From Alitabrizicola rongguiensis (GTDB lineage Bacteria; Pseudomonadota; Alphaproteobacteria; Rhodobacterales; Rhodobacteraceae), in the NCBI RefSeq assembly GCF_021491355.1, contig NZ_JAKENF010000002.1, positions 496,001 to 560,000 on the forward strand: DNA of 64,000 bases. The letters are read 5' to 3'. Both the position numbers and the translations under genes were made by a program. The stretch's first letter is position 1; every line of letters begins with the position of its first letter. The notes beneath the pieces are model-generated. The model was not told where the DNA came from. It searched no databases and was given only the letters and a program-made list of their open reading frames with translations. Positions 1 through 64,000 of this stretch are shown piece by piece.

Positions 1-1044
1 GGGCTTGCCCTGATCCTGACCGGAACGGTCTATGCCGGATCGGCGCCCGTCCTTGTCCTGGCGGCACTGTTCTTGGGCGGGTCGGTCTTCGCCGCCGTCC
101 ATCACGCCGAGGTGCTGGCCCTGCGTCTGGGCGAGCCCTTCGGGTCGATCCTGCTCGCTGTCTCGGTCACCATCATCGAGGTCGCGCTGATCGTGTCGAT
201 CCTTTTGTCCGATGCGCCGGGCAGTTCGGCCGTGGCCCGCGACACGGTCTATGCGGCGGTGATGATCGTCCTGAACGGCATCGTCGGGCTCTGTCTTGTG
301 GTCGGGTCTATCCGCCACCGCGAACAGTCCTTCCGCATTGACGGAGCTGCCGCGACCCTCTCGGTCCTGTGCACCCTGGCGATCGTGGCGCTGGTCCTGC
401 CCAATTACACGCTGGCGACCCGCGGTCCGACCTATGCACCGCAGCAGCTGCTGGTCGTGGGCGTCGTGTCACTGATCCTCTACATGACCTTCGTCTTCGT
501 TCAGACAGTCCGGCACCGCGAATACTTCCTCGAGCTGTCGACGCTGCCGGATCACTCTTCGGTTCCCCTCGCGCAGCAGCCCTCAAATCGCATCGCAGCA
601 GCCAGCCTCGTACTGCTTCTCCTGTCGCTGGTCGCTGTCGTTTTGTTGGCCAAGGTGCTGTCGAAGCCGCTCGATGCAGCGATCGTCGGGGCGGGCCTGC
701 CGCCATCCTTCGTCGGCGTGGTGATCGCTGCCATCGTGCTGCTGCCGGAAAGCATGGCGGCGCTGAAGGCCGCCCATGCCAACCGGCTGCAAAGCAGCGT
801 CAACCTTGCGCTCGGCTCGGCCCTCGCCAGCATCGGCCTGACCATCCCGACGGTCGCCGTTGTATCGCTGGCGCTTGACCGCCCGTTGGAGCTTGGCCTG
901 AACGGCGAGCATACGGTGCTTCTGGTGATGACCCTGGTGATCTCGTTCCTGACGCTTGGCACGACGGGACGGACAAACGTGCTTCAGGGGGCGGTTCATC
1001 TGGTCATCTTCGCGATCTTCCTTTTGCTTTCGGCCATCCCCTGA
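1..1044 (+). CDS. Calcium:proton antiporter, ChaA/CAX type (5' partial)
   Basis: The frame is open from the first base of the window, so the start lies upstream; 347 residues are visible. The protein is almost entirely hydrophobic and shows the two inverted CaCA-superfamily signatures: an acidic helix with 'VTIIEVALI' near the N-terminal end and, about 180 residues later, 'LLPES' followed by an 'NLALGSALASIGLTIP' helix. A soluble loop lies between the two halves (around 'RHREYFLELST'). This is the architecture of ChaA-like Ca2+(Na+)/H+ exchangers of the inner membrane, which export cations against the proton gradient. Ion specificity cannot be read from the sequence. The TGA stop is followed after 63 bases by an unrelated small gene. 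Confidence 0.85.
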   Translation, partial: GLALILTGTVYAGSAPVLVLAALFLGGSVFAAVHHAEVLALRLGEPFGSILLAVSVTIIEVALIVSILLSDAPGSSAVARDTVYAAVMIVLNGIVGLCLVVGSIRHREQSFRIDGAAATLSVLCTLAIVALVLPNYTLATRGPTYAPQQLLVVGVVSLILYMTFVFVQTVRHREYFLELSTLPDHSSVPLAQQPSNRIAAASLVLLLLSLVAVVLLAKVLSKPLDAAIVGAGLPPSFVGVVIAAIVLLPESMAALKAAHANRLQSSVNLALGSALASIGLTIPTVAVVSLALDRPLELGLNGEHTVLLVMTLVISFLTLGTTGRTNVLQGAVHLVIFAIFLLLSAIP

Positions 1045-1107
1045 CCAAGTGACTTGCCGGGCGGCCGACCTGAAATAGATGCTGGGTCGAACCTGAGAGA
1101 GGCGGCG

Positions 1108-1482
1108 ATGCAGGAAAAGTCGATCAACGTGCTGGGCGGGCCGCTCGATTCCTGTTCGACCGAGCCTCTGACCGGCTTCTTCCGCAACGGCTGCTGCGAC
1201 ACCGGACCCTATGACCACGGCGTCCACACTGTCTGCGCCCTGATGACAGACGAGTTCCTGGCACTGTCGAAATACCTCGGCAACGACCTGTCAACCCCAC
1301 GGCCGGAATACCGCTTTGCCGGACTGAAGGCCGGGGATCAGTGGTGCCTTTGTGCGGCGCGCTTCCTGCAGGCCCATCACGAAGGCGCAGCCCCGCAGGT
1401 TCGGCTGAAGGCGACGCACCGCCGGACGCTCGACATCGTCCCGCTGGAAACGCTTCGGCTTTATGCCGTGGATGCAGAATAG
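1108..1482 (+). CDS. DUF2237 family protein
   Basis: The 124-residue product is rich in conserved Cys, His and Asp: 'CDTGPYDHGVHTVCA', 'GNDLSTPRPEY', 'GDQWCLCA' and a C-terminal 'LKATH' block. This is the full pattern of DUF2237, a cytosolic bacterial family without a proven biochemical role. A longer frame opens at 1054, but the internal ATG at 1108 has a purine-rich site (gagagaggcgg) immediately upstream and begins where family similarity begins. The cysteines suggest metal binding, which is inference only. It stands alone between the antiporter gene and a convergent regulator gene, with only three bases between the two stop codons. Confidence 0.8.
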   Translation: MQEKSINVLGGPLDSCSTEPLTGFFRNGCCDTGPYDHGVHTVCALMTDEFLALSKYLGNDLSTPRPEYRFAGLKAGDQWCLCAARFLQAHHEGAAPQVRLKATHRRTLDIVPLETLRLYAVDAE

Positions 1483-1485
1483 CGT

Positions 1486-2022
1486 TCAGACGGTCTCGAC
1501 CTGGCGTGCAGCCTTCTCGACAGCCGGGCTCGCACCGCCAAGTTCGCCCGTCATCAGATCCTCGATGAAGAGGCTCAAGAGTTGCGAGCGGCCGGTCACC
1601 CCGGCCTTGCGGTAGATCGCGTTGGTTTGCGCCTTGACCGTACCTTCGCTGGTCTTGCGCAGGCTGGCGATCTCGGCGGTTGTCATCCCCTTGATCGCAA
1701 ACAGGGCAACATCACTTTCCGCCGGTGTAAGACCCCACTCGGCAAACCGCTCCTCAAGAAGCTCCATGAAGGCCCCAGACGCACGGCGCAACCGCTCTTC
1801 TGCGCGGTTGCGATCCGCGATGGCGCGGAACAGCGCGAAGCCCCCCAGAACCAGCCCAAGCAACAGACCGACAGCCGCGCCGATTTCCAGGAGTTCCCGC
1901 GCCTCCCAGCTGAGGGGGTGCGATTGCAAACCCAGAACCGAACTCAGGATGTCCCAGACGAAGAAAACCGTGCAAACGGCCTGAAAGAACAGAATGGCCA
2001 GAACAAGCCAACCCTTCCTCAT
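1486..2022 (-). CDS. Membrane-anchored LuxR-type HTH regulator
   Basis: A 178-residue protein with two hydrophobic helices (about residues 3-28 and 44-66), a short charged and probably coiled-coil linker ('DRNRAEERLRRA'), and a C-terminal GerE/LuxR helix-turn-helix ('LTPAESDVALFAIKGMTTAEIA' region through 'GVTGRSQLLSLF'). It has no receiver or autoinducer domain, so it looks like a one-component transcription factor held in the inner membrane. Two secreted PepSY-like proteins lie immediately upstream on the same strand, the first 33 bases away, which suggests co-transcription and that the regulator responds to or controls the envelope. The signal is unknown. Confidence 0.75.
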   Translation of the reverse strand: MRKGWLVLAILFFQAVCTVFFVWDILSSVLGLQSHPLSWEARELLEIGAAVGLLLGLVLGGFALFRAIADRNRAEERLRRASGAFMELLEERFAEWGLTPAESDVALFAIKGMTTAEIASLRKTSEGTVKAQTNAIYRKAGVTGRSQLLSLFIEDLMTGELGGASPAVEKAARQVETV

Positions 2023-2055
2023 TCCCGGCCCACCCTGCGCCGTCGCAGTACGCCG

Positions 2056-2667
2056 TCAGTCGTCATCGCCACCAGATCCGTGATCTCCACCTGAATCATC
2101 CGATCCGGAGCCTCCCGAACCGGACCCTCCGGAACCGCTGTTGCTGCCGGACCCGCCGCTGCTGTCCGAGCCACCACCGTCGCCGGAGCCGGCGCTGTCG
2201 CTACCCGAGCCGCCGTCATGGTCGGAACCGCTTCCGCCGGAGCCACTTCCACCAGACCCGCCATCGTCCGAGCCGCCGCCACCCGAGCCGCCACTTCCGG
2301 ACCCGCCGCTTCCCGAGTTGCTGCCGCCGGAGTCGTCACCTCCCGAAGTTCCGGACGATCCGGAACGACCTTGATCCGATCGGCCATCGTCATCGAGAAT
2401 GTCAGACGCCGCCGACCCTGTGCGCGTGTCCGTCGCGAGGTCGCGTAGGATTTCTCCCGAGCTGGGGTTGATGACGATCTCACGCTGCTGACTGCCGCGA
2501 ATGCCCGTGATGCGCACCCGCCCCAACAGGGTCCGCGACATGGTAATGTCTTGGTAACCAAGCTCACGCAGGCGGCTAGCAATCTGCTGGCCAACATCCT
2601 GAGCAAGGGCAGGCGCGAGTGGAACCGCCATCAGTGCCAGCCCCAGAAGCAGGGTTCTTCGCCGCAT
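2056..2667 (-). CDS. Secreted PepSY-like protein with Ser/Gly/Asp-rich tail (copy 1)
   Basis: The 203-residue product starts with a clear Sec signal peptide ('MRRRTLLLGLALMAVPLAPALA'). Residues about 24-80 form a PepSY-like fold ('IASRLRELGYQDITMSRTLLGR', then 'REIVINPSSGEILRDL'). Everything after about residue 90 is low-complexity Ser, Gly and Asp with few other residues, a probably disordered, acidic, possibly cation-binding tail. The ATG at 2667 is preferred over an upstream in-frame ATG at 2760 because it begins the signal peptide and has a 'gaggaag' ribosome site. Its neighbour at 2773-3414 is a diverged paralogue of the same design. Function unknown; PepSY domains are often linked to inhibition of secreted enzymes or to metal and heme envelope systems. 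Confidence 0.75.
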   Translation of the reverse strand: MRRRTLLLGLALMAVPLAPALAQDVGQQIASRLRELGYQDITMSRTLLGRVRITGIRGSQQREIVINPSSGEILRDLATDTRTGSAASDILDDDGRSDQGRSGSSGTSGGDDSGGSNSGSGGSGSGGSGGGGSDDGGSGGSGSGGSGSDHDGGSGSDSAGSGDGGGSDSSGGSGSNSGSGGSGSGGSGSDDSGGDHGSGGDDD

Positions 2668-2772
2668 GTCTTCCTCACTCTCCCCCGGGCAGGGCCGGGT
2701 CAGTATCGACGAGGCCCGGTCGCGGGGCAAGACTTCCCCACGCCGGGTCTCAAGGTTCAATCGAGGAGCAGA

Positions 2773-3414
2773 TCAGTCGTCCGATCCTTCGCCTCCGCCG
2801 CCGCTCCCACTGTGGTCCGATCCACCCGATCCGCCGTCGCTATCACCGCCAGAGTCGCCGTGATCCGAGCCGCTGTTGCCGCCGTGATCATCCGCGCCGC
2901 CATCATCCGATCCACCACCGGAACTGCCACCAGACGAATGATCGCCGCCATTGTCATCACCGCCATCATCGCCGCTGTCATCGCCACGGTCATCGCTGCC
3001 ATGATCGTCTCCGACATCGTGGTTCGGACCGTCATCTGATCCCGTGCTCTGGCTGTCGTCATCGGACGAGTTATCGTCTGCGGAATCGTCGTCGGATGAC
3101 TGCCCCTCGGCCGCGCGAACGAAATCGCGGTTCCTCTGGCGCAGGGTAACACCGGGGCTGGTGTCTTCAAAGGCGCCGACCTTCTCGGTCTCGGACTTGA
3201 GGACGGCACCGGTCGACTTGTCGTAGATGGTCTCGACCTTTTCGGTGCCGCGGATTGCTTCGACTTTCAGCTGGTTTGGTGTCTCCCGCATTTCGATGCG
3301 CGTGAAGCCCTGCGACTGAAGGTCCGCAGCAAGGGCGTTGACGTTGACCTCGGCAGAGGCGCCGCCGCCCGAGAGCAGCAGGAAAAGCGTGACGGGGAGG
3401 AGTGTGTGTTTCAA
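2773..3414 (-). CDS. Secreted PepSY-like protein with Ser/Gly/Asp-rich tail (copy 2)
   Basis: A 213-residue secreted protein: signal peptide ('MKHTLLPVTLFLLLSGGGASA'), a PepSY-like unit ('LAADLQSQGFTRIEMRETPNQL', 'VETIYDKSTGAVLKSE') and, from about residue 108, a long tail almost entirely of Asp, Ser and Gly with scattered His and Asn. It shares design and spacing with the downstream copy but only modest identity in the ordered part, so the duplication is not recent. The tail carries more Asp than copy 1. The pair sits upstream of the membrane LuxR regulator on the same strand. Calcium or other cation binding by the tail is inference. Confidence 0.75.
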   Translation of the reverse strand: MKHTLLPVTLFLLLSGGGASAEVNVNALAADLQSQGFTRIEMRETPNQLKVEAIRGTEKVETIYDKSTGAVLKSETEKVGAFEDTSPGVTLRQRNRDFVRAAEGQSSDDDSADDNSSDDDSQSTGSDDGPNHDVGDDHGSDDRGDDSGDDGGDDNGGDHSSGGSSGGGSDDGGADDHGGNSGSDHGDSGGDSDGGSGGSDHSGSGGGGEGSDD

Positions 3415-3568
3415 TGGGGTCTCCTTTCAGGATTCTGGGGAAACGGCCGGCCGCGACGGCAGCCGACCGCGATCGTCTGGCTTGGCCATGGCCAACCGGA
3501 TCTTCGGCGCCGCATCAGTGGCGCGTATCTCCTGCTGGATCGTCGGTGCCACGGCCGCGGCGAGCGAG

Positions 3569-3709
3569 TTAAGCCGGTTCGCCTGATGTCTTGCCGCTCT
3601 CCATCACGGTGGGCTGAAGCCCGACACCGGATAATGCGGCAGCCTGAGATGGCAGGCTGCCAGCCGCGAAGATGAACATGGCGATCGAGGACGCGATCAA
3701 GATCTTCAT
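3569..3709 (-). CDS. Small secreted peptide, unknown function
   Basis: A 46-codon gene with a strong ribosome site (gaggaaagg, 2 bases before the ATG). The product begins 'MKILIASSIAMFIFAAGSLPSQA', a textbook Sec signal peptide, leaving a mature peptide of roughly 23 residues ending 'MESGKTSGEPA'. A 14-codon upstream extension to 3751 is possible but would bury the signal sequence. It lies upstream of and codirectional with the two PepSY-like genes, 154 bases from the nearer one. I do not recognise a family. The good ribosome site and signal peptide argue that it is real. Confidence 0.5.
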   Translation of the reverse strand: MKILIASSIAMFIFAAGSLPSQAAALSGVGLQPTVMESGKTSGEPA

Positions 3710-3878
3710 GGCCTTTCCTCTCTGTTGCGCCGCGGTGTTGCGACAAGCCAACGAGGCCGCATATTCTGGCAGCGGACCATTCGCCGAGAGTTTAGCATTG
3801 GTGCCATTGGCAGGCGGTTTAGGTCCATAAACCTGGGTTTAGGCGCTTGGAGCTCAGCGCAACCCACTGTCGGAAAAG

Positions 3879-3907
3879 GAAAAACCCCGCCAAAAGGCAG
3901 GGCTTTC
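3879..3907 (-). terminator. Rho-independent terminator of trpB
   Basis: Read on the minus strand, the sequence is a G/C stem (GCCCTGCC pairing with GGCGGGGT) around a TTTT loop followed by a run of T. It lies 27 bases after the trpB stop codon, in the correct orientation to end the trpF-trpB transcript. Confidence 0.8.
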
Positions 3908-3933
3908 AGAATTTCGGAGGATGAGACCGTCCG

Positions 3934-5160
3934 TCAGATTTTCATGTTGACGCCAAGGTGCTTGGCCACCGTGAAGATGTCCTTGTCGCCGCGACCGCAG
4001 AGATTCATCACGATCAGGTGGTCCTTCGGAAGCGTCGGCGCGATCTTCATCACATGGGCCAGCGCATGGCTCGGCTCCAGCGCCGGGATGATTCCCTCCT
4101 GCTCGCAGCAGAGCTGGAAGGCTGCCAGCGCCTCGGCATCGGTGATCGAGACGTACTCGGCACGGCCGACATCATGCAGCCAGGAATGCTCTGGCCCGAT
4201 GCCGGGATAGTCGAGCCCCGCCGAGATCGAATAGCCTTCGAGGATCTGGCCGTCCTCGTCCTGCAAGAGGTAGGTCCGGTTGCCGTGAAGGACGCCGGGC
4301 CGACCGCCGGTAAGGCTGGCGCAATGCTCCATCCGGTCGTCCACACCCTTGCCGCCGGCCTCGACCCCGATGATCCGCACGCTCTTGTCGTCGAGGAAGG
4401 GATAGAACAGCCCCATCGCATTCGACCCGCCACCGATCGCGGCGATGATCGTGTCGGGCAGCCGGCCCTCGCGTTCGAGGATCTGCTGCTTGGCTTCCTT
4501 GCCGATGATCGACTGGAAGTCGCGGACCATCGCCGGATAGGGATGCGGACCGGCAACCGTGCCGATGCAGTAGAAGGTGTCGCGCACATTGGTGACCCAG
4601 TCGCGCAGCGCGTCGTTCATCGCATCCTTGAGCGTGCCGCGGCCTGACGTAACCGGGATCACCTCGGCCCCGAGAAGCTTCATGCGGAACACGTTCGGCG
4701 CCTGGCGCTCGACGTCATGGGCCCCCATGTAGACCACGCATTTCAGCCCGAACTTGGCGCAGACGGTCGCGGTTGCCACGCCGTGCTGGCCCGCCCCCGT
4801 CTCAGCAATGATCCGGGTCTTGCCCATGCGGCGGGCAAGGATGATCTGGCCCAGCACGTTGTTGATCTTGTGCGCGCCGGTATGGTTCAACTCGTCGCGC
4901 TTCATGTAGATCTTCGCACCGCCAAGGTGCTGCGTCAGGCGCTCGGCGTAGTAAAGCGGCGACGGGCGGCCGACATAATGGGTCCAGAGATCGTTCATCT
5001 CGGCCCAGAAGGTCGGGTCGGTCTTGGCATGCTCGTAGCGTTCCTCGAGATCGAGGATGAGCGGCATCAGCGTTTCTGATACGAAGCGCCCGCCAAAGAT
5101 GCCAAAGCGGCCCTGTTCGTCGGGGCCGGTCATGTAGCTGTTGGGCATGTCTTCGGGCAT
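3934..5160 (-). CDS. trpB: Tryptophan synthase beta chain
   Basis: The 408-residue product matches full-length TrpB, which makes tryptophan from serine and indole delivered by TrpA through the alpha2-beta2 tunnel. The PLP-lysine motif 'HTGAHKINN' is present (Lys98), as are the phosphate-binding 'GGGSNAMG' loop, '[11 protein letters not shown]' and 'GRGDKD' near the C-terminus. The ATG at 5160 is chosen because a perfect GGAGG site precedes it; an upstream in-frame ATG at 5250 would add an unconserved extension. trpF lies 121 bases upstream on the same strand, the usual alphaproteobacterial trpFB(A) order; trpA is not in the window on the downstream side, where a terminator follows. Confidence 0.97.
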
Positions 5161-5280
5161 CGCATCCTCCGGGCTTGGCCCGATGGATGTAGCGCTGCAC
5201 AGGCGCAGGGTAAAGCGCGAGGTTTTGACCCGACCGAAGCAGGGAGCCAATCTGAGAACCTTGGCCGCAGACTGTGGCTC

Positions 5281-5934
5281 CTAAGGAAGCGTGAAGCCGC
5301 GGGCCGCCTTCACAAACGCCCGGATCTTCGCCGGGTCCTTCATCCCCGGCGCGCCTTCGACGCCGGACGAGACATCGACCTGCCGCGCGTTGGTCAACCG
5401 GATCGCCTCGGCGACATTTTCGGCTGTCAGCCCGCCCGCGAGCATCCACGGCCGAAGCCAGCGGCGCTGCGCCACCAGCCGCCAGTCGAAGGTCAGTCCG
5501 TTGCCGCCCGGCAGAACCGCGTCCATGGGAGGCTTGGCGTCGACCAGGATCTGGTCGGCCACGAGGCTGTAGTCGAGCACCGCGGCCAGATCACCTGCCT
5601 CGGCCACGCCCACCGCCTTCATCACCGGCAACCCGTAGCGGGCGCGGATCTCGGCAACCCGGTCAGTGCTTTCGCGCCCGTGGAGTTGCAGCATGTCGAG
5701 CGGCACCTCGCCGGTGATCCGGTCGAGGGCAGCGTCATCGGCATCGACCACGAGCGCCACCTTTGCGAGGCCGACCGGAGCGGCAAGAGCGGCTGTCCGC
5801 GCCTCAGGTATCGAAAGATTGCGCGGCGATTTCGCAAAAAAGACGAAGCCCGCATAGGCGGCACCCGCCTCGGCCACAGCCTCGACATCTGCCGCCGTCC
5901 GCAGGCCGCAGATCTTGACCCGGATCTCGGTCAT
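5281..5934 (-). CDS. trpF: Phosphoribosylanthranilate isomerase
   Basis: The 217-residue (beta/alpha)8 barrel enzyme catalyses the Amadori rearrangement of phosphoribosylanthranilate, the third step of tryptophan synthesis. Visible landmarks are '[12 protein letters not shown]' with the catalytic Cys at residue 9, 'LQLHGRE', 'LVDAKPP', 'AGGLTAENV' and the C-terminal '[15 protein letters not shown]' phosphate-binding segment. It is separate from trpC, as is normal in alphaproteobacteria. The start codon lies two bases after the stop of the upstream LapA-like gene, so the two are probably translationally coupled; trpB follows. Confidence 0.97.
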
Positions 5935-5936
5935 GC

Positions 5937-6296
5937 TCAGCTCGCCTTGCGGGGGCTTTCCAGGAGCGCCAGAACTTCGTCCTTGTGCTCAGGCTTATCC
6001 TCGCGAAGCCGGGCAACCTCGCGTTCGAGATTGGCCACTTCCCGCGACTTGCGGCTGGCGATCGACCGATGCTTGGTTTCGCGCAGCCATTCCCAGACGA
6101 AACCGATCAGCACCCCCACGACGATGCCGCCAAAGACAACCAGGAACAGCGGGATCTGGATCGTCCAACCGATCCCGGCGAAGGGGCCGATGCTGTCAGG
6201 CAGAAGCCGCAGCGCGACAGGATCACGATTTGCGAGGGCAATCGTCAGAAGGGCAACTGTAAGTAGCCCAAGCAGCAGGTAGCGAAGAAACCGCAT
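5937..6296 (-). CDS. LapA-domain membrane protein
   Basis: A 119-residue protein with two transmembrane helices (about 4-22 and 47-70), separated by a short periplasmic segment containing the typical '[12 protein letters not shown]' motif, then a charged, probably coiled-coil cytosolic tail ('[17 protein letters not shown]'). This is the LapA (DUF1049) layout; in E. coli, LapA works with LapB in control of LPS synthesis, but alphaproteobacterial members are not well characterised and no lapB is next to it. It lies between ihfB and trpF, an arrangement I associate with Rhodobacterales. Confidence 0.8.
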
Positions 6297-6345
6297 CGTC
6301 AGACCTCGCGTCCCAAGGATCGGGCAGTCGATCCCGACGGGGGGT

Positions 6346-6627
6346 TTACTTGCCGTTCAACCGGTCGCGCAAGAGCTTTCCGGTCTTGAAGAACGGCACG
6401 TCCTTCTGCTCGACATCGACCGCTTCGCCGGTGCGCGGATTGCGGCCCAGACGGGCATCGCGGGCCTTGACCGAGAAGGCACCGAAGCCCCGTAACTCGA
6501 CACGGTCGCCCTTGGCCAGCGCCTCGATGATCTCTTCGAACACGGTGTTCACGATACGCTCGACGTGGCGTTGAGTGAGATGCGGATTCTCGTCCGCGAT
6601 CTTCTGGATCAGTTCAGACCGGATCAT
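6346..6627 (-). CDS. ihfB: Integration host factor subunit beta
   Basis: A 93-residue DNA-bending protein of the HU/IHF family. The N-terminal dimerisation helices ('[17 protein letters not shown]') and the DNA-binding arm with the IHF-type 'GRNPRTGE' and '[12 protein letters not shown]' are complete. The Pro in the arm that wedges into the minor groove is present. The ATG at 6627 fits the family start; the upstream frame to 6669 is not conserved. It forms a heterodimer with IHF-alpha, encoded elsewhere. It is downstream of rpsA, as in many proteobacteria, but a terminator hairpin between them suggests it also has its own promoter. Confidence 0.95.
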
Positions 6628-6755
6628 GTCCTTAAGTCCCCCCCTGTGGTCGTGCCAGGCCGCCGCCACATGTTCTTTGGTCGACTATAGGGAAGAATAT
6701 TCGTCGCACAAACAGGAAAACCCTTCCAGCGCCTGCACTTGGCGGGGCTTCGCGC

Positions 6756-6788
6756 AAAAAGAAAGGGCCCCGCCAGCGGCGGAGCCCC
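6756..6788 (-). terminator. Terminator downstream of rpsA
   Basis: On the minus strand an imperfect G/C hairpin (GGGGCTCCGCC with GGCGGGGCCC) is followed by TTTCTTTTT, 25 bases beyond the rpsA stop codon. It is positioned to end most rpsA transcripts before ihfB; partial read-through is possible. Confidence 0.75.
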
Positions 6789-6813
6789 AATTGCTGCGGA
6801 GCGGCGAGCGGCC

Positions 6814-8499
6814 TCAGCCCCGGTCGGAGCCCTTGAGCGCCGCCCCAAGGATGTCACCCAGCGACGCGCCCGAATCGGACGAGCCATACTGTTCGACGGC
6901 CTCTTTCTCTTCCGCGATCTCGCGCGCCTTGATCGACAGGCCCAGACGACGGGTCTTCGGGTCGATGTTGGTCACGCGGACGTCGATGTGGTCACCGACC
7001 TGGAAGCGCTCAGGGCGCTGCTCCGAACGGTCACGCGACAGGTCCGAGCGGCGGATGAACGACTTGGCGCCGTTGTACTCCACCTCGATCCCGCCATCCT
7101 CGATCGCCGAGACAGTGACCGTGATGACCGAACCGCGCTTCACGCCATCGACCGCATCCGAGAAGCTGTCGTCGCCCAGAGCCTTGATCGAGAGCGAGAT
7201 GCGCTCTTTCTCGGTATCCACCTCGGTGACGGCGGCCTTGACCGTATCGCCCTTGCGGTAGTTCTGGATCGCATCCTCGCCGCGCTGATCCCAGCTCAGG
7301 TCGGAGAGGTGCACCATGCCATCGATATCGTTGTCGAGGCCGACGAACAGACCGAATTCGGTGATGTTCTTGACTTCGCCCTCGATGGTCGAACCGACCG
7401 GATGGCTTTCAGCGAAGACTTCCCACGGATTGCGCTGCGTCTGCTTCAGGCCCAGCGAGACGCGACGCTTGGCGCTGTCGATCTCGAGAACCATGACGTC
7501 GACTTCCTGCGAGGTCGAGACGATCTTGCCGGGATGGACGTTCTTCTTGGTCCAGCTCATTTCCGAGACGTGGACCAAGCCTTCGACGCCGGCTTCCAGT
7601 TCGACGAACGCACCGTAATCGGTGATGTTGGTCACTCGGCCCTTGTGGACCGACCCGATCGGATAGGCTTTCTCAACGGCATCCCACGGATCGGCCTGGA
7701 GTTGCTTCATGCCAAGCGAGATCCGGTGGGTGTCCTTGTTGATCTTGATGACCTGAACCTTCAGGGTCTCGCCGATCGACAGGATTTCCGACGGATGGTT
7801 GACACGGCGCCAGGCCATGTCGGTCACGTGCAGCAGGCCGTCCACGCCGCCCAGGTCAACGAACGCACCGTATTCGGTGATGTTCTTGACCACACCATCG
7901 ACAACCTGGCCTTCGGTCAGGTTCGAGATGACTTCGGCACGCTGTTCGGCGCGGCTCTCTTCCAGGATCGCGCGGCGCGACACCACGATGTTGCCACGGC
8001 GGCGGTCCATCTTCAGGATCTGGAAGGGCTGCTTCATGCCCATGAGCGGGCCGGCGTCGCGCACGGGGCGCACGTCAACCTGGCTGCCCGGAAGGAAGGC
8101 GACGGCGCCGCCCAGATCGACGGTGAAGCCACCCTTGACGCGGCCGAAGATCGCGCCTTCGACGCGGGTTTCGGCGGCATAGGCTTTTTCCAGACGGTCC
8201 CAGGCCTCTTCGCGCTTGGCTTTCTCGCGGCTGATGACAGCCTCGCCTTTCGCGTTCTCGACCCGGTCCAGATAGACCTCGACTTCGTCGCCGACATGGA
8301 TGTCGGGCGCTTCGCCGGGGCTTGCGAATTCTTTCAGGTCAACGCGGCCTTCCATCTTGTAGCCGACGTCGATGATGGCCTGGCCCGCCTCGATGGCGAT
8401 CACCTTGCCTTTGACAACCGAGCCCTCTTCGGGGGTGTCAATCTCGAAGCTTTCCTTCAGGAGGGCTTCGAATTCTTCCATGGATGCTTTAGCGCACAT
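6814..8499 (-). CDS. rpsA: 30S ribosomal protein S1
   Basis: The 561-residue product has six S1 (OB-fold) repeats. The first two are the diverged ribosome-binding repeats; the later ones carry 'GVVKNITEYGAFVDLGG', 'GRVTNITDYGAFVELE' and 'GEVKNITEFGLFVGLD' signatures. S1 docks on the 30S subunit and unfolds mRNA leaders during initiation. The start at 8499 ('MCAKASMEEFEALL') is chosen for its aaagga ribosome site 10 bases upstream and the family start at 'MEEFEALL'; an ATG at 8535 in the same frame is an alternative. Position downstream of cmk is conserved in proteobacteria, here with an SDR gene and a divergent gene in between. Confidence 0.96.
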   Translation of the reverse strand: MCAKASMEEFEALLKESFEIDTPEEGSVVKGKVIAIEAGQAIIDVGYKMEGRVDLKEFASPGEAPDIHVGDEVEVYLDRVENAKGEAVISREKAKREEAWDRLEKAYAAETRVEGAIFGRVKGGFTVDLGGAVAFLPGSQVDVRPVRDAGPLMGMKQPFQILKMDRRRGNIVVSRRAILEESRAEQRAEVISNLTEGQVVDGVVKNITEYGAFVDLGGVDGLLHVTDMAWRRVNHPSEILSIGETLKVQVIKINKDTHRISLGMKQLQADPWDAVEKAYPIGSVHKGRVTNITDYGAFVELEAGVEGLVHVSEMSWTKKNVHPGKIVSTSQEVDVMVLEIDSAKRRVSLGLKQTQRNPWEVFAESHPVGSTIEGEVKNITEFGLFVGLDNDIDGMVHLSDLSWDQRGEDAIQNYRKGDTVKAAVTEVDTEKERISLSIKALGDDSFSDAVDGVKRGSVITVTVSAIEDGGIEVEYNGAKSFIRRSDLSRDRSEQRPERFQVGDHIDVRVTNIDPKTRRLGLSIKAREIAEEKEAVEQYGSSDSGASLGDILGAALKGSDRG

Positions 8500-8716
8500 G
8501 CGTAGTTTGGTCCTTTCATCATTTTCACTGGCCATGCGGTTGGCTCCGCCGGTCTTCATGCTCGAAACAGCAATTACCCCGTCCGGAGGCCGGAGGGGCA
8601 AAGACCCGTACGGGTCGGCGCCGATATAGGGAGTATCCGGCCCGCTGGCAAGCGACGATGAAGCCGGTACGTGGTTGTGGTAGCGTTGCGCCGCGAAATT
8701 GCGACTGGGGGACTCC

Positions 8717-9745
8717 ATGACGAAAACCGCGGCCGTGATCCTGTCGGTCTGTTTGCCAGCTGGCCTTGGCGCAGGTCCCGCCGATGCGATGAGCTACGAG
8801 GTTTCGACCGATGCCGAGAGCGGCCGGGTCATCCTGCATGCCTCGGGCACGATCACGCCCGACGATTTCGCGCTTTTCCCCGAGGCGTTGTTCAAGTCGC
8901 TGGTCGCCATGGCGCCCGACAGCCCCTACCGCCCGCTTCTGGTCCTCGAGTCAGGCGGCGGCGAGCCGGGCACGGCAATGATTCTGGGCCGCACCGTGCG
9001 CGAGGCGGGACTTGACACCCTGGTCCCCGCCGGAGACGTCGGCTGCCATTCGGCCTGCACGCTTATGTTCCTGGGCGGGGTAAAGCGGAAAGTCGAGGGT
9101 GACTTCGGCATCCATGCGGCGCGCTATGAAAATGATGTCGTGGTGCCCTCCGAAGAGGCGCTGGCCCAGCAATTCGACCTGCAATCCTTTGCCGTGGACC
9201 AGATCGCCTATGCGCGAGAGATGATCGGCGACGACCGGATGATCCGCGCGGCGCTGCAGGTGGGCTCGACCAACACCGCCCTGGTCGCCGACCCGGATCT
9301 GGCGAACTGGGGGATCATCACGACCGCGCTGCGGCCATCGCAATATCTGCCCGTTGTGGAAGGACGGCTGGCCTCCTGCGCGGCAGCCGGGGCCGGGCCG
9401 GCTGATGAGGCAGAAGCCTGGCTGTGCACCGAGGTCGATCTGGCGCGCATCTATCGCCAGATCGAACTGGTGACGGCGGCATTGTCGGGCGACGAACGGG
9501 CAGATGACGATATGGCCCAGACCGAACGCTTCGAGGCCAACTGGCGGTCCTGCGCGGGGGTGCGATTCAGCGATGCCCTGCCCGAGGCGATGGAACTGGC
9601 CCGCACCGTGGCTCCCGACCGGCGCGTCCCTGCCTGTATCGGCGCGGCGCTGACAGCCCGACTTGACCAGTTGACTGCGATCCAGACCTATCTGAAGGTG
9701 ATCGACAGCCAGCCAGCCCTCGGCGGCTGGGTGCCCGAGGACTGA
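8717..9745 (+). CDS. Periplasmic ClpP/crotonase-fold protein (COG3904-like)
   Basis: A 342-residue exported protein with a signal peptide ('MTKTAAVILSVCLPAGLGAGPADA'). The central region carries the ClpP/SppA-like segment 'LESGGGEPGTAMILGRTVRE' and the 'CHSACTLMFLGG' motif, in which the Ser between the cysteines is the usual nucleophile position of this family, then 'FGIHAARY'. About 150 residues after the fold are helical and unassigned. Proteolytic activity is not established for these proteins. The ATG at 8717 is preceded by a 'tggggga' ribosome site. It is divergent from rpsA and convergent with the SDR gene downstream. Confidence 0.7.
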   Translation: MTKTAAVILSVCLPAGLGAGPADAMSYEVSTDAESGRVILHASGTITPDDFALFPEALFKSLVAMAPDSPYRPLLVLESGGGEPGTAMILGRTVREAGLDTLVPAGDVGCHSACTLMFLGGVKRKVEGDFGIHAARYENDVVVPSEEALAQQFDLQSFAVDQIAYAREMIGDDRMIRAALQVGSTNTALVADPDLANWGIITTALRPSQYLPVVEGRLASCAAAGAGPADEAEAWLCTEVDLARIYRQIELVTAALSGDERADDDMAQTERFEANWRSCAGVRFSDALPEAMELARTVAPDRRVPACIGAALTARLDQLTAIQTYLKVIDSQPALGGWVPED

Positions 9746-9762
9746 TCGCCCCGGGGGCCGGA

Positions 9763-10539
9763 TCACGGCATAAGCTGTCCGCCATTCACCTCGATCACCT
9801 GGCCGACGATGTAGGGAGAAAGGACCGCCGAGGCGAGGAACAGGTAGGCACCCACGCAGTCCTCTACCGTTCCGAGCCGGCCCTGGGGAATGGTCGCAAG
9901 CTGCGCCTTGAGTTGCGCCTCCGTCGAATAGCGTTCGTGAAACGGCGTCTCGATTACCCCCGGGGCGACCGCGTTGACCCGGATGCCAAAGGGGATCAGT
10001 TCCTTCGCCATGCCGCGCGTCACGTTGTGCACGAAGGCCTTGGACGCGCCGTAAAGCCCTGCCCCGCCGCTCGCCCCATTTCGCGCCGCAACCGAAGTGG
10101 TGTTGATGATGAACCCACCTCCTGCCGCCTTGATCGGCGCGATGGCCGCCTGCGACGCCACGATCACGGACCGGGCGTTGAGGTCCATGATCTCGTCGTA
10201 ATCGGCCTCACGCGCCTCGGCATAGGGCACGCGTCGAACCATGCCGCCCGCGTTGTTGATGAGGCCATCAAGGCCGCCAAATGCCCGCACGGCCTGCTCC
10301 ACCGCGTCGCGCGCGCCCGCTCCCGTCGAAACATCCGCACGGATCAGCCGGACCTTGCCCTGCCCCGCCTCGATCTCGGCTGCAATTTTTTCCGCCGCCT
10401 CGACACTTGCGTTGTAGTGCAGCCCCACCCGTGCCCCTTGGGCGGCGAATGCACGCGCGACGGCGGCGCCAATACCGGTCGAAGCTCCCGTAACAAGAAC
10501 CGCCTTGCCTTCCAGATCAGGTATCCGAAGCCTTGTCAT
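9763..10539 (-). CDS. SDR-family oxidoreductase
   Basis: The 258-residue classical short-chain dehydrogenase/reductase has the cofactor motif 'TGASTGIG', the structural 'NNAG', the catalytic Ser in '[10 protein letters not shown]' and the 'YGASK' active site. An 'HYNAS' sequence after the second beta strand replaces the acidic residue that favours NAD, so NADP(H) is likely. The start ATG overlaps the cmk stop (ATGA), so it is translationally coupled to cmk. Substrate unknown; the family includes 3-oxoacyl-ACP reductase-like and sugar dehydrogenases. Confidence 0.88.
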
Positions 10540-11150
10540 CCCGCCCCGCCCTTTGCCAAAGCCACCTCTACGATCGATATGGCGCGGGCGACCGCGCTGT
10601 CGATATCCATCTCGGATGTATCGAGGGTTATGGCATCCTCTGCCGGCTTCAGCGGAGCGTCGGCCCTGCCCATGTCGCGGGCGTCGCGGTCGCGCACCTC
10701 GGCCAGCATCGCGTCGTAGCTCAGAGGCGCCGCCTCTCCGCCGAGCTCCAGCCAGCGCCGCCGCGCCCGCACCTCGGGCGAGGCGGTGACGAAGAGCTTC
10801 ACCTCGGCCTCGGGGCAAATCACCGTGCCGATGTCGCGCCCGTCCAGCACGGCGCCCCCCACGGCCCGTGCCCGGCGCCGCTGGAAATCGAACAGGGCGG
10901 CGCGGACCTCCGGGATGACAGCCACCCTGCTCGCCGCCTGTCCCGCTTCGGCCGTGCGCAAGTCCTCGCGCGCCAGGTCTGCTGCCCCTAGCCCGCGCGC
11001 CGCATCGACCGGATCGCCCCCTTTTGCTCCCACTGCCCGGTAGAGAAGGCCCGTATCCAGGTGCGAAAAGCCGAACCGCTCCGCAATGGCACGTCCGATC
11101 GTTCCCTTGCCCGATGCCGCCGGCCCGTCGATCGCCACCGTGAAGATCAT
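10536..11150 (-). CDS. cmk: Cytidylate kinase
   Basis: The 204-residue kinase phosphorylates CMP and dCMP for nucleic acid synthesis. The P-loop '[12 protein letters not shown]' is near the N-terminus, followed by '[12 protein letters not shown]', the CMP-binding '[12 protein letters not shown]' and the lid-region '[19 protein letters not shown]'. At about 204 residues it is the shorter alphaproteobacterial form. The ATG at 11150 has an AAGGAGGA site; the frame continues upstream without conservation. The SDR gene overlaps its stop, and rpsA lies further downstream on the same strand. Confidence 0.96.
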
Positions 11151-11217
11151 CCGCTCCTCCTTGCGCCGGCTGACCTTGTTGCCCAAGGATGGAGCCCTGT
11201 CAAACCGCGAGGGACCG

Positions 11218-11655
11218 ATGATCACCGGCGCACCGCCTCGAACCTGGGCGATGGGCATGCCCGAATTCCTCGTCACTGATCTGGACGAAAGCCTCGCCTT
11301 CTGGCGCGGTGTCCTCGGCTTCCGCATCGCCTACTCCCGGCCCGAGCAGCAATTTGTCTATCTCGAGCATCCCGATGGCGCACAGGCGATGATGTATCCG
11401 CGCGACGGTGCCTGGGAGACCGGCCCGATGGAGCGCCCCTTCGGCCGTGGCGTGGTGTTTCAGGTCTATGTTCACGATGTCGATGCGCTGGCCCGGACCG
11501 TCGCCGCGGCGGGCGTGCCCCTCTATGTGGCACTTCGAGAACGCTGGCGCCACTGGGGCGACAGGCTGGGCGGCCAGCGGGAATTCCTCGTGCAGGACCC
11601 CGACGGCTATCTGGTGATGGTCGCCCAGAGGATTGGCGAACGTCCCCTCGACTAG
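11218..11655 (+). CDS. VOC-family (glyoxalase/bleomycin-resistance fold) protein
   Basis: The 145-residue protein contains '[22 protein letters not shown]', an acidic residue in the '[10 protein letters not shown]' strand and a C-terminal '[21 protein letters not shown]'-like strand-turn-strand, matching a two-module VOC fold of the bleomycin-resistance-like branch. Enzymatic activity cannot be assigned. The ATG at 11218 follows a 'gagggacc' site; the longer frame to 11086 runs into the divergent cmk start. It converges on aroA across an intergenic multi-hairpin repeat. Confidence 0.75.
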
Positions 11656-11659
11656 CGGC

Positions 11660-11735
11660 GCCGGGTTTCTTCTTTTGAAAAAGCAACCCGGGGGGTGAGC
11701 CCAAGGGCGCGAGGGGGCAGCGCCCCCTTCTGCCT
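11660..11735 (-). repeat. Intergenic multi-hairpin element, copy A (3' of aroA)
   Basis: On the minus strand, starting 20 bases after the aroA stop, there is a GGGGGC-GCT-GCCCCC hairpin, a short second inverted repeat (GCCC/GGGC), a 'TCACCCCCC' segment and then a wide hairpin (CCGGGTT with AACCCGG) whose loop holds a T run and AAGAAGAAA. Copies B (44515-44600) and C (54975-55055) share this order. Here it lies between convergent genes, so it may also stop the plus-strand VOC transcript. It is probably a transcript-end or mRNA-stabilising element. Confidence 0.7.
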
Positions 11736-11746
11736 GACCCACGGCG

Positions 11747-13090
11747 TCAGCGGCGGACGAGGTCCGCGCCCAGCCCCTTCATCAAGCCTTCAAAGACCGG
11801 AAAGCTGGTCAAGATGGGCGAGGCGTCATCCACGCCGACCGGTTGCTTCGCCGCCATCCCGCAGACAAGGAAGCTCATAGCGATCCGATGGTCGAGATGG
11901 GTCTTCGCCGTCGCGCCGCCCGGAACGCCACCCGCGCCTAGGCCGTGGACGATCAGCGTGTCATCGTCCTCCTCAACACGCACCCCACAGGCCTCAAGCC
12001 CGCGCGCCATGGCGTCGATCCGGTCGCTTTCCTTGACGCGCAGTTCCTTCACCCCGCGCATCACCGTCTTGCCTTCGGCAAAAGCCGCGACGACCGACAG
12101 GATCGGGTATTCATCGATCATCGAGGGCGCCCGCTCCGGCGGCACCTCAATTCCCTTGAGGCTGCTGGCCCGCACCCGCAGGTCCGCCACAGGCTCGCCG
12201 CCTTCTTCGCGCGGGTTCTGGAATTCAATGTCGGCCCCCATCTCGACCAGCGTGATGTAAAGGCCATTGCGAGTCAGGTTCTGGCTGACGCCGGGCACGA
12301 GGATGTCCGACCCTTCGACAATCAGTGCGGCACAGACCGGAAATGCGGCCGAGGACGGGTCGCGCGGAACGGCGACTGTCTGCGGCTTGAGCTCCGGCCG
12401 GCCCGTCAGCGTGATGACGTGGCCCTCGGCCGTCTTTTCGACCGACAGTTTCGCACCGAAACCCAGCAGCATCCGTTCCGAATGGTCGCGGGTCGGTTCC
12501 TTCTCGATCACCACGGTCTCGCCAGGGGCATTAAGGCCGGCGAGCAGCACCGCCGATTTCACCTGGGCCGAGGCGACCGGCAGCGTGTAGCGCACCGGCA
12601 CCGGATCGGCCGCGCCAACGATGGTCATCGGTAGCCGGCCGCCCTGCCGTCCGAAGGCGCGCGCGCCGAACAGCGACAGGGGATCGGTCACCCGGCCCAT
12701 CGGCCGCTTGCGCAGCGAGGCATCGCCAGTGAATGTTGCGGTGATCGCGGTCGTCGCCATCGTCCCCATGATAAGCCGCACGCCGGTGCCGGAATTGCCG
12801 CAGTCGATCACATCGGCCGGTTCAGAGAATCCGCCCACCCCCACGCCATTCACCGACCAGCTTCCGGGACCATGTTGCGTGACCTCGGCCCCGAAGGCGC
12901 GCATCGCCTTGGCGGTGTCGAGCACATCCTGCCCTTCCAGAAGGCCGGTGATCTTCGTCTCGCCCACGGCCATCGCCCCGAAGATCAGGGCTCTATGGCT
13001 GATCGACTTGTCGCCCGGCACCTCGGCGCGGCCCTTGAGCGGGCCCGAGCGGCGGGCGGTCATCGGTTCGGGCGTGGCGTGGCCGGACAT
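11747..13090 (-). CDS. aroA: 3-phosphoshikimate 1-carboxyvinyltransferase (EPSP synthase), class II
   Basis: The 447-residue enzyme joins PEP to shikimate-3-phosphate in the aromatic pathway. The N-terminal '[14 protein letters not shown]', '[11 protein letters not shown]', '[15 protein letters not shown]', '[11 protein letters not shown]', '[12 protein letters not shown]' and 'LRVKESDRI' blocks follow the class II (CP4-type) pattern closely. At the position where the glyphosate-tolerant CP4 enzyme has Ala100, this one has Gly101 (in '[10 protein letters not shown]'), as most EPSP synthases do. The ATG at 13090 is the family start; the frame continues to 13207 without conservation. A repeat element follows the stop. 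Confidence 0.96.
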
Positions 13091-13278
13091 GGAAACCTCG
13101 GTTGTTGGCGCGGCGTGAGGCTTACCCAATGCCGTCGCGGCGGTCCAGCGCCAACCTGCCGGTGAATGCCCGCGGAACTGGGCGATAAGTGACAGCCTGT
13201 CGGCCACGGGCCTGACCGCCGGTCCTCGCCTTTGTGACGAAAACCTCCCTGCCCCGTGGCCTTCGCCGCCCGGAAGGG

Positions 13279-14271
13279 TCAGGTCGATGCGTGGAGGATG
13301 GCGCGCCCGCGTCCCTGCCGTTTGGCCTCGTATAGCGCGGCATCGGCATCGGCGAGCATCCGGTCGGACAGGACGCAGTCGTAACCGGTCGACGCCGCCA
13401 TGCCGATGCTGGCAGAGACCCGCGTCGAAACTCCCTGAAAATCCATCGGCTCCTCCAGCCGCGCGATGATGCGAGCAGAGATGAGTTGCAGCCGCTCGGC
13501 ATCGACGAGTCCGGGCAACAAGATGACGAATTCGTCGCCGCCGACCCTCGCCACCGTGTCGCCGGCACGCGTCTGCGCCCGCAGAACGCCCGCCACGCTG
13601 CGCAGGACATGATCGCCAGCCGCGTGGCCGAGCGTGTCGTTCACTGCCTTGAACCAGTCGAGGTCCAGATGCATGAGGCCGAACGGCTGCCCGCGCGTCA
13701 CCAGCTCCGCCAGGGCAAGATCAAGCGCCCGACGGTTGCGCAGGCCGGTCAGTGTATCGGTCATCGCCCGTTCTTCCGCCTCAGACCGGGCGCCTTCCAG
13801 GCGGCGATTCATGGCGCGCAACTCGCCCATCACGGCCGTCTTGGCCTCGATCAGGTACAGAAGCTCCATCGCGAGGTCGGTCGGCGCGAAATCCGCATCC
13901 GTAAGGTCGTGGTCGCGCACGGCTTCCGCAACCGTGATGCCCAAAGAAAGATTCAGCAGCAGCCCCTGACCTGCCTGCAGTGGAACGGCAAGGCCGCGAA
14001 GCGAGGTCCTGCCTTCACCGCGACGAACCAGATGCAGGCGGTCGCCTGTCCGCGCTGCGAGCGCAGCCATGTCGGCGATGTTCCCCGGACGGCCAACCTC
14101 GAACAGCGCAAAGAACTCCTGCCCGACGGCATCCTCGGGCAGAAGCTTGGCCAGCGTCGGTCCGACTTGGGCGATACGCCCGGTCTCGGTCAGCCAAAGA
14201 AACATCGGCATCAGCCGGGCCATCGAGCCAATGTCGAGCATCAGGCCCGTCAGGGTCATGCCGCCGTCCAT
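13279..14271 (-). CDS. Diguanylate cyclase with H-NOX-associated sensor domain
   Basis: A 330-residue protein. Residues about 15-120 resemble the PAS-like H-NOXA (HNOBA) domain ('[22 protein letters not shown]', '[12 protein letters not shown]'), residues 135-168 form a coiled coil, and residues about 168-328 are a complete GGDEF domain ('[12 protein letters not shown]', '[14 protein letters not shown]', active-site 'GGDEF'). A product-inhibition RxxD site ('RAGD') lies five residues before GGDEF, so it should make c-di-GMP with feedback control. Its start lies one base after the stop of the H-NOX-like gene upstream, implying coupled synthesis and a two-protein signalling unit. No EAL domain is present. 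Confidence 0.88.
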
Positions 14272-14272
14272 G

Positions 14273-14857
14273 TCAGGAGATCCCGGCCAGATCGAAGCGC
14301 CGCCCTTCCGAGAAGGTCAGGTCGAGAAGATCGATTCGGATGATTTCGCCTTCGGGCCATGCCCCCTCATGCTCCAGGATGGCAAGGCTACCGTAATCGT
14401 CGGCCATCGCGCGCAGAAGCCCAAGTATGACATGCCCCGTGCCGATGAGCGGAGACTTGCACATCAGGCGAAAGCGGTCTGACCTTTGCTCGCTCAGGGC
14501 GAGTTGCGGCAACACCAGCTCCGGCAGCGCCATGCGGGCCCGATCGGGCAGGTCGTCGAGCGAGTGCAGGAAATCGACAAAGCCGGTTCCGCCAAAGCGC
14601 AAAAGCCGGCGCAGCCGCTCCAGTTCGGGATGGGAGACGAGATAGGTTCCAAGATCCTCCAGCAAGGCATCGCGAGGGCGGTCCAAACGCTGCGCCGCCG
14701 CCGCGACGACACGGTCGGTCAGGCTATCTTCGTAATCGAGAAGCGCCTCGAAGCCATCGGGACCAAGTCCGGCGCGTGCGGCAACATCCAGCCAGACAGC
14801 CTCGCCATAGGTGCGACGAAGAAAGCCCTGAATAGAGCGGTTGAGCAACCCATGCAT
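14273..14857 (-). CDS. H-NOX-fold (HNOB) protein lacking the heme ligands
   Basis: The 194-residue protein aligns along its length with H-NOX domains ('MHGLLNRSIQGFLRRTYGEAVW' at the N-terminus, 'GFVDFLHSLDDL' before the proximal helix, 'LPELVLP', 'GLLRAMADDYG'). Where H-NOX proteins have the heme-ligating His ('LDxLH') this one has Pro104 ('LDDLP'), and the YxSxR heme-propionate motif reads Cys133-Lys-Ser-Pro-Leu137. The Pro codon was checked on the nucleotide sequence (14546-14548). It is therefore unlikely to bind heme in the usual way and so unlikely to sense NO through heme. It is directly upstream of the diguanylate cyclase, the usual partner of H-NOX sensors. Confidence 0.8.
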   Translation of the reverse strand: MHGLLNRSIQGFLRRTYGEAVWLDVAARAGLGPDGFEALLDYEDSLTDRVVAAAAQRLDRPRDALLEDLGTYLVSHPELERLRRLLRFGGTGFVDFLHSLDDLPDRARMALPELVLPQLALSEQRSDRFRLMCKSPLIGTGHVILGLLRAMADDYGSLAILEHEGAWPEGEIIRIDLLDLTFSEGRRFDLAGIS

Positions 14858-14973
14858 CTGCGCATCCCCGGTGTTTCGGGAAGGCTAGGTTTCGCGGGTT
14901 AACACAGAGGTAATCCGACCCCGGGGCATCCGGCCTGTCGCGAGCAGAATGCTACGAATTCTACTAGATAGGC

Positions 14974-16530
14974 TCAGAAATCGGTGGGCGCGCCGCCCTC
15001 CTGTTTTCGCCGCGCCACGAAGCGGCGCAGTTCCTCCAGGTGGTCACCGTTGATCGGTGGCGGTTCGAACTCGGCGAGAATCGCCTTGTAGATGCGGTGC
15101 GCCCGTTCGGGCGTCTCGACCGCGCCATCCAGTTGCCAGGCCTCGTAGTTGCGCCAGTCCGACACGAAGGGAGAATAGAAGGCGGTGGTGTAGCGCTCCT
15201 GCGTGTGCTGGCAGCCGAAATAATGGCCGTTTGGACCGACTTCTCGGATGGCGTCGAAGGCAAGGTCGTCTTCGGTCGTGGACCAGGTCGCCTCTTCGAA
15301 ATAGCGCTGGATCATCTGCAGCACTTCGCAGTCCATCACGAACTTTTCGGGGCTGGCGATAAGACCGCCCTCAAGCCAGCCGGCGGCGTGGTAGACCATG
15401 TTGGTGCCCGAGGTGACGGCGGCCCAGAGGCTGTTCGAGGTTTCCCACATCGCCTGCGCATCCGGGACGTTGGCGGCACAGACACCCGAGGACCGCATCG
15501 GCAGCTTGTAGAACCGCGCCAGCTGCCCGGTCATCTGGGTCGCGCGCATGTATTCTGGCGTGCCGAAGGCCGGCGCGCCAGATTTCATGTCCACGTTCGA
15601 GGTGAAGGTGCCGATCGCCACCGGGCAGCCCGGATTGATGTATTGCAGGAGCGCGATCGCGGCGAGGCCCTCGGCCAGAGACAGCGCCACTGCCCCCGAC
15701 ATGGTGACGGGCGCCATCGCGCCGGCCAGCGTGAAGGGCGTAACCACCACCGGCTGCCCACGCCGCGCAAGGCGCATCGCGCCGTCCAGCATCGGGAAGT
15801 CGTGCTTCAGCGGTGAGACCGAGTTGATGTTGGTATACATCCGCGGCTTGGCGCGGAACTCGTCCTCGGACAATCCGCCAGCGATGCGGACCATCTCCAT
15901 CACGTCCTCGACCCGCTCGGCGCCCAGAGAGTAGGCGTGACAAACCTTGTCGGTCAGCGTCAGCTTCTCGAAGAGGCAGTCGAGATGGCGGATCGAGGGG
16001 TGGATGTCGATCGGCTCCACTGGGTAGCCGCCGGCAATGTGGATGCAGTTGAAGTACTGCGTCAGCTTCATGAAGTCCTTGAACGTCTCGAAATCGCCCG
16101 ACCGCTTGCCGCGTTCGAGGTCCCAGGAATTCGGCGGGGACGAGACGTTGACGAAGACCATCTTCTTGCCGCCCATCACGATCTCGCGCTCGGGGTTGCG
16201 AGGCGTGATGGTGAAGCTGGCCGGGGCGTGGCCCAGCATTTCCATGACGAAGGCCTCGTCCATCCGGACATTGGTACCGTCGACCTTGCAGCCGGCCTTC
16301 TTCAGGATCGTCACGGCTTCGGGGTTCAGGAACTCGATGCCGATGTCGCGCAGGATGCGCATCGTGGTGCGATGGACCGCCATAACGCCGTCATGGTCGA
16401 GCGGTTCGGTCGGCCGGTCGGGGTTCTCGGGGATGCGCCACGGCATCTGCTCGATGGCCGCGGACCCTGCGCGCTGCTTGTTGCCCGCCCGTCCCCCGGC
16501 CCGCTTGCGCCGGCCTGCATCATCGTTCAT
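14974..16530 (-). CDS. MttB-family (trimethylamine/betaine) methyltransferase, non-pyrrolysine
   Basis: The 518-residue product belongs to the COG5598 family: an N-terminal basic tail, 'MRILRDIGIEFLNPEAV', 'HPSIRHLDCLFEKL', 'PVVVTPFTLAGAMAPVT', 'GCPVAIGTFTSNVDMKSGAPAFGTPE' and 'EVGPNGHYFGCQHTQERY'. It is read without an in-frame UAG, so it is a pyrrolysine-free homologue of the kind that, where tested, demethylates glycine betaine or other quaternary amines and passes the methyl group to a corrinoid protein. No corrinoid protein or reactivase gene is adjacent. Start 16530 is set by a GGCGGAG site. Substrate is not determined. Confidence 0.85.
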   Translation of the reverse strand: MNDDAGRRKRAGGRAGNKQRAGSAAIEQMPWRIPENPDRPTEPLDHDGVMAVHRTTMRILRDIGIEFLNPEAVTILKKAGCKVDGTNVRMDEAFVMEMLGHAPASFTITPRNPEREIVMGGKKMVFVNVSSPPNSWDLERGKRSGDFETFKDFMKLTQYFNCIHIAGGYPVEPIDIHPSIRHLDCLFEKLTLTDKVCHAYSLGAERVEDVMEMVRIAGGLSEDEFRAKPRMYTNINSVSPLKHDFPMLDGAMRLARRGQPVVVTPFTLAGAMAPVTMSGAVALSLAEGLAAIALLQYINPGCPVAIGTFTSNVDMKSGAPAFGTPEYMRATQMTGQLARFYKLPMRSSGVCAANVPDAQAMWETSNSLWAAVTSGTNMVYHAAGWLEGGLIASPEKFVMDCEVLQMIQRYFEEATWSTTEDDLAFDAIREVGPNGHYFGCQHTQERYTTAFYSPFVSDWRNYEAWQLDGAVETPERAHRIYKAILAEFEPPPINGDHLEELRRFVARRKQEGGAPTDF

Positions 16531-16598
16531 CGCTTCACTCCGCCTGATGCGCGTCTTTCCCAGACATTGGCGCAAGGATGACGGGCGAGACGAGTACT

Positions 16599-17333
16599 TT
16601 ACGACGCAACTGCGTCGTTTTTGGCATGAGCGCGCGCTGACGGGCGCTGCTGATCGTCGATCCAGGCCGGAAGGTCGCCGATGCTGGGCAGAACCGCTTC
16701 GGCGAGATGGGCCAGATCCTCATGCTCCGCCGGCCCGGTCAGCACGCCGATCGGCCGCATTCCGGCGGCCTTGCCGGCGACAAGATCATGGGTGCTGTCA
16801 CCCACCATCAGCACCTGCCCGGGCGCGACGCCCTGCGCATGGGCAAAGGCCAGAAGCATCCCCGGCGCGGGCTTGGCCCCATGGCCGGAATCGCTGCCGG
16901 CGATGAAATCGAACAGTTCCTCGACGCCGTGCGCAGAGAGATGCGCCCGCGCGGCCTCTTCCACGTCGTTCGTCGCCAGGCCGATCCGCAGGCCACGCTC
17001 GCGCAGCTGCAACAGAAGCAGTTCCAGAGGAACAGCCGGCACCATCTCGGCCTCGACGGCAAGCTGGTTGAAACGGGCAATCAGCGCTTCGTGCGTCGCG
17101 CCGGGAAGATGCGGCAGGACAGTCTCGGCGATCTCGTAGCTGGTCGACGTCACGACCGGGCTGTGCGGCGCGAAGACATCCGTCACAAGATCATAACCAA
17201 GCGCGGCGGCCATCGCATCGGCATGGGCCTCGTCTTGCGCGAATTCATCGAGCATGCTGCGCGTCCAGCGGCCCCAGCTCTTGCGGAAGTCGAAAAGCGT
17301 GCCGTCCTTGTCGAAGAGAACGCCCTTGATCAT
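16599..17333 (-). CDS. HAD-family phosphatase (Gph-like)
   Basis: A 244-residue HAD hydrolase: motif I 'FDKDGTLFD' with the nucleophile and acid/base Asp pair, motif II 'GLATND', a Lys in 'GAKPAPGML' and motif IV 'MVGDSTHDLVAG'. A helical cap lies between motifs I and II. This is the phosphoglycolate/beta-phosphoglucomutase subgroup layout, but substrate cannot be assigned. The ATG at 17333 starts the conserved fold; the frame to 17426 is not conserved. Confidence 0.82.
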   Translation of the reverse strand: MIKGVLFDKDGTLFDFRKSWGRWTRSMLDEFAQDEAHADAMAAALGYDLVTDVFAPHSPVVTSTSYEIAETVLPHLPGATHEALIARFNQLAVEAEMVPAVPLELLLLQLRERGLRIGLATNDVEEAARAHLSAHGVEELFDFIAGSDSGHGAKPAPGMLLAFAHAQGVAPGQVLMVGDSTHDLVAGKAAGMRPIGVLTGPAEHEDLAHLAEAVLPSIGDLPAWIDDQQRPSARAHAKNDAVAS

Positions 17334-17400
17334 CGCTTGCTTACCTGGCGCCGACTGAGAATGCGGGCACCCTACCCGCACGGCCAGCAATTGCAATCCA

Positions 17401-17679
17401 TCAGGTCCAGTTCCGCCCGGCTTCACCCAGAAGCATCAGATGCGCCTGCATGGGCTCGGAATAGGGTAGCCCTGCCTCATCGCAGAAAGCGGTCACCCTG
17501 GCATCCTCTTGCAGCAGGAACTCGAGGACCGACCGCAGGAACGCCGGCTGTGACGCGGCCTGCCGCAAATCGGCAGGCGAGGCACCGGTCGCGGCAAGAA
17601 AGGCCGGCAGAAGCTCGTGTTGCGACGCGATCCAGCCCAGGGCCCGAATTGCCAGCATCTCGGCAGAATCATGCTTCAC
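17401..17679 (-). CDS. DUF3572 family protein
   Basis: A short alphaproteobacterial family with 'AIRALGWIASQHELLPAFLAATGASPADLR' and 'ARVTAFCDEAGLPY' signatures; role unknown. I prefer the GTG at 17679 because GGGAG lies 11 bases upstream and family members usually begin with a Met-Lys-x-Asp sequence as here; the ATG at 17697 lacks a ribosome site. Product 92 residues. It is divergent from the PleD-like cyclase gene. Confidence 0.75.
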   Translation of the reverse strand: MKHDSAEMLAIRALGWIASQHELLPAFLAATGASPADLRQAASQPAFLRSVLEFLLQEDARVTAFCDEAGLPYSEPMQAHLMLLGEAGRNWT

Positions 17680-17790
17680 GATTTCGTAATCTCCCATGCC
17701 GAGAGCGCGGTGGCTGCCGGACCGAAAGACTTTCTTAACCAATCGCCATCCAGTGTGAAGGGGCGAAGAACAGGATGCGGCAGCCCGGGC

Positions 17791-19173
17791 ATGAGCGGAC
17801 GGATACTCATCATTGACGGCGTCGCGACGAACCGGATCGTGCTGATGGCGCGGCTTCAGGCGGCCTGCTACCACGCCGTGACAGCCGCGGACGGCGCCAA
17901 CGGGCTTGACGTGATGCGGCGCAACCCTCCCAACCTGGTGCTGCTGAATGGCACCTTGCCAGACATGCCGGGCACTGCGGTTCTGGCGCGGATCCGGTCA
18001 AATCCAGCCCTGAGCGACGTGCCGGTCGTGATGCTCTTGGACAACCTCTTGTCCGACCAGCGCCTTGAGCTAATCCGCGCCGGCGCGGACGACGCCCTGC
18101 CCCGGTCCATCGACCCGAACTGGCTGCTGGCGCGGGCGCGGGCGCTGATGCGGTCCCGGGCGGCGTCGCGTCTCCTGCGGGCGCATGAGGCGACGCTCGG
18201 CCAGGCGGGGATGGCAGAACGGCCCGAGGGATTCGACCATCCCGGGCTAGCCGCCATCGTGGCCGAGAAGTATGACGTGGCCGATGCCCTGCTGCAGCGG
18301 CTCGAACCGCACCAGCGCAATCGCCTTGTGGCACTGACCCGGAGCGAGGCGCTGAACCCCCGCGACGCCGGCCAGCTTCACATCGACGCGTTCCTGCTGG
18401 CCGCCAGCCCCGGAAATGGGGAGGCCACGCTGCGTCTCATGTCCGAACTCAGAACCCGCGGCGCCGCGCCGGAAGCGGAATTCTGCGTGCTCCTGCAGGA
18501 CGCAGCCGGCACTGCGGCCATCAACGCCCTGAACATGGATGCCCAGGACGTTCTCGACCGGGACTGCCCGGCAGAGGAGATCGCTTTCCGGCTCGATCGG
18601 ATGATCCGCCGCAAGAAGCATGACGACCGCAGGCGCAAGGCGATCGATGACGGCCTGCGCTATTCGGTGATGGATCCGCTCACCGGCTTGCACAACATGC
18701 GCTTTGCAGAACCCGAACTCGACCGGCTGATCGAACGGTCGCGGCGGCAGGGCAGGTCGCTGGCCGTGATGGTCATCGACCTCGACCGCTTCAAGTCGGT
18801 CAATGACATCTGGGGGCACCCGACTGGCAACGCGGTTCTCGTCGAAGTGGCCCGGCGGCTGAAGGCTGCACTCAGTCCGGGCGCCTTGCTCGCCCGGATG
18901 GGCGGCGAGGAATTCATGGTCGCCTTGCCGGATTGCGACACCGATCTGGCCCGAGCAACCGCGCAGCGCCTGTGTGCCGCAATCAAGGGCGAGCCTTTCC
19001 TCACACCGTCGGGCCAACCGATCGCGGTAACCGTCTCGATCGGTTGGTCGCTCTCCATCGCCGAAAGGCCCGAAGACACGCGCCTCAGCATGGTCGAGCG
19101 TGCCGATCAGGCGCTGCTCATGGCCAAGGCCGCCGGGCGCAATCGCGCCATCCAAAGCCGATCCGCCGCATAA
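17791..19173 (+). CDS. pleD: PleD-like diguanylate cyclase with degenerate receiver domains
   Basis: A 460-residue protein with the REC-REC-GGDEF order of PleD. The first receiver keeps 'RILIIDGVATNR' but has Asn53 in 'LVLLNGTLP' where the phosphoacceptor Asp should be, and Arg in place of the switch Lys ('ALPRSID'). The second receiver (about residues 155-275) is strongly diverged, as in other PleD proteins. The GGDEF domain looks active ('DPLTGLHNMRF', 'DLDRFKSVNDIWGH', 'GGEEF'). The RxxD inhibitory position holds Ser-Pro-Gly-Ala. No histidine kinase partner is nearby. Phosphorylation-independent control is inferred. Confidence 0.85.
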   Translation: MSGRILIIDGVATNRIVLMARLQAACYHAVTAADGANGLDVMRRNPPNLVLLNGTLPDMPGTAVLARIRSNPALSDVPVVMLLDNLLSDQRLELIRAGADDALPRSIDPNWLLARARALMRSRAASRLLRAHEATLGQAGMAERPEGFDHPGLAAIVAEKYDVADALLQRLEPHQRNRLVALTRSEALNPRDAGQLHIDAFLLAASPGNGEATLRLMSELRTRGAAPEAEFCVLLQDAAGTAAINALNMDAQDVLDRDCPAEEIAFRLDRMIRRKKHDDRRRKAIDDGLRYSVMDPLTGLHNMRFAEPELDRLIERSRRQGRSLAVMVIDLDRFKSVNDIWGHPTGNAVLVEVARRLKAALSPGALLARMGGEEFMVALPDCDTDLARATAQRLCAAIKGEPFLTPSGQPIAVTVSIGWSLSIAERPEDTRLSMVERADQALLMAKAAGRNRAIQSRSAA

Positions 19174-19188
19174 ATTCGACCCTGCCCA

Positions 19189-19716
19189 TCAGGGGGCCAT
19201 CGGTGGCGGCTCACTCATGCGCCGACCGTGGGACATCTCTTCTTCAAGTCGATCTGCGAAGCGCTGACGCTCTTCATCGGTCATCGCAACCACCCGTTCG
19301 ATCAGGAGTCGCTGCCCAAGCTTCAGCCTCTCGGTCAAGCGTTGCTCCTGCTGATCCGCCAGCGACCAGAGGGTGTCAGGCTGGAAAGGCTGGGCCCGCA
19401 AAGCGGCAAGGAAGTCCCCAAGATCCTTGCGGACTGCCCTTATGTCGCTCCACCGACCGCCCATCCGGGCCTGGAACTCGTCGCGGAGCGCTTCACGATC
19501 CTTCAGCGACAACGCTCTGTCGAAGGGACCGAAACCGAGCTCGCGCACACTCAGACGATGCTCACGACCGGGGCCGAACAGGGCCGCGCCCGCAATCGCG
19601 CCGACCACGGCGAGATTGAGCGCAACCGAGATCACCAGCGCGATCTTCATCCAGCGCGGTGTAGCTGCAGGCCCCGGAGCGGGGGAAACGACCTCGGGAT
19701 TGGTGTCCAGCGTCAT
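19189..19716 (-). CDS. Membrane-anchored CpxP/Spy-like (periplasmic heavy-metal sensor) protein
   Basis: The 175-residue protein has one transmembrane helix (about residues 23-48) and a periplasmic helical domain ('ALSLKDREALRDEFQARMG', 'MTDEERQRFADRLEEEMSHGRR') with the spaced helices of the CpxP/CnrX-like family. Such proteins monitor periplasmic metals or misfolding. Its ATG follows the stop of the putative anti-sigma gene by one base, so sigma factor, anti-sigma and sensor appear to form one operon. Whether it senses metal is not shown by the sequence; only a few His residues are available as ligands. Confidence 0.75.
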   Translation of the reverse strand: MTLDTNPEVVSPAPGPAATPRWMKIALVISVALNLAVVGAIAGAALFGPGREHRLSVRELGFGPFDRALSLKDREALRDEFQARMGGRWSDIRAVRKDLGDFLAALRAQPFQPDTLWSLADQQEQRLTERLKLGQRLLIERVVAMTDEERQRFADRLEEEMSHGRRMSEPPPMAP

Positions 19717-19717
19717 G

Positions 19718-20104
19718 TCAGCCCTCTGACTGGAAGGGGTCAAAGGCCGGGATCAGGTCTACCCTATCGAGGGAGGCGGTCACCCCAAGCGCCCGCGAGA
19801 CACTGTCCGTCACGCTCGACAGCCCGGCGGGTTGGACGGCACCAAGCCAGACCCCCGCCAGCGTCGCCGTCGCAAGACCCGCCGTCAAACCGAGCCCTCT
19901 GAACCAGCCTGACAGGTGCGGCATCAGTCCTCGTGAAGGGATGTTGGCCCGAAGAGGCGGACGGCTTGCGCGCCCGGCCTGTTCGGCAAGGGCCGCCGCC
20001 TCGATCCGCTGAACCAGACTGCCCGGGGGAAGCGGTGCGTCTGCCCGCGCTTCCGCAAAAAGACCGTCCAGGTCCTCCTCGCCCATCTCAAACTTCGTTG
20101 TCAT
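19718..20104 (-). CDS. Putative anti-sigma factor (single-pass membrane protein)
   Basis: A 128-residue protein with an acidic cytosolic N-terminus ('MGEEDLDGLFAEARADAPLPPG'), a short basic stretch and one membrane helix at about 68-88, then a periplasmic tail. It overlaps the end of the ECF sigma gene by 17 bases, and that position plus topology are the reasons for calling it an anti-sigma factor. I see no zinc motif (HxxxCxxC), so it is not of the ChrR/ZAS type. Confidence 0.6.
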   Translation of the reverse strand: MTTKFEMGEEDLDGLFAEARADAPLPPGSLVQRIEAAALAEQAGRASRPPLRANIPSRGLMPHLSGWFRGLGLTAGLATATLAGVWLGAVQPAGLSSVTDSVSRALGVTASLDRVDLIPAFDPFQSEG

Positions 20105-20675
20105 ATCCGAGCTCCGCCCGCCGCGGCGACAGAATTGCAGTCAGGCTGCGCTTGCCTCGCGCAATCAAACTTTCGACCGCTTCCACGCCTATGTCCATCA
20201 CTTCGGCAATCTCTGGATTGCCCAGTCCTTCCAGGTGGCGCAAGACCACCGCCTGTCGCTGCCGATCTGGCAGTCGCGCCAGCGCCGCCTCCAGCGCCTG
20301 CATCCGGTCCCGCTCGATCAGCCCCGCCTGCGCGCCGGGTGTATCGTCCTCTGGCTCGGCCACATCCTCGAGCGCCGATGGGCGCTTTTTGCGGATGCGG
20401 TCGGTGCAAAGGTTCAGCACCACGCGATAGAGCCAGGTCGAGATTTTCGCCTCACCCTGCCGCCAGTCTGACGCCACGCGCCAAAGACGCAGCATCGCCT
20501 CCTGCACCACATCCTCGGCCTCGGCCCGGTCGCTCAGTACCCGCGCGGCAAAACCGAACGCGCGCGGGGTCAGGCGAAGGGTCAGGGCACGGGCAGCCGC
20601 CTGGTCCCCATTGGCATAGAGGACCAGAAGCGCCTCGTCCGAGACGTCCGACAGGGCATCAAGCGCCATTTCCAT
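20088..20675 (-). CDS. ECF-type RNA polymerase sigma factor
   Basis: A 195-residue sigma-70 family protein of group 4. Region 2 is visible in 'AEAEDVVQEAMLRLWRVASDW' and 'STWLYRVVLNLCTDRIRKKRP'; region 4 in 'LPDRQRQAVVLRHLEGLGNPEIAEVM' and 'ESLIARGKRSL'. Two Met codons (20675, 20669) are possible starts. The downstream genes for a membrane protein and a CpxP-like sensor suggest an envelope-stress or metal-response module. The EF-hand protein gene ends 81 bases upstream on the same strand and may belong to the regulon. I could not identify a convincing ECF-type promoter by eye. Confidence 0.87.
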   Translation of the reverse strand: MEMALDALSDVSDEALLVLYANGDQAAARALTLRLTPRAFGFAARVLSDRAEAEDVVQEAMLRLWRVASDWRQGEAKISTWLYRVVLNLCTDRIRKKRPSALEDVAEPEDDTPGAQAGLIERDRMQALEAALARLPDRQRQAVVLRHLEGLGNPEIAEVMDIGVEAVESLIARGKRSLTAILSPRRAELGYDNEV

Positions 20676-20756
20676 TCCGTCCGGGTCTAGCCTGACCGTC
20701 CGTCCTTTCCAAGTCCGCGCCCCGGCCAGCATGGACCGGAGCGCGATTCACTCAGC

Positions 20757-21377
20757 TCAGTTGTCGTCGCCCCAGCCGTGCATCCACTCGCCCCAGCCTT
20801 GGCCGCGATGGCCGTGCTTTCCACCCGGTCCGCGGCCGGGCTCCCCCCTGTCGGCCATGGCCGCCGCAGCCTCGTCCTTCGTGACCGCGCCGTCACCATC
20901 GATATCGAACCGCTCGAACATCATTTCGCCCATGCCTCCGCCCATCATCGGGCCGGCGGCCAGTTCCTCGACCGACAGGGCGCCATCCCCGTCGACATCG
21001 AGACGGGCGATCATCTGGGTGGAACGCTGCGCGACCATCTGCGCCATGTTCTGCATCATCTGCGCAGAAAGCTCGTCAGCAGTAATCTTGTTATCCTTGT
21101 TTGCATCCAGTCCGGCGATGCGGCTTTGACGGAAGGCCAAGACCTCGTCCTTGGTGATCTTGCCGTCGCTGTTCACATCGATCTGCTCGAACATGAACAT
21201 CGGCATTCCGCCCATGCCCTGCCCCATGCCACGGCCCATGCCGGGGCCGCCCATCTGGCCGGCGCCCATCATCCCCTGAGCAGGAGCATCAGGCGCGTTT
21301 TCCTGTGCCAGTGCGAAACCGGCAATACTGATCGCGGCGATCAGCCCGAATGTGCCGAACACAGTCTTCTTGTTCAT
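20757..21377 (-). CDS. Secreted EF-hand protein
   Basis: A 206-residue exported protein: signal peptide 'MNKKTVFGTFGLIAAISIAGFALA', a Met/Gly-rich segment ('MMGAGQMGGPGMGRGMGQGMGG'-like, about residues 36-58) and four EF-hand loops starting 'DVNSDGKITKDE', 'DANKDNKITADE', 'DVDGDGALSVEE' and 'DIDGDGAVTKDE'. All four keep the Asp/Asn/Glu ligands for calcium. The C-terminus is Gly/His-rich and a Met/Gly segment precedes the loops, which could bind other metals. It lies upstream of the ECF sigma operon, suggesting a role in sensing or buffering envelope cations. Confidence 0.82.
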   Translation of the reverse strand: MNKKTVFGTFGLIAAISIAGFALAQENAPDAPAQGMMGAGQMGGPGMGRGMGQGMGGMPMFMFEQIDVNSDGKITKDEVLAFRQSRIAGLDANKDNKITADELSAQMMQNMAQMVAQRSTQMIARLDVDGDGALSVEELAAGPMMGGGMGEMMFERFDIDGDGAVTKDEAAAAMADRGEPGRGPGGKHGHRGQGWGEWMHGWGDDN

Positions 21378-21554
21378 CGTCTCACTCCTTCTGGCGGGCG
21401 CACCCATGCGCGCCGTTCTGGATGAGAAACGTATGAGCCGTTAACTTCCGTCGCTGCCTGTTTCAGCGACAACGCGCCGCGCCCCGTCGATCATGACTTT
21501 CTGCGGCAGCATCTCCGATGTAGAAATCTGGTCTCTGCAGTTCAGGATTCCGCG

Positions 21555-21947
21555 ATGACATACGCCGCCCTTACCGATGCCGACGACCGGCCGCTGCGCC
21601 TCGCGCTTTCGCGGGGCTGGCGGCGGCGGTGCCCAAACTGCGGCGCAGGGCCGATGATGAGCGGCTATCTCAAGGTCCGCGATCACTGTCCGGTCTGCGG
21701 ACAGGAACTGATGCATCACCGCGCCGATGACGGCCCCGCCTACCTGACCATCCTCATCGTCGGCCACCTGATGGCGCCGGCGCTGCTGATTGCCTTCGTC
21801 GAATTCCGACCCGATCCGCTGCTGCTCGGCACGATCTTTTCGGTCGGGACAGTCGCACTTTCGCTCTATCTTCTGCCAAGGCTGAAGGGCGCCCTGATCG
21901 GGGTTCAATGGGCAAAGAGGATGCATGGGTTCGGCGCAAGTGGATGA
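21555..21947 (+). CDS. DUF983 membrane protein
   Basis: A 130-residue protein with an N-terminal zinc-ribbon-like pair of Cys motifs ('CPNCGAG' and 'CPVCGQE') followed by two transmembrane helices (about 62-82 and 90-108). This is the DUF983 layout, common in Rhodobacterales and of unknown function. The last 23 bases overlap the start of the NUDIX gene, so the two are co-translated. Confidence 0.8.
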   Translation: MTYAALTDADDRPLRLALSRGWRRRCPNCGAGPMMSGYLKVRDHCPVCGQELMHHRADDGPAYLTILIVGHLMAPALLIAFVEFRPDPLLLGTIFSVGTVALSLYLLPRLKGALIGVQWAKRMHGFGASG

Positions 21948-22605
21948 GGTTCCGGTTCCCCGCGACGCGTCCAGCCTGATCCTGGTGCGGGACGGGCTGT
22001 CTGGGCCCGAGGTTCTCATGGGCCAACGCGGCGCAGCTGCGGCCTTCATGCCGTCCAAGTTCGTCTTTCCGGGTGGGGCCGTCGATCCCGAGGACGGCGC
22101 GCTGCCCCTTTCGACCGAACTGTCGCCGGTCTGTGCGGCCCGGCTAAGTTCGGGCGGGAACTGCGCGGCCGATGCCCTGGTCGGTGCGGCCCTGCGCGAG
22201 ATGTGGGAAGAGGCGGGATTGGCGCTCGGCCGGCCCGGCAAGGCCGACCTTCCGCCCGGCTGGGACGGCTTCGCGGAACGAGGCGTGATCCCCTCGGCCG
22301 CCGGCCTGCGCTACATCTTTCGCGCGGTAACTCCACCCGCACGGACGCGCCGGTTCGATGCCCGCTTCTTCCTTGCGCGGGCCGAGGCAGTCGTCGGCGA
22401 TACGGGCGATTTCTCGGCGGCGACGGACGAACTCAGCCACCTGCACTGGCTTCCTCTGGCAGAGGCACGGCGGCTCGATCTGCCTTTCATCACCGAGATC
22501 GTCCTTGCCGAGGTGGCGCAGAGGCTCACGGAAGACGGCCCGCCGCCGCCGGTGCCCTTCTTCGACAATACCGGCCCGCGCCCGGTGTTCCGGCGCATCG
22601 CCTAG
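21925..22605 (+). CDS. NUDIX hydrolase
   Basis: A 226-residue protein of the longer NUDIX branch: 'SSLILVRDG', 'FVFPGGAVDPED' and, after an insertion of about 40 residues, the Nudix-box core 'AALREMWEEAGL', with the glutamates for metal binding. This split box resembles NUDT7/NUDT19-like pyrophosphatases acting on CoA or nucleotide derivatives; the substrate here is unknown. The ATG has a GAGG site inside the end of the DUF983 gene. It converges with the EamA gene, overlapping by four bases. Confidence 0.82.
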   Translation: MGSAQVDEVPVPRDASSLILVRDGLSGPEVLMGQRGAAAAFMPSKFVFPGGAVDPEDGALPLSTELSPVCAARLSSGGNCAADALVGAALREMWEEAGLALGRPGKADLPPGWDGFAERGVIPSAAGLRYIFRAVTPPARTRRFDARFFLARAEAVVGDTGDFSAATDELSHLHWLPLAEARRLDLPFITEIVLAEVAQRLTEDGPPPPVPFFDNTGPRPVFRRIA

Positions 22606-23495
22606 GCAATAGCGACAACGCCAACGATTCCCGCGGCCAGCAGCGCGATCCCGAAAAGCTCGCGCGCCGTAACCTTCTCGTGGAAGATGAGAACCGAGAC
22701 CGCGAGCGAGAAGATCAGCTCGATCTGACCCAGGCTTCGCACATAGGCCGCATTCATCAGCGCGAAGGCCAGGAACCACCCGAATGAACCAAGGATGCCG
22801 GTCAGCCCGACGAACGCTGTCGACCGCCAGGCAGCAATGACGCGCCCGACCTCACCCGGCTCGCGCCAGTTCAGCCAGAAGCGCATGGCCAGCGCCTGGA
22901 AGGTGCTGACCGCCGCCAACGCCACCGTAGCTCGGAAAAGGGGCGAGTCCGATGCGACCTGAAGCGTCGCACCGCGATAACCGACCGATGACAGGCCGAA
23001 GAGCGCCCCGGCGGTCAGACCAAGCGCAACGGCGCGGTTGAAGATCGAGAAATGGCCCCACCCCTTCGCCGGACGCGACAGCAGGATCACCCCGGCAGTG
23101 CCAATGGCAATGGCAATCAGGCCGGCATTCGAAACTGGCTCGGCCAGAATAACCGCCGAGAACAGAGCCACAATCAGCGTCTCCGACTTGGTAAAGGCGA
23201 TCCCGACGGCAAAGCTCCGTTCGGAAAACAGCGCCACCGTGCAGAAGGTGGCGACGATCTGCGTCACACCGCCCATCAGCATGTAGGGCCAGAAGGTCCA
23301 GTCCGGCCAAACAAGACGTTCTCCAGCGACGACGAGCACGGCAAGGACGGCAAGGGCCAAAGGCGCGCCGAACAGGAACCGCGAGAAGGTCGCGCCGCCG
23401 GTCGAAAGGCCAATCCCCTTCAGGCGCTTCTGCAGCAGGAACCGCAGCGTTTGGACGGCGGCGGCGGCAATGGTGACAATGACCCAGAGTTCCAT
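22602..23495 (-). CDS. EamA/DMT-family transporter
   Basis: The 297-residue protein has about ten hydrophobic helices arranged as two EamA repeats; the second repeat ends 'SLAVSVLIFHEKVTARELFGIALLAAGIVGVV', the usual family pattern. Members move small metabolites across the inner membrane; substrate unknown. No neighbour suggests one. The ATG at 23495 begins directly with the first helix. Confidence 0.82.
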   Translation of the reverse strand: MELWVIVTIAAAAVQTLRFLLQKRLKGIGLSTGGATFSRFLFGAPLALAVLAVLVVAGERLVWPDWTFWPYMLMGGVTQIVATFCTVALFSERSFAVGIAFTKSETLIVALFSAVILAEPVSNAGLIAIAIGTAGVILLSRPAKGWGHFSIFNRAVALGLTAGALFGLSSVGYRGATLQVASDSPLFRATVALAAVSTFQALAMRFWLNWREPGEVGRVIAAWRSTAFVGLTGILGSFGWFLAFALMNAAYVRSLGQIELIFSLAVSVLIFHEKVTARELFGIALLAAGIVGVVAIA

Positions 23496-23534
23496 GACCC
23501 CGGTTTCGCAGGCCCCCCTGCCCGCTGCAAGGTG

Positions 23535-24479
23535 CTATTCGGCGGCGCGGATACGCTCGTCCTGAGGCGGCATCGCATTCCTTTGGACGGGCCAGATCGG
23601 ATGGGGAACCGGGTCCTTCGCCTTGAGGAAATAGCGGCGGAACACTTCGCCGTAGCCGACATACCGATAGCCTTCGTTGCGGCGCAGGTAATGGTCGCGG
23701 TTGGCGGCATACATCGCGGGCAGCCGGTACCACGGCACCGCCGGATGCATGTGATGCACCACATGAAGGTTGTTGTTCAGGAAGAGCAGCGACAGCGGCC
23801 CCCGATCCTCGATCAGCACGGTCCGCGCCCGGGCCGCCTCATGCGCCCGATGTTCAAGATAGGTGCGGATCTTGAGCACCGAATAAGCGAGATAGGCCGA
23901 AAGGAGATAGGCCAGAACCGGCATTGAGCCGACCGCCAGAAGCCAGCCGAGAACCAGGAGAAGCCCGATCCCGTGCAGCGCCCAGGCCCGGCGGATCTCG
24001 GTTTGCCCGCCACGCAGCAACCTGAGGTCCGACTGCACGAAAAGGACCGTGCCTATTGCCGGACCCAGCAGCATCCTACCGAGCAGCGTATTGTTCAGGC
24101 GCAGAAGCGTCTGCGCCCAAGAGGGCATCCGCGCCCAGACCGCCGGGTCCTGATAGTTCGATTCCGGGTCATCGTAGGGATCGGTCAGGGCCGGATCGTA
24201 GTGATGCTGAAGATGGGTGGTGCGGAACCGTTCGTAGGGCACATAGGGCATCAGTGCCGGGAAAACGAGCGCATCATTCAACGCCTGCGACGGGAAGGGA
24301 TGGCCGTGGATGACCTCGTGCTGCAACGACGAGAACTGGGCAATCGCCACCGCCGTCAGTCCGATCCCGAGCGGCAGCCACAGCGATGCCGCCCAGGTCG
24401 TTCCGATCACCCAGAGCGCATATGTTGCCGCCATCAGAAGCACAGTCGGCCATTCGACCGCTGTCGTGTTCGAACGCAT
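23535..24479 (-). CDS. Membrane fatty acid desaturase-family protein
   Basis: A 314-residue membrane protein with the three histidine clusters of the di-iron desaturase/hydroxylase superfamily: 'HEVIHGH' (about 54-60), 'HLQHH' (about 89-93) and 'HVVHH' (near 240), between pairs of hydrophobic helices. Such enzymes desaturate or hydroxylate acyl chains or related lipids with O2. Start 24479 begins with the first helix; a longer frame reaching 24776 covers the divergent promoter and is rejected. The divergent XRE-type regulator gene, 94 bases away, is a likely regulator of this gene. Confidence 0.83.
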   Translation of the reverse strand: MRSNTTAVEWPTVLLMAATYALWVIGTTWAASLWLPLGIGLTAVAIAQFSSLQHEVIHGHPFPSQALNDALVFPALMPYVPYERFRTTHLQHHYDPALTDPYDDPESNYQDPAVWARMPSWAQTLLRLNNTLLGRMLLGPAIGTVLFVQSDLRLLRGGQTEIRRAWALHGIGLLLVLGWLLAVGSMPVLAYLLSAYLAYSVLKIRTYLEHRAHEAARARTVLIEDRGPLSLLFLNNNLHVVHHMHPAVPWYRLPAMYAANRDHYLRRNEGYRYVGYGEVFRRYFLKAKDPVPHPIWPVQRNAMPPQDERIRAAE

Positions 24480-24573
24480 TGAATTCCCCGGCTCTTTTCC
24501 CGCCAAGATAGCACTTGCAAGGACTCGCGGGAATTCAGAGGATAAGCAACACAACCACAACATTGATGATTTT
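24480..24573. promoter_or_regulatory. Divergent promoter region with 8-bp inverted repeat
   Basis: This 94-base gap between the divergent desaturase and XRE regulator genes is AT-rich compared with its surroundings, especially 24537-24573. It contains the perfect inverted repeat GAATTCCC (24481-24488) and GGGAATTC (24529-24536), centres 48 bases apart. An operator role for the XRE protein is inference. Confidence 0.35.
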
Positions 24574-25446
24574 ATGAAACAAATGAATGATTCACGCGAC
24601 AAGCGAAGCCGAGCCGATCTGTTTCGCGCCCGTCTGGGCGAAGCGATGGATCTGCGCGGGCTAAGCCAGAGCGCCCTTGCCCGGAGGGTCGGTGTCGACC
24701 GGTCGACGATCTCGCAGCTTCTCGATCCCGCATCGGCGCGGCTGCCGAACGCGCAGGTGGCGGCAGAATGCGCCATCGCGCTTTCGGTCAGTGCCGACTG
24801 GCTTCTTGGCCTGACCGACCGTCCGGAGCTGCCGGACGCGCGGCTGGCCGAGGTTCTCAGGCTGACGGACGCCTCGCGCGCCCTGATCGACGAGACGATC
24901 TTCGGCTGGCATCAGGAAGCTGCGGGCTACAAGATCCGCCACGTTCCCGCGACCCTGCCTGACATGGTCAAGACCCGGCGGATGATGGAATGGGAATACG
25001 GCCCCCAACTGGGCGCTGATGCGGCTCAGGCGCTGGCGACAGCCGAGGCGCGGCTCGACTGGATGCGCCATGCGCGGTCCGATTACGAGATCGCATTTCC
25101 GCTTCACGAACTCGAAGCTTTCGTCCGGGCCGAGGGCTATTACGCCGGCCTACCTCTAGGCGTCCGGCTGGAGCAGATCGACAGGCTGATCGCGTTGGTC
25201 GACGCGCTCTACCCTTCGGTCCGCATCTACCTCTTCGATGCGCGCCGCATCTTCTCGGCCCCCATCACCATCTTCGGGCCCTTCCTGGCGGTGATCTATC
25301 TCGGCAGCCACTACCTGGCCCTGCGCGACCCAGAGCGGATCGCCGTGCTGTCGCGGCATTTTGACGGGCTGGTGCGCGACGCGGGCATGGCGGCGCGGGA
25401 TCTGCCCGGCCACCTGCGCGCCTTGCGATCGAGCCTCACGCCCTAA
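24574..25446 (+). CDS. XRE-family transcriptional regulator with C-terminal sensor-like domain
   Basis: A 290-residue protein. Residues about 18-75 are an XRE helix-turn-helix ('RGLSQSALARRVGVDRSTISQLLDP', 'IALSVSADWLLGLTDRPE'). The remaining 210 residues form a domain I do not recognise, with a hydrophobic stretch near 'IFGPFLAVIYLGSHYLALRDPERI'. No IrrE/ImmA motif is evident, so it is not the PccR/ScfR type. ATG codons at 24574 and 24583 are both possible starts. It is divergent from the desaturase gene, the most likely target. Confidence 0.78.
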   Translation: MKQMNDSRDKRSRADLFRARLGEAMDLRGLSQSALARRVGVDRSTISQLLDPASARLPNAQVAAECAIALSVSADWLLGLTDRPELPDARLAEVLRLTDASRALIDETIFGWHQEAAGYKIRHVPATLPDMVKTRRMMEWEYGPQLGADAAQALATAEARLDWMRHARSDYEIAFPLHELEAFVRAEGYYAGLPLGVRLEQIDRLIALVDALYPSVRIYLFDARRIFSAPITIFGPFLAVIYLGSHYLALRDPERIAVLSRHFDGLVRDAGMAARDLPGHLRALRSSLTP

Positions 25447-25967
25447 CCCACCGGTCGCAAACGGGCTGTGTTGTAGCCATTCCAGTCGAGGATTTCCTTG
25501 GCCGCAGCCAGCCGGTCAGGGGGAAGATCGGCGCTGCGGTTCAGGATCATGCCGAACTTGCCAGAGGGCGTGCCGATCACAATCGTGCGGTAGTCCGCAT
25601 CAACCCAGAGCACCCACCATTCGGCGCCCAGCCCCTCGGGGTCGGCAGCGGTCAGCCTGATCCGGCCCGGCCCGGTGATCCGTCCCGGACCGGCATATCC
25701 TGCAGGCAATCCGGCAAGGCAGAGATCGGCATCGACGGTGAAATCGCTGCCGCGCACGTCAGACACGGTCAGCCCACCGGCGGAACAGGGCCGCGCCCCG
25801 GCCGAGGCGAGTTCGGCCACTTGAACCCATTTCCCCTTCAGCCGCGCAGGATCGAAGGTCGCATTGGAATACATCGGCGTCCCATCGCGGCGCAGTGCTT
25901 CGGTCTTTGTGGGCGCGGGGGCGCAGGCCGCAACAAGCGTCAGCGCAGCAAGGATCAGTCGATGCAT
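25443..25967 (-). CDS. Lipocalin-family lipoprotein (Blc-like)
   Basis: A 174-residue protein with a lipoprotein signal ('MHRLILAALTLVAACAPAP', lipobox before Cys15) and the lipocalin start motif 'LKGKWVQVAEL' with the diagnostic Gly-x-Trp. Later strands ('EWWVLWVDADYRTIVIGTP') match outer-membrane Blc-type lipocalins, which bind lipids or fatty acids. Start 25967 overlaps the end of the upstream lipoprotein gene by 13 bases, so they are probably coupled. It converges with the XRE gene, overlapping by four bases. Confidence 0.78.
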   Translation of the reverse strand: MHRLILAALTLVAACAPAPTKTEALRRDGTPMYSNATFDPARLKGKWVQVAELASAGARPCSAGGLTVSDVRGSDFTVDADLCLAGLPAGYAGPGRITGPGRIRLTAADPEGLGAEWWVLWVDADYRTIVIGTPSGKFGMILNRSADLPPDRLAAAKEILDWNGYNTARLRPVG

Positions 25968-26554
25968 TGGGTCATCCTTTCCCCATTGAGCCCGAGAATG
26001 TCCTGGCAGCCGAACAGAGGCGTGATCGGCGAACAGGTCTGCGACCGTGCAAGGCATTGCCCCTCGCAGTCGCTCTTCTTGCTGCAATGCTTTCCGGCAT
26101 CGCGCGTTTCCATCACGCAGGCGCGGGCGCCGGTCGATCCGACCTTGGAATAGACGCCCTTCTTCTTCTCGCAGGCCAGTTGCGCGGGAGACTTGTAGAC
26201 CGGCGGTGGCGGCTGCACCGCCTCTGCGGCGGCATCGACGGCCGCCTTCGCGGCGGGGTCCGGTTCGGTTGGGGCGACCTCGCTCGCAGCCATCTGCGGC
26301 TTGCCCGGCTTGCCCCCGGCAGCCGCCGGAGCCGCTGCTGGCTTTGCGCCCGCGGTGGCGGCAGCAGCTTCCGGCTGGGGAGCATCGGACTTCGCGGACC
26401 CGGGTTTTGCGGCATCGAGCGGTGTAACCGCGATGTCGGTCGCAGCGGCGGAAGCGGCCGGCGTCGGCTCTCCCTCCTTCGGCTGGGCACCCGGCAAAGA
26501 AAGCTTGCAGGCAGACAGGACCAGCAACGCGACAAGGATCAGGGGGCGGAGCAT
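25955..26554 (-). CDS. Lipoprotein with Ala/Pro-rich linker and Cys-rich C-terminus
   Basis: A 199-residue predicted lipoprotein (lipobox 'LVLSAC', Cys16). Residues 20-115 are an Ala/Pro/Lys-rich disordered linker; residues about 125-198 carry eight cysteines ('CEKKKGVY', 'CVMETRDAGKHCSKKSDCEGQCLARSQTCSP', 'GCQDI', 'QCID'), consistent with a compact disulphide-bonded periplasmic domain. I do not recognise a characterised family. It is coupled to the lipocalin gene. Confidence 0.7.
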   Translation of the reverse strand: MLRPLILVALLVLSACKLSLPGAQPKEGEPTPAASAAATDIAVTPLDAAKPGSAKSDAPQPEAAAATAGAKPAAAPAAAGGKPGKPQMAASEVAPTEPDPAAKAAVDAAAEAVQPPPPVYKSPAQLACEKKKGVYSKVGSTGARACVMETRDAGKHCSKKSDCEGQCLARSQTCSPITPLFGCQDILGLNGERMTQCID

Positions 26555-26628
26555 CGACTGTAAATCCGATTGCATTCGAAGTTACGCCCAAAAGGCACGA
26601 GCGCCCCGACGGACGCAAGCCCCGCCTC

Positions 26629-27672
26629 TCAGAACGGCTGTCCGAAGCGGCGATGAACCCGGTCGATCTCGGCCAGAACCTCTTCCGCCAGCCGGACATC
26701 GGCAGCCCCGAGACAGATGCGCAACTGGTCGGTCGAGGTTGCGCCAATGATCGGGATCGTCGGGAACGGCCGCGACATGCAGAATGCGATGGCCATCTGC
26801 GCCGGATCGAGGCCGTGGCGCCCGGCAACGCCGACATATTCATCGACCGCTGCCTGCGCTTGCGGCGTCAGGCGGCCGCTCAGCGTCGGGTTCAGGCTGC
26901 GGCGGGAACCGGGTGGCGTCGCCCCGTTGGCATACTTCCCGGTCAGAAGGCCCGTCGCCAGCGGCGAGAAGGCCAGAAGCGGCATGTCTTCCATGACCGA
27001 GAACTCGGCCCAGTCGCTGTCGAACTGCCGACAAAGCAGCGAATACTCGTTCTGCACGGTCATCATGCGCGGCAGTCCATGGGCCTCGGCCAAAGCCAGC
27101 CATTTCGCCGCCCCCCAGACGCTTTCGTTCGAAAGGGCGATATGGCGGATCTTGCCGGCGCGGATCAATTCGTCGGCTGCCTCCAGCATCTCGAGCATGT
27201 GGTCGGTCACTGCGTTGCGATCCTGCCCGCGCGGGTCGAACGTCCAGATATCGCGGAAGTGATAGGCTTCCCGGTTGGGCCAGTGCAACTGATAGAGGTC
27301 GATGACATCGGTCTTCAGCCGGCGCAGCGATCCCTCGACGGCCTCGCGCATGATCGTGCCGCTCATGGGCGCGCCGTTTCGGACGGCGGCCTGCCCCCCT
27401 CCGGTAACTTTCGTCGCGAGAACAACGTCGTGCCGACGTCCTGTCTTCGCGAACCAGCTGCCGATGATCTCTTCCGTACGGCCGACGGTCTCGGCCCTGA
27501 CCGGGTTGACAGGATACATCTCGGCCGCATCCCAGAAGGTCGCACCGTGATCCATCGCCATGTCCATCTGGGCATGGCCCTCAGCCTCGGTGTTCTGGCT
27601 GCCCCAGGTCATTGTGCCAAGGCAGATTTCCGACACGGTCAGACCGGTGCGCCCCAGGGGAACCTGCTTCAT
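26629..27672 (-). CDS. Aldo/keto reductase (Tas-like)
   Basis: The 347-residue NADPH-dependent oxidoreductase barrel shows the catalytic tetrad elements: Asp in 'FWDAAEMYP' with Tyr, Lys in 'LATKVTG' and His in 'YQLHWPNR'; the 'IGATSTDQLRICLGA' loop near the end binds the cofactor phosphate. Overall it is closest to the Tas/YghZ branch. Physiological substrate unknown. The ATG at 27672 is chosen because it begins 'KQVPLGRTGLTVSEICLGTMTWG', the family start. Confidence 0.88.
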   Translation of the reverse strand: MKQVPLGRTGLTVSEICLGTMTWGSQNTEAEGHAQMDMAMDHGATFWDAAEMYPVNPVRAETVGRTEEIIGSWFAKTGRRHDVVLATKVTGGGQAAVRNGAPMSGTIMREAVEGSLRRLKTDVIDLYQLHWPNREAYHFRDIWTFDPRGQDRNAVTDHMLEMLEAADELIRAGKIRHIALSNESVWGAAKWLALAEAHGLPRMMTVQNEYSLLCRQFDSDWAEFSVMEDMPLLAFSPLATGLLTGKYANGATPPGSRRSLNPTLSGRLTPQAQAAVDEYVGVAGRHGLDPAQMAIAFCMSRPFPTIPIIGATSTDQLRICLGAADVRLAEEVLAEIDRVHRRFGQPF

Positions 27673-27877
27673 CTTGCCTCCTCGGCCCTTCATGGATTTG
27701 GCGCCACCCTAGCGGCTCGGTCGGGATCGGCAACCCCATGCCTCTGTCGCAGATTTCCATGCCGGGCCAGGCGCGGCCAAACCGCGATGCGAGGGGACAG
27801 ACCCGTCTTCACCTCGTTGTGAAAACTGCGGCGGATGAAATCCGGCGTGCTATCGTCAATCGAGCAGAGAGGTAAAC

Positions 27878-28462
27878 ATGACCATAATCAACTTCCGGTC
27901 GGTCGCGCTTGGGCTGGCTGCAGCATGCACGCTGTCGAGCGCGGCCCTTGCGGCGCCTGTCCGCTACTCGCTGGATTCCTCCTCTTCGAAGGTCGGATTC
28001 GAGACCATGTTCGGAGCCGATGCCATCACCGGAACCATGCCCGTGACCAGGGCCGACCTCACGATCGACTTCGAACGGCTTACCGCCTCGAAGGTCGCAG
28101 TCGCGCTGGATGTGACGAATGCGGAGGCGAGCTTTCCCTTCGCGGCGCAAGCGATGAAGGGGCCGAAGGTACTGGATGCCGGGACCTATCCCCTGATCAC
28201 CTTCGTCTCGACCGCCGTCCGACCGAAAGATGCGAGCAAGGCCCAGATCGACGGGGATATCACCATCCGCGGCGTGACCCGCCCGATCACCTTCGAAGCC
28301 AATATCTGGCGCCAGCAAGGCAGCGAAAGCGGGGACCTCAGCAACCTGACGATCCGATTGACCGGCGCGATCAACCGCAGCGATTTCGGCGCAGTCGGGT
28401 GGAGCGACATGGTCGCCGACAAGGTCAGCCTGGATATCCTTGCCCGGATCTCGAAGGACTGA
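27878..28462 (+). CDS. YceI-family periplasmic protein
   Basis: A 194-residue secreted protein with signal peptide ('MTIINFRSVALGLAAACTLSSAALA') and the YceI lipocalin-like barrel: 'YSLDSSSSKVGFETMF', 'TFVSTAVRP', 'IDGDITIRGVTRPITFEA' and 'RSDFGAVGW'. The family binds isoprenoids or amphipathic lipids. It is followed after three bases by a cytochrome b561 gene, a pair widely conserved as yceI-yceJ. A gagaggta ribosome site precedes the ATG. Confidence 0.88.
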   Translation: MTIINFRSVALGLAAACTLSSAALAAPVRYSLDSSSSKVGFETMFGADAITGTMPVTRADLTIDFERLTASKVAVALDVTNAEASFPFAAQAMKGPKVLDAGTYPLITFVSTAVRPKDASKAQIDGDITIRGVTRPITFEANIWRQQGSESGDLSNLTIRLTGAINRSDFGAVGWSDMVADKVSLDILARISKD

Positions 28463-28465
28463 GCG

Positions 28466-29011
28466 ATGACCTGGCGGAACACGCCCGACAATTTCGGCCT
28501 TGTCACCCGGCTCCTCCATTGGCTGATGGCCATCGGGATCCTCTTCCTTCTTGCGCTTGGCACCCGGCTGGCCGGCATGCAGCCGGGTCTTGCCAACCTC
28601 TGGCTCTACGGTCTGCACAAGAGCATCGGCCTCTGCCTGCTGGCGCTGGTCGTGATCCGGCTGGTCTGGCACCGGATCAGCCCGCCGCCTTCGCCGATCG
28701 GCGACCCCAGGGCGCTGTCGCAACGGCTGGCGCGATGGGGCCATGCGCTGATCTATATCCTGCTCCTCGCCATTCCGCTGTCTGGCTGGATCGCCAGTTC
28801 CGCAAGCGGGATCGACACTGTGCTGTTCGAAACCTGGACCGTGCCGCGGATCGCGCCCGTCTCGGCAGCCTGGGAAAATGCCGGCTGGGCCGCCCATGGC
28901 CTTTTGACCAAGCTGCTCATGGCGGTCCTGCTGGTGCATGTCGCCGCCGCACTGAAACGGCAGATGGACGGCGACGGCACGTTGCGGCGCATGTGGTCAG
29001 GTGGCAACTGA
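28466..29011 (+). CDS. Cytochrome b561-family protein (YceJ-like)
   Basis: The 181-residue membrane protein has four hydrophobic helices with conserved His residues positioned for two b hemes ('LLHWLMAIGILF', 'LYGLHKSIGL', 'WGHALIYILLLAIPLSGW', 'LLVHVAAALKRQ'). It likely exchanges electrons with quinones in the inner membrane; the link to YceI suggests a shared role in envelope quinone or isoprenoid chemistry, not proven. Confidence 0.88.
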   Translation: MTWRNTPDNFGLVTRLLHWLMAIGILFLLALGTRLAGMQPGLANLWLYGLHKSIGLCLLALVVIRLVWHRISPPPSPIGDPRALSQRLARWGHALIYILLLAIPLSGWIASSASGIDTVLFETWTVPRIAPVSAAWENAGWAAHGLLTKLLMAVLLVHVAAALKRQMDGDGTLRRMWSGGN

Positions 29012-29153
29012 GCCCCTGCGCCGAACCACGCCTCTTCTACGCCACACGCGGAAAGTCCTTGAGGGCTTTCGCGTGCCGTGCCTGAAACCGGCCTTTCAGC
29101 GCTTCCCCCCGTCCTGAAATACGGGCAGTCTGCGGCCACTCCACCGGTGAGCG

Positions 29154-30377
29154 ATGCGCCTTCTCATCTCCTTTACTGCCCTGTTCGTGTCTGTCGTGCT
29201 CCTGCAACTCGGAACCGGCGGCGTGGCTCCGCTTGACGCGATTTCGGGCGTCAAGCTCGGCTTCACCACGGCGCAGATCGGCCTTCTCGGCTCGGCACAT
29301 TTCTTCGGCTTCTTCATCGGCTGCTGGTGGGCGCCGCGCCTGATGGGCGAGGTGGGCCATTCCCGTGCCTTCGCCGCCTTCACCGCCGCAGGCACCATCG
29401 GCATCCTCGCCCATATGATGATCGTCAATCCCTATGCCTGGGCGATCATGCGCATGGCGTCGGGCCTTTGCGTCGCGGGCTGCTACACCATCATCGAGGC
29501 CTGGCTGCAAGCCAAGGTCACGAACGAGACGCGCGGTCGCGCCATGGGCGTCTACCGGATCGTCGACATCAGCGGCAGCCTGCTGGCCCAGCTGATGATC
29601 GGCGTGCTCGAACCCGCCTCATACCTGTCCTACAACATCCTGGCGCTGGCCTGCTGCGCCGCGATCTTTCCCCTGACGCTGACCAAGGCCGAAGCACCGG
29701 AAATGCCGCTTGCCCCGCGCCTGCGCCCTCGGCTGGCCTGGGACCGCTCGCCTCTGGCGGCGGTGGGGGTAATTGTCTCGGGCATCACCGGGGCCGCCTT
29801 CCGCATGGTGGGACCGGTCTACGGCGTCGAAGTCGGCCTGCGGGCCGACCAGATCGCACTGTTCCTGGCCGCCTATGTGGTCGGGGGTGCGCTCGCCCAG
29901 TTCCCGGTTGGCTGGGTCGCCGACAAGTTCGACCGCCGCCATGTCCTGATAGGGCTCTCCGTCCTCAGCATAATCGCCTGTGCGGGTGCCGTGACCTTTG
30001 CCGATCGCGGAAACGTGGCGATCTTCACCGCAGCCGTGGTCTTTGGCTTTGCCACTCTGCCTATCTACTCGGTCTCGACCGCACATGCCCACGACTATTC
30101 GACCAGTCTCGAACGGGTCGAGCTCTCCGCCGCTCTGATGTTTCTTTACGCGGTGGGCGCCATCGCCAGCCCCTGGTTCGCCTCTATCGTGATCGAGGCC
30201 TTCGGACCGGGGGCGATGTTCCTAATGATCGCGCTGGCCCATGCGCTACTGATCGTGTTCGGTCTTGTGAGGATGCGCGCGCGCCCTGCCCCGGAAGGTC
30301 GGACCGCCTACACCTACGAACCGCGCACCTCTTTCCTCATCGGTCGGCTCCTGCGCCGCGACCGAGAGGAAGGGTAA
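29154..30377 (+). CDS. MFS transporter
   Basis: A 407-residue protein with about twelve hydrophobic segments. The loop 2-3 motif is degenerate ('WWAPRLMGEVGHSRAF'), and the second half has the related 'WVADKFDRRHVLIG'. Closest to the YcaD-like sugar/drug-type MFS. The substrate is unknown. A C-terminal cytosolic tail carries 'RTAYTYEPRTSFLIGRLLRRD'. It is probably a single-gene transcript; the 142-base upstream gap shows no clear promoter by eye. Confidence 0.83.
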   Translation: MRLLISFTALFVSVVLLQLGTGGVAPLDAISGVKLGFTTAQIGLLGSAHFFGFFIGCWWAPRLMGEVGHSRAFAAFTAAGTIGILAHMMIVNPYAWAIMRMASGLCVAGCYTIIEAWLQAKVTNETRGRAMGVYRIVDISGSLLAQLMIGVLEPASYLSYNILALACCAAIFPLTLTKAEAPEMPLAPRLRPRLAWDRSPLAAVGVIVSGITGAAFRMVGPVYGVEVGLRADQIALFLAAYVVGGALAQFPVGWVADKFDRRHVLIGLSVLSIIACAGAVTFADRGNVAIFTAAVVFGFATLPIYSVSTAHAHDYSTSLERVELSAALMFLYAVGAIASPWFASIVIEAFGPGAMFLMIALAHALLIVFGLVRMRARPAPEGRTAYTYEPRTSFLIGRLLRRDREEG

Positions 30378-30482
30378 GGCACAGACCGCCAGCGCCGAGC
30401 GGCCTGGACCCGTGCAACGCTTCTGGTTCTCGCCAATCCCTTGCGCTAAAGGGGGCGCGACAGCAAAGGCAAGGGCAGACGC

Positions 30483-32201
30483 ATGGCGCGGATTCTCATC
30501 ACCTCGGCGATCCCCTATATCAATGGGATCAAGCATCTGGGCAATCTCGTGGGCAGCCAGCTTCCGGCTGACCTCTTTGCCCGATACATGCGCGGCCGTG
30601 GGAACGAGGTGCTGTTCCTCTGCGCCACCGACGAACATGGCACCCCTGCCGAACTGGCCGCCGCCAAGGCCGGCAAGCCGGTCGAGCAGTACTGCGCCGA
30701 GATGTACGAGGTTCAGAAGGATCTCGCCGCCGGGTTCCGCTTGTCTTTCGACCATTTCGGCCGCTCGTCGAGCCTGCGCAACCGCAAGCTGACCCAGCAT
30801 TTCGCCGGGAAGCTGGCCGAGAACGGCTATATCGAGGAAGTGTCGGAAAAGCAGATGTTCTCCATCGCCGACAACCGCTTCCTGCCCGACCGCTACATCG
30901 AGGGCACCTGCCCGAACTGCGGCTATGACCGGGCCCGCGGCGACCAGTGCGAGAACTGCACCAAGCAGTTGGACCCCACCGACCTCATCAACCCGCGCTC
31001 GGCGATCTCCGGCTCGACCGATCTCGAGGTGCGCGAGACCAAGCACCTTTACCTCAAGCAGCGCTCGCTCAAGGACAAGCTCGAGGCCTGGATCGACAGC
31101 AAGACCGACTGGCCGATCCTGACCACCTCGATCGCCAAGAAATGGCTGAACGACGGTGACGGGCTGCAGGACCGTGGGATCACCCGCGACCTGTACTGGG
31201 GCGTGCCGGTGATGAAGGGCGACCAGCCCTGGCCGGGAATGGAAGGCAAGGTCTTCTACGTCTGGTTCGACGCGCCGATCGAATACATCGCCTGCGCCGC
31301 CGAATGGGTCGACGCGAACGGCAAGACGGAAGCCGACTGGGAACGCTGGTGGCGCACCGACAAGGGCGCAGCCGACGTGAAGTATTTCCAGTTCATGGGC
31401 AAGGACAACGTCCCCTTCCACACGCTCAGCTTCCCGGCCACGATCCTCGGCTCGGGCGAGCCGTGGAAGATGGTCGATTACCTGAAGTCGTTCAACTACC
31501 TGAACTATGACGGCGGCCAGTTCTCGACCAGCCAGGGCCGCGGCGTATTCATGGACCAGGCCCTGTCGATCCTGCCCGCCGATTACTGGCGCTGGTGGCT
31601 CTTGTCCCATGCGCCCGAGAGTAGCGACAGCGAATTCACCTGGGAGAACTTCCAGGCCTCGGTGAACAAGGACCTCGCCGATGTGCTTGGCAACTTCGTC
31701 AGCCGCGTCACCAAGTTCTGCGTGTCGAAATTCGGCAACGAGGTTCCCGCGGGCGGCGAATTCGGCCCGCAGGAGGCGGCGCTGATCGCCGACCTTGGCG
31801 CCCGGATCAAGGATTACGAGGGGTATATGGACGCGATGGAGGTGCGGAAATCCGCGGCCGAGTTGCGCGCCATCTGGGTCGTCGGCAACGAATACCTGCA
31901 GTCAGCGGCACCCTGGTCGGCAGTCAAGACCGACCCCGATCGCGCACAGGCCATCGTGCGGCTGGGGCTGAACCTGATCCGCCTCTACGCGATCCTGTCG
32001 CGCCCCTTCATCCCGGATGCGAGCGCCGCGATGATGGCGGCGATGGGCTCGGACGACTGGACCTGGCCCGATGACGTCAGCGCCGCCCTTCGCGCCCTGC
32101 CCGCCGGCCACGGCTTCTCGGTGCCGGAAAACCTGTTCCGCAAGATCACCGACGAAGAGCGCGCCGACTGGCAGACCCGCTTCGCCGGGGTACGGACCTA
32201 A
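30483..32201 (+). CDS. metG: Methionine--tRNA ligase
   Basis: The 572-residue class I aminoacyl-tRNA synthetase has the HIGH-like motif in '[12 protein letters not shown]', a single zinc-knuckle set ('CPNCG' and 'CENC') in the CP domain and the anticodon-binding alpha-helical domain in its last 170 residues. The KMSKS loop is diverged: '[11 protein letters not shown]', with Gln where the first Lys is expected. This form lacks the C-terminal tRNA-binding appendix of longer MetRS. The last four bases overlap the convergent HisN-like gene. Confidence 0.95.
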
Positions 32202-32977
32202 CCGCCCGCGCGGGCGATGACCTCGAGCAGATGGGCGTGGACGGCGGGGCTGCCCGCCACCACGCGCCCGTCCGAGCCGAAGCGCAGCGGATTGCCCTGC
32301 CAGTCGGTCATCACCCCGCCTGCGGCCTCGACCACCGGCAGGACTGGCAGGTAGTCGTAGGGCTCCAGCCCATAGTCGACCACGCCATCCACCCAGCCCG
32401 CAGCGAGTTGCAAATAGGAATAGCAGTCGGCCGATTCCCGTACGGTGCGGCCAGCGTCCATAAGCGCAAAAGCGACTTGAGGCTCTTTCGCAAGAACACG
32501 CCGCAATTCATTGATGCAGATAAATGAATCCGAAGGATCTACTTTTCGAACCCGCACCGGTCGGTCGTTCAGAAACGCCCCCAATCCCGGCCCGCCCCAG
32601 GCGACCTCGCCCATGACCGGCGCCTGGATGCCGCCGACCAGCGGCTTGCCGTCATGCAGAAGCCCGAGCAGCATCCCCCAGAGCGGATGGCCGGAAATGA
32701 AGCTTTTCGTGCCATCGATCGGGTCGATCACCCAGAGGAATTCCGCGTCCTGGGCCCCGCCGAATTCTTCGCCGAGAATGCCATGGCCGGGAAACCGCTT
32801 CGCGATTTCACTGCGCAACCGCTCCTCGGTCTGGCGGTCGGCTCGGGTGACGGGGCTTGCGTCGGCCTTGGACTCGACATCGAGCGCCTTGCGGAAAAAC
32901 CCTAGCGGCACCTCGCGCGCGGCCTGCATGATCTCGCGCAGGGCAGTCGCGTAAAGACGGGGATCTGGGTCGGGCAT
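32198..32977 (-). CDS. Inositol monophosphatase-family phosphatase (histidinol-phosphatase-like)
   Basis: The 259-residue Mg2+-dependent phosphatase has 'ILGEEFGG', the metal-binding 'DPIDGTKSF' motif and '[23 protein letters not shown]' near the C-terminus. The pattern fits the IMPase group that supplies histidinol-phosphatase (HisN) in many alphaproteobacteria, but inositol or nucleotide phosphates cannot be excluded. Start 32977 is the family start. It is divergent from the phosphotransferase gene. Confidence 0.85.
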
Positions 32978-33120
32978 CGGCGACTCCGCAGGAATGAGAT
33001 GCGGCAGGTCTCGCCCAGAAACAGCGACTTTGCAACGCGCCCGCAGGATCGGATTTGACAATCCCCGCCCTTCCCGCGCAGCCTGCCGCCAGTCGGCGCA
33101 CGCGCGCCGTGAGGGAACCG

Positions 33121-33987
33121 ATGGACGCACTCGACCGCATTCGCGATCTGCCGATCTGGCATGGCCGGATCATCGCCGAGCCGCTCGGCGGCGGCATCAC
33201 CAACCTGAATTTCCGCGTGCAGGACAGCGAAGGCATCTACGTCGTGCGCGTCGGCGCCGATATCGGCGTCCACCAGATCATGCGCTTCAACGAACTTGCG
33301 GCCAGCCGCGCCGCCCATGCCGCAGGGATCTCGCCCCGCGTCGTGCATGCCGAGACGGGCATCCTCGTGATCGACTGGATCGAGGGCAAGACGCTGACAG
33401 CCGCCGACGTGCGCGCCGAAGGGATGCTGCCACGGGTCGTCGATCTGGTCGCGCGGGCGCATCGGGACATTCCGAACTACATCCGCGGGCCGGTCCTGTC
33501 CTTTTGGGTGTTCCATGTCATCCGCGACTATGCGGGAACCCTGCGCTACACCCGTCACGAGCTTGACCTTGCCGGCTACCTAGCCGCCTGCGCCCGGCTG
33601 GAAGAGGCGGTCGGCCGCGTCGAGATCGTCTTTGGCCACAATGACCTTTTGCCGGCGAACTTCATCGATGATGGCAAGCGCCTGTGGCTGATCGACTGGG
33701 ACTATGCCGGCTTCAACTCGCCGCTTTTCGATCTGGGCGGACTGGCCGCCAACAACGCCCTGAGCCATGCGCAGGAAGAGGCGATGCTGGCCCAGTATTT
33801 CGGCAAACCCGCCGATGCCGATCTCTGGCGGCGCTACCGCGCCATGAAGGCAGCGGCGGCGCTGCGCGAGGCAATGTGGTCGATGGTGCAGGAAACGCAC
33901 TCCGACCTTCCGGTCGATTACCTCGCCTATACCGATAACGCGCTGGCCGCCTATCGCTTGGCGCTGACAGAATTCGAGCAAAGCTGA
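33121..33987 (+). CDS. Choline-kinase/aminoglycoside-phosphotransferase-like protein
   Basis: A 288-residue kinase-fold protein with a Gly-rich loop ('PLGGGITNLNFRV'), the catalytic-loop motif 'FGHNDLLPANF' and the metal-binding 'LIDWDYAG'. The resemblance is to choline/ethanolamine kinases. Start 33121 has a GAGGGA site; an earlier ATG at 33055 is not supported. The FAD-dependent dehydrogenase gene follows after seven bases, so choline or betaine metabolism is a reasonable inference for the pair. Confidence 0.8.
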   Translation: MDALDRIRDLPIWHGRIIAEPLGGGITNLNFRVQDSEGIYVVRVGADIGVHQIMRFNELAASRAAHAAGISPRVVHAETGILVIDWIEGKTLTAADVRAEGMLPRVVDLVARAHRDIPNYIRGPVLSFWVFHVIRDYAGTLRYTRHELDLAGYLAACARLEEAVGRVEIVFGHNDLLPANFIDDGKRLWLIDWDYAGFNSPLFDLGGLAANNALSHAQEEAMLAQYFGKPADADLWRRYRAMKAAAALREAMWSMVQETHSDLPVDYLAYTDNALAAYRLALTEFEQS

Positions 33988-33994
33988 GGACATC

Positions 33995-36445
33995 ATGGCT
34001 TCCCTTCCCACGAGCGCCCGCGTCGTCATCATCGGCGGTGGCATCATCGGCTGTTCCACGGCCTATCACCTCGGCCAGATGGGCTGGACCGACACTGTGC
34101 TGCTCGAACGCAAGAAGCTGACCTCGGGCACGACCTTCCACGCCGCAGGGCTGGTCGGGCAGCTGCGCACCTCGGCCAACATTACGCAACTCCTGGGCTA
34201 TTCGGTCGCGCTCTACGACCGGCTGGCACAGGAGACGGGCCTGGCGACCGGGTGGAAGCGCAACGGAGGGCTGCGGCTCGCCTGCAATGCCGAACGCTGG
34301 ACCGAGGTGAAGCGACAGGCAACGACCGCGCATTCCTTCGGACTGGAGATGCATCTGCTGACGCCGAAAGAGGCGCAGGATCTCTGGCCGCTGATGAATG
34401 TCGATGACCTCGTCGGTGCGGCCTTCCTGCCGACCGACGGGCAGGCGAACCCCTCGGACATCACCCAAAGCCTCGCCAAGGGCGCGCGGATGAAGGGCGT
34501 GTCGATCTTCGAGGACACGCCGGTGACTCGTATCCTCGTGGAGAATGGCCGCATCAGGGGTGTCGAGACGGCGGCGGGCACGATCGAATGCGAGAAGGTC
34601 GTGATCTGCGCCGGGCAATGGACGCGGTCGCTGGCGGCAACGGTCGGGGTGAATGTCCCTCTCGTCTCGGTCGAGCACCAGTACATGATCACCGAGCGGA
34701 TCGAGGGGGTCACCCCCGGCCTGCCGACGCTGCGCGACCCCGACCGGCTGACCTACTGGAAGGAAGAAGTCGGCGGTCTGGTGATGGGCGGCTACGAGCC
34801 GAACCCGAAGCCATGGGCACAAAATGGAATACCGGAGGGCTTCCATTTCGAGACTTTGACCCCGGATTTTGACCATTTCGAACAATTCATGGATCTGGCC
34901 ATCGGCCGCGTCCCGGCGCTTGCCGAGGCCGGGATCAAGCAGCTGCTGAACGGGCCGGAAAGCTTCACGCCGGATGGAAACTTCATCCTCGGCGAAGCCC
35001 CGGAACTGAAGAACCTGTTCGTCGGTGCGGGCTTCAACGCCTTCGGCATCGCCTCGGGCGGCGGTGCGGGTATGGCGCTGGCGGAATGGGTGGCGGCAGG
35101 GGCACCGCCCTTCGACCTCTGGCCCGTGGACATCCGCCGCTTCGGCCCGGTGCACCACGAAACCTCGTGGGTCCGCACGCGGACGATGGAGGCCTATGGC
35201 AAGCACTACACGATCGCCTGGCCGTCCGAAGAGTATAAGACCGGCCGCCCGATGCGCCGCTCGCCGCTCTATGCCCATCTGAAGGCCGCCGGGGCCTGCT
35301 TCGGCGAGAAACTCGGCTGGGAGCGCCCGAACTGGTTCGCCGACCTCGCCTCGGGCGAAGAACCGGTGGACCGCTATTCCTACCAGCGTCCCGGCTGGTT
35401 CGACGCCGTCGCGCGCGAGCATCACGCCTGCCGCAACGCCGCCGTGCTGATCGACCAGACAAGCTTCGCCAAGTTCGAACTGAAGGGGCCCGACGCCGCC
35501 GCCGAACTGAACCGCATCGCCGCGAATAATGTCGACCGGCCCGTGGGCAGCCTGATCTACACCCAGATGCTGAACGGCAAGGGCGGAATCGAGGCCGACG
35601 TGACAGTCGCGCGGACGGCCGAGGACCGCTTCTACATCGTCACCGGCACGGGCTTTGCCACCCATGACTTCGACTGGATCCGGCGCAACCTGAGCGACGA
35701 TGCCTGCGCGATGCTGACCGACATCACCTCGGGCGGGGCGGTGCTGTCGCTGATGGGACCGCAAGCGCGGGCGATCCTGTCGGCGGTCAGCGAGGACGAC
35801 GTCTCGAACGCGGCCTTCCCCTTTGGCACAGCGCGCACGATTGGCATTGCCGGCTGCCCGGTTCTGGCGCTCCGCGTGACCTATGTCGGCGAACTGGGCT
35901 GGGAGTTGCACATCCCGACGGAATTCGCCGTGACCGTCTACGAGGCGCTGGTTGCCGCAGGCGCGCCTCTCGGCTTGGTCAATGCCGGCTATCGCGCCAT
36001 TGAGACCTTGCGGCTGGAAAAAGGCTACCGCGCCTGGGGAGCCGATATCGGGCCGGACCACACACCGGTCGAAGCAGGGCTGACCTGGGCTTGCAAGCTG
36101 AAGTCCGGCCTGCCCTTTATCGGCCGCGCCGCGATCGAGGCTCAGGTGAACGGCGGTGTGAAGAAGCGCCTTGCGGGCTTCGTGGTCGATGATCCCTCCG
36201 TCATCCTCCTCGGCCGCGAGACGATCTACCGCAACGGCGAACGGGTCGGTTGGCTGTCTTCGGGCGGCTACGGCCACACGCTCGGCAAACCCGTGGGTTA
36301 TGGCTACGTCCGCCGGGCCGAGGGCGTGACCGAAGAGTTCGTGCTGTCGGGCGACTACGACCTGGAAGTGGCCTCGGAGAGGGTCCGGGCGCAGGTGTCA
36401 CTGGAGCCGTTCTATGATCCGAAAATGACTCGCGTGAAGGCATAG
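33995..36445 (+). CDS. FAD-dependent dimethylglycine/sarcosine dehydrogenase-like protein with GcvT domain
   Basis: An 816-residue fusion. Residues 1-390 form a DAO-type flavin domain with 'GGGIIG' (14-19) and His49 in 'TFHAAG', the residue used for covalent FAD in dimethylglycine and sarcosine dehydrogenases. Residues about 430-810 are a GcvT-type aminomethyltransferase fold that channels formaldehyde to tetrahydrofolate. It oxidatively removes an N-methyl group from dimethylglycine, sarcosine or a related amine; which one is not decidable here. It is co-transcribed with the choline-kinase-like gene. An MttB-family methyltransferase, which could act earlier in betaine demethylation, is 17 kb away. 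Confidence 0.86.
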   Translation: MASLPTSARVVIIGGGIIGCSTAYHLGQMGWTDTVLLERKKLTSGTTFHAAGLVGQLRTSANITQLLGYSVALYDRLAQETGLATGWKRNGGLRLACNAERWTEVKRQATTAHSFGLEMHLLTPKEAQDLWPLMNVDDLVGAAFLPTDGQANPSDITQSLAKGARMKGVSIFEDTPVTRILVENGRIRGVETAAGTIECEKVVICAGQWTRSLAATVGVNVPLVSVEHQYMITERIEGVTPGLPTLRDPDRLTYWKEEVGGLVMGGYEPNPKPWAQNGIPEGFHFETLTPDFDHFEQFMDLAIGRVPALAEAGIKQLLNGPESFTPDGNFILGEAPELKNLFVGAGFNAFGIASGGGAGMALAEWVAAGAPPFDLWPVDIRRFGPVHHETSWVRTRTMEAYGKHYTIAWPSEEYKTGRPMRRSPLYAHLKAAGACFGEKLGWERPNWFADLASGEEPVDRYSYQRPGWFDAVAREHHACRNAAVLIDQTSFAKFELKGPDAAAELNRIAANNVDRPVGSLIYTQMLNGKGGIEADVTVARTAEDRFYIVTGTGFATHDFDWIRRNLSDDACAMLTDITSGGAVLSLMGPQARAILSAVSEDDVSNAAFPFGTARTIGIAGCPVLALRVTYVGELGWELHIPTEFAVTVYEALVAAGAPLGLVNAGYRAIETLRLEKGYRAWGADIGPDHTPVEAGLTWACKLKSGLPFIGRAAIEAQVNGGVKKRLAGFVVDDPSVILLGRETIYRNGERVGWLSSGGYGHTLGKPVGYGYVRRAEGVTEEFVLSGDYDLEVASERVRAQVSLEPFYDPKMTRVKA

Positions 36446-36698
36446 TCCTGAGCGCAAGCCCGCGAACGCTGCGCCGGTGACCCCGGATTGCGGTCCGGCA
36501 CTGGTTGATGTCGGACCGGTCAACCTGAGCAACAGCCTGAGCGGTCTTGTCTACGGAAAGCCATCGGCGGCGCTGCAACCATTTCAAGCTTTTGCTTTGG
36601 AAGCCCGTCGCTGCTCTTGCGTCGAAACAGCGTCTCGACAAATGCTGAGTCGATCCCCGGCAAAATGCAGGGCAGCATCGGTCGTTCTGGAGATGATT

Positions 36699-37379
36699 AT
36701 GCCGTTTGTTCCGTTCCCCGCACCGACGCAAATCGTTCTTTCGACCGCCTTGGTCTGCCTGATCGGGGCATGCAGCGGTTCGGGCGGTTCAGGTGTGTTC
36801 GGTCCGCTTGGAGGAGACAGCAGCGGAGGGGAAACACCGGTCGATCCCGACACGCCAGATGGTCAGGCCACGTTCGATGAACTTGCGGCTCTTGGCCAGA
36901 CACTTTTTGCCAAGACCGAGTCCCTAAGCGTGACGCCCGAAGCGAACATGCCGACCACGGGAACTGCCACTTACAGGGGTGCAGTCAGCTATGTCTCGTC
37001 TGCTGATCTCTCGGCAATACCAGATGCAGAAAAACCTAAATACATCGTGGACAACCCCCAAGTGGTGTCCGACGCGACGTTGAATGCAAACTTCGGCGCA
37101 AGCACGATTTTTGGTACCCTTGCGAACTTTACAGATAGATCTACCGGCGTCTGGCAGGGCGGGATGAGCATTTCGAACGGCGTGATCAGCGGCAGCGACT
37201 TCACGGGGGACATGGGGGGCTCGATCGGACCGGCAGGAGAGGTGTACCCGTCGACAGGCACCGTAAAAGGCGTCTTTGGCGGCGATGCGGCAGAGTATGC
37301 ATACGGAGCGGTCCGAATTGACCGCGGGTTGACCACGCCAGACTCCACGCTGATCGGGGTCTTGGGGTCCAGCCGGTAA
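36699..37379 (+). CDS. TbpB-like (transferrin-binding-protein-like barrel) lipoprotein
   Basis: A 226-residue lipoprotein: signal ending in the lipobox 'LIGAC' (Cys25), a Gly/Ser/Asp/Pro-rich tether (26-55), then a small beta-barrel domain with 'ASTIFGTLANFTD', 'ISNGVISGSDFTGDMGGSI' and 'STGTVKGVFGGDAAEYAYGAV', the repeating pattern of TbpB and factor-H-binding-protein-type barrels. These barrels are typical cargo of Slam translocators. The ATG at 36699 has a GGAG site; the frame runs upstream to 36477 but without support. A predicted outer-membrane barrel gene starts two bases after the stop. Confidence 0.75.
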   Translation: MPFVPFPAPTQIVLSTALVCLIGACSGSGGSGVFGPLGGDSSGGETPVDPDTPDGQATFDELAALGQTLFAKTESLSVTPEANMPTTGTATYRGAVSYVSSADLSAIPDAEKPKYIVDNPQVVSDATLNANFGASTIFGTLANFTDRSTGVWQGGMSISNGVISGSDFTGDMGGSIGPAGEVYPSTGTVKGVFGGDAAEYAYGAVRIDRGLTTPDSTLIGVLGSSR

Positions 37380-37380
37380 G

Positions 37381-38466
37381 GTGTCGCGCGTGCGGCCAAT
37401 GCCCGCGCTTGGGCGGATCCTCGTTCTGCTGGCCCTTGTGATGAGCCTTGTCCCTGTGGCGCGGCCTGCACGGGCACAGGCGACGCTGAACACCCTGCGG
37501 GATTTCCAGGATACGTTCTTTTCCGTCTCGCCCCGCCTGCTGTTCTATACCCTTGTGGAAACGCGTCCGCCGGGCACCGACCGGACCCTTGCCGTGCTGA
37601 TGCAGGGCCTGGGTTTCCTTCACAAGCAGGGACAGGGGCCGCAACCCGCGTGGAACTTCACCAGCGTCCAGCCGGTCCTGCGCTATGAGCCCAACATCAA
37701 CGGCGGCCTGCCGGGGGACCAGATTGAGATCGGGTCCCTGATCTTCCAGATCGACGAGGACTCGCAAGCCGTGTCGGGTCCGGTCGTCGGGGCCGAACTG
37801 GGCAAGTCGATCGGCTGGAGTGTGGGGACGGGCCAGACCCTGTCGGTTTCAGGCACTGTCGAGCTGGTCTATTCGCCGGACTACAAGATCACGCAGACCA
37901 ACGCCAACCTGCAGACCTGCCTGCGATCCTATCTTGAGCAGTGGCGCTTTCTCGATATCTGCGGCGGAGCGATCTACGAGCAGGAGGATCTGGGCGAGGC
38001 AAACACCCAATACCTTTCGGCCAACTACGCCAAGGCTTTCTCCAGCGGCGCCGGCACGCATCTGGCGAATATCTTCGTGCTTCAGGAATTCCAGGACCGG
38101 TATGAAAAGGCCTCGCTTTCGCTTGGACTGGAAAGCTATCTGAACGACTTCGGCGTGGTTACCGGGCGGGTGGCATGGGGCCAGAAGATCGAGGGCGAGA
38201 ACACCCTGCTCTACGGAGCCTATGTGAACTACGGCCGCCCAGTCCTGGGGGTGGGCACGAATATCGGCCTATCCTGGGAACGCGAGGGGGGCGATGTCCT
38301 GTTCGGGTCGGACCGGAGCGACGACGTTATCACGCTCGACTTGACGGCGCAGATTTCCCCGACTCTAAGCGCGACGCTGTCGATCGAGAACCGGCAGTCG
38401 AGCATCGACCTTTTTGACGGCACCGCGATCAGCCTTGATCTAAATTTGCTCCGAATGCGGTTCTGA
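37381..38466 (+). CDS. Predicted outer-membrane beta-barrel protein (possible Slam-like partner)
   Basis: A 361-residue exported protein: signal peptide to about residue 32 ('PVARPARA'), followed by alternating hydrophobic/polar strands with many aromatic residues and ending in 'LRMRF', the C-terminal Phe typical of proteins inserted by the BAM machinery. I do not see the TPR-like N-terminal domain of known Slam proteins, and cannot confirm family. The GTG at 37381 lies two bases after the lipoprotein stop; an ATG at 37399 is an alternative. Operon partnership with the TbpB-like lipoprotein suggests export or anchoring of that lipoprotein; this is inference. Confidence 0.55.
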   Translation: MSRVRPMPALGRILVLLALVMSLVPVARPARAQATLNTLRDFQDTFFSVSPRLLFYTLVETRPPGTDRTLAVLMQGLGFLHKQGQGPQPAWNFTSVQPVLRYEPNINGGLPGDQIEIGSLIFQIDEDSQAVSGPVVGAELGKSIGWSVGTGQTLSVSGTVELVYSPDYKITQTNANLQTCLRSYLEQWRFLDICGGAIYEQEDLGEANTQYLSANYAKAFSSGAGTHLANIFVLQEFQDRYEKASLSLGLESYLNDFGVVTGRVAWGQKIEGENTLLYGAYVNYGRPVLGVGTNIGLSWEREGGDVLFGSDRSDDVITLDLTAQISPTLSATLSIENRQSSIDLFDGTAISLDLNLLRMRF

Positions 38467-38534
38467 GCGCGGACCCTGCGTTGCCCTGCCTGCACGCCCC
38501 CGCTAAGCAGGCCTGACAGGCATGGGAGAAACCG

Positions 38535-39365
38535 ATGGGCGGACTGGACCTCGAGACGATCGCAATCATCGCCGGGCTACTGTTCGTTGCGGGGGGCGTG
38601 ACCGGCATCCTGGCCGGCCTGTTCGGTGTGGGCGGCGGGGCCATCGTCGTGCCCGTGCTCTACGAGGTCTTCGGACTGATCCAGGTACCTGACACGGTCA
38701 GGATGCCGCTTGCCGTCGGCACCTCGCTTGCCATCATCATCCCGACCTCGATCCAGTCGGCGCGCGGGCATTTCAAGCGCGGGGCCGTGGATATGGCGAT
38801 CCTGAAGAGCTGGATCGTCCCGGTCCTGACCGGGGTGATCCTCGGCTCGGTGATCGCGCGCTATGCGCCGCCCTGGGTGTTCAAGCTGGTCTTCATTGGC
38901 GTCGCCGGGACGAACTCGTTCAAGCTCCTGTTCGGCCGCGACAACTGGCGGCTGGGGGATAGCCTGCCGGGGGGGATGGTCCGCAAGGTTATGGGCTTTT
39001 TCGTCGGTCTCTTCTCGTCACTGATGGGGATCGGCGGCGGGGCGATCTCGAACCTGCTCTTCACGCTTTACGGCAAACCGATCCGTGAATCGGTGGCGAC
39101 ATCAGCCGGTGTGGGCGTGCTGATCTCTATCCCGGGTGCCATCGGCTATGTCCTTGCAGGCTGGGGAAAGGCGGGGCTGCCGCCCTTCTCGCTCGGCTTC
39201 GTCTCGCTTCTGGCCTTCGTGCTGCTGGTGCCCGCCTCGGTACTGACGGCGCGCTTCGGGGTGGCAATGGCACATACGATGCCCAAGCGCCGGCTCGAGG
39301 TCTTGTTCGGCCTGTTCCTTGCCTTCACCTGTGCCCGCTTCGTCTGGGCGCTGGTGGCGCCCTAG
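38535..39365 (+). CDS. TauE/SafE-family sulfite/sulfonate exporter
   Basis: The 276-residue membrane protein has about eight hydrophobic helices in two related halves, each with the family motif (first 'AGLFGVGGGAIVVPVL', second 'SLMGIGGGAISNLL'). The family exports sulfite, sulfoacetate or related organosulfur anions. There are no sulfonate-metabolism genes around it, so substrate is not assigned. Confidence 0.85.
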   Translation: MGGLDLETIAIIAGLLFVAGGVTGILAGLFGVGGGAIVVPVLYEVFGLIQVPDTVRMPLAVGTSLAIIIPTSIQSARGHFKRGAVDMAILKSWIVPVLTGVILGSVIARYAPPWVFKLVFIGVAGTNSFKLLFGRDNWRLGDSLPGGMVRKVMGFFVGLFSSLMGIGGGAISNLLFTLYGKPIRESVATSAGVGVLISIPGAIGYVLAGWGKAGLPPFSLGFVSLLAFVLLVPASVLTARFGVAMAHTMPKRRLEVLFGLFLAFTCARFVWALVAP

Positions 39366-39368
39366 ATC

Positions 39369-40568
39369 CTAGGGCAGCGGCACCGTCTGCACCGTCCAGC
39401 CCCCCTTGGTGACGTTGGCACGGGCGAGATCGGTCATCTGTCCGGTAATCACAAGCAGCGGCGCTCCGCTATCGGGCGGAAGCGCCTGGCCGACCGCTTC
39501 GAAGGTTGTCCCGATACTGCCAGTCCAGGCCACCTGATCGAACGGGAACAGCGCCAGGATCCGGCCATCCGCCAGGCGGTTCAACGGGAAGCCTCCGACA
39601 TCCTCGAAGGCGCGGATGCCGAGCGCCTTGCCCTGGTCGGCCAGCACGCGTGCCCGCACCCGCTGGAACACCGCCTCGTCGCGCGTCGAGGCATCGGCGG
39701 CCCTGGCGACGAAGATCGCCGTTCCATCGGCGTTGAGCTGGGTCAGCATCTCGGCCATCACCAGAAGGTCCGCCGGGCTGTAGGCGCGGTTCTGGATCAG
39801 CTTGTTCACCACGTCCGGCGGCACCTTCAGCGCCGAAAGCCGGGCCTGCACGGTTACTGCGATTTCGGCCGACGTCTTTTCAGCCAGCGCCTGCGTGATC
39901 GACTCGACCGTCGTGGTCGAGCCGACCGCGAGGCCCGCCCCCCCCGGAATCATCATGGTCAGCGCCTTGACCGAAAGCCCGCCCATGGCCGAGGCCGTGG
40001 CGATATCGTTGAGCGCCTGCGCCAGGGGAGCGAAGTCCGTGTAGGGATCGACACCAAGCTGCACCGCGATCTGTCGCCGCGCCGCATCCACACCCAGGAC
40101 GCTGCCGACCGTACTGTCGCGGCTGGCCTTGCGGTTCTTGATCCCGGTGCCAACCCTGTCGAACATCCGCGACACGCCCGAGGCCGCGCGCTTCATCGTC
40201 GCGTCGGGATCGTTGACGAGGTTCTTCCCGAAGGTGATGGGCGCTTGGGCCGTCTGGCCGAGCGATTTCAGAAAAACGTCGCTTTTCGACATCGACTCCA
40301 GCGTGGCCAGCGCCCCCATTTCGCGCAGGCGCTCGCGCATCATCGCATCGCCGGAAATCTGAAAGCTGCCGTAGTTCGTTTGTAGCGTGAAATTGTGCAT
40401 CAGTCCGTCGCTGTAGACGGGATCAGCGACCGAGTAGTTTGCGCCTTGTGCAAGGGAACCCAGCACCTGCGCGACCGGGCTATCCGGCGGTTGCTCGAAT
40501 TCCTGCGCGCTGGTCGGGCCAGCGGCTAGCCAGAGGGCAAGGATGATTTGCAGAAGCCGAGCAGCCAT
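39369..40568 (-). CDS. Secreted protein of unknown function
   Basis: A 399-residue protein with a signal peptide ('MAARLLQIILALWLAAGPTSA') and no transmembrane helix in the mature part except a short hydrophobic segment near 'ALTMMIPGGAGLAVGSTT'. The first 100 residues are mixed; the middle is helical and Ala-rich; the C-terminal 100 residues look like a mixed alpha/beta domain. I recognise no family. The ATG at 40568 is chosen because the signal peptide begins there. It converges on the TauE gene, three bases apart. Confidence 0.65.
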   Translation of the reverse strand: MAARLLQIILALWLAAGPTSAQEFEQPPDSPVAQVLGSLAQGANYSVADPVYSDGLMHNFTLQTNYGSFQISGDAMMRERLREMGALATLESMSKSDVFLKSLGQTAQAPITFGKNLVNDPDATMKRAASGVSRMFDRVGTGIKNRKASRDSTVGSVLGVDAARRQIAVQLGVDPYTDFAPLAQALNDIATASAMGGLSVKALTMMIPGGAGLAVGSTTTVESITQALAEKTSAEIAVTVQARLSALKVPPDVVNKLIQNRAYSPADLLVMAEMLTQLNADGTAIFVARAADASTRDEAVFQRVRARVLADQGKALGIRAFEDVGGFPLNRLADGRILALFPFDQVAWTGSIGTTFEAVGQALPPDSGAPLLVITGQMTDLARANVTKGGWTVQTVPLP

Positions 40569-40712
40569 GTTTCCACCAGAAAAGGACAAATTGCCCCTTG
40601 CTAGCGCAGCCGGGCGGGTCCTGTCCGTAAAATCTGCGCGGGTTTCGTCGGATTGTGGCCCTTGACCTGCCCCGCATTGGCGGACCAAACCAGAGGCAAG
40701 CAGGAGACCGGC

Positions 40713-41468
40713 ATGACCTTGAAGCTCTTCGACCTGAGCGGGCGACGCGCGCTTGTCACCGGTTCGACCAGGGGGATCGGCCTTGCCCTTGCCCGCGGGC
40801 TGGCGGGCGCGGGGGCCCTACCCATCCTGAACGGTCGTGATCCTGACAAGATGGCAGAGGCGAACCGGCAGATCGGCGCTGGCGACGTGCTCATGTTCGA
40901 CGTAACCGATCACGAGGCAGCGCGCGCCGCCATCGACCGGTACGAAGCCGAGATCGGCGCGATCGAGATCCTGGTGAACAATGCCGGCATCCAGTACCGC
41001 GCGCCGCTCGAGGATTTCCCCGCCGAAGCCTTCGAGCGGCTCTTGCAGACAAATGTCGCCTCGGTCTTCCATGTCGGGCAAGCGGTCGCCAGGCACATGA
41101 TCCGACGCGGGCGGGGCAAGATCATCAACATCGGCAGCGTGCAATCTGCCCTCGCCCGTCCGTCGATCGCTCCCTACACCGCAACCAAGGGCGCAGTGGC
41201 CAATCTGACCAAGGGCATGGCGGCCGACTGGGCGCGGCACGGCCTGCAATGCAACGGCATCGCGCCGGGGTACTTCGCGACCGAGTTGAATGCCACCCTG
41301 TCCGCTGACCCCGATTTCACCGCCTGGCTTGAGAAACGCACCCCCGCCGGGCGGTGGGGGCGGGTTGAGGAACTGGTCGGCGCAGCCATCTTTCTGGCCT
41401 CCGACGCCTCATCCTTCGTCAACGGGCAGATGATCTATGTCGATGGCGGGATCACGGCCTCGGTATGA
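40713..41468 (+). CDS. SDR oxidoreductase, gluconate 5-dehydrogenase-like
   Basis: The 251-residue classical SDR has 'TGSTRGIGLALARGLAG', 'NNAGIQYRAPLEDF', catalytic Ser in 'INIGSVQSAL' and 'YTATKGAVANLTKGMA'. The 'NNAGIQ-R-P' block and overall pattern are those of gluconate 5-dehydrogenase (IdnO/Gno). The stop overlaps the start of the gluconate kinase gene (ATGA), so the pair probably interconverts 5-ketogluconate and gluconate and then phosphorylates gluconate. Start 40713 has an AGGAGA-type site. Confidence 0.85.
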   Translation: MTLKLFDLSGRRALVTGSTRGIGLALARGLAGAGALPILNGRDPDKMAEANRQIGAGDVLMFDVTDHEAARAAIDRYEAEIGAIEILVNNAGIQYRAPLEDFPAEAFERLLQTNVASVFHVGQAVARHMIRRGRGKIINIGSVQSALARPSIAPYTATKGAVANLTKGMAADWARHGLQCNGIAPGYFATELNATLSADPDFTAWLEKRTPAGRWGRVEELVGAAIFLASDASSFVNGQMIYVDGGITASV

Positions 41469-41968
41469 ATGTGGTCGCCCCATTGCGTATCGTGCTCATG
41501 GGCGTGTCGGGCTGCGGGAAGTCCAGCGTCGGCGAGGCGATGCAGCGGCTGACCGGCCTGCCCTATCTCGACGGGGACGACCTGCACCCCGCCGCGAACG
41601 TGGCCAAGATGGCCGCCGGCATTCCCCTGACGGACGAGGACCGCTGGCCCTGGCTCGACCGCGTTGCCGACATGCTCGCGAAGCGGGCACCGGTCGCTAT
41701 CGGGTGCTCGGCCCTCAAGCGCATCTATCGCGAGCGCTTGCGCGCCGGTGCGGCGGGCCCGGTGACCTTTGTCCACCTTTCCGGTTCGCGTGACCTGATC
41801 GGCAACCGCATGGCTGCGCGGACCGGTCACTTCATGCCCTCCGCCCTGCTCGACAGCCAGTTTGCCACGCTCGAACCGCCCGAGGGCGAAGCCGGTGCAA
41901 TCACCGTCTCGATCGACCAGCCGACCGAAGCCATTGCGCTAGAGATTGCGCAGCAGCTGGGACTCTGA
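41465..41968 (+). CDS. gntK: Gluconokinase
   Basis: The 167-residue P-loop kinase has Walker A 'GVSGCGKSS', the 'DGDDLHPAANVAKMAAGIPLTDEDR' substrate block, 'GCSALKRIYR' and 'RTGHFMPSALLDSQFATLE', all characteristic of GntK/IdnK. It makes 6-phosphogluconate for the Entner-Doudoroff or pentose phosphate route. Translationally coupled to the SDR upstream. Confidence 0.93.
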   Translation: MNVVAPLRIVLMGVSGCGKSSVGEAMQRLTGLPYLDGDDLHPAANVAKMAAGIPLTDEDRWPWLDRVADMLAKRAPVAIGCSALKRIYRERLRAGAAGPVTFVHLSGSRDLIGNRMAARTGHFMPSALLDSQFATLEPPEGEAGAITVSIDQPTEAIALEIAQQLGL

Positions 41969-41972
41969 CCCC

Positions 41973-42395
41973 TCAGCTTCCCTGCAAGCCTTTCACATAC
42001 TCGCCGAGCTGAACCAGCCTGATGGGAGTCGGTGTCTGGATCCCGTCCCCGGAATCGAACAGCACCATGTTGCTGTCCAGAAGCGGGGCGAATTTGGGCA
42101 TGACCCGACCGTCTTCCTGTGCATAGCCCCAGATATGCGCCATGACCCGGGTCATCGGGAAGGTCCCGCCGTTGTTCTTGGCAAGCACGGTCAGATTGGC
42201 GGGCTTCTTTGGCAATCCGGCCGCCGCCGGTCCGTCACCCTTGCCATCCGCACCGTGACAGCCAGCGCAATAGCTGGCGAAATCCTCAGCCCCGGTCGGA
42301 AAGCCCGCGGGTTCCTTGGCCGCCGGAAGGCAGGCGGCCAGAAGGCCCGCGAACGCAAGGGGAAGGAAGACGAAAGCGGGGCGCAGGGGCTGCAT
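41973..42395 (-). CDS. Membrane-anchored c-type cytochrome (lipoprotein)
   Basis: A 140-residue protein with a lipoprotein-type signal ('GLLAAC' lipobox, Cys22), one heme site 'CAGCH' (about 43-47) and candidate Met ligands downstream ('PMTRVM', 'GRVMPKF'). A small class I-like cytochrome c facing the periplasm; redox partner not evident. Start 42395 is set by the signal peptide. It converges with gntK, four bases apart. Confidence 0.82.
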   Translation of the reverse strand: MQPLRPAFVFLPLAFAGLLAACLPAAKEPAGFPTGAEDFASYCAGCHGADGKGDGPAAAGLPKKPANLTVLAKNNGGTFPMTRVMAHIWGYAQEDGRVMPKFAPLLDSNMVLFDSGDGIQTPTPIRLVQLGEYVKGLQGS

Positions 42396-42456
42396 CGAAT
42401 GGCTCTCCGGGTCGGTTTGGGGCATAGAACCATGCGCGCCCGCGTGGCGCAATCGC

Positions 42457-43134
42457 TCAGGCGATGCGGCCGCCATCAAGCCGAACGACACGGTCCATCC
42501 GAGCGGCCAGTGCCAGGTTGTGGGTGGCGATCAGCGCCGACAGTCCCGTCTCGCGCACCACGTCCATCAATGCCTCGAAGACATGGTCCGAGGTCTCCGG
42601 GTCAAGGTTCCCGGTCGGCTCATCGGCAAGGAGCAGCTTCGGCGCATTGGCAAGCGCGCGGCAGAAAGCGACGCGCTGCTGTTCGCCCCCCGACAGCGCC
42701 GCCGGCCGGTGGTCGGAGCGTGCCGCGATCCCGACCCGAGCCAGAAGGTCGCGCGCCCGCGTCTCGGCTGCCGCCTTGCCTACGCCATTGGCCATCTGCG
42801 GAATGACGATATTCTCGAGCGCCGTGAATTCCGGCAGCAGATGGTGGAACTGATAGATGAAGCCGACCTCGGCGCGCCGCGCCTCGGTCCGTGCCCGGTC
42901 CGACAGCCCGTCAACGCCACGTCCGCCCAGCAAGACCCTCCCGGAATCGGCCGTATCGAGAAGACCGGCAATATGCAGGAGCGTCGACTTGCCCGCACCC
43001 GAAGGGGCGACCAGCGCCACGACCTCGCCGGGGGCAACCGTCAGGCTAGCCCCGCGCAGCACCTGCACCTCGCCGGGGCGGCCCTTGTTGTAGGTCTTCT
43101 CGATGTGGTCGAGCGTCAGCATCGCCTCACTCAT
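42457..43134 (-). CDS. lolD: Lipoprotein-releasing ABC transporter ATP-binding protein
   Basis: The 225-residue ATPase has Walker A 'APSGAGKST' (Ala replacing the usual Gly), the signature 'LSGGEQQRV', Walker B 'LLLADEPT' and a final His switch 'IATHN'. With the permease encoded just upstream (overlap 8 bases) it extracts outer-membrane lipoproteins from the inner membrane and passes them to LolA. Confidence 0.94.
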
Positions 43135-44413
43135 AGCGCAGCGCCTCGACCGGGTTCATCCGCGCCGCGCGGCGGGCAGGGAAGATCGTGACGATGAAGG
43201 ACAGGCCAAGCGACAGCAGAACCGCCGACAGCACATCGCCCCATTGCAGCTTGGCCGGCAGGGCATAAATCCCGCGGATTGAGGGATCCCAGACCCCACC
43301 GCCCGAGACGTAATTCACGAAGCTGAAGATCGGATCGACATAGATCGCGAAGAGACAGCCCAGAAGAACGCCCAACGCCGTGCCGATCAGCCCGGTCGAG
43401 GCACCGCAGATGAAGAAGACCCGCAGGATCGACCCTTCGGTCAGGCCCATCGTCCGCAGGATGCCGATATCCCGCCCCTTGTTCTTCACCAGCATGATGA
43501 GACCCGAGACGATGTTCATCGTGGCGATCAGAACCAGGACCGACAGGATCACGAACATCACGTTGTCCTCGATGGTCAGGGCGCGAAGAAAGCTTCCCGC
43601 GCTGTCTCGCCAGGTCCAGGTCAGCGTCCGTTCGTCGCCCGCCGTCTGGATCGCGGTGATCAGGTCTTCGACCTTCTCGGGCTCAGCGACCATCACCTCG
43701 ATCTCGTCGGCCATGCCGTCGCGGTTGAAGAAACTCTGCGCCTCGGCGAAGGGCATGTAGACCCGCGTCTGGTCGATATCCCAGCGCCCAGCGCTGAAGA
43801 CGTAGACCACTTCATAGGCGCCGACGCGGGGACTGGTGCCGAAGGCGGTCTTGGCCCCGTCCGGCGAGATCAGCTTGATCTTGTCGCCGACCGTGACCCC
43901 CAGATCGCGGGCGACGCCCGAGCCGATGGCGATTCCCCGATCAAAACTGTCGATGTCGCCATAGGCATCCTTCGACTGCCCGACCCGCGGGATCTTCCTC
44001 AGGTCTTCCAGGCGGATGCCATAGACCTCGACCCCCGTGCTGCTGGAGCCATGCGAGGCAAGCACCTGCCCCTTCACCAGCGGCGCTGCCTGGGTGACGC
44101 CAGGGATCTGCTTGAGCTTGTTGGAAAAATTCTCGAAATCCGCGACTGTACGCGTCTCCTGCCCGCTCTCCGTGGTCCAGGGCGTCGAATAGACGGTCAC
44201 ATGCGCATTCGCACCGAGGATCGTATCGACGAATTCCGCCCGGAACCCTGCCCGCACCGAAAGTGTCGCGATCAGGGCAAAGACCGCCAGCGTGATCCCG
44301 ATCAGGCTGATCCATGTCATCACGGAAACGCCGCCCTCGGCCCGCCGCGCGCGCAGATAGCGCCAGGCGATCATCCATTCGAAAGGGGCGAAAGGGGGCG
44401 TGCGTCCGGCCAT
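43127..44413 (-). CDS. lolC: Lipoprotein-releasing ABC transporter permease (LolC/E family)
   Basis: A 428-residue MacB/FtsX-superfamily permease: N-terminal helix ('[20 protein letters not shown]'), a periplasmic domain of about 220 residues and three C-terminal helices, ending '[18 protein letters not shown]'. Alphaproteobacteria often carry a single hybrid permease (LolF) that serves as both LolC and LolE; only one permease gene is visible here, in agreement. Start 44413 follows the family. Together with LolD it should be essential. Confidence 0.93.
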
Positions 44414-44514
44414 CTCGGCTCCGTTCCTGCGGCGGGCCACCTTTGCGACGGCGTCAGGCCAAGGTCAAGCCGGCCTGCCGGGTCGAGCAGGTCACGCCTG
44501 CGTCACCGGAAGGC

Positions 44515-44600
44515 GGGACCGATCCCGTTTTCTTCTTGGCCCAAATACCCTCGTGGGTGAATTGGCCGTCAGGCCAAGAGGGGGCAGAAGGCCCCCTCTC
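44515..44600 (-). repeat. Intergenic multi-hairpin element, copy B (3' of proS)
   Basis: On the minus strand from 14 bases after the proS stop: GAGGGGGC-cttct-GCCCCCTC, then TTGGCC-tgac-GGCCAA, ACCC-acga-GGGT and, after AAGAAGAAA, CGGGA-tcgg-TCCCG. Four consecutive perfect hairpins. Same order and strand relation as copies A and C. Located between proS and the downstream lolC gene on the same strand, so likely a transcript boundary. Confidence 0.7.
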
Positions 44601-44611
44601 TTCGTTCGGGA

Positions 44612-45949
44612 TCAGACGCCGGCGTAGATCTGCGCGATGCGGTCGACGGCGGCCTCTGGCGTCATCTCCTCGCTTTCCCCCGTGCGCCGCGAGGTGAGTT
44701 CGACCTTGCCGGTGGCGAGGCCACGCGGCCCGACGGTGATGCGCCAGGGCAGGCCGATCAGGTCCATCGTCGCGAACTTGGCCCCTGCCCGCTCGTCACG
44801 GTCGTCGTAAAGCGGCTCCAGCCCCTTCGCGGTCAGCGCCTTGACCAAGCCTTCGCAGGCGGCGTCGGTCGCGGCGTCGCCCTGCTTGAGGTTCACGATC
44901 CCGACCGGGAAGGGCGTGACCCCTTCCGGCCAGATGATGCCCTTGTCGTCGTGGCTCGCCTCGATGATCGCGCCGAGGAGGCGCGACACGCCTATGCCGT
45001 GCGAACCCATCTGCACCGGCACCCGCTCGCCCTTGTCATTGGTGACGAAGGCGCCCATCGGTTCGGAATACTTAGTGCCGAAGAAGAAGATCTGCCCGAC
45101 CTCGATCCCGCGCGAGGTGCGGCGGCGGTCCTCGGGGATGGCGTTGAAGATCGCCTCGTCATGGGTCTCGTCGGTGCGGGCGTAGGGGGTCGTCCATTCC
45201 TTGACGATCGCCGCGCATTCGGCGCGGTTGTCGTAATCGACCACGCGGTCGCCGAACTTCAGGTTGGTGATTGCGGCGTCGTAGAACACCTCGCTTTCGC
45301 CGGTCGAGGCGAGGACGAGGAATTCATGGGTGTTGTCGCCGCCGATCGGACCCGAGGCCGCGCGCATCGGGATCGCCTGCAGCCCCATCCGCTCGTAGGT
45401 CTTCAGGTAGCTGACCATGTGGCGATTATAGGCGTGCAGCGCCGAGTCCACATCGATGTCGAAGTTGTAGCCGTCCTTCATCAGGAACTCGCGGCCGCGC
45501 ATCACGCCAAAGCGCGGGCGGATCTCGTCGCGGAACTTCCACTGGATGTGGTAGAGCGTCAGCGGCAAGTCCTTGTAGCTGGCCACGTTCGCCCGGAAGA
45601 TGTCGGTGATCATCTCCTCGTTCGTGGGCCCATAGAGCATGTCACGCTTGTGGCGGTCGGTGATGCGCAGCATCTCCTCGCCGTAATCGTCGTAGCGGCC
45701 GGACTCCCGCCACAGGTCGGCGGGTTGCAGCGTCGGCATCAGCAGCGGGATGTGTCCGGCCTTCTGCTGTTCCTCGTGCACGATCTGCTCGATGCGGCGG
45801 AGGACCCGGTAGCCGAGCGGCAGCCAGGAATAGATGCCCGCCGCCTGCTGCTTGATCATGCCGGCGCGCAGCATGTAGCGGTGGCTGACGATCTGCGCCT
45901 CGGCAGGGTTTTCCTTGAGCACGGGCAGGAAGTAGCGGGACAGGCGCAT
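44612..45949 (-). CDS. proS: Proline--tRNA ligase (short form)
   Basis: The 445-residue class II synthetase shows motif 1-3 elements ('[28 protein letters not shown]', '[13 protein letters not shown]', '[26 protein letters not shown]', '[20 protein letters not shown]') and the anticodon-binding C-terminal domain. The roughly 180-residue editing insertion between motifs 2 and 3 found in longer bacterial ProRS is absent, as expected in alphaproteobacteria, where separate YbaK/ProX proteins edit mischarged tRNA. Confidence 0.96.
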
Positions 45950-46087
45950 GCGCGGGGCCTCGTTCTAGCGGATTTCAACGTCGCCCCGTGTCTAGGCGAT
46001 CGGCCCAAGGCAGGCAAGCGCAGGTGCCTCGGTCCTTGCATGACCACGGCTCAGGGGCGATATGGAACCAGAGCCAGAGGAGACGAC

Positions 46088-47176
46088 ATGTCGCTGCCCG
46101 TCCGCGATCAGGTGAAATACTGGGGGATCGCCGCCGCGGTCTTCTTTGCCGCGCTATACCTGCTTGGCAATGTGATGCTGCCCTTCCTCGTCGGGGGGGC
46201 GGTAGCCTATTTCCTTGATCCTGTCGCCGACCGGCTGGAAAGGCTGGGCCTGAGCCGCGTCATGTCGGTGATCGTCATCTCTGTCGCGGCCCTGCTGTTC
46301 GTCGTCCTGCTTGTCCTTGCCGTCATCCCGACGCTCTTCAGCCAGCTGACAGCGCTCATCAATGAGGCGCCAACGATCCTGAAGCAATTGCAGACCTTCC
46401 TGCTGGCCCGTTTCCCCGAACTGGCCGACAGCACCAGCACCATGCGCCAGACCCTGACCCAGATCGGCGAGGCGATCCAGTCGCGCGGCGCGGAACTGGC
46501 GAACGGGCTCCTGACATCGGCCTTGAGCGTGATCTCGGCCATCGTCTTCATCGTCGTGGTTCCCGTTGTGGCATTCTACATGCTGCTCGACTGGGACCGG
46601 ATGATCGCGCGCATCGATGGCTACCTACCGCGCGACCATGCCGACACGATCCGCCAGATCGCCCGCGACATTGACGAGGTTCTTGCGGGCTTCGTGCGCG
46701 GTCAGGTCAGTGTCTGCCTCATCCTCGGCACCTTCTATGCAGTCGCCCTGATGCTGGCCGGGCTGAATTTCGGCCTGATCGTCGGCGCCATCGCCGGGGC
46801 GATCACGTTCATCCCTTATGTCGGCTCGCTGGTAGGCGGCGCGCTTGCCATCGGACTGGCGCTGTTCCAGTTCTGGGGGGACTGGTGGTCGATCGGACTT
46901 GTTGCCGGCATCTTCGCCGTCGGCCAGTTCTTCGAGGGCAACATCCTGTCGCCCAAGCTCGTCGGCGGATCGGTCGGGCTGCACCCGGTCTGGCTCCTGT
47001 TCGCCCTGTCGGCCTTTGGCGCGCTGTTCGGCTTTGTCGGCATGCTGGTCGCGGTGCCGGTGGCAGCAGTCATTGGCGTGCTCGTCCGCTTTGCACTGGC
47101 ACAGTATCAGGGCAGTCCGCTTTACCGGGGGGAGATGGCCAAGCGCCCGTCCTGGGAGGACGAGAGTTCATCGTGA
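46088..47176 (+). CDS. AI-2E family transporter (PerM-like)
   Basis: A 362-residue membrane protein with about eight helices: two at the N-terminus ('YWGIAAAVFFAALYLLGNVML'), a long soluble segment of about 80 residues and the C-terminal 'ITFIPYVGSLVGGALAIGLALF' and 'EGNILSPKLVGGSVGLHPVWLLFALSAFGALFGFVGMLVAVP' signatures. Members export diverse small molecules; AI-2 itself is unlikely. The start at 46088 follows 'gaggagac'. Its TGA overlaps the GTG start of hdaA. Confidence 0.88.
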   Translation: MSLPVRDQVKYWGIAAAVFFAALYLLGNVMLPFLVGGAVAYFLDPVADRLERLGLSRVMSVIVISVAALLFVVLLVLAVIPTLFSQLTALINEAPTILKQLQTFLLARFPELADSTSTMRQTLTQIGEAIQSRGAELANGLLTSALSVISAIVFIVVVPVVAFYMLLDWDRMIARIDGYLPRDHADTIRQIARDIDEVLAGFVRGQVSVCLILGTFYAVALMLAGLNFGLIVGAIAGAITFIPYVGSLVGGALAIGLALFQFWGDWWSIGLVAGIFAVGQFFEGNILSPKLVGGSVGLHPVWLLFALSAFGALFGFVGMLVAVPVAAVIGVLVRFALAQYQGSPLYRGEMAKRPSWEDESSS

Positions 47177-47853
47177 TCCGGCAACTGGCCTTCGACCTGC
47201 CCTCGCGCGTCGCGCTTGGGCGCGAAGATTTCTTCGTGTCGCCGTCAAATGCGCTGGCGGTTGCAGCCGTCGGCAGCTGGCGGGACTGGCCCGGCGCGCG
47301 GATGCTGCTGCTTGGAGCAGCCGGTTCGGGCAAGACACATCTTGCCCATGTCTGGGAGGCCGAAGCCGGAGCACGGATCATCGCGGCTGACGCGCTGACG
47401 AGGTGTGACCCCAACGAACTTGCCGAGGGTCCTCTCGCTGTCGAGGATGCCGACCGGATTGCGGGCGACAGCGCCGCCGAGACCACGCTCTTCCACCTGA
47501 TGAACCTCACATTGGCGCAAAGGCAACCGCTGCTTCTGACCGCAGAGCATGCCCCGCGCGACTGGGGACTTTGCCTGCCTGATCTTCTGAGCCGCGCGCA
47601 GGCCTTTCCCGTGGCTCGGCTTGAACCGCCGGACGATGCGCTTCTGGCGGCAGTTCTGGTCAAGCTTTTCTCCGACCGCCAGATCACCGTCGCACCGACA
47701 CTGATCCCATACCTCGTCAGCCGCATGGACCGATCCTTTGCGGCGGCCCATGATCTTGTCGCCGCTCTTGACGCCAGATCACTGGCCGAGGGGCGTCCGA
47801 TCACCCGACAACTGGCCGCGCCCTTGCTGGACAGCGAAGGGTCTGCACAGTAG
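47173..47853 (+). CDS. hdaA: Replication-regulatory DnaA-like protein HdaA
   Basis: A 226-residue AAA+ protein related to the DnaA ATPase core: 'RQLAFDLPSRVALGREDFFVSPSNALAV', Walker A 'GAAGSGKTH', Walker B-like 'LAVEDAD', then 'PDLLSRAQAFPVARLEPPDD' and the C-terminal lid helices. There is no DnaA domain IV DNA-binding motif. It stimulates ATP hydrolysis by DnaA with the sliding clamp; the clamp-binding peptide is the N-terminal 'QLAFDLP'. GTG start at 47173 overlaps the permease stop (GTGA). Confidence 0.9.
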   Translation: MIRQLAFDLPSRVALGREDFFVSPSNALAVAAVGSWRDWPGARMLLLGAAGSGKTHLAHVWEAEAGARIIAADALTRCDPNELAEGPLAVEDADRIAGDSAAETTLFHLMNLTLAQRQPLLLTAEHAPRDWGLCLPDLLSRAQAFPVARLEPPDDALLAAVLVKLFSDRQITVAPTLIPYLVSRMDRSFAAAHDLVAALDARSLAEGRPITRQLAAPLLDSEGSAQ

Positions 47854-47883
47854 CGTGACCGAAAAAGCGCGAGCAGTTTCGCC

Positions 47884-50058
47884 ATGACCCAGGCCGATTT
47901 CCTAAAGGTTCCCTTCGCCAAGCCGATCCCCCTGCCCGAGGCAGAGATCACCGGTCCCGCGCGCTATTTCAACCGAGAGCTCAGCTGGCTCGCCTTCAAC
48001 TGGCGAGTGCTGGAAGAGGCGGCGAACCCGAAGGTCCCGCTGCTGGAACGGCTGCGCTTCCTGTCGATCTCGGCCACCAACCTGGACGAATTCTATACGG
48101 TGCGCGTCGCCGGCCTGCGCGAACTTGCGCGCGCCGGGAACGCCATGCTGTCCGAGGATGGCCGCACCCCGGCCGAGCAGCTGGCCCTCATCAACGCCGA
48201 TGCGCGGCGGCTGATGCAGACCCAGCAGACGACGCTGAACAAGCTCAAGCGCGAGATGGAGGCGGAGGGGATCGCGATCCTGACCCGATCCAAGCTGACC
48301 TCGCGCGATTTCAAGTTCCTCGAGGCGCATTTCCTCGCCAAGGTCTTCCCGGTGCTGTCGCCCCTCGCGATCGATCCGGCGCACCCCTTCCCCTTCATCC
48401 CCAACACCGGCTTCTGCCTTGGCCTGCAATTGGAACGCAGCCGCGACGGCCGGCCGCTGCAGGCGCTTCTGCCGATCCCGCAGCAGATCACCCGCTTCAT
48501 CGCGCTGCCCGCGCGCCCCGGCGAATACCGTTTCCTGCCGCTGGAAGAGCTGTTGATGCTGCATCTCAACATGCTGTTCCCCGGCTATGTCGATCGCGGC
48601 CATTGCACCTTCCGCGTCCTGCGAGACAGCGACATCGAGGTCGAGGACGAGGCGGAAGACCTTGTGCGGGAGTTCGAGACAGCGCTGAAACGTCGCCGCC
48701 GCGGCGAGGTGATCCGCCTCAAGATCTCGGCGGGCGCGCCGGAAGATTTGCGGGGCCTCATAATGGAGGAACTCGCTGTCACCGAGGACGAGGTCGTCGA
48801 GGTGCGCGGGCTTCTTGGCGTCGCTGACCTGAAGGAACTGGTGCTCGACAGCCGGCGAGACCTGCTCTGGCCGACATTCACCCCGCGGGTGCCTGAACGG
48901 GTGCAGGACCATGACGGCGACCTCTACGCGGCGATCCGGCAGAAGGACATGCTCCTGCACCACCCCTATGAAACCTTCGACATGGTGATCCGCTTCATCG
49001 CACAGGCGGCCCGCGATCCGAATGTGCTGGCGATCAAGCAGACGCTCTACCGGACGAGCTATGACAGCCCGGTCGTCGACGCGCTGTGCGAGGCGGCCGA
49101 GGCGGGGAAATCGGTGACGGCGCTCGTGGAGCTGAAGGCCCGCTTCGACGAGGCCGCGAACATCCGCCAGTCGCGGCGGCTGGAACGGGCCGGGGCGCAT
49201 GTCGTCTACGGCTTCATCAACTACAAGACCCACGCCAAGATCGCGACAGTCGTCCGCCGCGAGGGCGAGAACCTTGTCACCTACACCCATTACGGAACCG
49301 GGAATTACCACCCGATCACCGCGCGCATTTACACCGACCTGAGCCTGTTCACCTGCGACCCGGCGCTTGGGCGCGATGCATCGAAGGTCTTTAACTACCT
49401 GTCGGGATACGTGCAGCCCGAGGGGCTGGAGAACCTCGCCATCTCGCCCATCACGCTGAAGCCGCGCCTTCTGGAACTGATCGCCGCCGAAGCGGCCCAT
49501 GCCCGCGCCGGCCGCCCCGCCGCGATCTGGGCCAAGATGAACAGCCTGATCGAGCCCGATGTAATCGATGCGCTTTACGAGGCGAGCAATGCGGGCGTGA
49601 AGATCAGCCTTGTCGTGCGCGGCATCTGTGGCGTCCGCCCGGGCATCAAGGGGCTAAGCGAAAACATCCGGGTCAAGTCGATCGTCGGGCGCTTCCTCGA
49701 ACACAGCCGCATCGTCTGCTTCGGCAACGGACAGGGCCTGCCCTCGAAGAAGGCGCGGGTGTTCATCTCCTCGGCCGACTGGATGAGCCGCAACCTGACG
49801 CGCAGGGTCGAAACTCTGGTCGAGATCCAGAACGCCACGGTCAGGGAACAGATCGTCAGCCAGATCATGGTCGCCAACATGGCGGACGAGGCGCAAAGCT
49901 GGGTCCTGCAACCGGACGGCCACTACCGCCGCGATCTGGGCGATGGACAGCATCCGCTGTTCAACTGTCACCGTTTCTTCATGGAGAACCCGTCCCTTTC
50001 CGGACGCGGCACGGCGGGGGCCAAGGACGTCCCGCGCCTCGCACAATCCGCCGATTGA
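47884..50058 (+). CDS. ppk1: Polyphosphate kinase 1
   Basis: The 724-residue enzyme polymerises the gamma phosphate of ATP into polyphosphate. N-terminal domain: '[19 protein letters not shown]'; '[14 protein letters not shown]'-type block around 170. The two catalytic-domain His residues equivalent to E. coli His435 and His454 are His450 ('KTHAK') and His469 ('[10 protein letters not shown]'), with the same 19-residue spacing. The exopolyphosphatase gene follows 66 bases downstream, so synthesis and degradation of polyphosphate are encoded together. Confidence 0.97.
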
Positions 50059-50124
50059 CGCCCGCCAAGGATTGACCCCTGGCGCCCCGGACGGCATGGT
50101 CGCGCCGGACGACGGAGAAGGCGC

Positions 50125-51672
50125 ATGAAGCACAAGGGCAGGGAATCGGAGGATGACTGGGGCCCCTATGGCCGCCCGATCCTCGAAGACCCCTCGGCAC
50201 GGGCGCTCAGTCGGGTCGGCGTGGTTGATGTCGGGTCAAACTCGGTCCGTATGGTTGTCTTCGACGGCGCGGCCCGCAGTCCTGCCTATTTCTACAACGA
50301 AAAGGTGATGTGCGGCCTTGGCGCCGGGCTCGTCGAAACCGGGCGGCTGAATCCGCGCGGCCGGGAACGGGCGTTGATCGCGCTGAAACGCTTCGCGCTT
50401 CTGGCCGATGGCATGGGCATATCCCCCCTGCGCGTTGTCGCCACTGCCGCGGTGCGCGAGGCGATTGACGGCCCCGAATTCCAGGCACAGGTGCTGAAGG
50501 AAACCGGCCTGAAGATGTTCGTGATCTCGGGCGACGAAGAGGCGCGAATCTCGGCCCAGGGCGTGCTCCTTGGCTGGCCCGATGCGCGCGGCATCGTCTC
50601 GGACATCGGCGGCAACTCGATGGAACTGGCCGAGGTCGGCGGCGGGCAAGTGGGCAAGCGCGCCACGTCGCCGCTCGGGCCGTTCCGGCTCCAGCAGGTC
50701 AAGGGGGGCGCCAAGGCCCGCAAGACTCATATCGCCGGCATCCTCGAAAAGATGCGCCCGCTCTTCACCGAAGAGGCGCCGCGGCTTTACCTTGTCGGCG
50801 GCTCGTGGCGGGTGATCGCGCGGCTCGACATGCTGCGCCGGTCCTATCCGCTGACCGTGCTGCATGAATACCGGATGATGCCTGACCATCTGCTCGAGAC
50901 GCTCGACTGGATCGCTTCGGGCGATCAGGCGGCGCTGCGGGCGCAGACCGGCACTTCACAGGAACGGATGGATCTGGTCCCCCTCGCCTGCGAGGTGCTG
51001 CGTGGCCTCATCACCACCTTCCGCCCGCGCGAGGTCGATGTCTCGGCCTATGGCATCCGCGAAGGCCTGCTTTACGAACAGATGTCGGAAGGTCTGCGGG
51101 CGCGCGATCCTCTGATCGAGGCCGCACGCGTGATGGAGGCGACCTCGTCGCGGATCCCGGGATTCGGCAAGAAACTCTTCGCCTTCCTCTCGCCGCTTTA
51201 CGAGGATGCCCCGCCGGAACATCTGCGGCTGGTCAAGGCCGCCTGTCTTTTACATGACACGGCCTGGCGCGCGCACCCCGACTATCGCGCCGAGATCTGC
51301 TTCGACAACGCGACCCGGGCCAACCTTGGCGGGCTAGACCATCCCGGCCGCGTCTTCCTGGGCCTCGCTCTGCTGCACCGCTACAAGAATTCGCGCTCAG
51401 GATCGCGGATGGAGCCGCTCTTCCGCTTGCTCGACGACGACCGCGTGCGCGAAGCCGAGGTCTTGGGCAAGGCGATGCGGTTCGGCGCGATGTTCTCGGT
51501 CTCCGATCCGGGCAAGGCGGGGTCGCTTCACCTTGACCGAAAACAGAACACGATCGAACTGCGTCTCAGCCCGCTTGGCGTCGGCCTGTTCGGCGAGGTG
51601 GCGCAGGCCCGCTTCACCTCGTTCGCCCAGTCCTTGCGCGCCACGCCTTCCGTCACCCTGCAGAAAGCCTGA
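50125..51672 (+). CDS. ppx: Exopolyphosphatase Ppx/GppA
   Basis: The 515-residue protein has the actin-like ATPase fold start 'VGVVDVGSNSVRMVVFDG', 'VATAAVREAIDG', 'SDIGGNSMELAEV' (phosphate 2) and a C-terminal HD-like helical domain ('LLHDTAWRAHPDYRA'). It releases phosphate from polyphosphate ends or hydrolyses pppGpp. N-terminal extension of about 30 residues ahead of the fold; the ATG at 50125 has a 'ggagaagg' site. It is codirectional with ppk1. Confidence 0.94.
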   Translation: MKHKGRESEDDWGPYGRPILEDPSARALSRVGVVDVGSNSVRMVVFDGAARSPAYFYNEKVMCGLGAGLVETGRLNPRGRERALIALKRFALLADGMGISPLRVVATAAVREAIDGPEFQAQVLKETGLKMFVISGDEEARISAQGVLLGWPDARGIVSDIGGNSMELAEVGGGQVGKRATSPLGPFRLQQVKGGAKARKTHIAGILEKMRPLFTEEAPRLYLVGGSWRVIARLDMLRRSYPLTVLHEYRMMPDHLLETLDWIASGDQAALRAQTGTSQERMDLVPLACEVLRGLITTFRPREVDVSAYGIREGLLYEQMSEGLRARDPLIEAARVMEATSSRIPGFGKKLFAFLSPLYEDAPPEHLRLVKAACLLHDTAWRAHPDYRAEICFDNATRANLGGLDHPGRVFLGLALLHRYKNSRSGSRMEPLFRLLDDDRVREAEVLGKAMRFGAMFSVSDPGKAGSLHLDRKQNTIELRLSPLGVGLFGEVAQARFTSFAQSLRATPSVTLQKA

Positions 51673-51677
51673 CATCG

Positions 51678-52286
51678 ATGCGCCTCGATCATATCGCCCT
51701 GTCCGCCGCCACGCTGGAAGATGGCGCCCACCATGTCGAGTTGGCCCTGGGCGTGACGCCGGTCGCGGGCGGACGCCACCGACACATGGGCACCCACAAC
51801 CTGCTGGTCGGGCTCGGCGATATCTACCTGGAGATCATCGCCATCGACCCCGAAGCTCCAAAGCCGGATTGGCCGCGCTGGTTCGATTTGGACAATCTGG
51901 CGGGGGAGCCTCGGCTCACGAACTGGATCGTCGCGTGCGAAAATCTCAAGTCGGAAATCGCCACAGGCCCTGAAGGCATCGGCCATCCGGTCAAGCTGGA
52001 GCGCGGCAGCCTGCATTGGCAAATGGCGATTCCCGAAAGCGGCAAGCTGCCCTATGACGACGCCTTTCCCGCACTGATCCATTGGGAAGGCACGGATCAC
52101 CCGATCCACCACATTCCCGACAGCGGGCTCCGGCTTGTCCGGCTCGAGGTCATACATCCCCGCGCCGGCGCGCTTCGGCACGAGCTGGAGGGACGTTTCC
52201 ACGATCCGCGCGTGGCGATCGTCGAAGGCGCACAAAAGGCGATCCGCGCCGAGTTCCATGGCCCGAACGGCGAATGCTTCCTGTGA
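51678..52286 (+). CDS. VOC-family glyoxalase-like domain protein
   Basis: A 202-residue protein with the glyoxalase-like domain pattern 'LDHIALSAATLEDGAHHVELALGV', 'GRHRHMGTHNLLVGLGDIYLEIIAID' and 'FPALIHWEG'. His residues at the first strand and Glu in 'YLEII' may bind a metal. Substrate unknown. It starts five bases after the ppx stop and overlaps the acetyltransferase gene. Confidence 0.8.
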   Translation: MRLDHIALSAATLEDGAHHVELALGVTPVAGGRHRHMGTHNLLVGLGDIYLEIIAIDPEAPKPDWPRWFDLDNLAGEPRLTNWIVACENLKSEIATGPEGIGHPVKLERGSLHWQMAIPESGKLPYDDAFPALIHWEGTDHPIHHIPDSGLRLVRLEVIHPRAGALRHELEGRFHDPRVAIVEGAQKAIRAEFHGPNGECFL

Positions 52287-52762
52287 CGATCCGACCAGCT
52301 GCCGCGCAGGATGCGCCTGCCGTGCTGGCAATCTACAACCACTACATCCGCAATACGGTGGTCAACTTTGCCTCGACCGAAAAGACCCTGGCCGAGGTCG
52401 AGGCGATGATTGCCACCCGCCCGGCCTTCTTCGTCGCTGCGCGCGACGGCGAGGTTCTGGGCTTTGCCACCTACGGACAATTCCGCAATGGCGACGGCTA
52501 TGCGCGCTGCATGGAGCATACGATCCTGCTCAGGCCCGGGGCGTCGGGCGCCGGACTGGGGCGCGCCCTGCTGACCGCGGTCGAAGACCATGCCCGCGCG
52601 GGGGGAGCGCATTCGATCTTTGCCGGGGTTGCAGCCGAGAATGCGGCGGGACGCGCCTTTCATGCCGCCATGGGCTACAGCGAAACCTGGACCCTTCGCG
52701 AGACGGGCTGGAAGTTCGGCCGCTGGCTGGACCTTGTGCTGATGCAGAAATTCCTCTCCTGA
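52274..52762 (+). CDS. GNAT-family N-acetyltransferase (Pat/phosphinothricin-type)
   Basis: A 162-residue acetyltransferase with 'IYNHYIRNTVVNFASTEKTLAEVEAMI', acetyl-CoA-binding segment 'LRPGASGAGLGRALLTAVEDHAR' and 'AAENAAGRAFHAAMGYSETWTLRETGWKFGRWLDLVLMQK', the pattern of the phosphinothricin/methionine sulfoximine acetyltransferase group. ATG 52274 lies inside the end of the VOC gene; a GTG at 52283 is also possible. Confidence 0.83.
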   Translation: MLPVTIRPAAAQDAPAVLAIYNHYIRNTVVNFASTEKTLAEVEAMIATRPAFFVAARDGEVLGFATYGQFRNGDGYARCMEHTILLRPGASGAGLGRALLTAVEDHARAGGAHSIFAGVAAENAAGRAFHAAMGYSETWTLRETGWKFGRWLDLVLMQKFLS

Positions 52763-52793
52763 CAGGGGGTCTCGGCTTCTCTATGCTGGTCCA

Positions 52794-53477
52794 ATGTCGA
52801 TCTGGACCCGCATCGCCGACGCGCTGGCGGCCCTCGTCTCCGGCGAAGGGCTGTCTGCGGTCTTCGACAAGCTGCGCACGCCCCCCGAACGGTCGGTGGC
52901 CTTCACGATTGCCGTGATCGCCCTTGGCGCGAAGATGGCCAAGGCCGACGGTTCGGTGACACGCGACGAGGTCTCGGCCTTTCGCCAGGTCTTTGCCATC
53001 CCGCCCGGCGAAGAACAGAATGCCTCCCGTGTCTTCAACCTCGCCCGGCAGGACGTCGCCGGTTTCGACTCCTACGCCCGAAAGATCGCTGCCATGTTCC
53101 GCAACGACCGGGCCGTCCTGACCGATCTCATCGAAGGGCTGTTCTACATCGCCGTGGCAGACGGCGCCTATCACCCGGCGGAAGAGGTATTCCTGCACGA
53201 AGTCGCGATGATCTTCGGCCTCGACGAACGCGCCTTCCGTGCGGTCCGGGCGCATTTCGTGCCCGATGCGCCAAAGGATCCCCACGACATCCTCGGCATC
53301 CCGCCCGACGCCACGATCGAACAGGCCCGCGCCGCCTGGAAACAGGCGGTGCGCGATTGCCATCCTGACCGGATGATCGCCCGCGGCGTGCCAGAAGAAG
53401 CGCTGCGCCTGGCCGAAAAGCGCCTCATCGCCATCAACGAGGCCTGGGCAGAGATCTCGTCACGGCAGGCGGCGTGA
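52794..53477 (+). CDS. TerB-DnaJ co-chaperone (DjlA-like, soluble)
   Basis: A 227-residue protein: residues about 35-150 are a TerB-like helical domain ('LGAKMAKADGSVTRDEVSAF', 'FYIAVADGAYHPAEEVFLHEVA'), and residues about 160-225 a J domain with the essential 'HPD' in 'RDCHPDRMIARG'. This is the order in DjlA, but the N-terminal membrane helix of E. coli DjlA is missing. It would stimulate DnaK ATPase on specific clients. Its stop overlaps the next gene. Confidence 0.87.
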   Translation: MSIWTRIADALAALVSGEGLSAVFDKLRTPPERSVAFTIAVIALGAKMAKADGSVTRDEVSAFRQVFAIPPGEEQNASRVFNLARQDVAGFDSYARKIAAMFRNDRAVLTDLIEGLFYIAVADGAYHPAEEVFLHEVAMIFGLDERAFRAVRAHFVPDAPKDPHDILGIPPDATIEQARAAWKQAVRDCHPDRMIARGVPEEALRLAEKRLIAINEAWAEISSRQAA

Positions 53478-54547
53478 TGCGCCCGCTTCGGCTCGCCACC
53501 TACAACATCGAATGGTTCACCCAACTATTCGGCAATGACAACCGCCTGCTGACCGATCGTGAATGGTCGGCGCGCTACAACGTCACTCGCGGCGATCAGG
53601 CCGACTCGCTTGGCATCGTCTTCACCGCCATGGATGCCGATGGTGTGATGATCATCGAAGGGCCCAACCAGGGGCACCGGCGCGACACCGTTCTCGCCCT
53701 GCAGAACTTCGCGCGGTACTACCAGCTCCGCACCTCGCGCGCGATCATGGGTTTCGCCAATGACTCGCATCAGGAAATCGCCTTTCTCTACGATCCAGAC
53801 CGCATTCAGGCGCGGCACGATCCCCGGGGCGGGGGCGAGCGCGACGCCAGTGGGGCCCGCGCCCGAGCGCCGCGCTTCGACACGTCCTTCTACTTCGACA
53901 TCGATGTGGATGCGGTGCCCGAACTCATCCGTTTTTCCAAGCCGCCACTGGAGCTTGCGGTCGAGGCCGATGGCCAGGCCCTTCGGCTGATCGGCGTTCA
54001 TGCAAAGTCCAAGGCCCCGCATGGCGCCAACTCGCCCGAGGAAGAAATGCGCATCGCCATCGACAACCGCCGCAAGCAGCTCGCCGAATGCGTCTGGCTA
54101 CGCCGCCGGGTGGACGAGCATCTGGACGCGGGCGACAGCGTCATGGTGATGGGCGATTTCAACGACGGCCCCGGGCTTGACGATTACGAGGCGCTTTTCG
54201 GCCATTCCGGCATCGAGATCGTTCTTGGACAAAACTGTGCACCGGAGATGAAGCTGCACGACCCGAATGCCGATCTCGCGCTGGTGCGCAAGCCCGCGAT
54301 CACGCCGACCTCGGCGCGCTTCTGGCTCGACGACCAGAAGCGCTATTTCGAGGCGATGCTCGACTACATCATGATCTCGCCCGACCTCGCCGTCCGCAAG
54401 CCCGCCTGGCGCATCTGGCACCCGCTGAACGACCCCGGCTGCCTGAAGGTGCCCGAACTGCGCGATGCGCTGCTGGCAGCTTCGGACCATTTCCCGGTCA
54501 GCATCGACATCGACCTGAACCGCCCGTCGCCCCCGCCGAGCTTGTGA
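53477..54547 (+). CDS. Endonuclease/exonuclease/phosphatase-family protein
   Basis: A 356-residue protein of the DNase I-like fold: 'RLATYNIEWFTQLFG', 'MIIEGPNQGHRRD' (metal-binding Glu), 'GVHAKSKAPHGA', 'MVMGDFNDGPG' and 'AASDHFPVSID', giving the complete catalytic set (Asn, Glu, His, Asp/Asn, Asp-His). No signal peptide, so probably cytosolic. Substrate (DNA, phospholipid or other phosphodiester) is not decidable. ATG 53477 overlaps the stop of the J-domain gene; a GTG three bases earlier is possible. Confidence 0.83.
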   Translation: MRPLRLATYNIEWFTQLFGNDNRLLTDREWSARYNVTRGDQADSLGIVFTAMDADGVMIIEGPNQGHRRDTVLALQNFARYYQLRTSRAIMGFANDSHQEIAFLYDPDRIQARHDPRGGGERDASGARARAPRFDTSFYFDIDVDAVPELIRFSKPPLELAVEADGQALRLIGVHAKSKAPHGANSPEEEMRIAIDNRRKQLAECVWLRRRVDEHLDAGDSVMVMGDFNDGPGLDDYEALFGHSGIEIVLGQNCAPEMKLHDPNADLALVRKPAITPTSARFWLDDQKRYFEAMLDYIMISPDLAVRKPAWRIWHPLNDPGCLKVPELRDALLAASDHFPVSIDIDLNRPSPPPSL

Positions 54548-54584
54548 TTGGAAACTGTCGTAAAGTTCGACTAGGCTGCTCCTC

Positions 54585-54974
54585 ATGCGCTGGATAGCCC
54601 TGCCTCTCTGCCTGTTCCCCGCCCTCGCGCTTGCCGAAGACGGGATGCCCGGCCTGCCTCCGGATGACGGCGACGCGGGCAATGCGCAAATGCAGGACGG
54701 GATGGACCTTCTGGGCCTCGGCCTGCAGACCCTTCTGCAAGGCTTCGCCACCGAGATGCAGCCGCATCTCGACGAGATGGGCCAGGCGCTGGAACAGATG
54801 AAGCCGATGCTGCTGCAACTGGCCCAGCTGATGAAGAACGCCGATCAGTATGAAATGCCGGTCATGCTCGAGAACGGCGACATCCTGATCCGCCGGAAGG
54901 CCGCGCCCCCTGCTCCTCCGCCCGGTGCCGCGCCTCAGGAAGAACCCGAGGCCGGCAGCCAGATCGACCTCTAG
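54585..54974 (+). CDS. Small secreted helical protein, unknown function
   Basis: A 129-residue exported protein: signal peptide 'MRWIALPLCLFPALALA', an amphipathic helix rich in Met, Gln and Leu ('QTLLQGFATEMQPHLDEMGQALEQMKPMLLQLAQLMKN') and a Pro/Ala-rich acidic tail. No family recognised. It lies at the end of the plus-strand series that began with the AI-2E permease, directly before repeat copy C. Confidence 0.65.
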   Translation: MRWIALPLCLFPALALAEDGMPGLPPDDGDAGNAQMQDGMDLLGLGLQTLLQGFATEMQPHLDEMGQALEQMKPMLLQLAQLMKNADQYEMPVMLENGDILIRRKAAPPAPPPGAAPQEEPEAGSQIDL

Positions 54975-55055
54975 GCCCCGGGCTTTCTTCTGTTCAAAAA
55001 CATCCTCGGGGGTGAGCGCCGGAGGCGCGAGGGGGCAGAAAGCCCCCTACCCGGC
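54975..55055 (-). repeat. Intergenic multi-hairpin element, copy C (3' of scpA)
   Basis: On the minus strand beginning 12 bases after the scpA stop: GGGGGC-tttct-GCCCCC, then GCGCC-tcc-GGCGC, then 'TCACCCCCGAGG', a T run and AAGAAAG, closing with partial CCCCG/CGGGG pairing. Same module order as copies A and B. It fills the whole space between two convergent genes, so a bidirectional terminator is plausible. Confidence 0.7.
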
Positions 55056-55058
55056 CGT

Positions 55059-57188
55059 TCAGGCGCGCGTCGCCCGGATCAGCTTGAGGATATCCCGTGC
55101 CGCCTCGGGGATGTTGGTGCCCGGCCCGAAGATCGCCTTGACCCCGTGGTCGTAGAGGAACTGGTAGTCCTGCTGCGGTATGACCCCGCCGCAGATTACC
55201 AGGATATCCCCCGCCCCCGCCGCCTTCAGAGCCTCGACCAGCTTCGGCGCCAGCGTCTTGTGGCCCGCAGCCTGGCTCGAAATGCCGACGACATGCACGT
55301 CATTGTCGATCGCGTCCTGCGCCGCCTCTTCGGGCGTCTGGAACAGCGGGCCCACATCGACGTCGAAGCCGATATCGGCAAAGGCCGTCGCGATCACCTT
55401 GGCGCCGCGGTCATGCCCGTCCTGCCCCATCTTGACCACCAGCATCCGCGGGCGGCGGCCTTCCTCCTCGGCGAAGGCCTCCACATCCTTCTGGATGGCG
55501 GCAAAGCCGTCATCGCCCTCGTAGGCCGCGCCATAGACGCCGGCCAGCGTCTTCACCTCGGCCCGATGCCGTCCGAATACCTTTTCCATGGCGTCGCTGA
55601 TCTCTCCGACTGAGGCCCGCGCACGGGCGGCTTCGACGGCGGCTTCCAGAAGGTTCCCGCCCTCGGTGGCGCGGCGGGTCAGTTCGGCCAGCGCGGCCTG
55701 CGCCTTGGTCTCGTCGCGCTTGGCGCGGGTCGCGGTCAGGCGGGCGATCTGCGCCTCGCGGACCTTGACGTTGTCGATGTCGAGGATGTCGATCGGGTCC
55801 TGCTTGGCGAGGCGATACTTGTTCACCCCGACGACCACCTCGTCGCCCCGGTCGATCATCGCCTGCCGCCGCGCCGCGCTTTCCTCTATGCGAAGCTTCG
55901 GCATGCCGCTGGCAACAGCCTTGGTCATGCCGCCCATGGCCTCGACTTCCTCGATCAGCTTCCAGGCATCCTCGGCCAGTTGAGCGGTCAGGCTTTCGAC
56001 GTAATAGCTGCCGGCCAGCGGATCGACGACATGCGTGATCCCGGTCTCTTCCTGCAGGATGAGCTGGGTGTTCCGTGCGATCCGGGCCGAGAACTCGGTC
56101 GGCAGCGCTATCGCTTCGTCCAGCGCGTTGGTGTGGAGCGACTGCGTGCCGCCAAGCGCCGCCGCCATCGCCTCATAGGCGGTGCGGATGACGTTGTTGT
56201 AGGGGTCCTGCTCCTGAAGCGACACGCCGGAGGTCTGGCAATGGGTGCGCAGCATCAGGCTGCCCGGCTTCTTCGCCCCGAACCCGGACATGATCCGGTG
56301 CCAGAGCAGCCGCGCGGCGCGCAGCTTCGCCGCCTCCATGAAGAAGTTCATCCCGATGGCAAAGAAGAAGGAAAGCCGCCCGGCGAAATCATCCACGTCC
56401 ATGCCGCGCGCGATGGCGGCCCGGACATATTCGCGCCCGTCGGCGAGCGTGAAGGCCAGCTCCTGCACGAGGTTCGCGCCAGCTTCCTGCATGTGGTAGC
56501 CCGAGATCGAGATCGAGTTGAACTTCGGCATCTCGCGGCTGGTGTATTCGATGATGTCGGCGATGATCCGCATCGAGGGTTCGGGCGGATAGATATAGGT
56601 GTTCCGCACCATGAACTCTTTCAGGATGTCGTTCTGGATCGTCCCCGAAAGCGCGGCCTTGGGCACACCCTGCTCTTCGCCGGTGACGATGAAATTGGCG
56701 AGGATCGGGATCACCGCGCCGTTCATCGTCATGGAAACGCTGATCTTTTCCAGCGGGATGCCGTCGAACAGCACCTTCATGTCCTCGACCGAGTCGATGG
56801 CGACGCCCGCCTTGCCGACATCGCCCACGACGCGCGGATGGTCGCTGTCATAGCCGCGGTGGGTGGCGAGGTCGAAGGCGACCGAAACACCCTGTTGCCC
56901 GGCGGCCAGGGCCTTGCGATAGAAGGCGTTGCTCTCTTCCGCCGTCGAGAAGCCCGCATATTGCCGGATCGTCCAGGGGCGGCCCGCATACATCGTCGCC
57001 CGCACGCCGCGGGTGAAGGGGGCGAGGCCCGGCAGGCTGCCCATATGAGGAAGGCTTGCCGTATCTGCTTCGGTGTAAAGCGGCTTGACCGCGATCCCTT
57101 CCAGCGTGTTCCAGGTCAGGCTGTCGGGGTCGGCCCCCTTCAACTCCTTCGCTGCAAGCTTGCGCCAGGCCTCGAGATTGTCGCTCAT
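55059..57188 (-). CDS. scpA: Methylmalonyl-CoA mutase
   Basis: The 709-residue adenosylcobalamin enzyme converts (R)-methylmalonyl-CoA to succinyl-CoA, the last step of propionyl-CoA assimilation. The N-terminal TIM barrel ('[26 protein letters not shown]', '[21 protein letters not shown]') binds the CoA ester; the C-terminal Rossmann domain carries the base-off cobalamin motif 'DGHDRG' with His592. Single-polypeptide type, no adjacent small subunit or MeaB chaperone. pccA lies upstream on the same strand with one opposite gene between. Confidence 0.96.
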
Positions 57189-57251
57189 CGCTCTCGTCCT
57201 TCCGTCTGGCCGGGTTGGGCCTCCCGGCAGTTCCGCTTTGGTTTCAGGACG

Positions 57252-57274
57252 TTCCCCCCTATATCAGGGGGGAA
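57252..57274 (+). repeat. 8-bp inverted repeat just before a ribosome binding site
   Basis: TTCCCCCC and GGGGGGAA flank a seven-base TATATCA. The right arm runs into the aaggag ribosome site (57273-57278) of the DUF4174 gene. It could be an operator, a 5' UTR hairpin that limits translation, or contain the -10 region (TATATC). Confidence 0.4.
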
Positions 57275-57283
57275 GGAGTCCCG

Positions 57284-57727
57284 ATGAAATCTGTTCTCAG
57301 TCTTGTCGTCGCGGCGCTGCTGCCGCTTGCCGTTCTGGCGCAGGAAAGCCCTGCACCTGCAGTCGGCCCTGTCACCGCGAATACGGTCACGCTCAGCCAG
57401 TTCCTCTGGGTCCAGCGGCCTATCGTGGTCTTCGCCGATACGCCGAACGATCCGCAGTTCCTGCGCCAGATGGCCCGCATCGAGTCGGATCTCGGGGAGT
57501 TGGCCGAGCGCGACGTGGTGGTCATCACCGACACCGATCCCGCCGCCGCCACCGACGCCCGCCAGCGGCTCCGCCCGCGCGGCTTTGCGCTGGTGCTCAT
57601 GGACAAGGATGGCGAGGTGAAGCGCCGCGTGCCGTCCGCCTGGACTGTGCGCGAGATCACCCACGCCATCGACCGCTTCCCGCTGCGCCGGCAAGAGATG
57701 CTGGAGCAGCGGCCGGCAGGACGGTAA
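57284..57727 (+). CDS. Secreted DUF4174 (thioredoxin-like) protein
   Basis: A 147-residue protein with a signal peptide ('MKSVLSLVVAALLPLAVLA') and the pattern 'RPIVVFADTPNDPQFLRQMARIE', 'RDVVVITDTDP', 'GFALVLMDKDGEVKRRVPSAWTVREI'. This is the DUF4174 family, a thioredoxin-like fold without the CxxC pair, usually secreted. It is transcribed against its scpA and pccA neighbours. Function unknown. Confidence 0.78.
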   Translation: MKSVLSLVVAALLPLAVLAQESPAPAVGPVTANTVTLSQFLWVQRPIVVFADTPNDPQFLRQMARIESDLGELAERDVVVITDTDPAAATDARQRLRPRGFALVLMDKDGEVKRRVPSAWTVREITHAIDRFPLRRQEMLEQRPAGR

Positions 57728-57751
57728 GGCAGCGACCGCGGCTCCATCGCC

Positions 57752-59755
57752 TTACTCGAACTCCATGATTACGTCGTCGACCTTGAGGCTCGCCCCGGCG
57801 GCCGCGCTGATCTTCTTGACCACGCCTTTCCGCTCGGCCTTGAGGATGTTCTCCATCTTCATCGCCTCGACGGTCGCCAGTGCCTGGCCTTCCTGCACCT
57901 CGTCGCCTTCGGCCACGCTGATCTTCACCACAAGGCCCGGCATCGGGCAGAGCAGGAACTTCGACGTATCCGGCGGCAGCTTTTCCGGCATCAGCAGCGA
58001 CAGCTCGTGCTGGCGCGGGCTGCGGACATGGCATTTCAGATCAGCACCGCGCAGGCGCAGGCGGAAGCCGGAGGGTATCTTGCCCACCTTCATCACCAGC
58101 GGCGTGCCGTCGACCATCAGGCGGGCGAGCGGCTGTCCCGGCGTCCAGTCCGAGGTGACGCGGTGGTGCGAGCCGTCTGGGAAATGCACGGTCGAGCCGT
58201 CGCGGTCGGCCTCGATCCGCACCGGATGGCTTTCGCCTTGCAGGCTGACCACCCAGTCGTCGCCGACGCGGCGCTGGTGGTTGTCCATCGTACCGGAAAT
58301 CCGGGTGCGGCGGATCTCGGCCACGCGATTCATCGCGGCAGCGGCGGCGGCGATGCGGCGGATGTCATGGCCATGCAGGACCGCGCCCTGGAAACCTTCG
58401 GGGTATTCCTCGGCGATGAAGGCGGTGGTGATATTGCCCGAGACGAAGCGGGGATGGTCCATCACCGCGCCAACGAAGGGCAGGTTGTGGCCGATGCCTT
58501 CGACCTCGAACGTGTCGAGCGCCAGACGCATCTCCTCGATCGCCTCGGCCCTTGTCGCGCCCCAGGTGCAGAGCTTGGCGATCATCGGGTCGTAATACAT
58601 GCTGATCTCGCCGCCTTCATAGACGCCGGTATCGTTGCGCACGACGCCGCCGCGCTCGGTCGGCCCCTCCATCGGCGGGCGGTAGCGGGTCAGCCGCCCG
58701 ATCGAGGGCAGGAAGTTGCGATAGGGATCTTCGGCGTAGAGGCGGCTCTCCATCGCCCAGCCGTTGATCTTGAGGTCCTTCTGGGCGAAGGGCAGCTTCT
58801 CTCCATTGGCCACGCGGATCATCTGCTCGACGAGGTCCACGCCGGTGATGAGTTCGGTGACCGGGTGTTCCACCTGCAGGCGGGTGTTCATCTCGAGGAA
58901 GTAGAAGTTCCGCGCGCCATCGACGATGAATTCCACTGTCCCGGCACTGGTATAGCCCACGGCCTTGGCCAGCGCGCAGGCCTGTTCGCCCATGGCGCGG
59001 CGGGTTTCCTCGTCAAGGAAGGGCGATGGCGCTTCTTCGATGACCTTCTGGTTGCGGCGCTGAATCGAGCATTCGCGTTCGTGCAGATAGACGCAGTTGC
59101 CGTGCTTGTCGGCCAGCACCTGGATCTCGATGTGGCGGGGCTGGGTGACGAACTTTTCGATGAAGATGCGGTCGTCGCCGAAAGAGGACGCCGCCTCGTT
59201 CTTGGACGACTGGAAGCCCTCGCGCGCCTCTTGGTCGTTCCAGGCGATCCGCATCCCCTTGCCGCCACCGCCGGCCGAGGCCTTGATCATCACCGGATAA
59301 CCGATCTCGCCCGAAATCTTCACCGCCTCGTCGGCATCGGCGATCAGGCCCATATAGCCCGGCACGGTCGAAACCTTCGCCTCCTGGGCGATCTTCTTCG
59401 AGGTGATCTTGTCGCCCATCGCCTCGATCGCCGGGGACGGTGGGCCGATGAAGACGACACCCTCCTTTTCCAGCGCGGCGGCGAAGGCGCGGTTCTCGGA
59501 CAGGAAGCCATAGCCCGGATGGACAGCCTCGGCGCCGGTCTGACGGATGGCGTCCATGATCTTGTCGATCACGATATAGCTCTGTGCAGCCGGGGGCGGC
59601 CCGATATGCACCGCCTCGTCCGCCATCTGCACATGCAGCGCGTTGCGGTCGGCATCGGAATAGACCGCCACCGTCTTGATGCCCATCTTGCGGGCGGTCT
59701 TGATGACGCGGCAGGCGATCTCGCCCCGGTTGGCGATCAGGATCTTCTTGAACAT
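57752..59755 (-). CDS. pccA: Propionyl-CoA carboxylase alpha subunit
   Basis: The 667-residue protein has biotin carboxylase N-domain ('KKILIANRGEIACRVIKTA'), ATP-grasp ('GGGGKGMRIA') and C-domain, a PCC-type BT linker and a C-terminal biotinyl domain with 'EAMKMEN' (Lys633). With PccB it carboxylates propionyl-CoA to (S)-methylmalonyl-CoA. In Rhodobacter relatives this feeds acetate assimilation through the ethylmalonyl-CoA pathway and propionate use. Three small genes separate it from pccB on the same strand. Confidence 0.96.
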   Translation of the reverse strand: MFKKILIANRGEIACRVIKTARKMGIKTVAVYSDADRNALHVQMADEAVHIGPPPAAQSYIVIDKIMDAIRQTGAEAVHPGYGFLSENRAFAAALEKEGVVFIGPPSPAIEAMGDKITSKKIAQEAKVSTVPGYMGLIADADEAVKISGEIGYPVMIKASAGGGGKGMRIAWNDQEAREGFQSSKNEAASSFGDDRIFIEKFVTQPRHIEIQVLADKHGNCVYLHERECSIQRRNQKVIEEAPSPFLDEETRRAMGEQACALAKAVGYTSAGTVEFIVDGARNFYFLEMNTRLQVEHPVTELITGVDLVEQMIRVANGEKLPFAQKDLKINGWAMESRLYAEDPYRNFLPSIGRLTRYRPPMEGPTERGGVVRNDTGVYEGGEISMYYDPMIAKLCTWGATRAEAIEEMRLALDTFEVEGIGHNLPFVGAVMDHPRFVSGNITTAFIAEEYPEGFQGAVLHGHDIRRIAAAAAAMNRVAEIRRTRISGTMDNHQRRVGDDWVVSLQGESHPVRIEADRDGSTVHFPDGSHHRVTSDWTPGQPLARLMVDGTPLVMKVGKIPSGFRLRLRGADLKCHVRSPRQHELSLLMPEKLPPDTSKFLLCPMPGLVVKISVAEGDEVQEGQALATVEAMKMENILKAERKGVVKKISAAAGASLKVDDVIMEFE

Positions 59756-60104
59756 TGGGCTCCCCCTCGGGCGCGCCGGTGGGCCTGGCGCGCGTCAGTG
59801 ACGATATCGGGCCGCGCTAGCCGCCCGATCTCTGAAGACTCCCGCAGATCGCCCAGGCGGGCGGCGGCGGTTGCGATTGCTTTTGTGGAATGACCGGTCA
59901 GCCGACCCAGACCCGGGAAAGACCTGCCCGGTCCGGGACCGGGCAGGAAGTAGGGAAAAGGGAACTGGTCGTGACGAACCCGGGAAAGGCCGGGAACTGC
60001 ATCAGGATGCCCGCCTTGGGCTTCCGGCACAAAGGCCAAGGCGTGCCGGCCCAGAACCTGCGCGAGGATTTGCCGGAAGGAGTCTGGCCGCGGCGGAAAC
60101 ATGC
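59756..60104. other. Noncoding gap upstream of pccA with inverted repeats
   Basis: No convincing gene. It holds a perfect 12-bp inverted repeat (CCTGCCCGGTCC, one base, GGACCGGGCAGG; 59923-59947), a 10-bp palindrome TGACCGGTCA (59891-59900) and two direct copies of ACCCGGGAAAG (59911 and 59978). It may hold the end of the preceding transcript and a promoter or operator for pccA. A frame of about 120 codons across it has unlikely composition and no ribosome site. Confidence 0.45.
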
Positions 60105-60503
60105 CTACTCGTCCTCCCAGTCGTCGTCGTCGCCTTCGGGAAGCGGTTCGGCATCCTCGGCAAAGACTTCGGGAAACGAGGCCTGCGCCCGCTTCAGGTC
60201 AATTCTCAAGAGAGCTTCGTAACTTTCTGGATCGAAGGGATCTTCCGCCGGAACAACCTCACGCCCGAACAACCAGCTCAGGCGCCCGGCATCCAGGTTT
60301 CCGCGCTCGAACGGCTCTTCACCGAACTGCGCCCAGAGCGCTGCCATGAACATGCGATCGGCCATGCGATCGACATGCTTCCGGTCCCGGAAGCGCTCGC
60401 GCCGGATGATCTTGGTCGGGCCGTCCTTGTGGTTGGCGCGGCGTATGGTGAACTGAAGATCGGTGCCCGGAAGGCGGCTCGGAAACCCGCGGTGTTTCAG
60501 CAT
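60105..60503 (-). CDS. Hypothetical acidic protein of the pcc locus
   Basis: A 132-residue protein, basic at the N-terminus ('FTIRRANHKDGPTKIIRRERFRDRKHVDRMADRMF') and very acidic at the C-terminus ('LPEGDDDDWEDE'). A GGAGGG site precedes the ATG. No domain recognised; cytosolic. It sits between pccB and pccA together with a small lipoprotein and a DUF6497 gene, a cluster that I believe recurs in Rhodobacterales, which is why I keep it as real. Confidence 0.7.
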   Translation of the reverse strand: MLKHRGFPSRLPGTDLQFTIRRANHKDGPTKIIRRERFRDRKHVDRMADRMFMAALWAQFGEEPFERGNLDAGRLSWLFGREVVPAEDPFDPESYEALLRIDLKRAQASFPEVFAEDAEPLPEGDDDDWEDE

Positions 60504-60581
60504 GGCGCGCGCCCTCCGGTGGAGGCGGCGTCATTGCCGACGGGGCAAGCCGGACCAGCCGGCCAGCCCCGCCGTTTCGTG

Positions 60582-60716
60582 TCACTTGTATTTGCCGGTG
60601 AAGGTCGGTTCGGTCGTGACCGGCTCTTGGACAACGATGGCTTCTTCCTTGGGTTTGCAAGCCGCCGCGAAAGCGACGAGGCAAAGGGCAAGAAGCACGC
60701 GCGTGCTCGTGGACAT
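60582..60716 (-). CDS. Tiny lipoprotein of the pcc locus
   Basis: A 44-codon gene: Sec signal with lipobox 'FAAAC' (Cys20) after 'MSTSTRVLLALCLVA', then a 24-residue tail 'KPKEEAIVVQEPVTTEPTFT' plus 'GKYK'. A purine-rich AGGAGTAGAGG precedes the ATG. Below the usual gene-calling length, but the ribosome site, lipobox and codirectional placement between DUF6497 and the acidic protein support it. Predicted to be attached to a membrane by lipid; role unknown. Confidence 0.65.
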   Translation of the reverse strand: MSTSTRVLLALCLVAFAAACKPKEEAIVVQEPVTTEPTFTGKYK

Positions 60717-60785
60717 CCTCTACTCCTAGTTTCTTGGGGGGATGACGGATCAAGCCTCAGCTCCCCGCGCCCCCGATGCGAGGTA

Positions 60786-60905
60786 GTGGCCGCTTGGGAT
60801 GGGCCACGAGTCACCTTAGCCGATCCCGGCGAGATTGCCCATGCATCGCATGGGAAGTTGGCAGGTTGTGACACGCCTACATCATCTTGTTGCGGCACGC
60901 CGCAA
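60786..60905. repeat. Three short inverted repeats in a 202-base gap
   Basis: Between the tiny lipoprotein and the DUF6497 gene: GTGGCC (60786) with GGCCAC (60802), CCCATGC-atc-GCATGGG (60838-60854) and TTGCGGC-ac-GCCGCAA (60890-60905). None is followed by a clear T run, so they are not ordinary terminators. Possibly mRNA processing or stability structures within the pccBA transcript. Confidence 0.4.
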
Positions 60906-60918
60906 AATCCAGCATTCA

Positions 60919-61317
60919 TCAGAACATGTCCCACACGCATTGCCCGTCCGTGAAGCTGTAGGCTTCGAAGAACTGGGTGGCATCCGGCGCCGACTCGCCG
61001 AAGGGCAAGGGGCGGTCGGACAGAGAGATCACTATCTGCGCCGGCTGCGGCCCGAGATTGGCGATCCTGGGAACGGCATAGTTCTGGCAGAGCCACTCCA
61101 TGTCGGCCGAGGCTGCCTCGAAGGAGACGGCTCCACCCTTGGCTATGCCGGGGGCGACGAAGCGGAAGCGCAGGGTCAGTCCCGCCGGTCCTGGCGCATT
61201 CCAGACCACATCTTGCAGCGTGATCGCCTGCCCCGACGGCACGGCGATCTGGGTCGGATCGGCGGGCAGCACCTGCTCGCCCTCCGCCTGCACGGCAATC
61301 GGCGCGAAATCGGTCAT
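60919..61317 (-). CDS. DUF6497 family protein
   Basis: About 132 residues: 'IAVPSGQAITLQDVVWNAPGPAGLTLRFRFVAPGIA', 'DMEWLCQNYAVPRIANLGPQPAQIVISLSDRP' and 'FFEAYSFTDGQCVWDMF'. These match the DUF6497 pattern, a beta-rich family of Rhodobacterales of unknown function, with two conserved Cys that may pair. The start is uncertain: ATG 61317 follows a G-rich stretch, while a GTG at 61353 would add 12 residues. No clear signal peptide in either case. It starts 67 bases after pccB. Confidence 0.75.
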   Translation of the reverse strand: MTDFAPIAVQAEGEQVLPADPTQIAVPSGQAITLQDVVWNAPGPAGLTLRFRFVAPGIAKGGAVSFEAASADMEWLCQNYAVPRIANLGPQPAQIVISLSDRPLPFGESAPDATQFFEAYSFTDGQCVWDMF

Positions 61318-61383
61318 GACCGCCCCCCCACCCAGATGGCCCAAATCCTGCACCGCATGCCCGCACCTCCATGACTCCTTTGG

Positions 61384-62916
61384 TCAAAGCGGGATGTTAT
61401 CGTGCTTTTTCCACGGATTGCTCAGCTTCTTCGTGCGAAGCGAAGCGAAAGCCCGCGCCACCCGCCGCCGCGTTGAATGCGGCATGATCACCTCGTCGAT
61501 AAAGCCGCGCTCGGCTGCGACAAAGGGGGTGGCAAAGCGGGTTTCGTATTCCTTGGTCCGCGCCGCGATCTTCTCGGCATCGCCCAGTTCGCTGCGATAG
61601 AGGATCTCGGTCGCGCCCTTGGCGCCCATCACCGCAATCTCGGCCGTGGGCCAGGCATAGTTGAAATCGCCGCGCAGGTGCTTGGACGACATGACGTCAT
61701 AGGCGCCGCCATAGGCCTTGCGGGTGATGACGGTGACTTTCGGCACGGTCGCTTCGCCATAGGCGAAGAGAAGCTTCGCGCCGTGCTTGATGACCCCACC
61801 ATATTCCTGGCTGGTGCCGGGCAGGAAACCGGGCACATCGACAAGCGTCAGGATCGGGATCTCGAAGGCGTCGCAGAAGCGCACAAAGCGGGCGGCCTTG
61901 CGGCTGGAATCGATGTCGAGACAACCGGCCAGCACCATCGGCTGGTTCGCCACGATACCAACCGTCTGCCCCTCGATCCGGATGAAGCCGACGATGATGT
62001 TCGCCGCAAAATCCTTCTGGATCTCGAGGAAATCACCTTCGTCAGCGACCTTCAGGATCAGTTCCTTCATGTCGTAGGGCTGGTTTGGGTTGTCGGGCAC
62101 CAGCGTGTCGAGGCTCATCTCGACGCGCGCCGGATCATCAAAGAACGGGCGGACGGGGGCCTTGTCGCGGTTGTTAAGCGGCAGGAAATCGAACAGGCGG
62201 CGAGTTTCAGCCAGCGCCTCAACGTCGTTCTCATAGGCGCCGTCGGCGACCGAGGACTTGCGTGTATGGGTCGAGGCGCCGCCAAGTTCCTCGGCTGTGA
62301 CCACCTCGTTCGTCACGGTCTTCACCACGTCGGGTCCGGTGACGAACATGTAGCTGCTGTCCTTCACCATGAAGATGAAGTCGGTCATCGCAGGGGAATA
62401 GACCGCGCCCCCAGCGCAAGGCCCCATGATGAGGCTGATCTGAGGCACAACGCCCGAGGCGAGGATATTGCGCTGGAACACCTCGCCATAGGCCGCCAGC
62501 GAGCCGACCCCCTCCTGGATCCGCGCTCCGCCCGAGTCATTGATGCCGATCACTGGCGCGCCGTTCTGCACGGCCATGTCCATGATCTTGCAGATCTTTG
62601 CGGCATGGGTTTCGGAAACCGACCCGCCGAGCACCGTGAAGTCTTGCGAGAAGACATAAACCATGCGCCCGTTGATCGTGCCCCAGCCAGTCACGACACC
62701 ATCGCCGGGGATCCGTGTCTCCTCCATCCCGAAATCGGTGCAGCGATGGGCAACGAACATGTCGAATTCCTCGAACGAACCTTCGTCGAGGAGAAGCTCG
62801 ACACGCTCGCGCGCGGTCAGCTTGCCCTTCGAATGCTGGGCCGCAACCCGGCGCTCTCCTCCACCCGCACGAGCGATGGTGCGACGGTCTTCGAGTTGCT
62901 GCAGGATGTCCTTCAT
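61384..62916 (-). CDS. pccB: Propionyl-CoA carboxylase beta subunit
   Basis: The 510-residue carboxyltransferase has the N- and C-terminal crotonase-like halves with oxyanion-hole Gly pairs ('[22 protein letters not shown]', '[17 protein letters not shown]' and '[27 protein letters not shown]', '[13 protein letters not shown]'). It transfers CO2 from biotin on PccA to propionyl-CoA. The ATG at 62916 follows an aggac-type site; the frame to 62994 is not conserved. The upstream gap contains two TTTGCAAA-like elements that match the recalled PccR site of Rhodobacter. Confidence 0.96.
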
Positions 62917-62987
62917 GGCGGTCCTCCCCCGGATTTGCGCCGCACCATAGCGACGTGTTCGGGCGGAGAGAACAATATTCCCGTAAA

Positions 62988-63027
62988 TTTGCAAACTATT
63001 GGCAGATGTCCAGATGCAAATTGCAAA
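62988..63027 (-). promoter_or_regulatory. Candidate PccR (ScfR-type) binding sites upstream of pccB
   Basis: The gap upstream of pccB contains a perfect palindrome TTTGCAAA (62988-62995) and a near copy ATTGCAAA (63020-63027), the latter inside TGCAAATTGCAAA. In Rhodobacter sphaeroides the short-chain acyl-CoA regulator PccR is reported to bind pairs of TTTGCAAA to control pccB; this is from memory. The spacing here (24 bases between the copies) differs from the closely spaced pair I recall. The gap also has to serve the divergent DUF486 gene. No pccR gene is in the window. Confidence 0.55.
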
Positions 63028-63097
63028 TCAGGTCTGACTGGCCAATGTCCGCCTGCTGGCGTAAGCCGAGGCCCATTCCAGATATCCGAGACTCATC

Positions 63098-63451
63098 ATG
63101 CCCTCCATTCCCGTTCCAGTCCTGACCATCGGCCTGCTGATCTGTTCGAACCTGTTCATGACATTCGCCTGGTATGGGCATCTGAAGTTCACCGACCAGC
63201 CGCTTCTCAAGGTCATCTTCATCAGTTGGGGGATCGCGTTCTTCGAATACCTTCTGATGGTTCCGGCAAACCGCTTTGGCTACGGCTATTTCAACGCCGC
63301 CCAATTAAAGACCATTCAGGAGGTCATCACACTGACGATCTTTGCCGGGTTCTCGGTCCTCTACCTGAAGGAGCCGCTCAGCTGGAATCACCTGCTGGGC
63401 TTCGCCTTCATCGCGCTCGGCGCGTTCTTCATCTTCCACCGCTGGAGCTGA
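63098..63451 (+). CDS. DUF486/DMT-like membrane protein
   Basis: The 117-residue protein has four predicted helices and the signature 'LICSNLFMTFAWYGHLKF', 'VPANRFGYGYFNAAQLKTIQEVITL', 'LKEPLSWNHLLGFAFIALGAFFIF'. This is the DUF486 (SMR/DMT superfamily) pattern; function unknown. It is divergent from pccB. Confidence 0.85.
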   Translation: MPSIPVPVLTIGLLICSNLFMTFAWYGHLKFTDQPLLKVIFISWGIAFFEYLLMVPANRFGYGYFNAAQLKTIQEVITLTIFAGFSVLYLKEPLSWNHLLGFAFIALGAFFIFHRWS

Positions 63452-63507
63452 ACCATTTGAGTCGCGCGCCGTTCGCCCTATCCTGACAGGAAGCGGGGGA
63501 GTGAAAG

Positions 63508-64000
63508 ATGGCGCGTTACAGACTTTATGGCTGGAGACAGACCGGTTCGATGGCGATCGAGGCCGCATTGGCCGAGGCCGGGGTTGACCACGACTTTATT
63601 CCCGTCAGCCGCGCGACCGACGAGACTCGCGGCGAGACCTTCACCCGGATCAACCCGCGCCAGCAGTTGCCCGCCCTGGTCCTGCCCGACGGCACGGTCG
63701 TGACCGAGGGTCCGGCGATCCTTGCGCATATCGGCGATGCCTTTCCAGGAACAGGCCTGGTCCCGCCGGGAGGAAGCAGCGCCCGCGCGACGCTCGACCG
63801 CTGGACGGCCTTCTTTCACGCCAATGTCTATGAAGCGATGCTGCGCGAACTCCGGCCCGCAACCTATACCGACGATCCCGCAGGCGCGACCGCCGTTGCC
63901 TCGGCTGCGACCGCCTATGTGAAGCGGCACTTCGAGATCTTCGAGGGGCAACTCGGCCCCGGCCCTTACCTCTTTGGCGAGCGACTGAGCAGCTTCGACA
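63508..64000 (+). CDS. Glutathione S-transferase (3' partial)
   Basis: The window ends inside this gene; 164 residues are visible. N-terminal thioredoxin-like domain: 'RLYGWRQTGSMAIEAALAEAGV' with Ser or Thr near the glutathione site, 'INPRQQLPALVLPDGTVVTEGPAILAHI' with the cis-Pro in 'LPAL' and the 'TEG' glutathione-binding turn. A helical C-terminal domain follows to 'FGERLSSFD'. GGGGGAG precedes the ATG. Substrate unknown. Confidence 0.85.
   Translation, partial: MARYRLYGWRQTGSMAIEAALAEAGVDHDFIPVSRATDETRGETFTRINPRQQLPALVLPDGTVVTEGPAILAHIGDAFPGTGLVPPGGSSARATLDRWTAFFHANVYEAMLRELRPATYTDDPAGATAVASAATAYVKRHFEIFEGQLGPGPYLFGERLSSFD

Follow-up and report, generated by a model that had tools for sequence, protein, structure and literature searches.

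Canonical H-NOX proteins, such as those of Nostoc, Shewanella and Legionella (Hnox1, with Lpg1057), are small stand-alone proteins of the HNOB fold, which possess a proximal His and a YxSxR motif and for which heme/NO binding has been demonstrated; the Legionella protein occurs with a partner cyclase. The fold is also kept without a heme ligand, and beside a cyclase, in the H-NOX-like domain of the sGC alpha subunit. H-NOX mutants that lack the His are still able to take up heme when an exogenous ligand is present. In addition, signalling without heme has been described for the heme-free H-NOX of Vibrio cholerae, a protein that possesses the proximal His as well as a Cys/zinc redox site (PMC7108781).

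The systems closest to the locus examined here belong to Group 5, a very large H-NOX cluster in which fewer than 10% of members have the proximal His, most have Pro in its place and no Cys is conserved (Lee-Lopez and Yukl 2022, Biosci Rep, PMC8738867). These authors called the mode of sensing in Group 5 unclear. Previously, Kumar and Spiro (2017, PMC5588039) reported that the H-NOX of Paracoccus denitrificans (Pden_3719/Pden_3720, members of Group 5) lacks the axial His, as does that of Rhodobacter sphaeroides, likewise a Group 5 protein, for which they cite Iyer et al. (2003). In P. denitrificans, the hnoX mutant was partly biofilm-deficient and the dgcAB mutant overproduced biofilm, and from these phenotypes it was proposed that H-NOX inhibits DgcA (PMC5588039). 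A 2025 study found that c-di-GMP was not measurable in this organism and described wide metabolic changes in the Delta-hnox strain (PMC12582929). In the accessible literature, we found no heme measurement, binding assay or cyclase assay of a Pro-type member.

The H-NOX of Dinoroseobacter shibae (Dshi_2815) is reported to bind heme and NO, and its NO-bound form to inhibit the cyclase Dgc1 (PMC7232146, PMC8846402). Expression of hnox and its dgc is CtrA-dependent in both D. shibae and P. inhibens (PMC12363192).

An H-NOX-fold gene and its cyclase in Alitabrizicola rongguiensis

The window, i.e., the whole stretch of 64,000 nucleotides that was analyzed, contains an H-NOX-fold gene on the minus strand (positions 14273-14857; the earlier note had named no strand) that codes for a Pro-type protein of 194 aa. 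Residues 2-156 match Pfam HNOB (PF07700) with 79.6 bits (E = 3.3e-22; curated cut-off 25.5 bits); homology to H-NOX is far beyond chance. In the phmmer alignment with Nostoc Alr2278, the His of the NLH motif is paired with Pro104 of the window protein (Nostoc residue 105 in the family alignment mapping), whose codon, read on the minus strand at 14548-14546, is an unambiguous CCC. At the YxSxR position the same alignment places Cys133-Lys-Ser135-Pro-Leu137 (14447-14461, minus strand). Thus, the window protein has neither the proximal His nor the YxSxR motif of canonical heme H-NOX proteins. The earlier note had read all four of these points (alignment with H-NOX along the whole length, Pro at the His position, Cys-x-Ser-x-Leu in place of YxSxR and a clear Pro codon) from the sequence alone, and they held in every case. 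An HNOB search of this genome detected no H-NOX gene other than that in the window.

A structural model, which the earlier note had proposed as a check, gave a confident full H-NOX fold (AlphaFold2 with an alignment of 107 sequences; pLDDT 92.3, pTM 0.88). The top Foldseek matches were structures of Nostoc H-NOX (TM 0.79-0.80, rmsd 2.5-2.6; TM 0.80 for 2o09), followed by sGC beta1 and other H-NOX structures. As judged from this model, the fold is complete and only the heme-binding residues are missing. One of the matches, PDB 2kil, is the S. oneidensis H-NOX carrying the H103G substitution, a mutant that has reportedly served as a model for the NO-activated state.

The H-NOX gene is followed on the same strand by a diguanylate cyclase gene (13279-14271, 330 aa). 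The hnox stop codon occupies 14275-14273, and a single base (14272) separates it from the cyclase ATG at 14271, in agreement with the earlier note. The cyclase also proved intact, as had been claimed: it matches PF00990 with 140.6 bits and has both the GGDEF active-site motif (13528-13542) and the RxxD motif of the inhibitory I-site (RAGD, 13558-13569), in which R235 is invariant and D238 nearly invariant among orthologs. The model (pLDDT 95) consists of a PAS-like N-terminal domain (residues 14-110; 13942-14232), a long connecting helix (residues 133-169; 13765-13875) and the GGDEF region, and its best structural matches were PAS-GGDEF and other GGDEF structures. The assignment of the N-terminal domain to the H-NOXA type, made in the earlier note, holds for the family, in which 50 of 70 cyclase orthologs match HNOBA (PF07701; best E = 6.7e-13), but is marginal for the window cyclase taken alone, as its own match (E = 0.088) falls below the cut-off.

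On the other side, the pair is adjoined by genes for a trimethylamine methyltransferase-like protein (MttB, 14974-16575) and a HAD hydrolase (16599-17426). The gene order in D. shibae is identical, and MTTB and HAD proteins are listed as H-NOX neighbors in a figure legend of Lee-Lopez and Yukl (PMC8738867). Like most members of Group 5, the window protein has Pro for the proximal His; as in that cluster, its subfamily has no conserved Cys and its gene adjoins a GGDEF gene, and no difference between it and Group 5 was found. It should be noted that neither nirS-type cytochrome d1 nor nirK was detected above cut-off in the whole genome that contains the window, which suggests that NO is probably not produced there via denitrification.

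Distribution of the subfamily and replacement of the proximal His

HNOB model searches yielded matches in 224 of 298 Rhodobacteraceae genomes (approximately one per genus), and with the window protein as query, relatives were detected in 163 of the 198 genomes sampled from Rhodobacterales. Outside Rhodobacteraceae, a 385-genome sample of the class contained distant matches only (24-29% identity). Some genomes have, besides the subfamily member, a second, canonical and higher-scoring H-NOX. We collected and aligned approximately 230 subfamily members, with divergent members deliberately added. Wherever the downstream sequence was sufficient (224 loci), a GGDEF gene was found downstream of hnox (224/224; 165/165 for Pro-type members), and the exact GGDEF motif was present in 223 of these 224 genes. 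The most common junction of the two genes is a 4-base overlap of stop and start (120/226). The dN/dS ratio, calculated for 21 non-overlapping pairs of Pro-type proteins, had a median of 0.091 (range 0.047-0.212). Pro-type H-NOX genes are, therefore, under strong purifying selection and always found beside the cyclase. In two H-NOX genes of the group (L233 and G274:C24:241161-241622), the HNOB frame is interrupted by a TAA, and these might be pseudogenes or assembly errors. For the window gene, a sequencing error or a recent pseudogene was rejected in view of the CCC codon, the presence of Pro in most relatives and the dN/dS of about 0.09.

A promoter element is retained as well. A CtrA-like site, TTAC-N7-TTAA, is located upstream of hnox (14899-14913, minus strand), and its position is kept in 177 of 229 relatives. 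When a match was defined as at least 6 of 8 positions identical to TTAA-N7-TTAA, 187 of the 229 upstream regions contained one, versus approximately 47 expected from shuffled sequences, and the matches clustered 55-64 nt ahead of the hnox start. Between -90 and -35, the site was found in 139/169 members of the Pro type and 19/23 of the His type. By contrast, it was not recognizable (0/7) in a separate lineage in which Ala occupies the His position (L173, L175, L179, L180, L187, L188, L189), which suggests an independent replacement of the His, coupled with a regulatory change.

The count of residues at position 104, another check proposed in the earlier note, gave Pro in 171 members and His in 23, followed by Gln (9), Ala (7), Arg (6), Ser (6), Asn (5), Gly (2), Thr (1) and Glu (1); the approximately 231 entries leave out the canonical L002 and count the window sequence twice, and as sampling was tilted to divergent members, His is over-represented, if anything. 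Thus, the window H-NOX is an ordinary member of a mostly His-less Rhodobacteraceae subfamily and not an oddity of one genome. The change in a single protein that the earlier note had implied did not stand, since Pro is the rule in Rhodobacteraceae and this has been published twice, in 2017 and 2022 (PMC5588039, PMC8738867); with regard to the missing His of Group 5, the window observation is an independent rediscovery.

In a FastTree phylogeny built without alignment column 104 and rooted with canonical H-NOX, the root of the subfamily was reconstructed as His, and Pro arose on the stem branch leading to a 201-member clade (support 0.90). A smaller IQ-TREE analysis gave the same order, with His-bearing lineages basal and the Pro clade later (support 90), deep branches within the Pro clade being poorly resolved. 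At least 38 changes at position 104 are required on the FastTree tree. Most of the later states (Gln, Arg, Ser, Thr and His) are one base away from a Pro codon, and 166 of the 201 members of the main clade have Pro. Such a strong preference would be less expected from mere decay and hints that Pro itself has a function. One canonical-type, high-scoring H-NOX from the same family (L030) has Gln aligned to the proximal His, which may reflect an alignment shift or a further loss of His. We also considered a link between His retention and denitrification and rejected it, as nirS/nirK was not significantly more common with His keepers (8/20 versus 12/45, p = 0.38; a small sample, with phylogeny ignored).

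The D. shibae H-NOX (L112 4804-5385, minus strand), from a genome recognized as that of strain DFL 12 by a plasmid matching at 100%, is an ortholog of the window protein, as shown by both the tree and gene order, and is 46% identical to it. In both loci, the pair is flanked by mttB-like and HAD genes and the cyclase lies downstream, and the D. shibae pair is CtrA-dependent. Unlike the window protein, the D. shibae protein retains the proximal His (DDLHDR), and its motif reads C-x-W-x-R instead of Y-x-S-x-R. If the published D. shibae assays hold, YxSxR seems to be dispensable for heme/NO function. As the NO sensor supported by experiment at this locus is a His keeper, it cannot speak for the Pro-type majority.

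YxSxR was lost across the subfamily, including most His keepers, and in Pro-type members its positions are near-random (positions 135 and 137 have entropies of 3.1-3.5 bits). In contrast, Gly70, Pro117 and Gly146 are essentially invariant in the subfamily; E67, D68, G70, P117, G146, D153 and Y155 are among the residues conserved in Pro-type members, and most such residues show the same degree of conservation in the basal lineages that have His. Among potential ligands, only M1, Y42 and Y155 are shared by more than 90% of Pro-type members, and no His, Cys or Lys reaches this level. The most common Cys, C133, occurs in 66%, so there is no conserved Cys, and the Cys set of the V. cholerae redox site has no counterpart in the subfamily. 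The earlier note had named His98 as a possible substitute ligand. The window protein does have this residue. Across the Pro-type members, position 98 is occupied by His in approximately 69%, the remainder having Leu, Tyr, Gln or other residues, and His98 co-occurs with His104 in 10 of the 23 His keepers; it did not, therefore, arise as compensation. Being found both with and without His104 and not being invariant, His98 was rejected as a replacement ligand. Since no other His is conserved above 90% either, Pro-type H-NOX is likely to be heme-free, as judged from sequence. Thus, the broader suggestion of the earlier note, that an H-NOX fold can be used without heme, gains from a fold kept without proximal His or YxSxR, from purifying selection and from the constant pairing with the cyclase, and what it loses is the substitute ligand.

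Possible functions of the Pro-type proteins

The reading we prefer, to which we give about an even chance, is that Pro-type H-NOX descended from a heme/NO sensor and, resembling the NO-activated form, serves the cyclase as an inhibitory subunit that works independently of heme. The ancestor would have been a heme/NO-sensing H-NOX like that of D. shibae, whose NO-bound form inhibited the adjacent cyclase; NO would break the Fe-His bond and H-NOX would then inhibit the cyclase. With the change of His to Pro, heme-NO switching would have been lost and a heme-independent regulatory subunit would have taken its place. Having no Fe-His bond, the fold might be permanently in the NO-induced state or be driven into it by another cue, and the cyclase would be held down through the H-NOXA/helix region, with the pair under CtrA-type control. 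That the P. denitrificans hnoX mutant underproduces and the dgcAB mutant overproduces biofilm is what is expected if H-NOX inhibits DgcA. The His-to-Gly mutant of the Shewanella H-NOX mentioned above offers a precedent for such a state. However, the strong preference for Pro counts against this reading, as do the many other conserved residues, which are compatible with a further ligand.

It is possible, though in our opinion rather unlikely, that the pocket vacated by heme binds a small metabolite, a lipid or another tetrapyrrole, and that the Pro-type protein acts as a sensor on the cyclase. The strong purifying selection, the retained fold with conserved residues such as those listed above and the wide metabolic changes in the Delta-hnox strain of P. 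denitrificans (PMC12582929) would all fit such a sensor. However, no ligand is on record, and the conserved residues, being mostly the same in His-bearing basal lineages, may serve the fold or the contact with the partner. A purely structural function of H-NOX, in which it stabilizes the cyclase or shapes its dimer but transmits no signal, appears very unlikely. It could explain the obligate pairing (224/224) and the translational overlap, and the sGC alpha subunit offers a precedent, as its H-NOX-like domain adjoins a cyclase and has no heme, although that domain is fused, eukaryotic and partnered with the heme-binding beta subunit. In P. denitrificans, mutation of hnoX and mutation of dgc have opposite effects on biofilm (PMC5588039), which argues against this explanation and against a cyclase whose activity needs H-NOX.

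We consider it unlikely that Pro-type H-NOX still holds heme in the cell, whether by means of another residue or with no protein ligand, and thereby keeps NO sensing. The uptake of heme with an exogenous ligand by His-less mutants makes heme without protein ligation possible in these proteins. Moreover, the D. shibae H-NOX, which lacks YxSxR, is reported to bind heme and NO, so the motif seems not to be needed, and in the model of Kumar and Spiro the biofilm response of P. denitrificans to NO passes partly through H-NOX (PMC5588039). The residue patterns point in the other direction: apart from M1, Y42 and Y155 no candidate ligand is conserved, His98 is no replacement and position 104 has changed to Gln, Arg, Ser, Thr or Asn in some members. 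Nor are His keepers significantly richer in nirS/nirK.

To what was published on Group 5, the present analysis adds the order of events, with His first and Pro on the stem, the contrast with D. shibae, the linkage to a cyclase at all loci covered, the evidence of selection, the CtrA-like element common to the loci and the rejection of His98. It also supplies concrete pairs of His- and Pro-bearing orthologs for the published question of how this group senses. We would only tentatively extend the preferred reading, heme-independent inhibition, to the statement that, across the whole family, what had been a heme/NO sensor became a permanently 'NO-state' inhibitor free of heme, or a sensor of a new ligand, acting on the same cyclase, with promoter and partner kept. 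If true, the His-keeping and His-less orthologs at one locus would represent a natural series on the rewiring of H-NOX. Most Rhodobacteraceae carry the H-NOX/cyclase pair, and reviews tend to label the pair as a heme-based NO sensor, in part because of the His-keeping D. shibae protein. Our survey indicates that this label should not be extended to the Pro-type majority.
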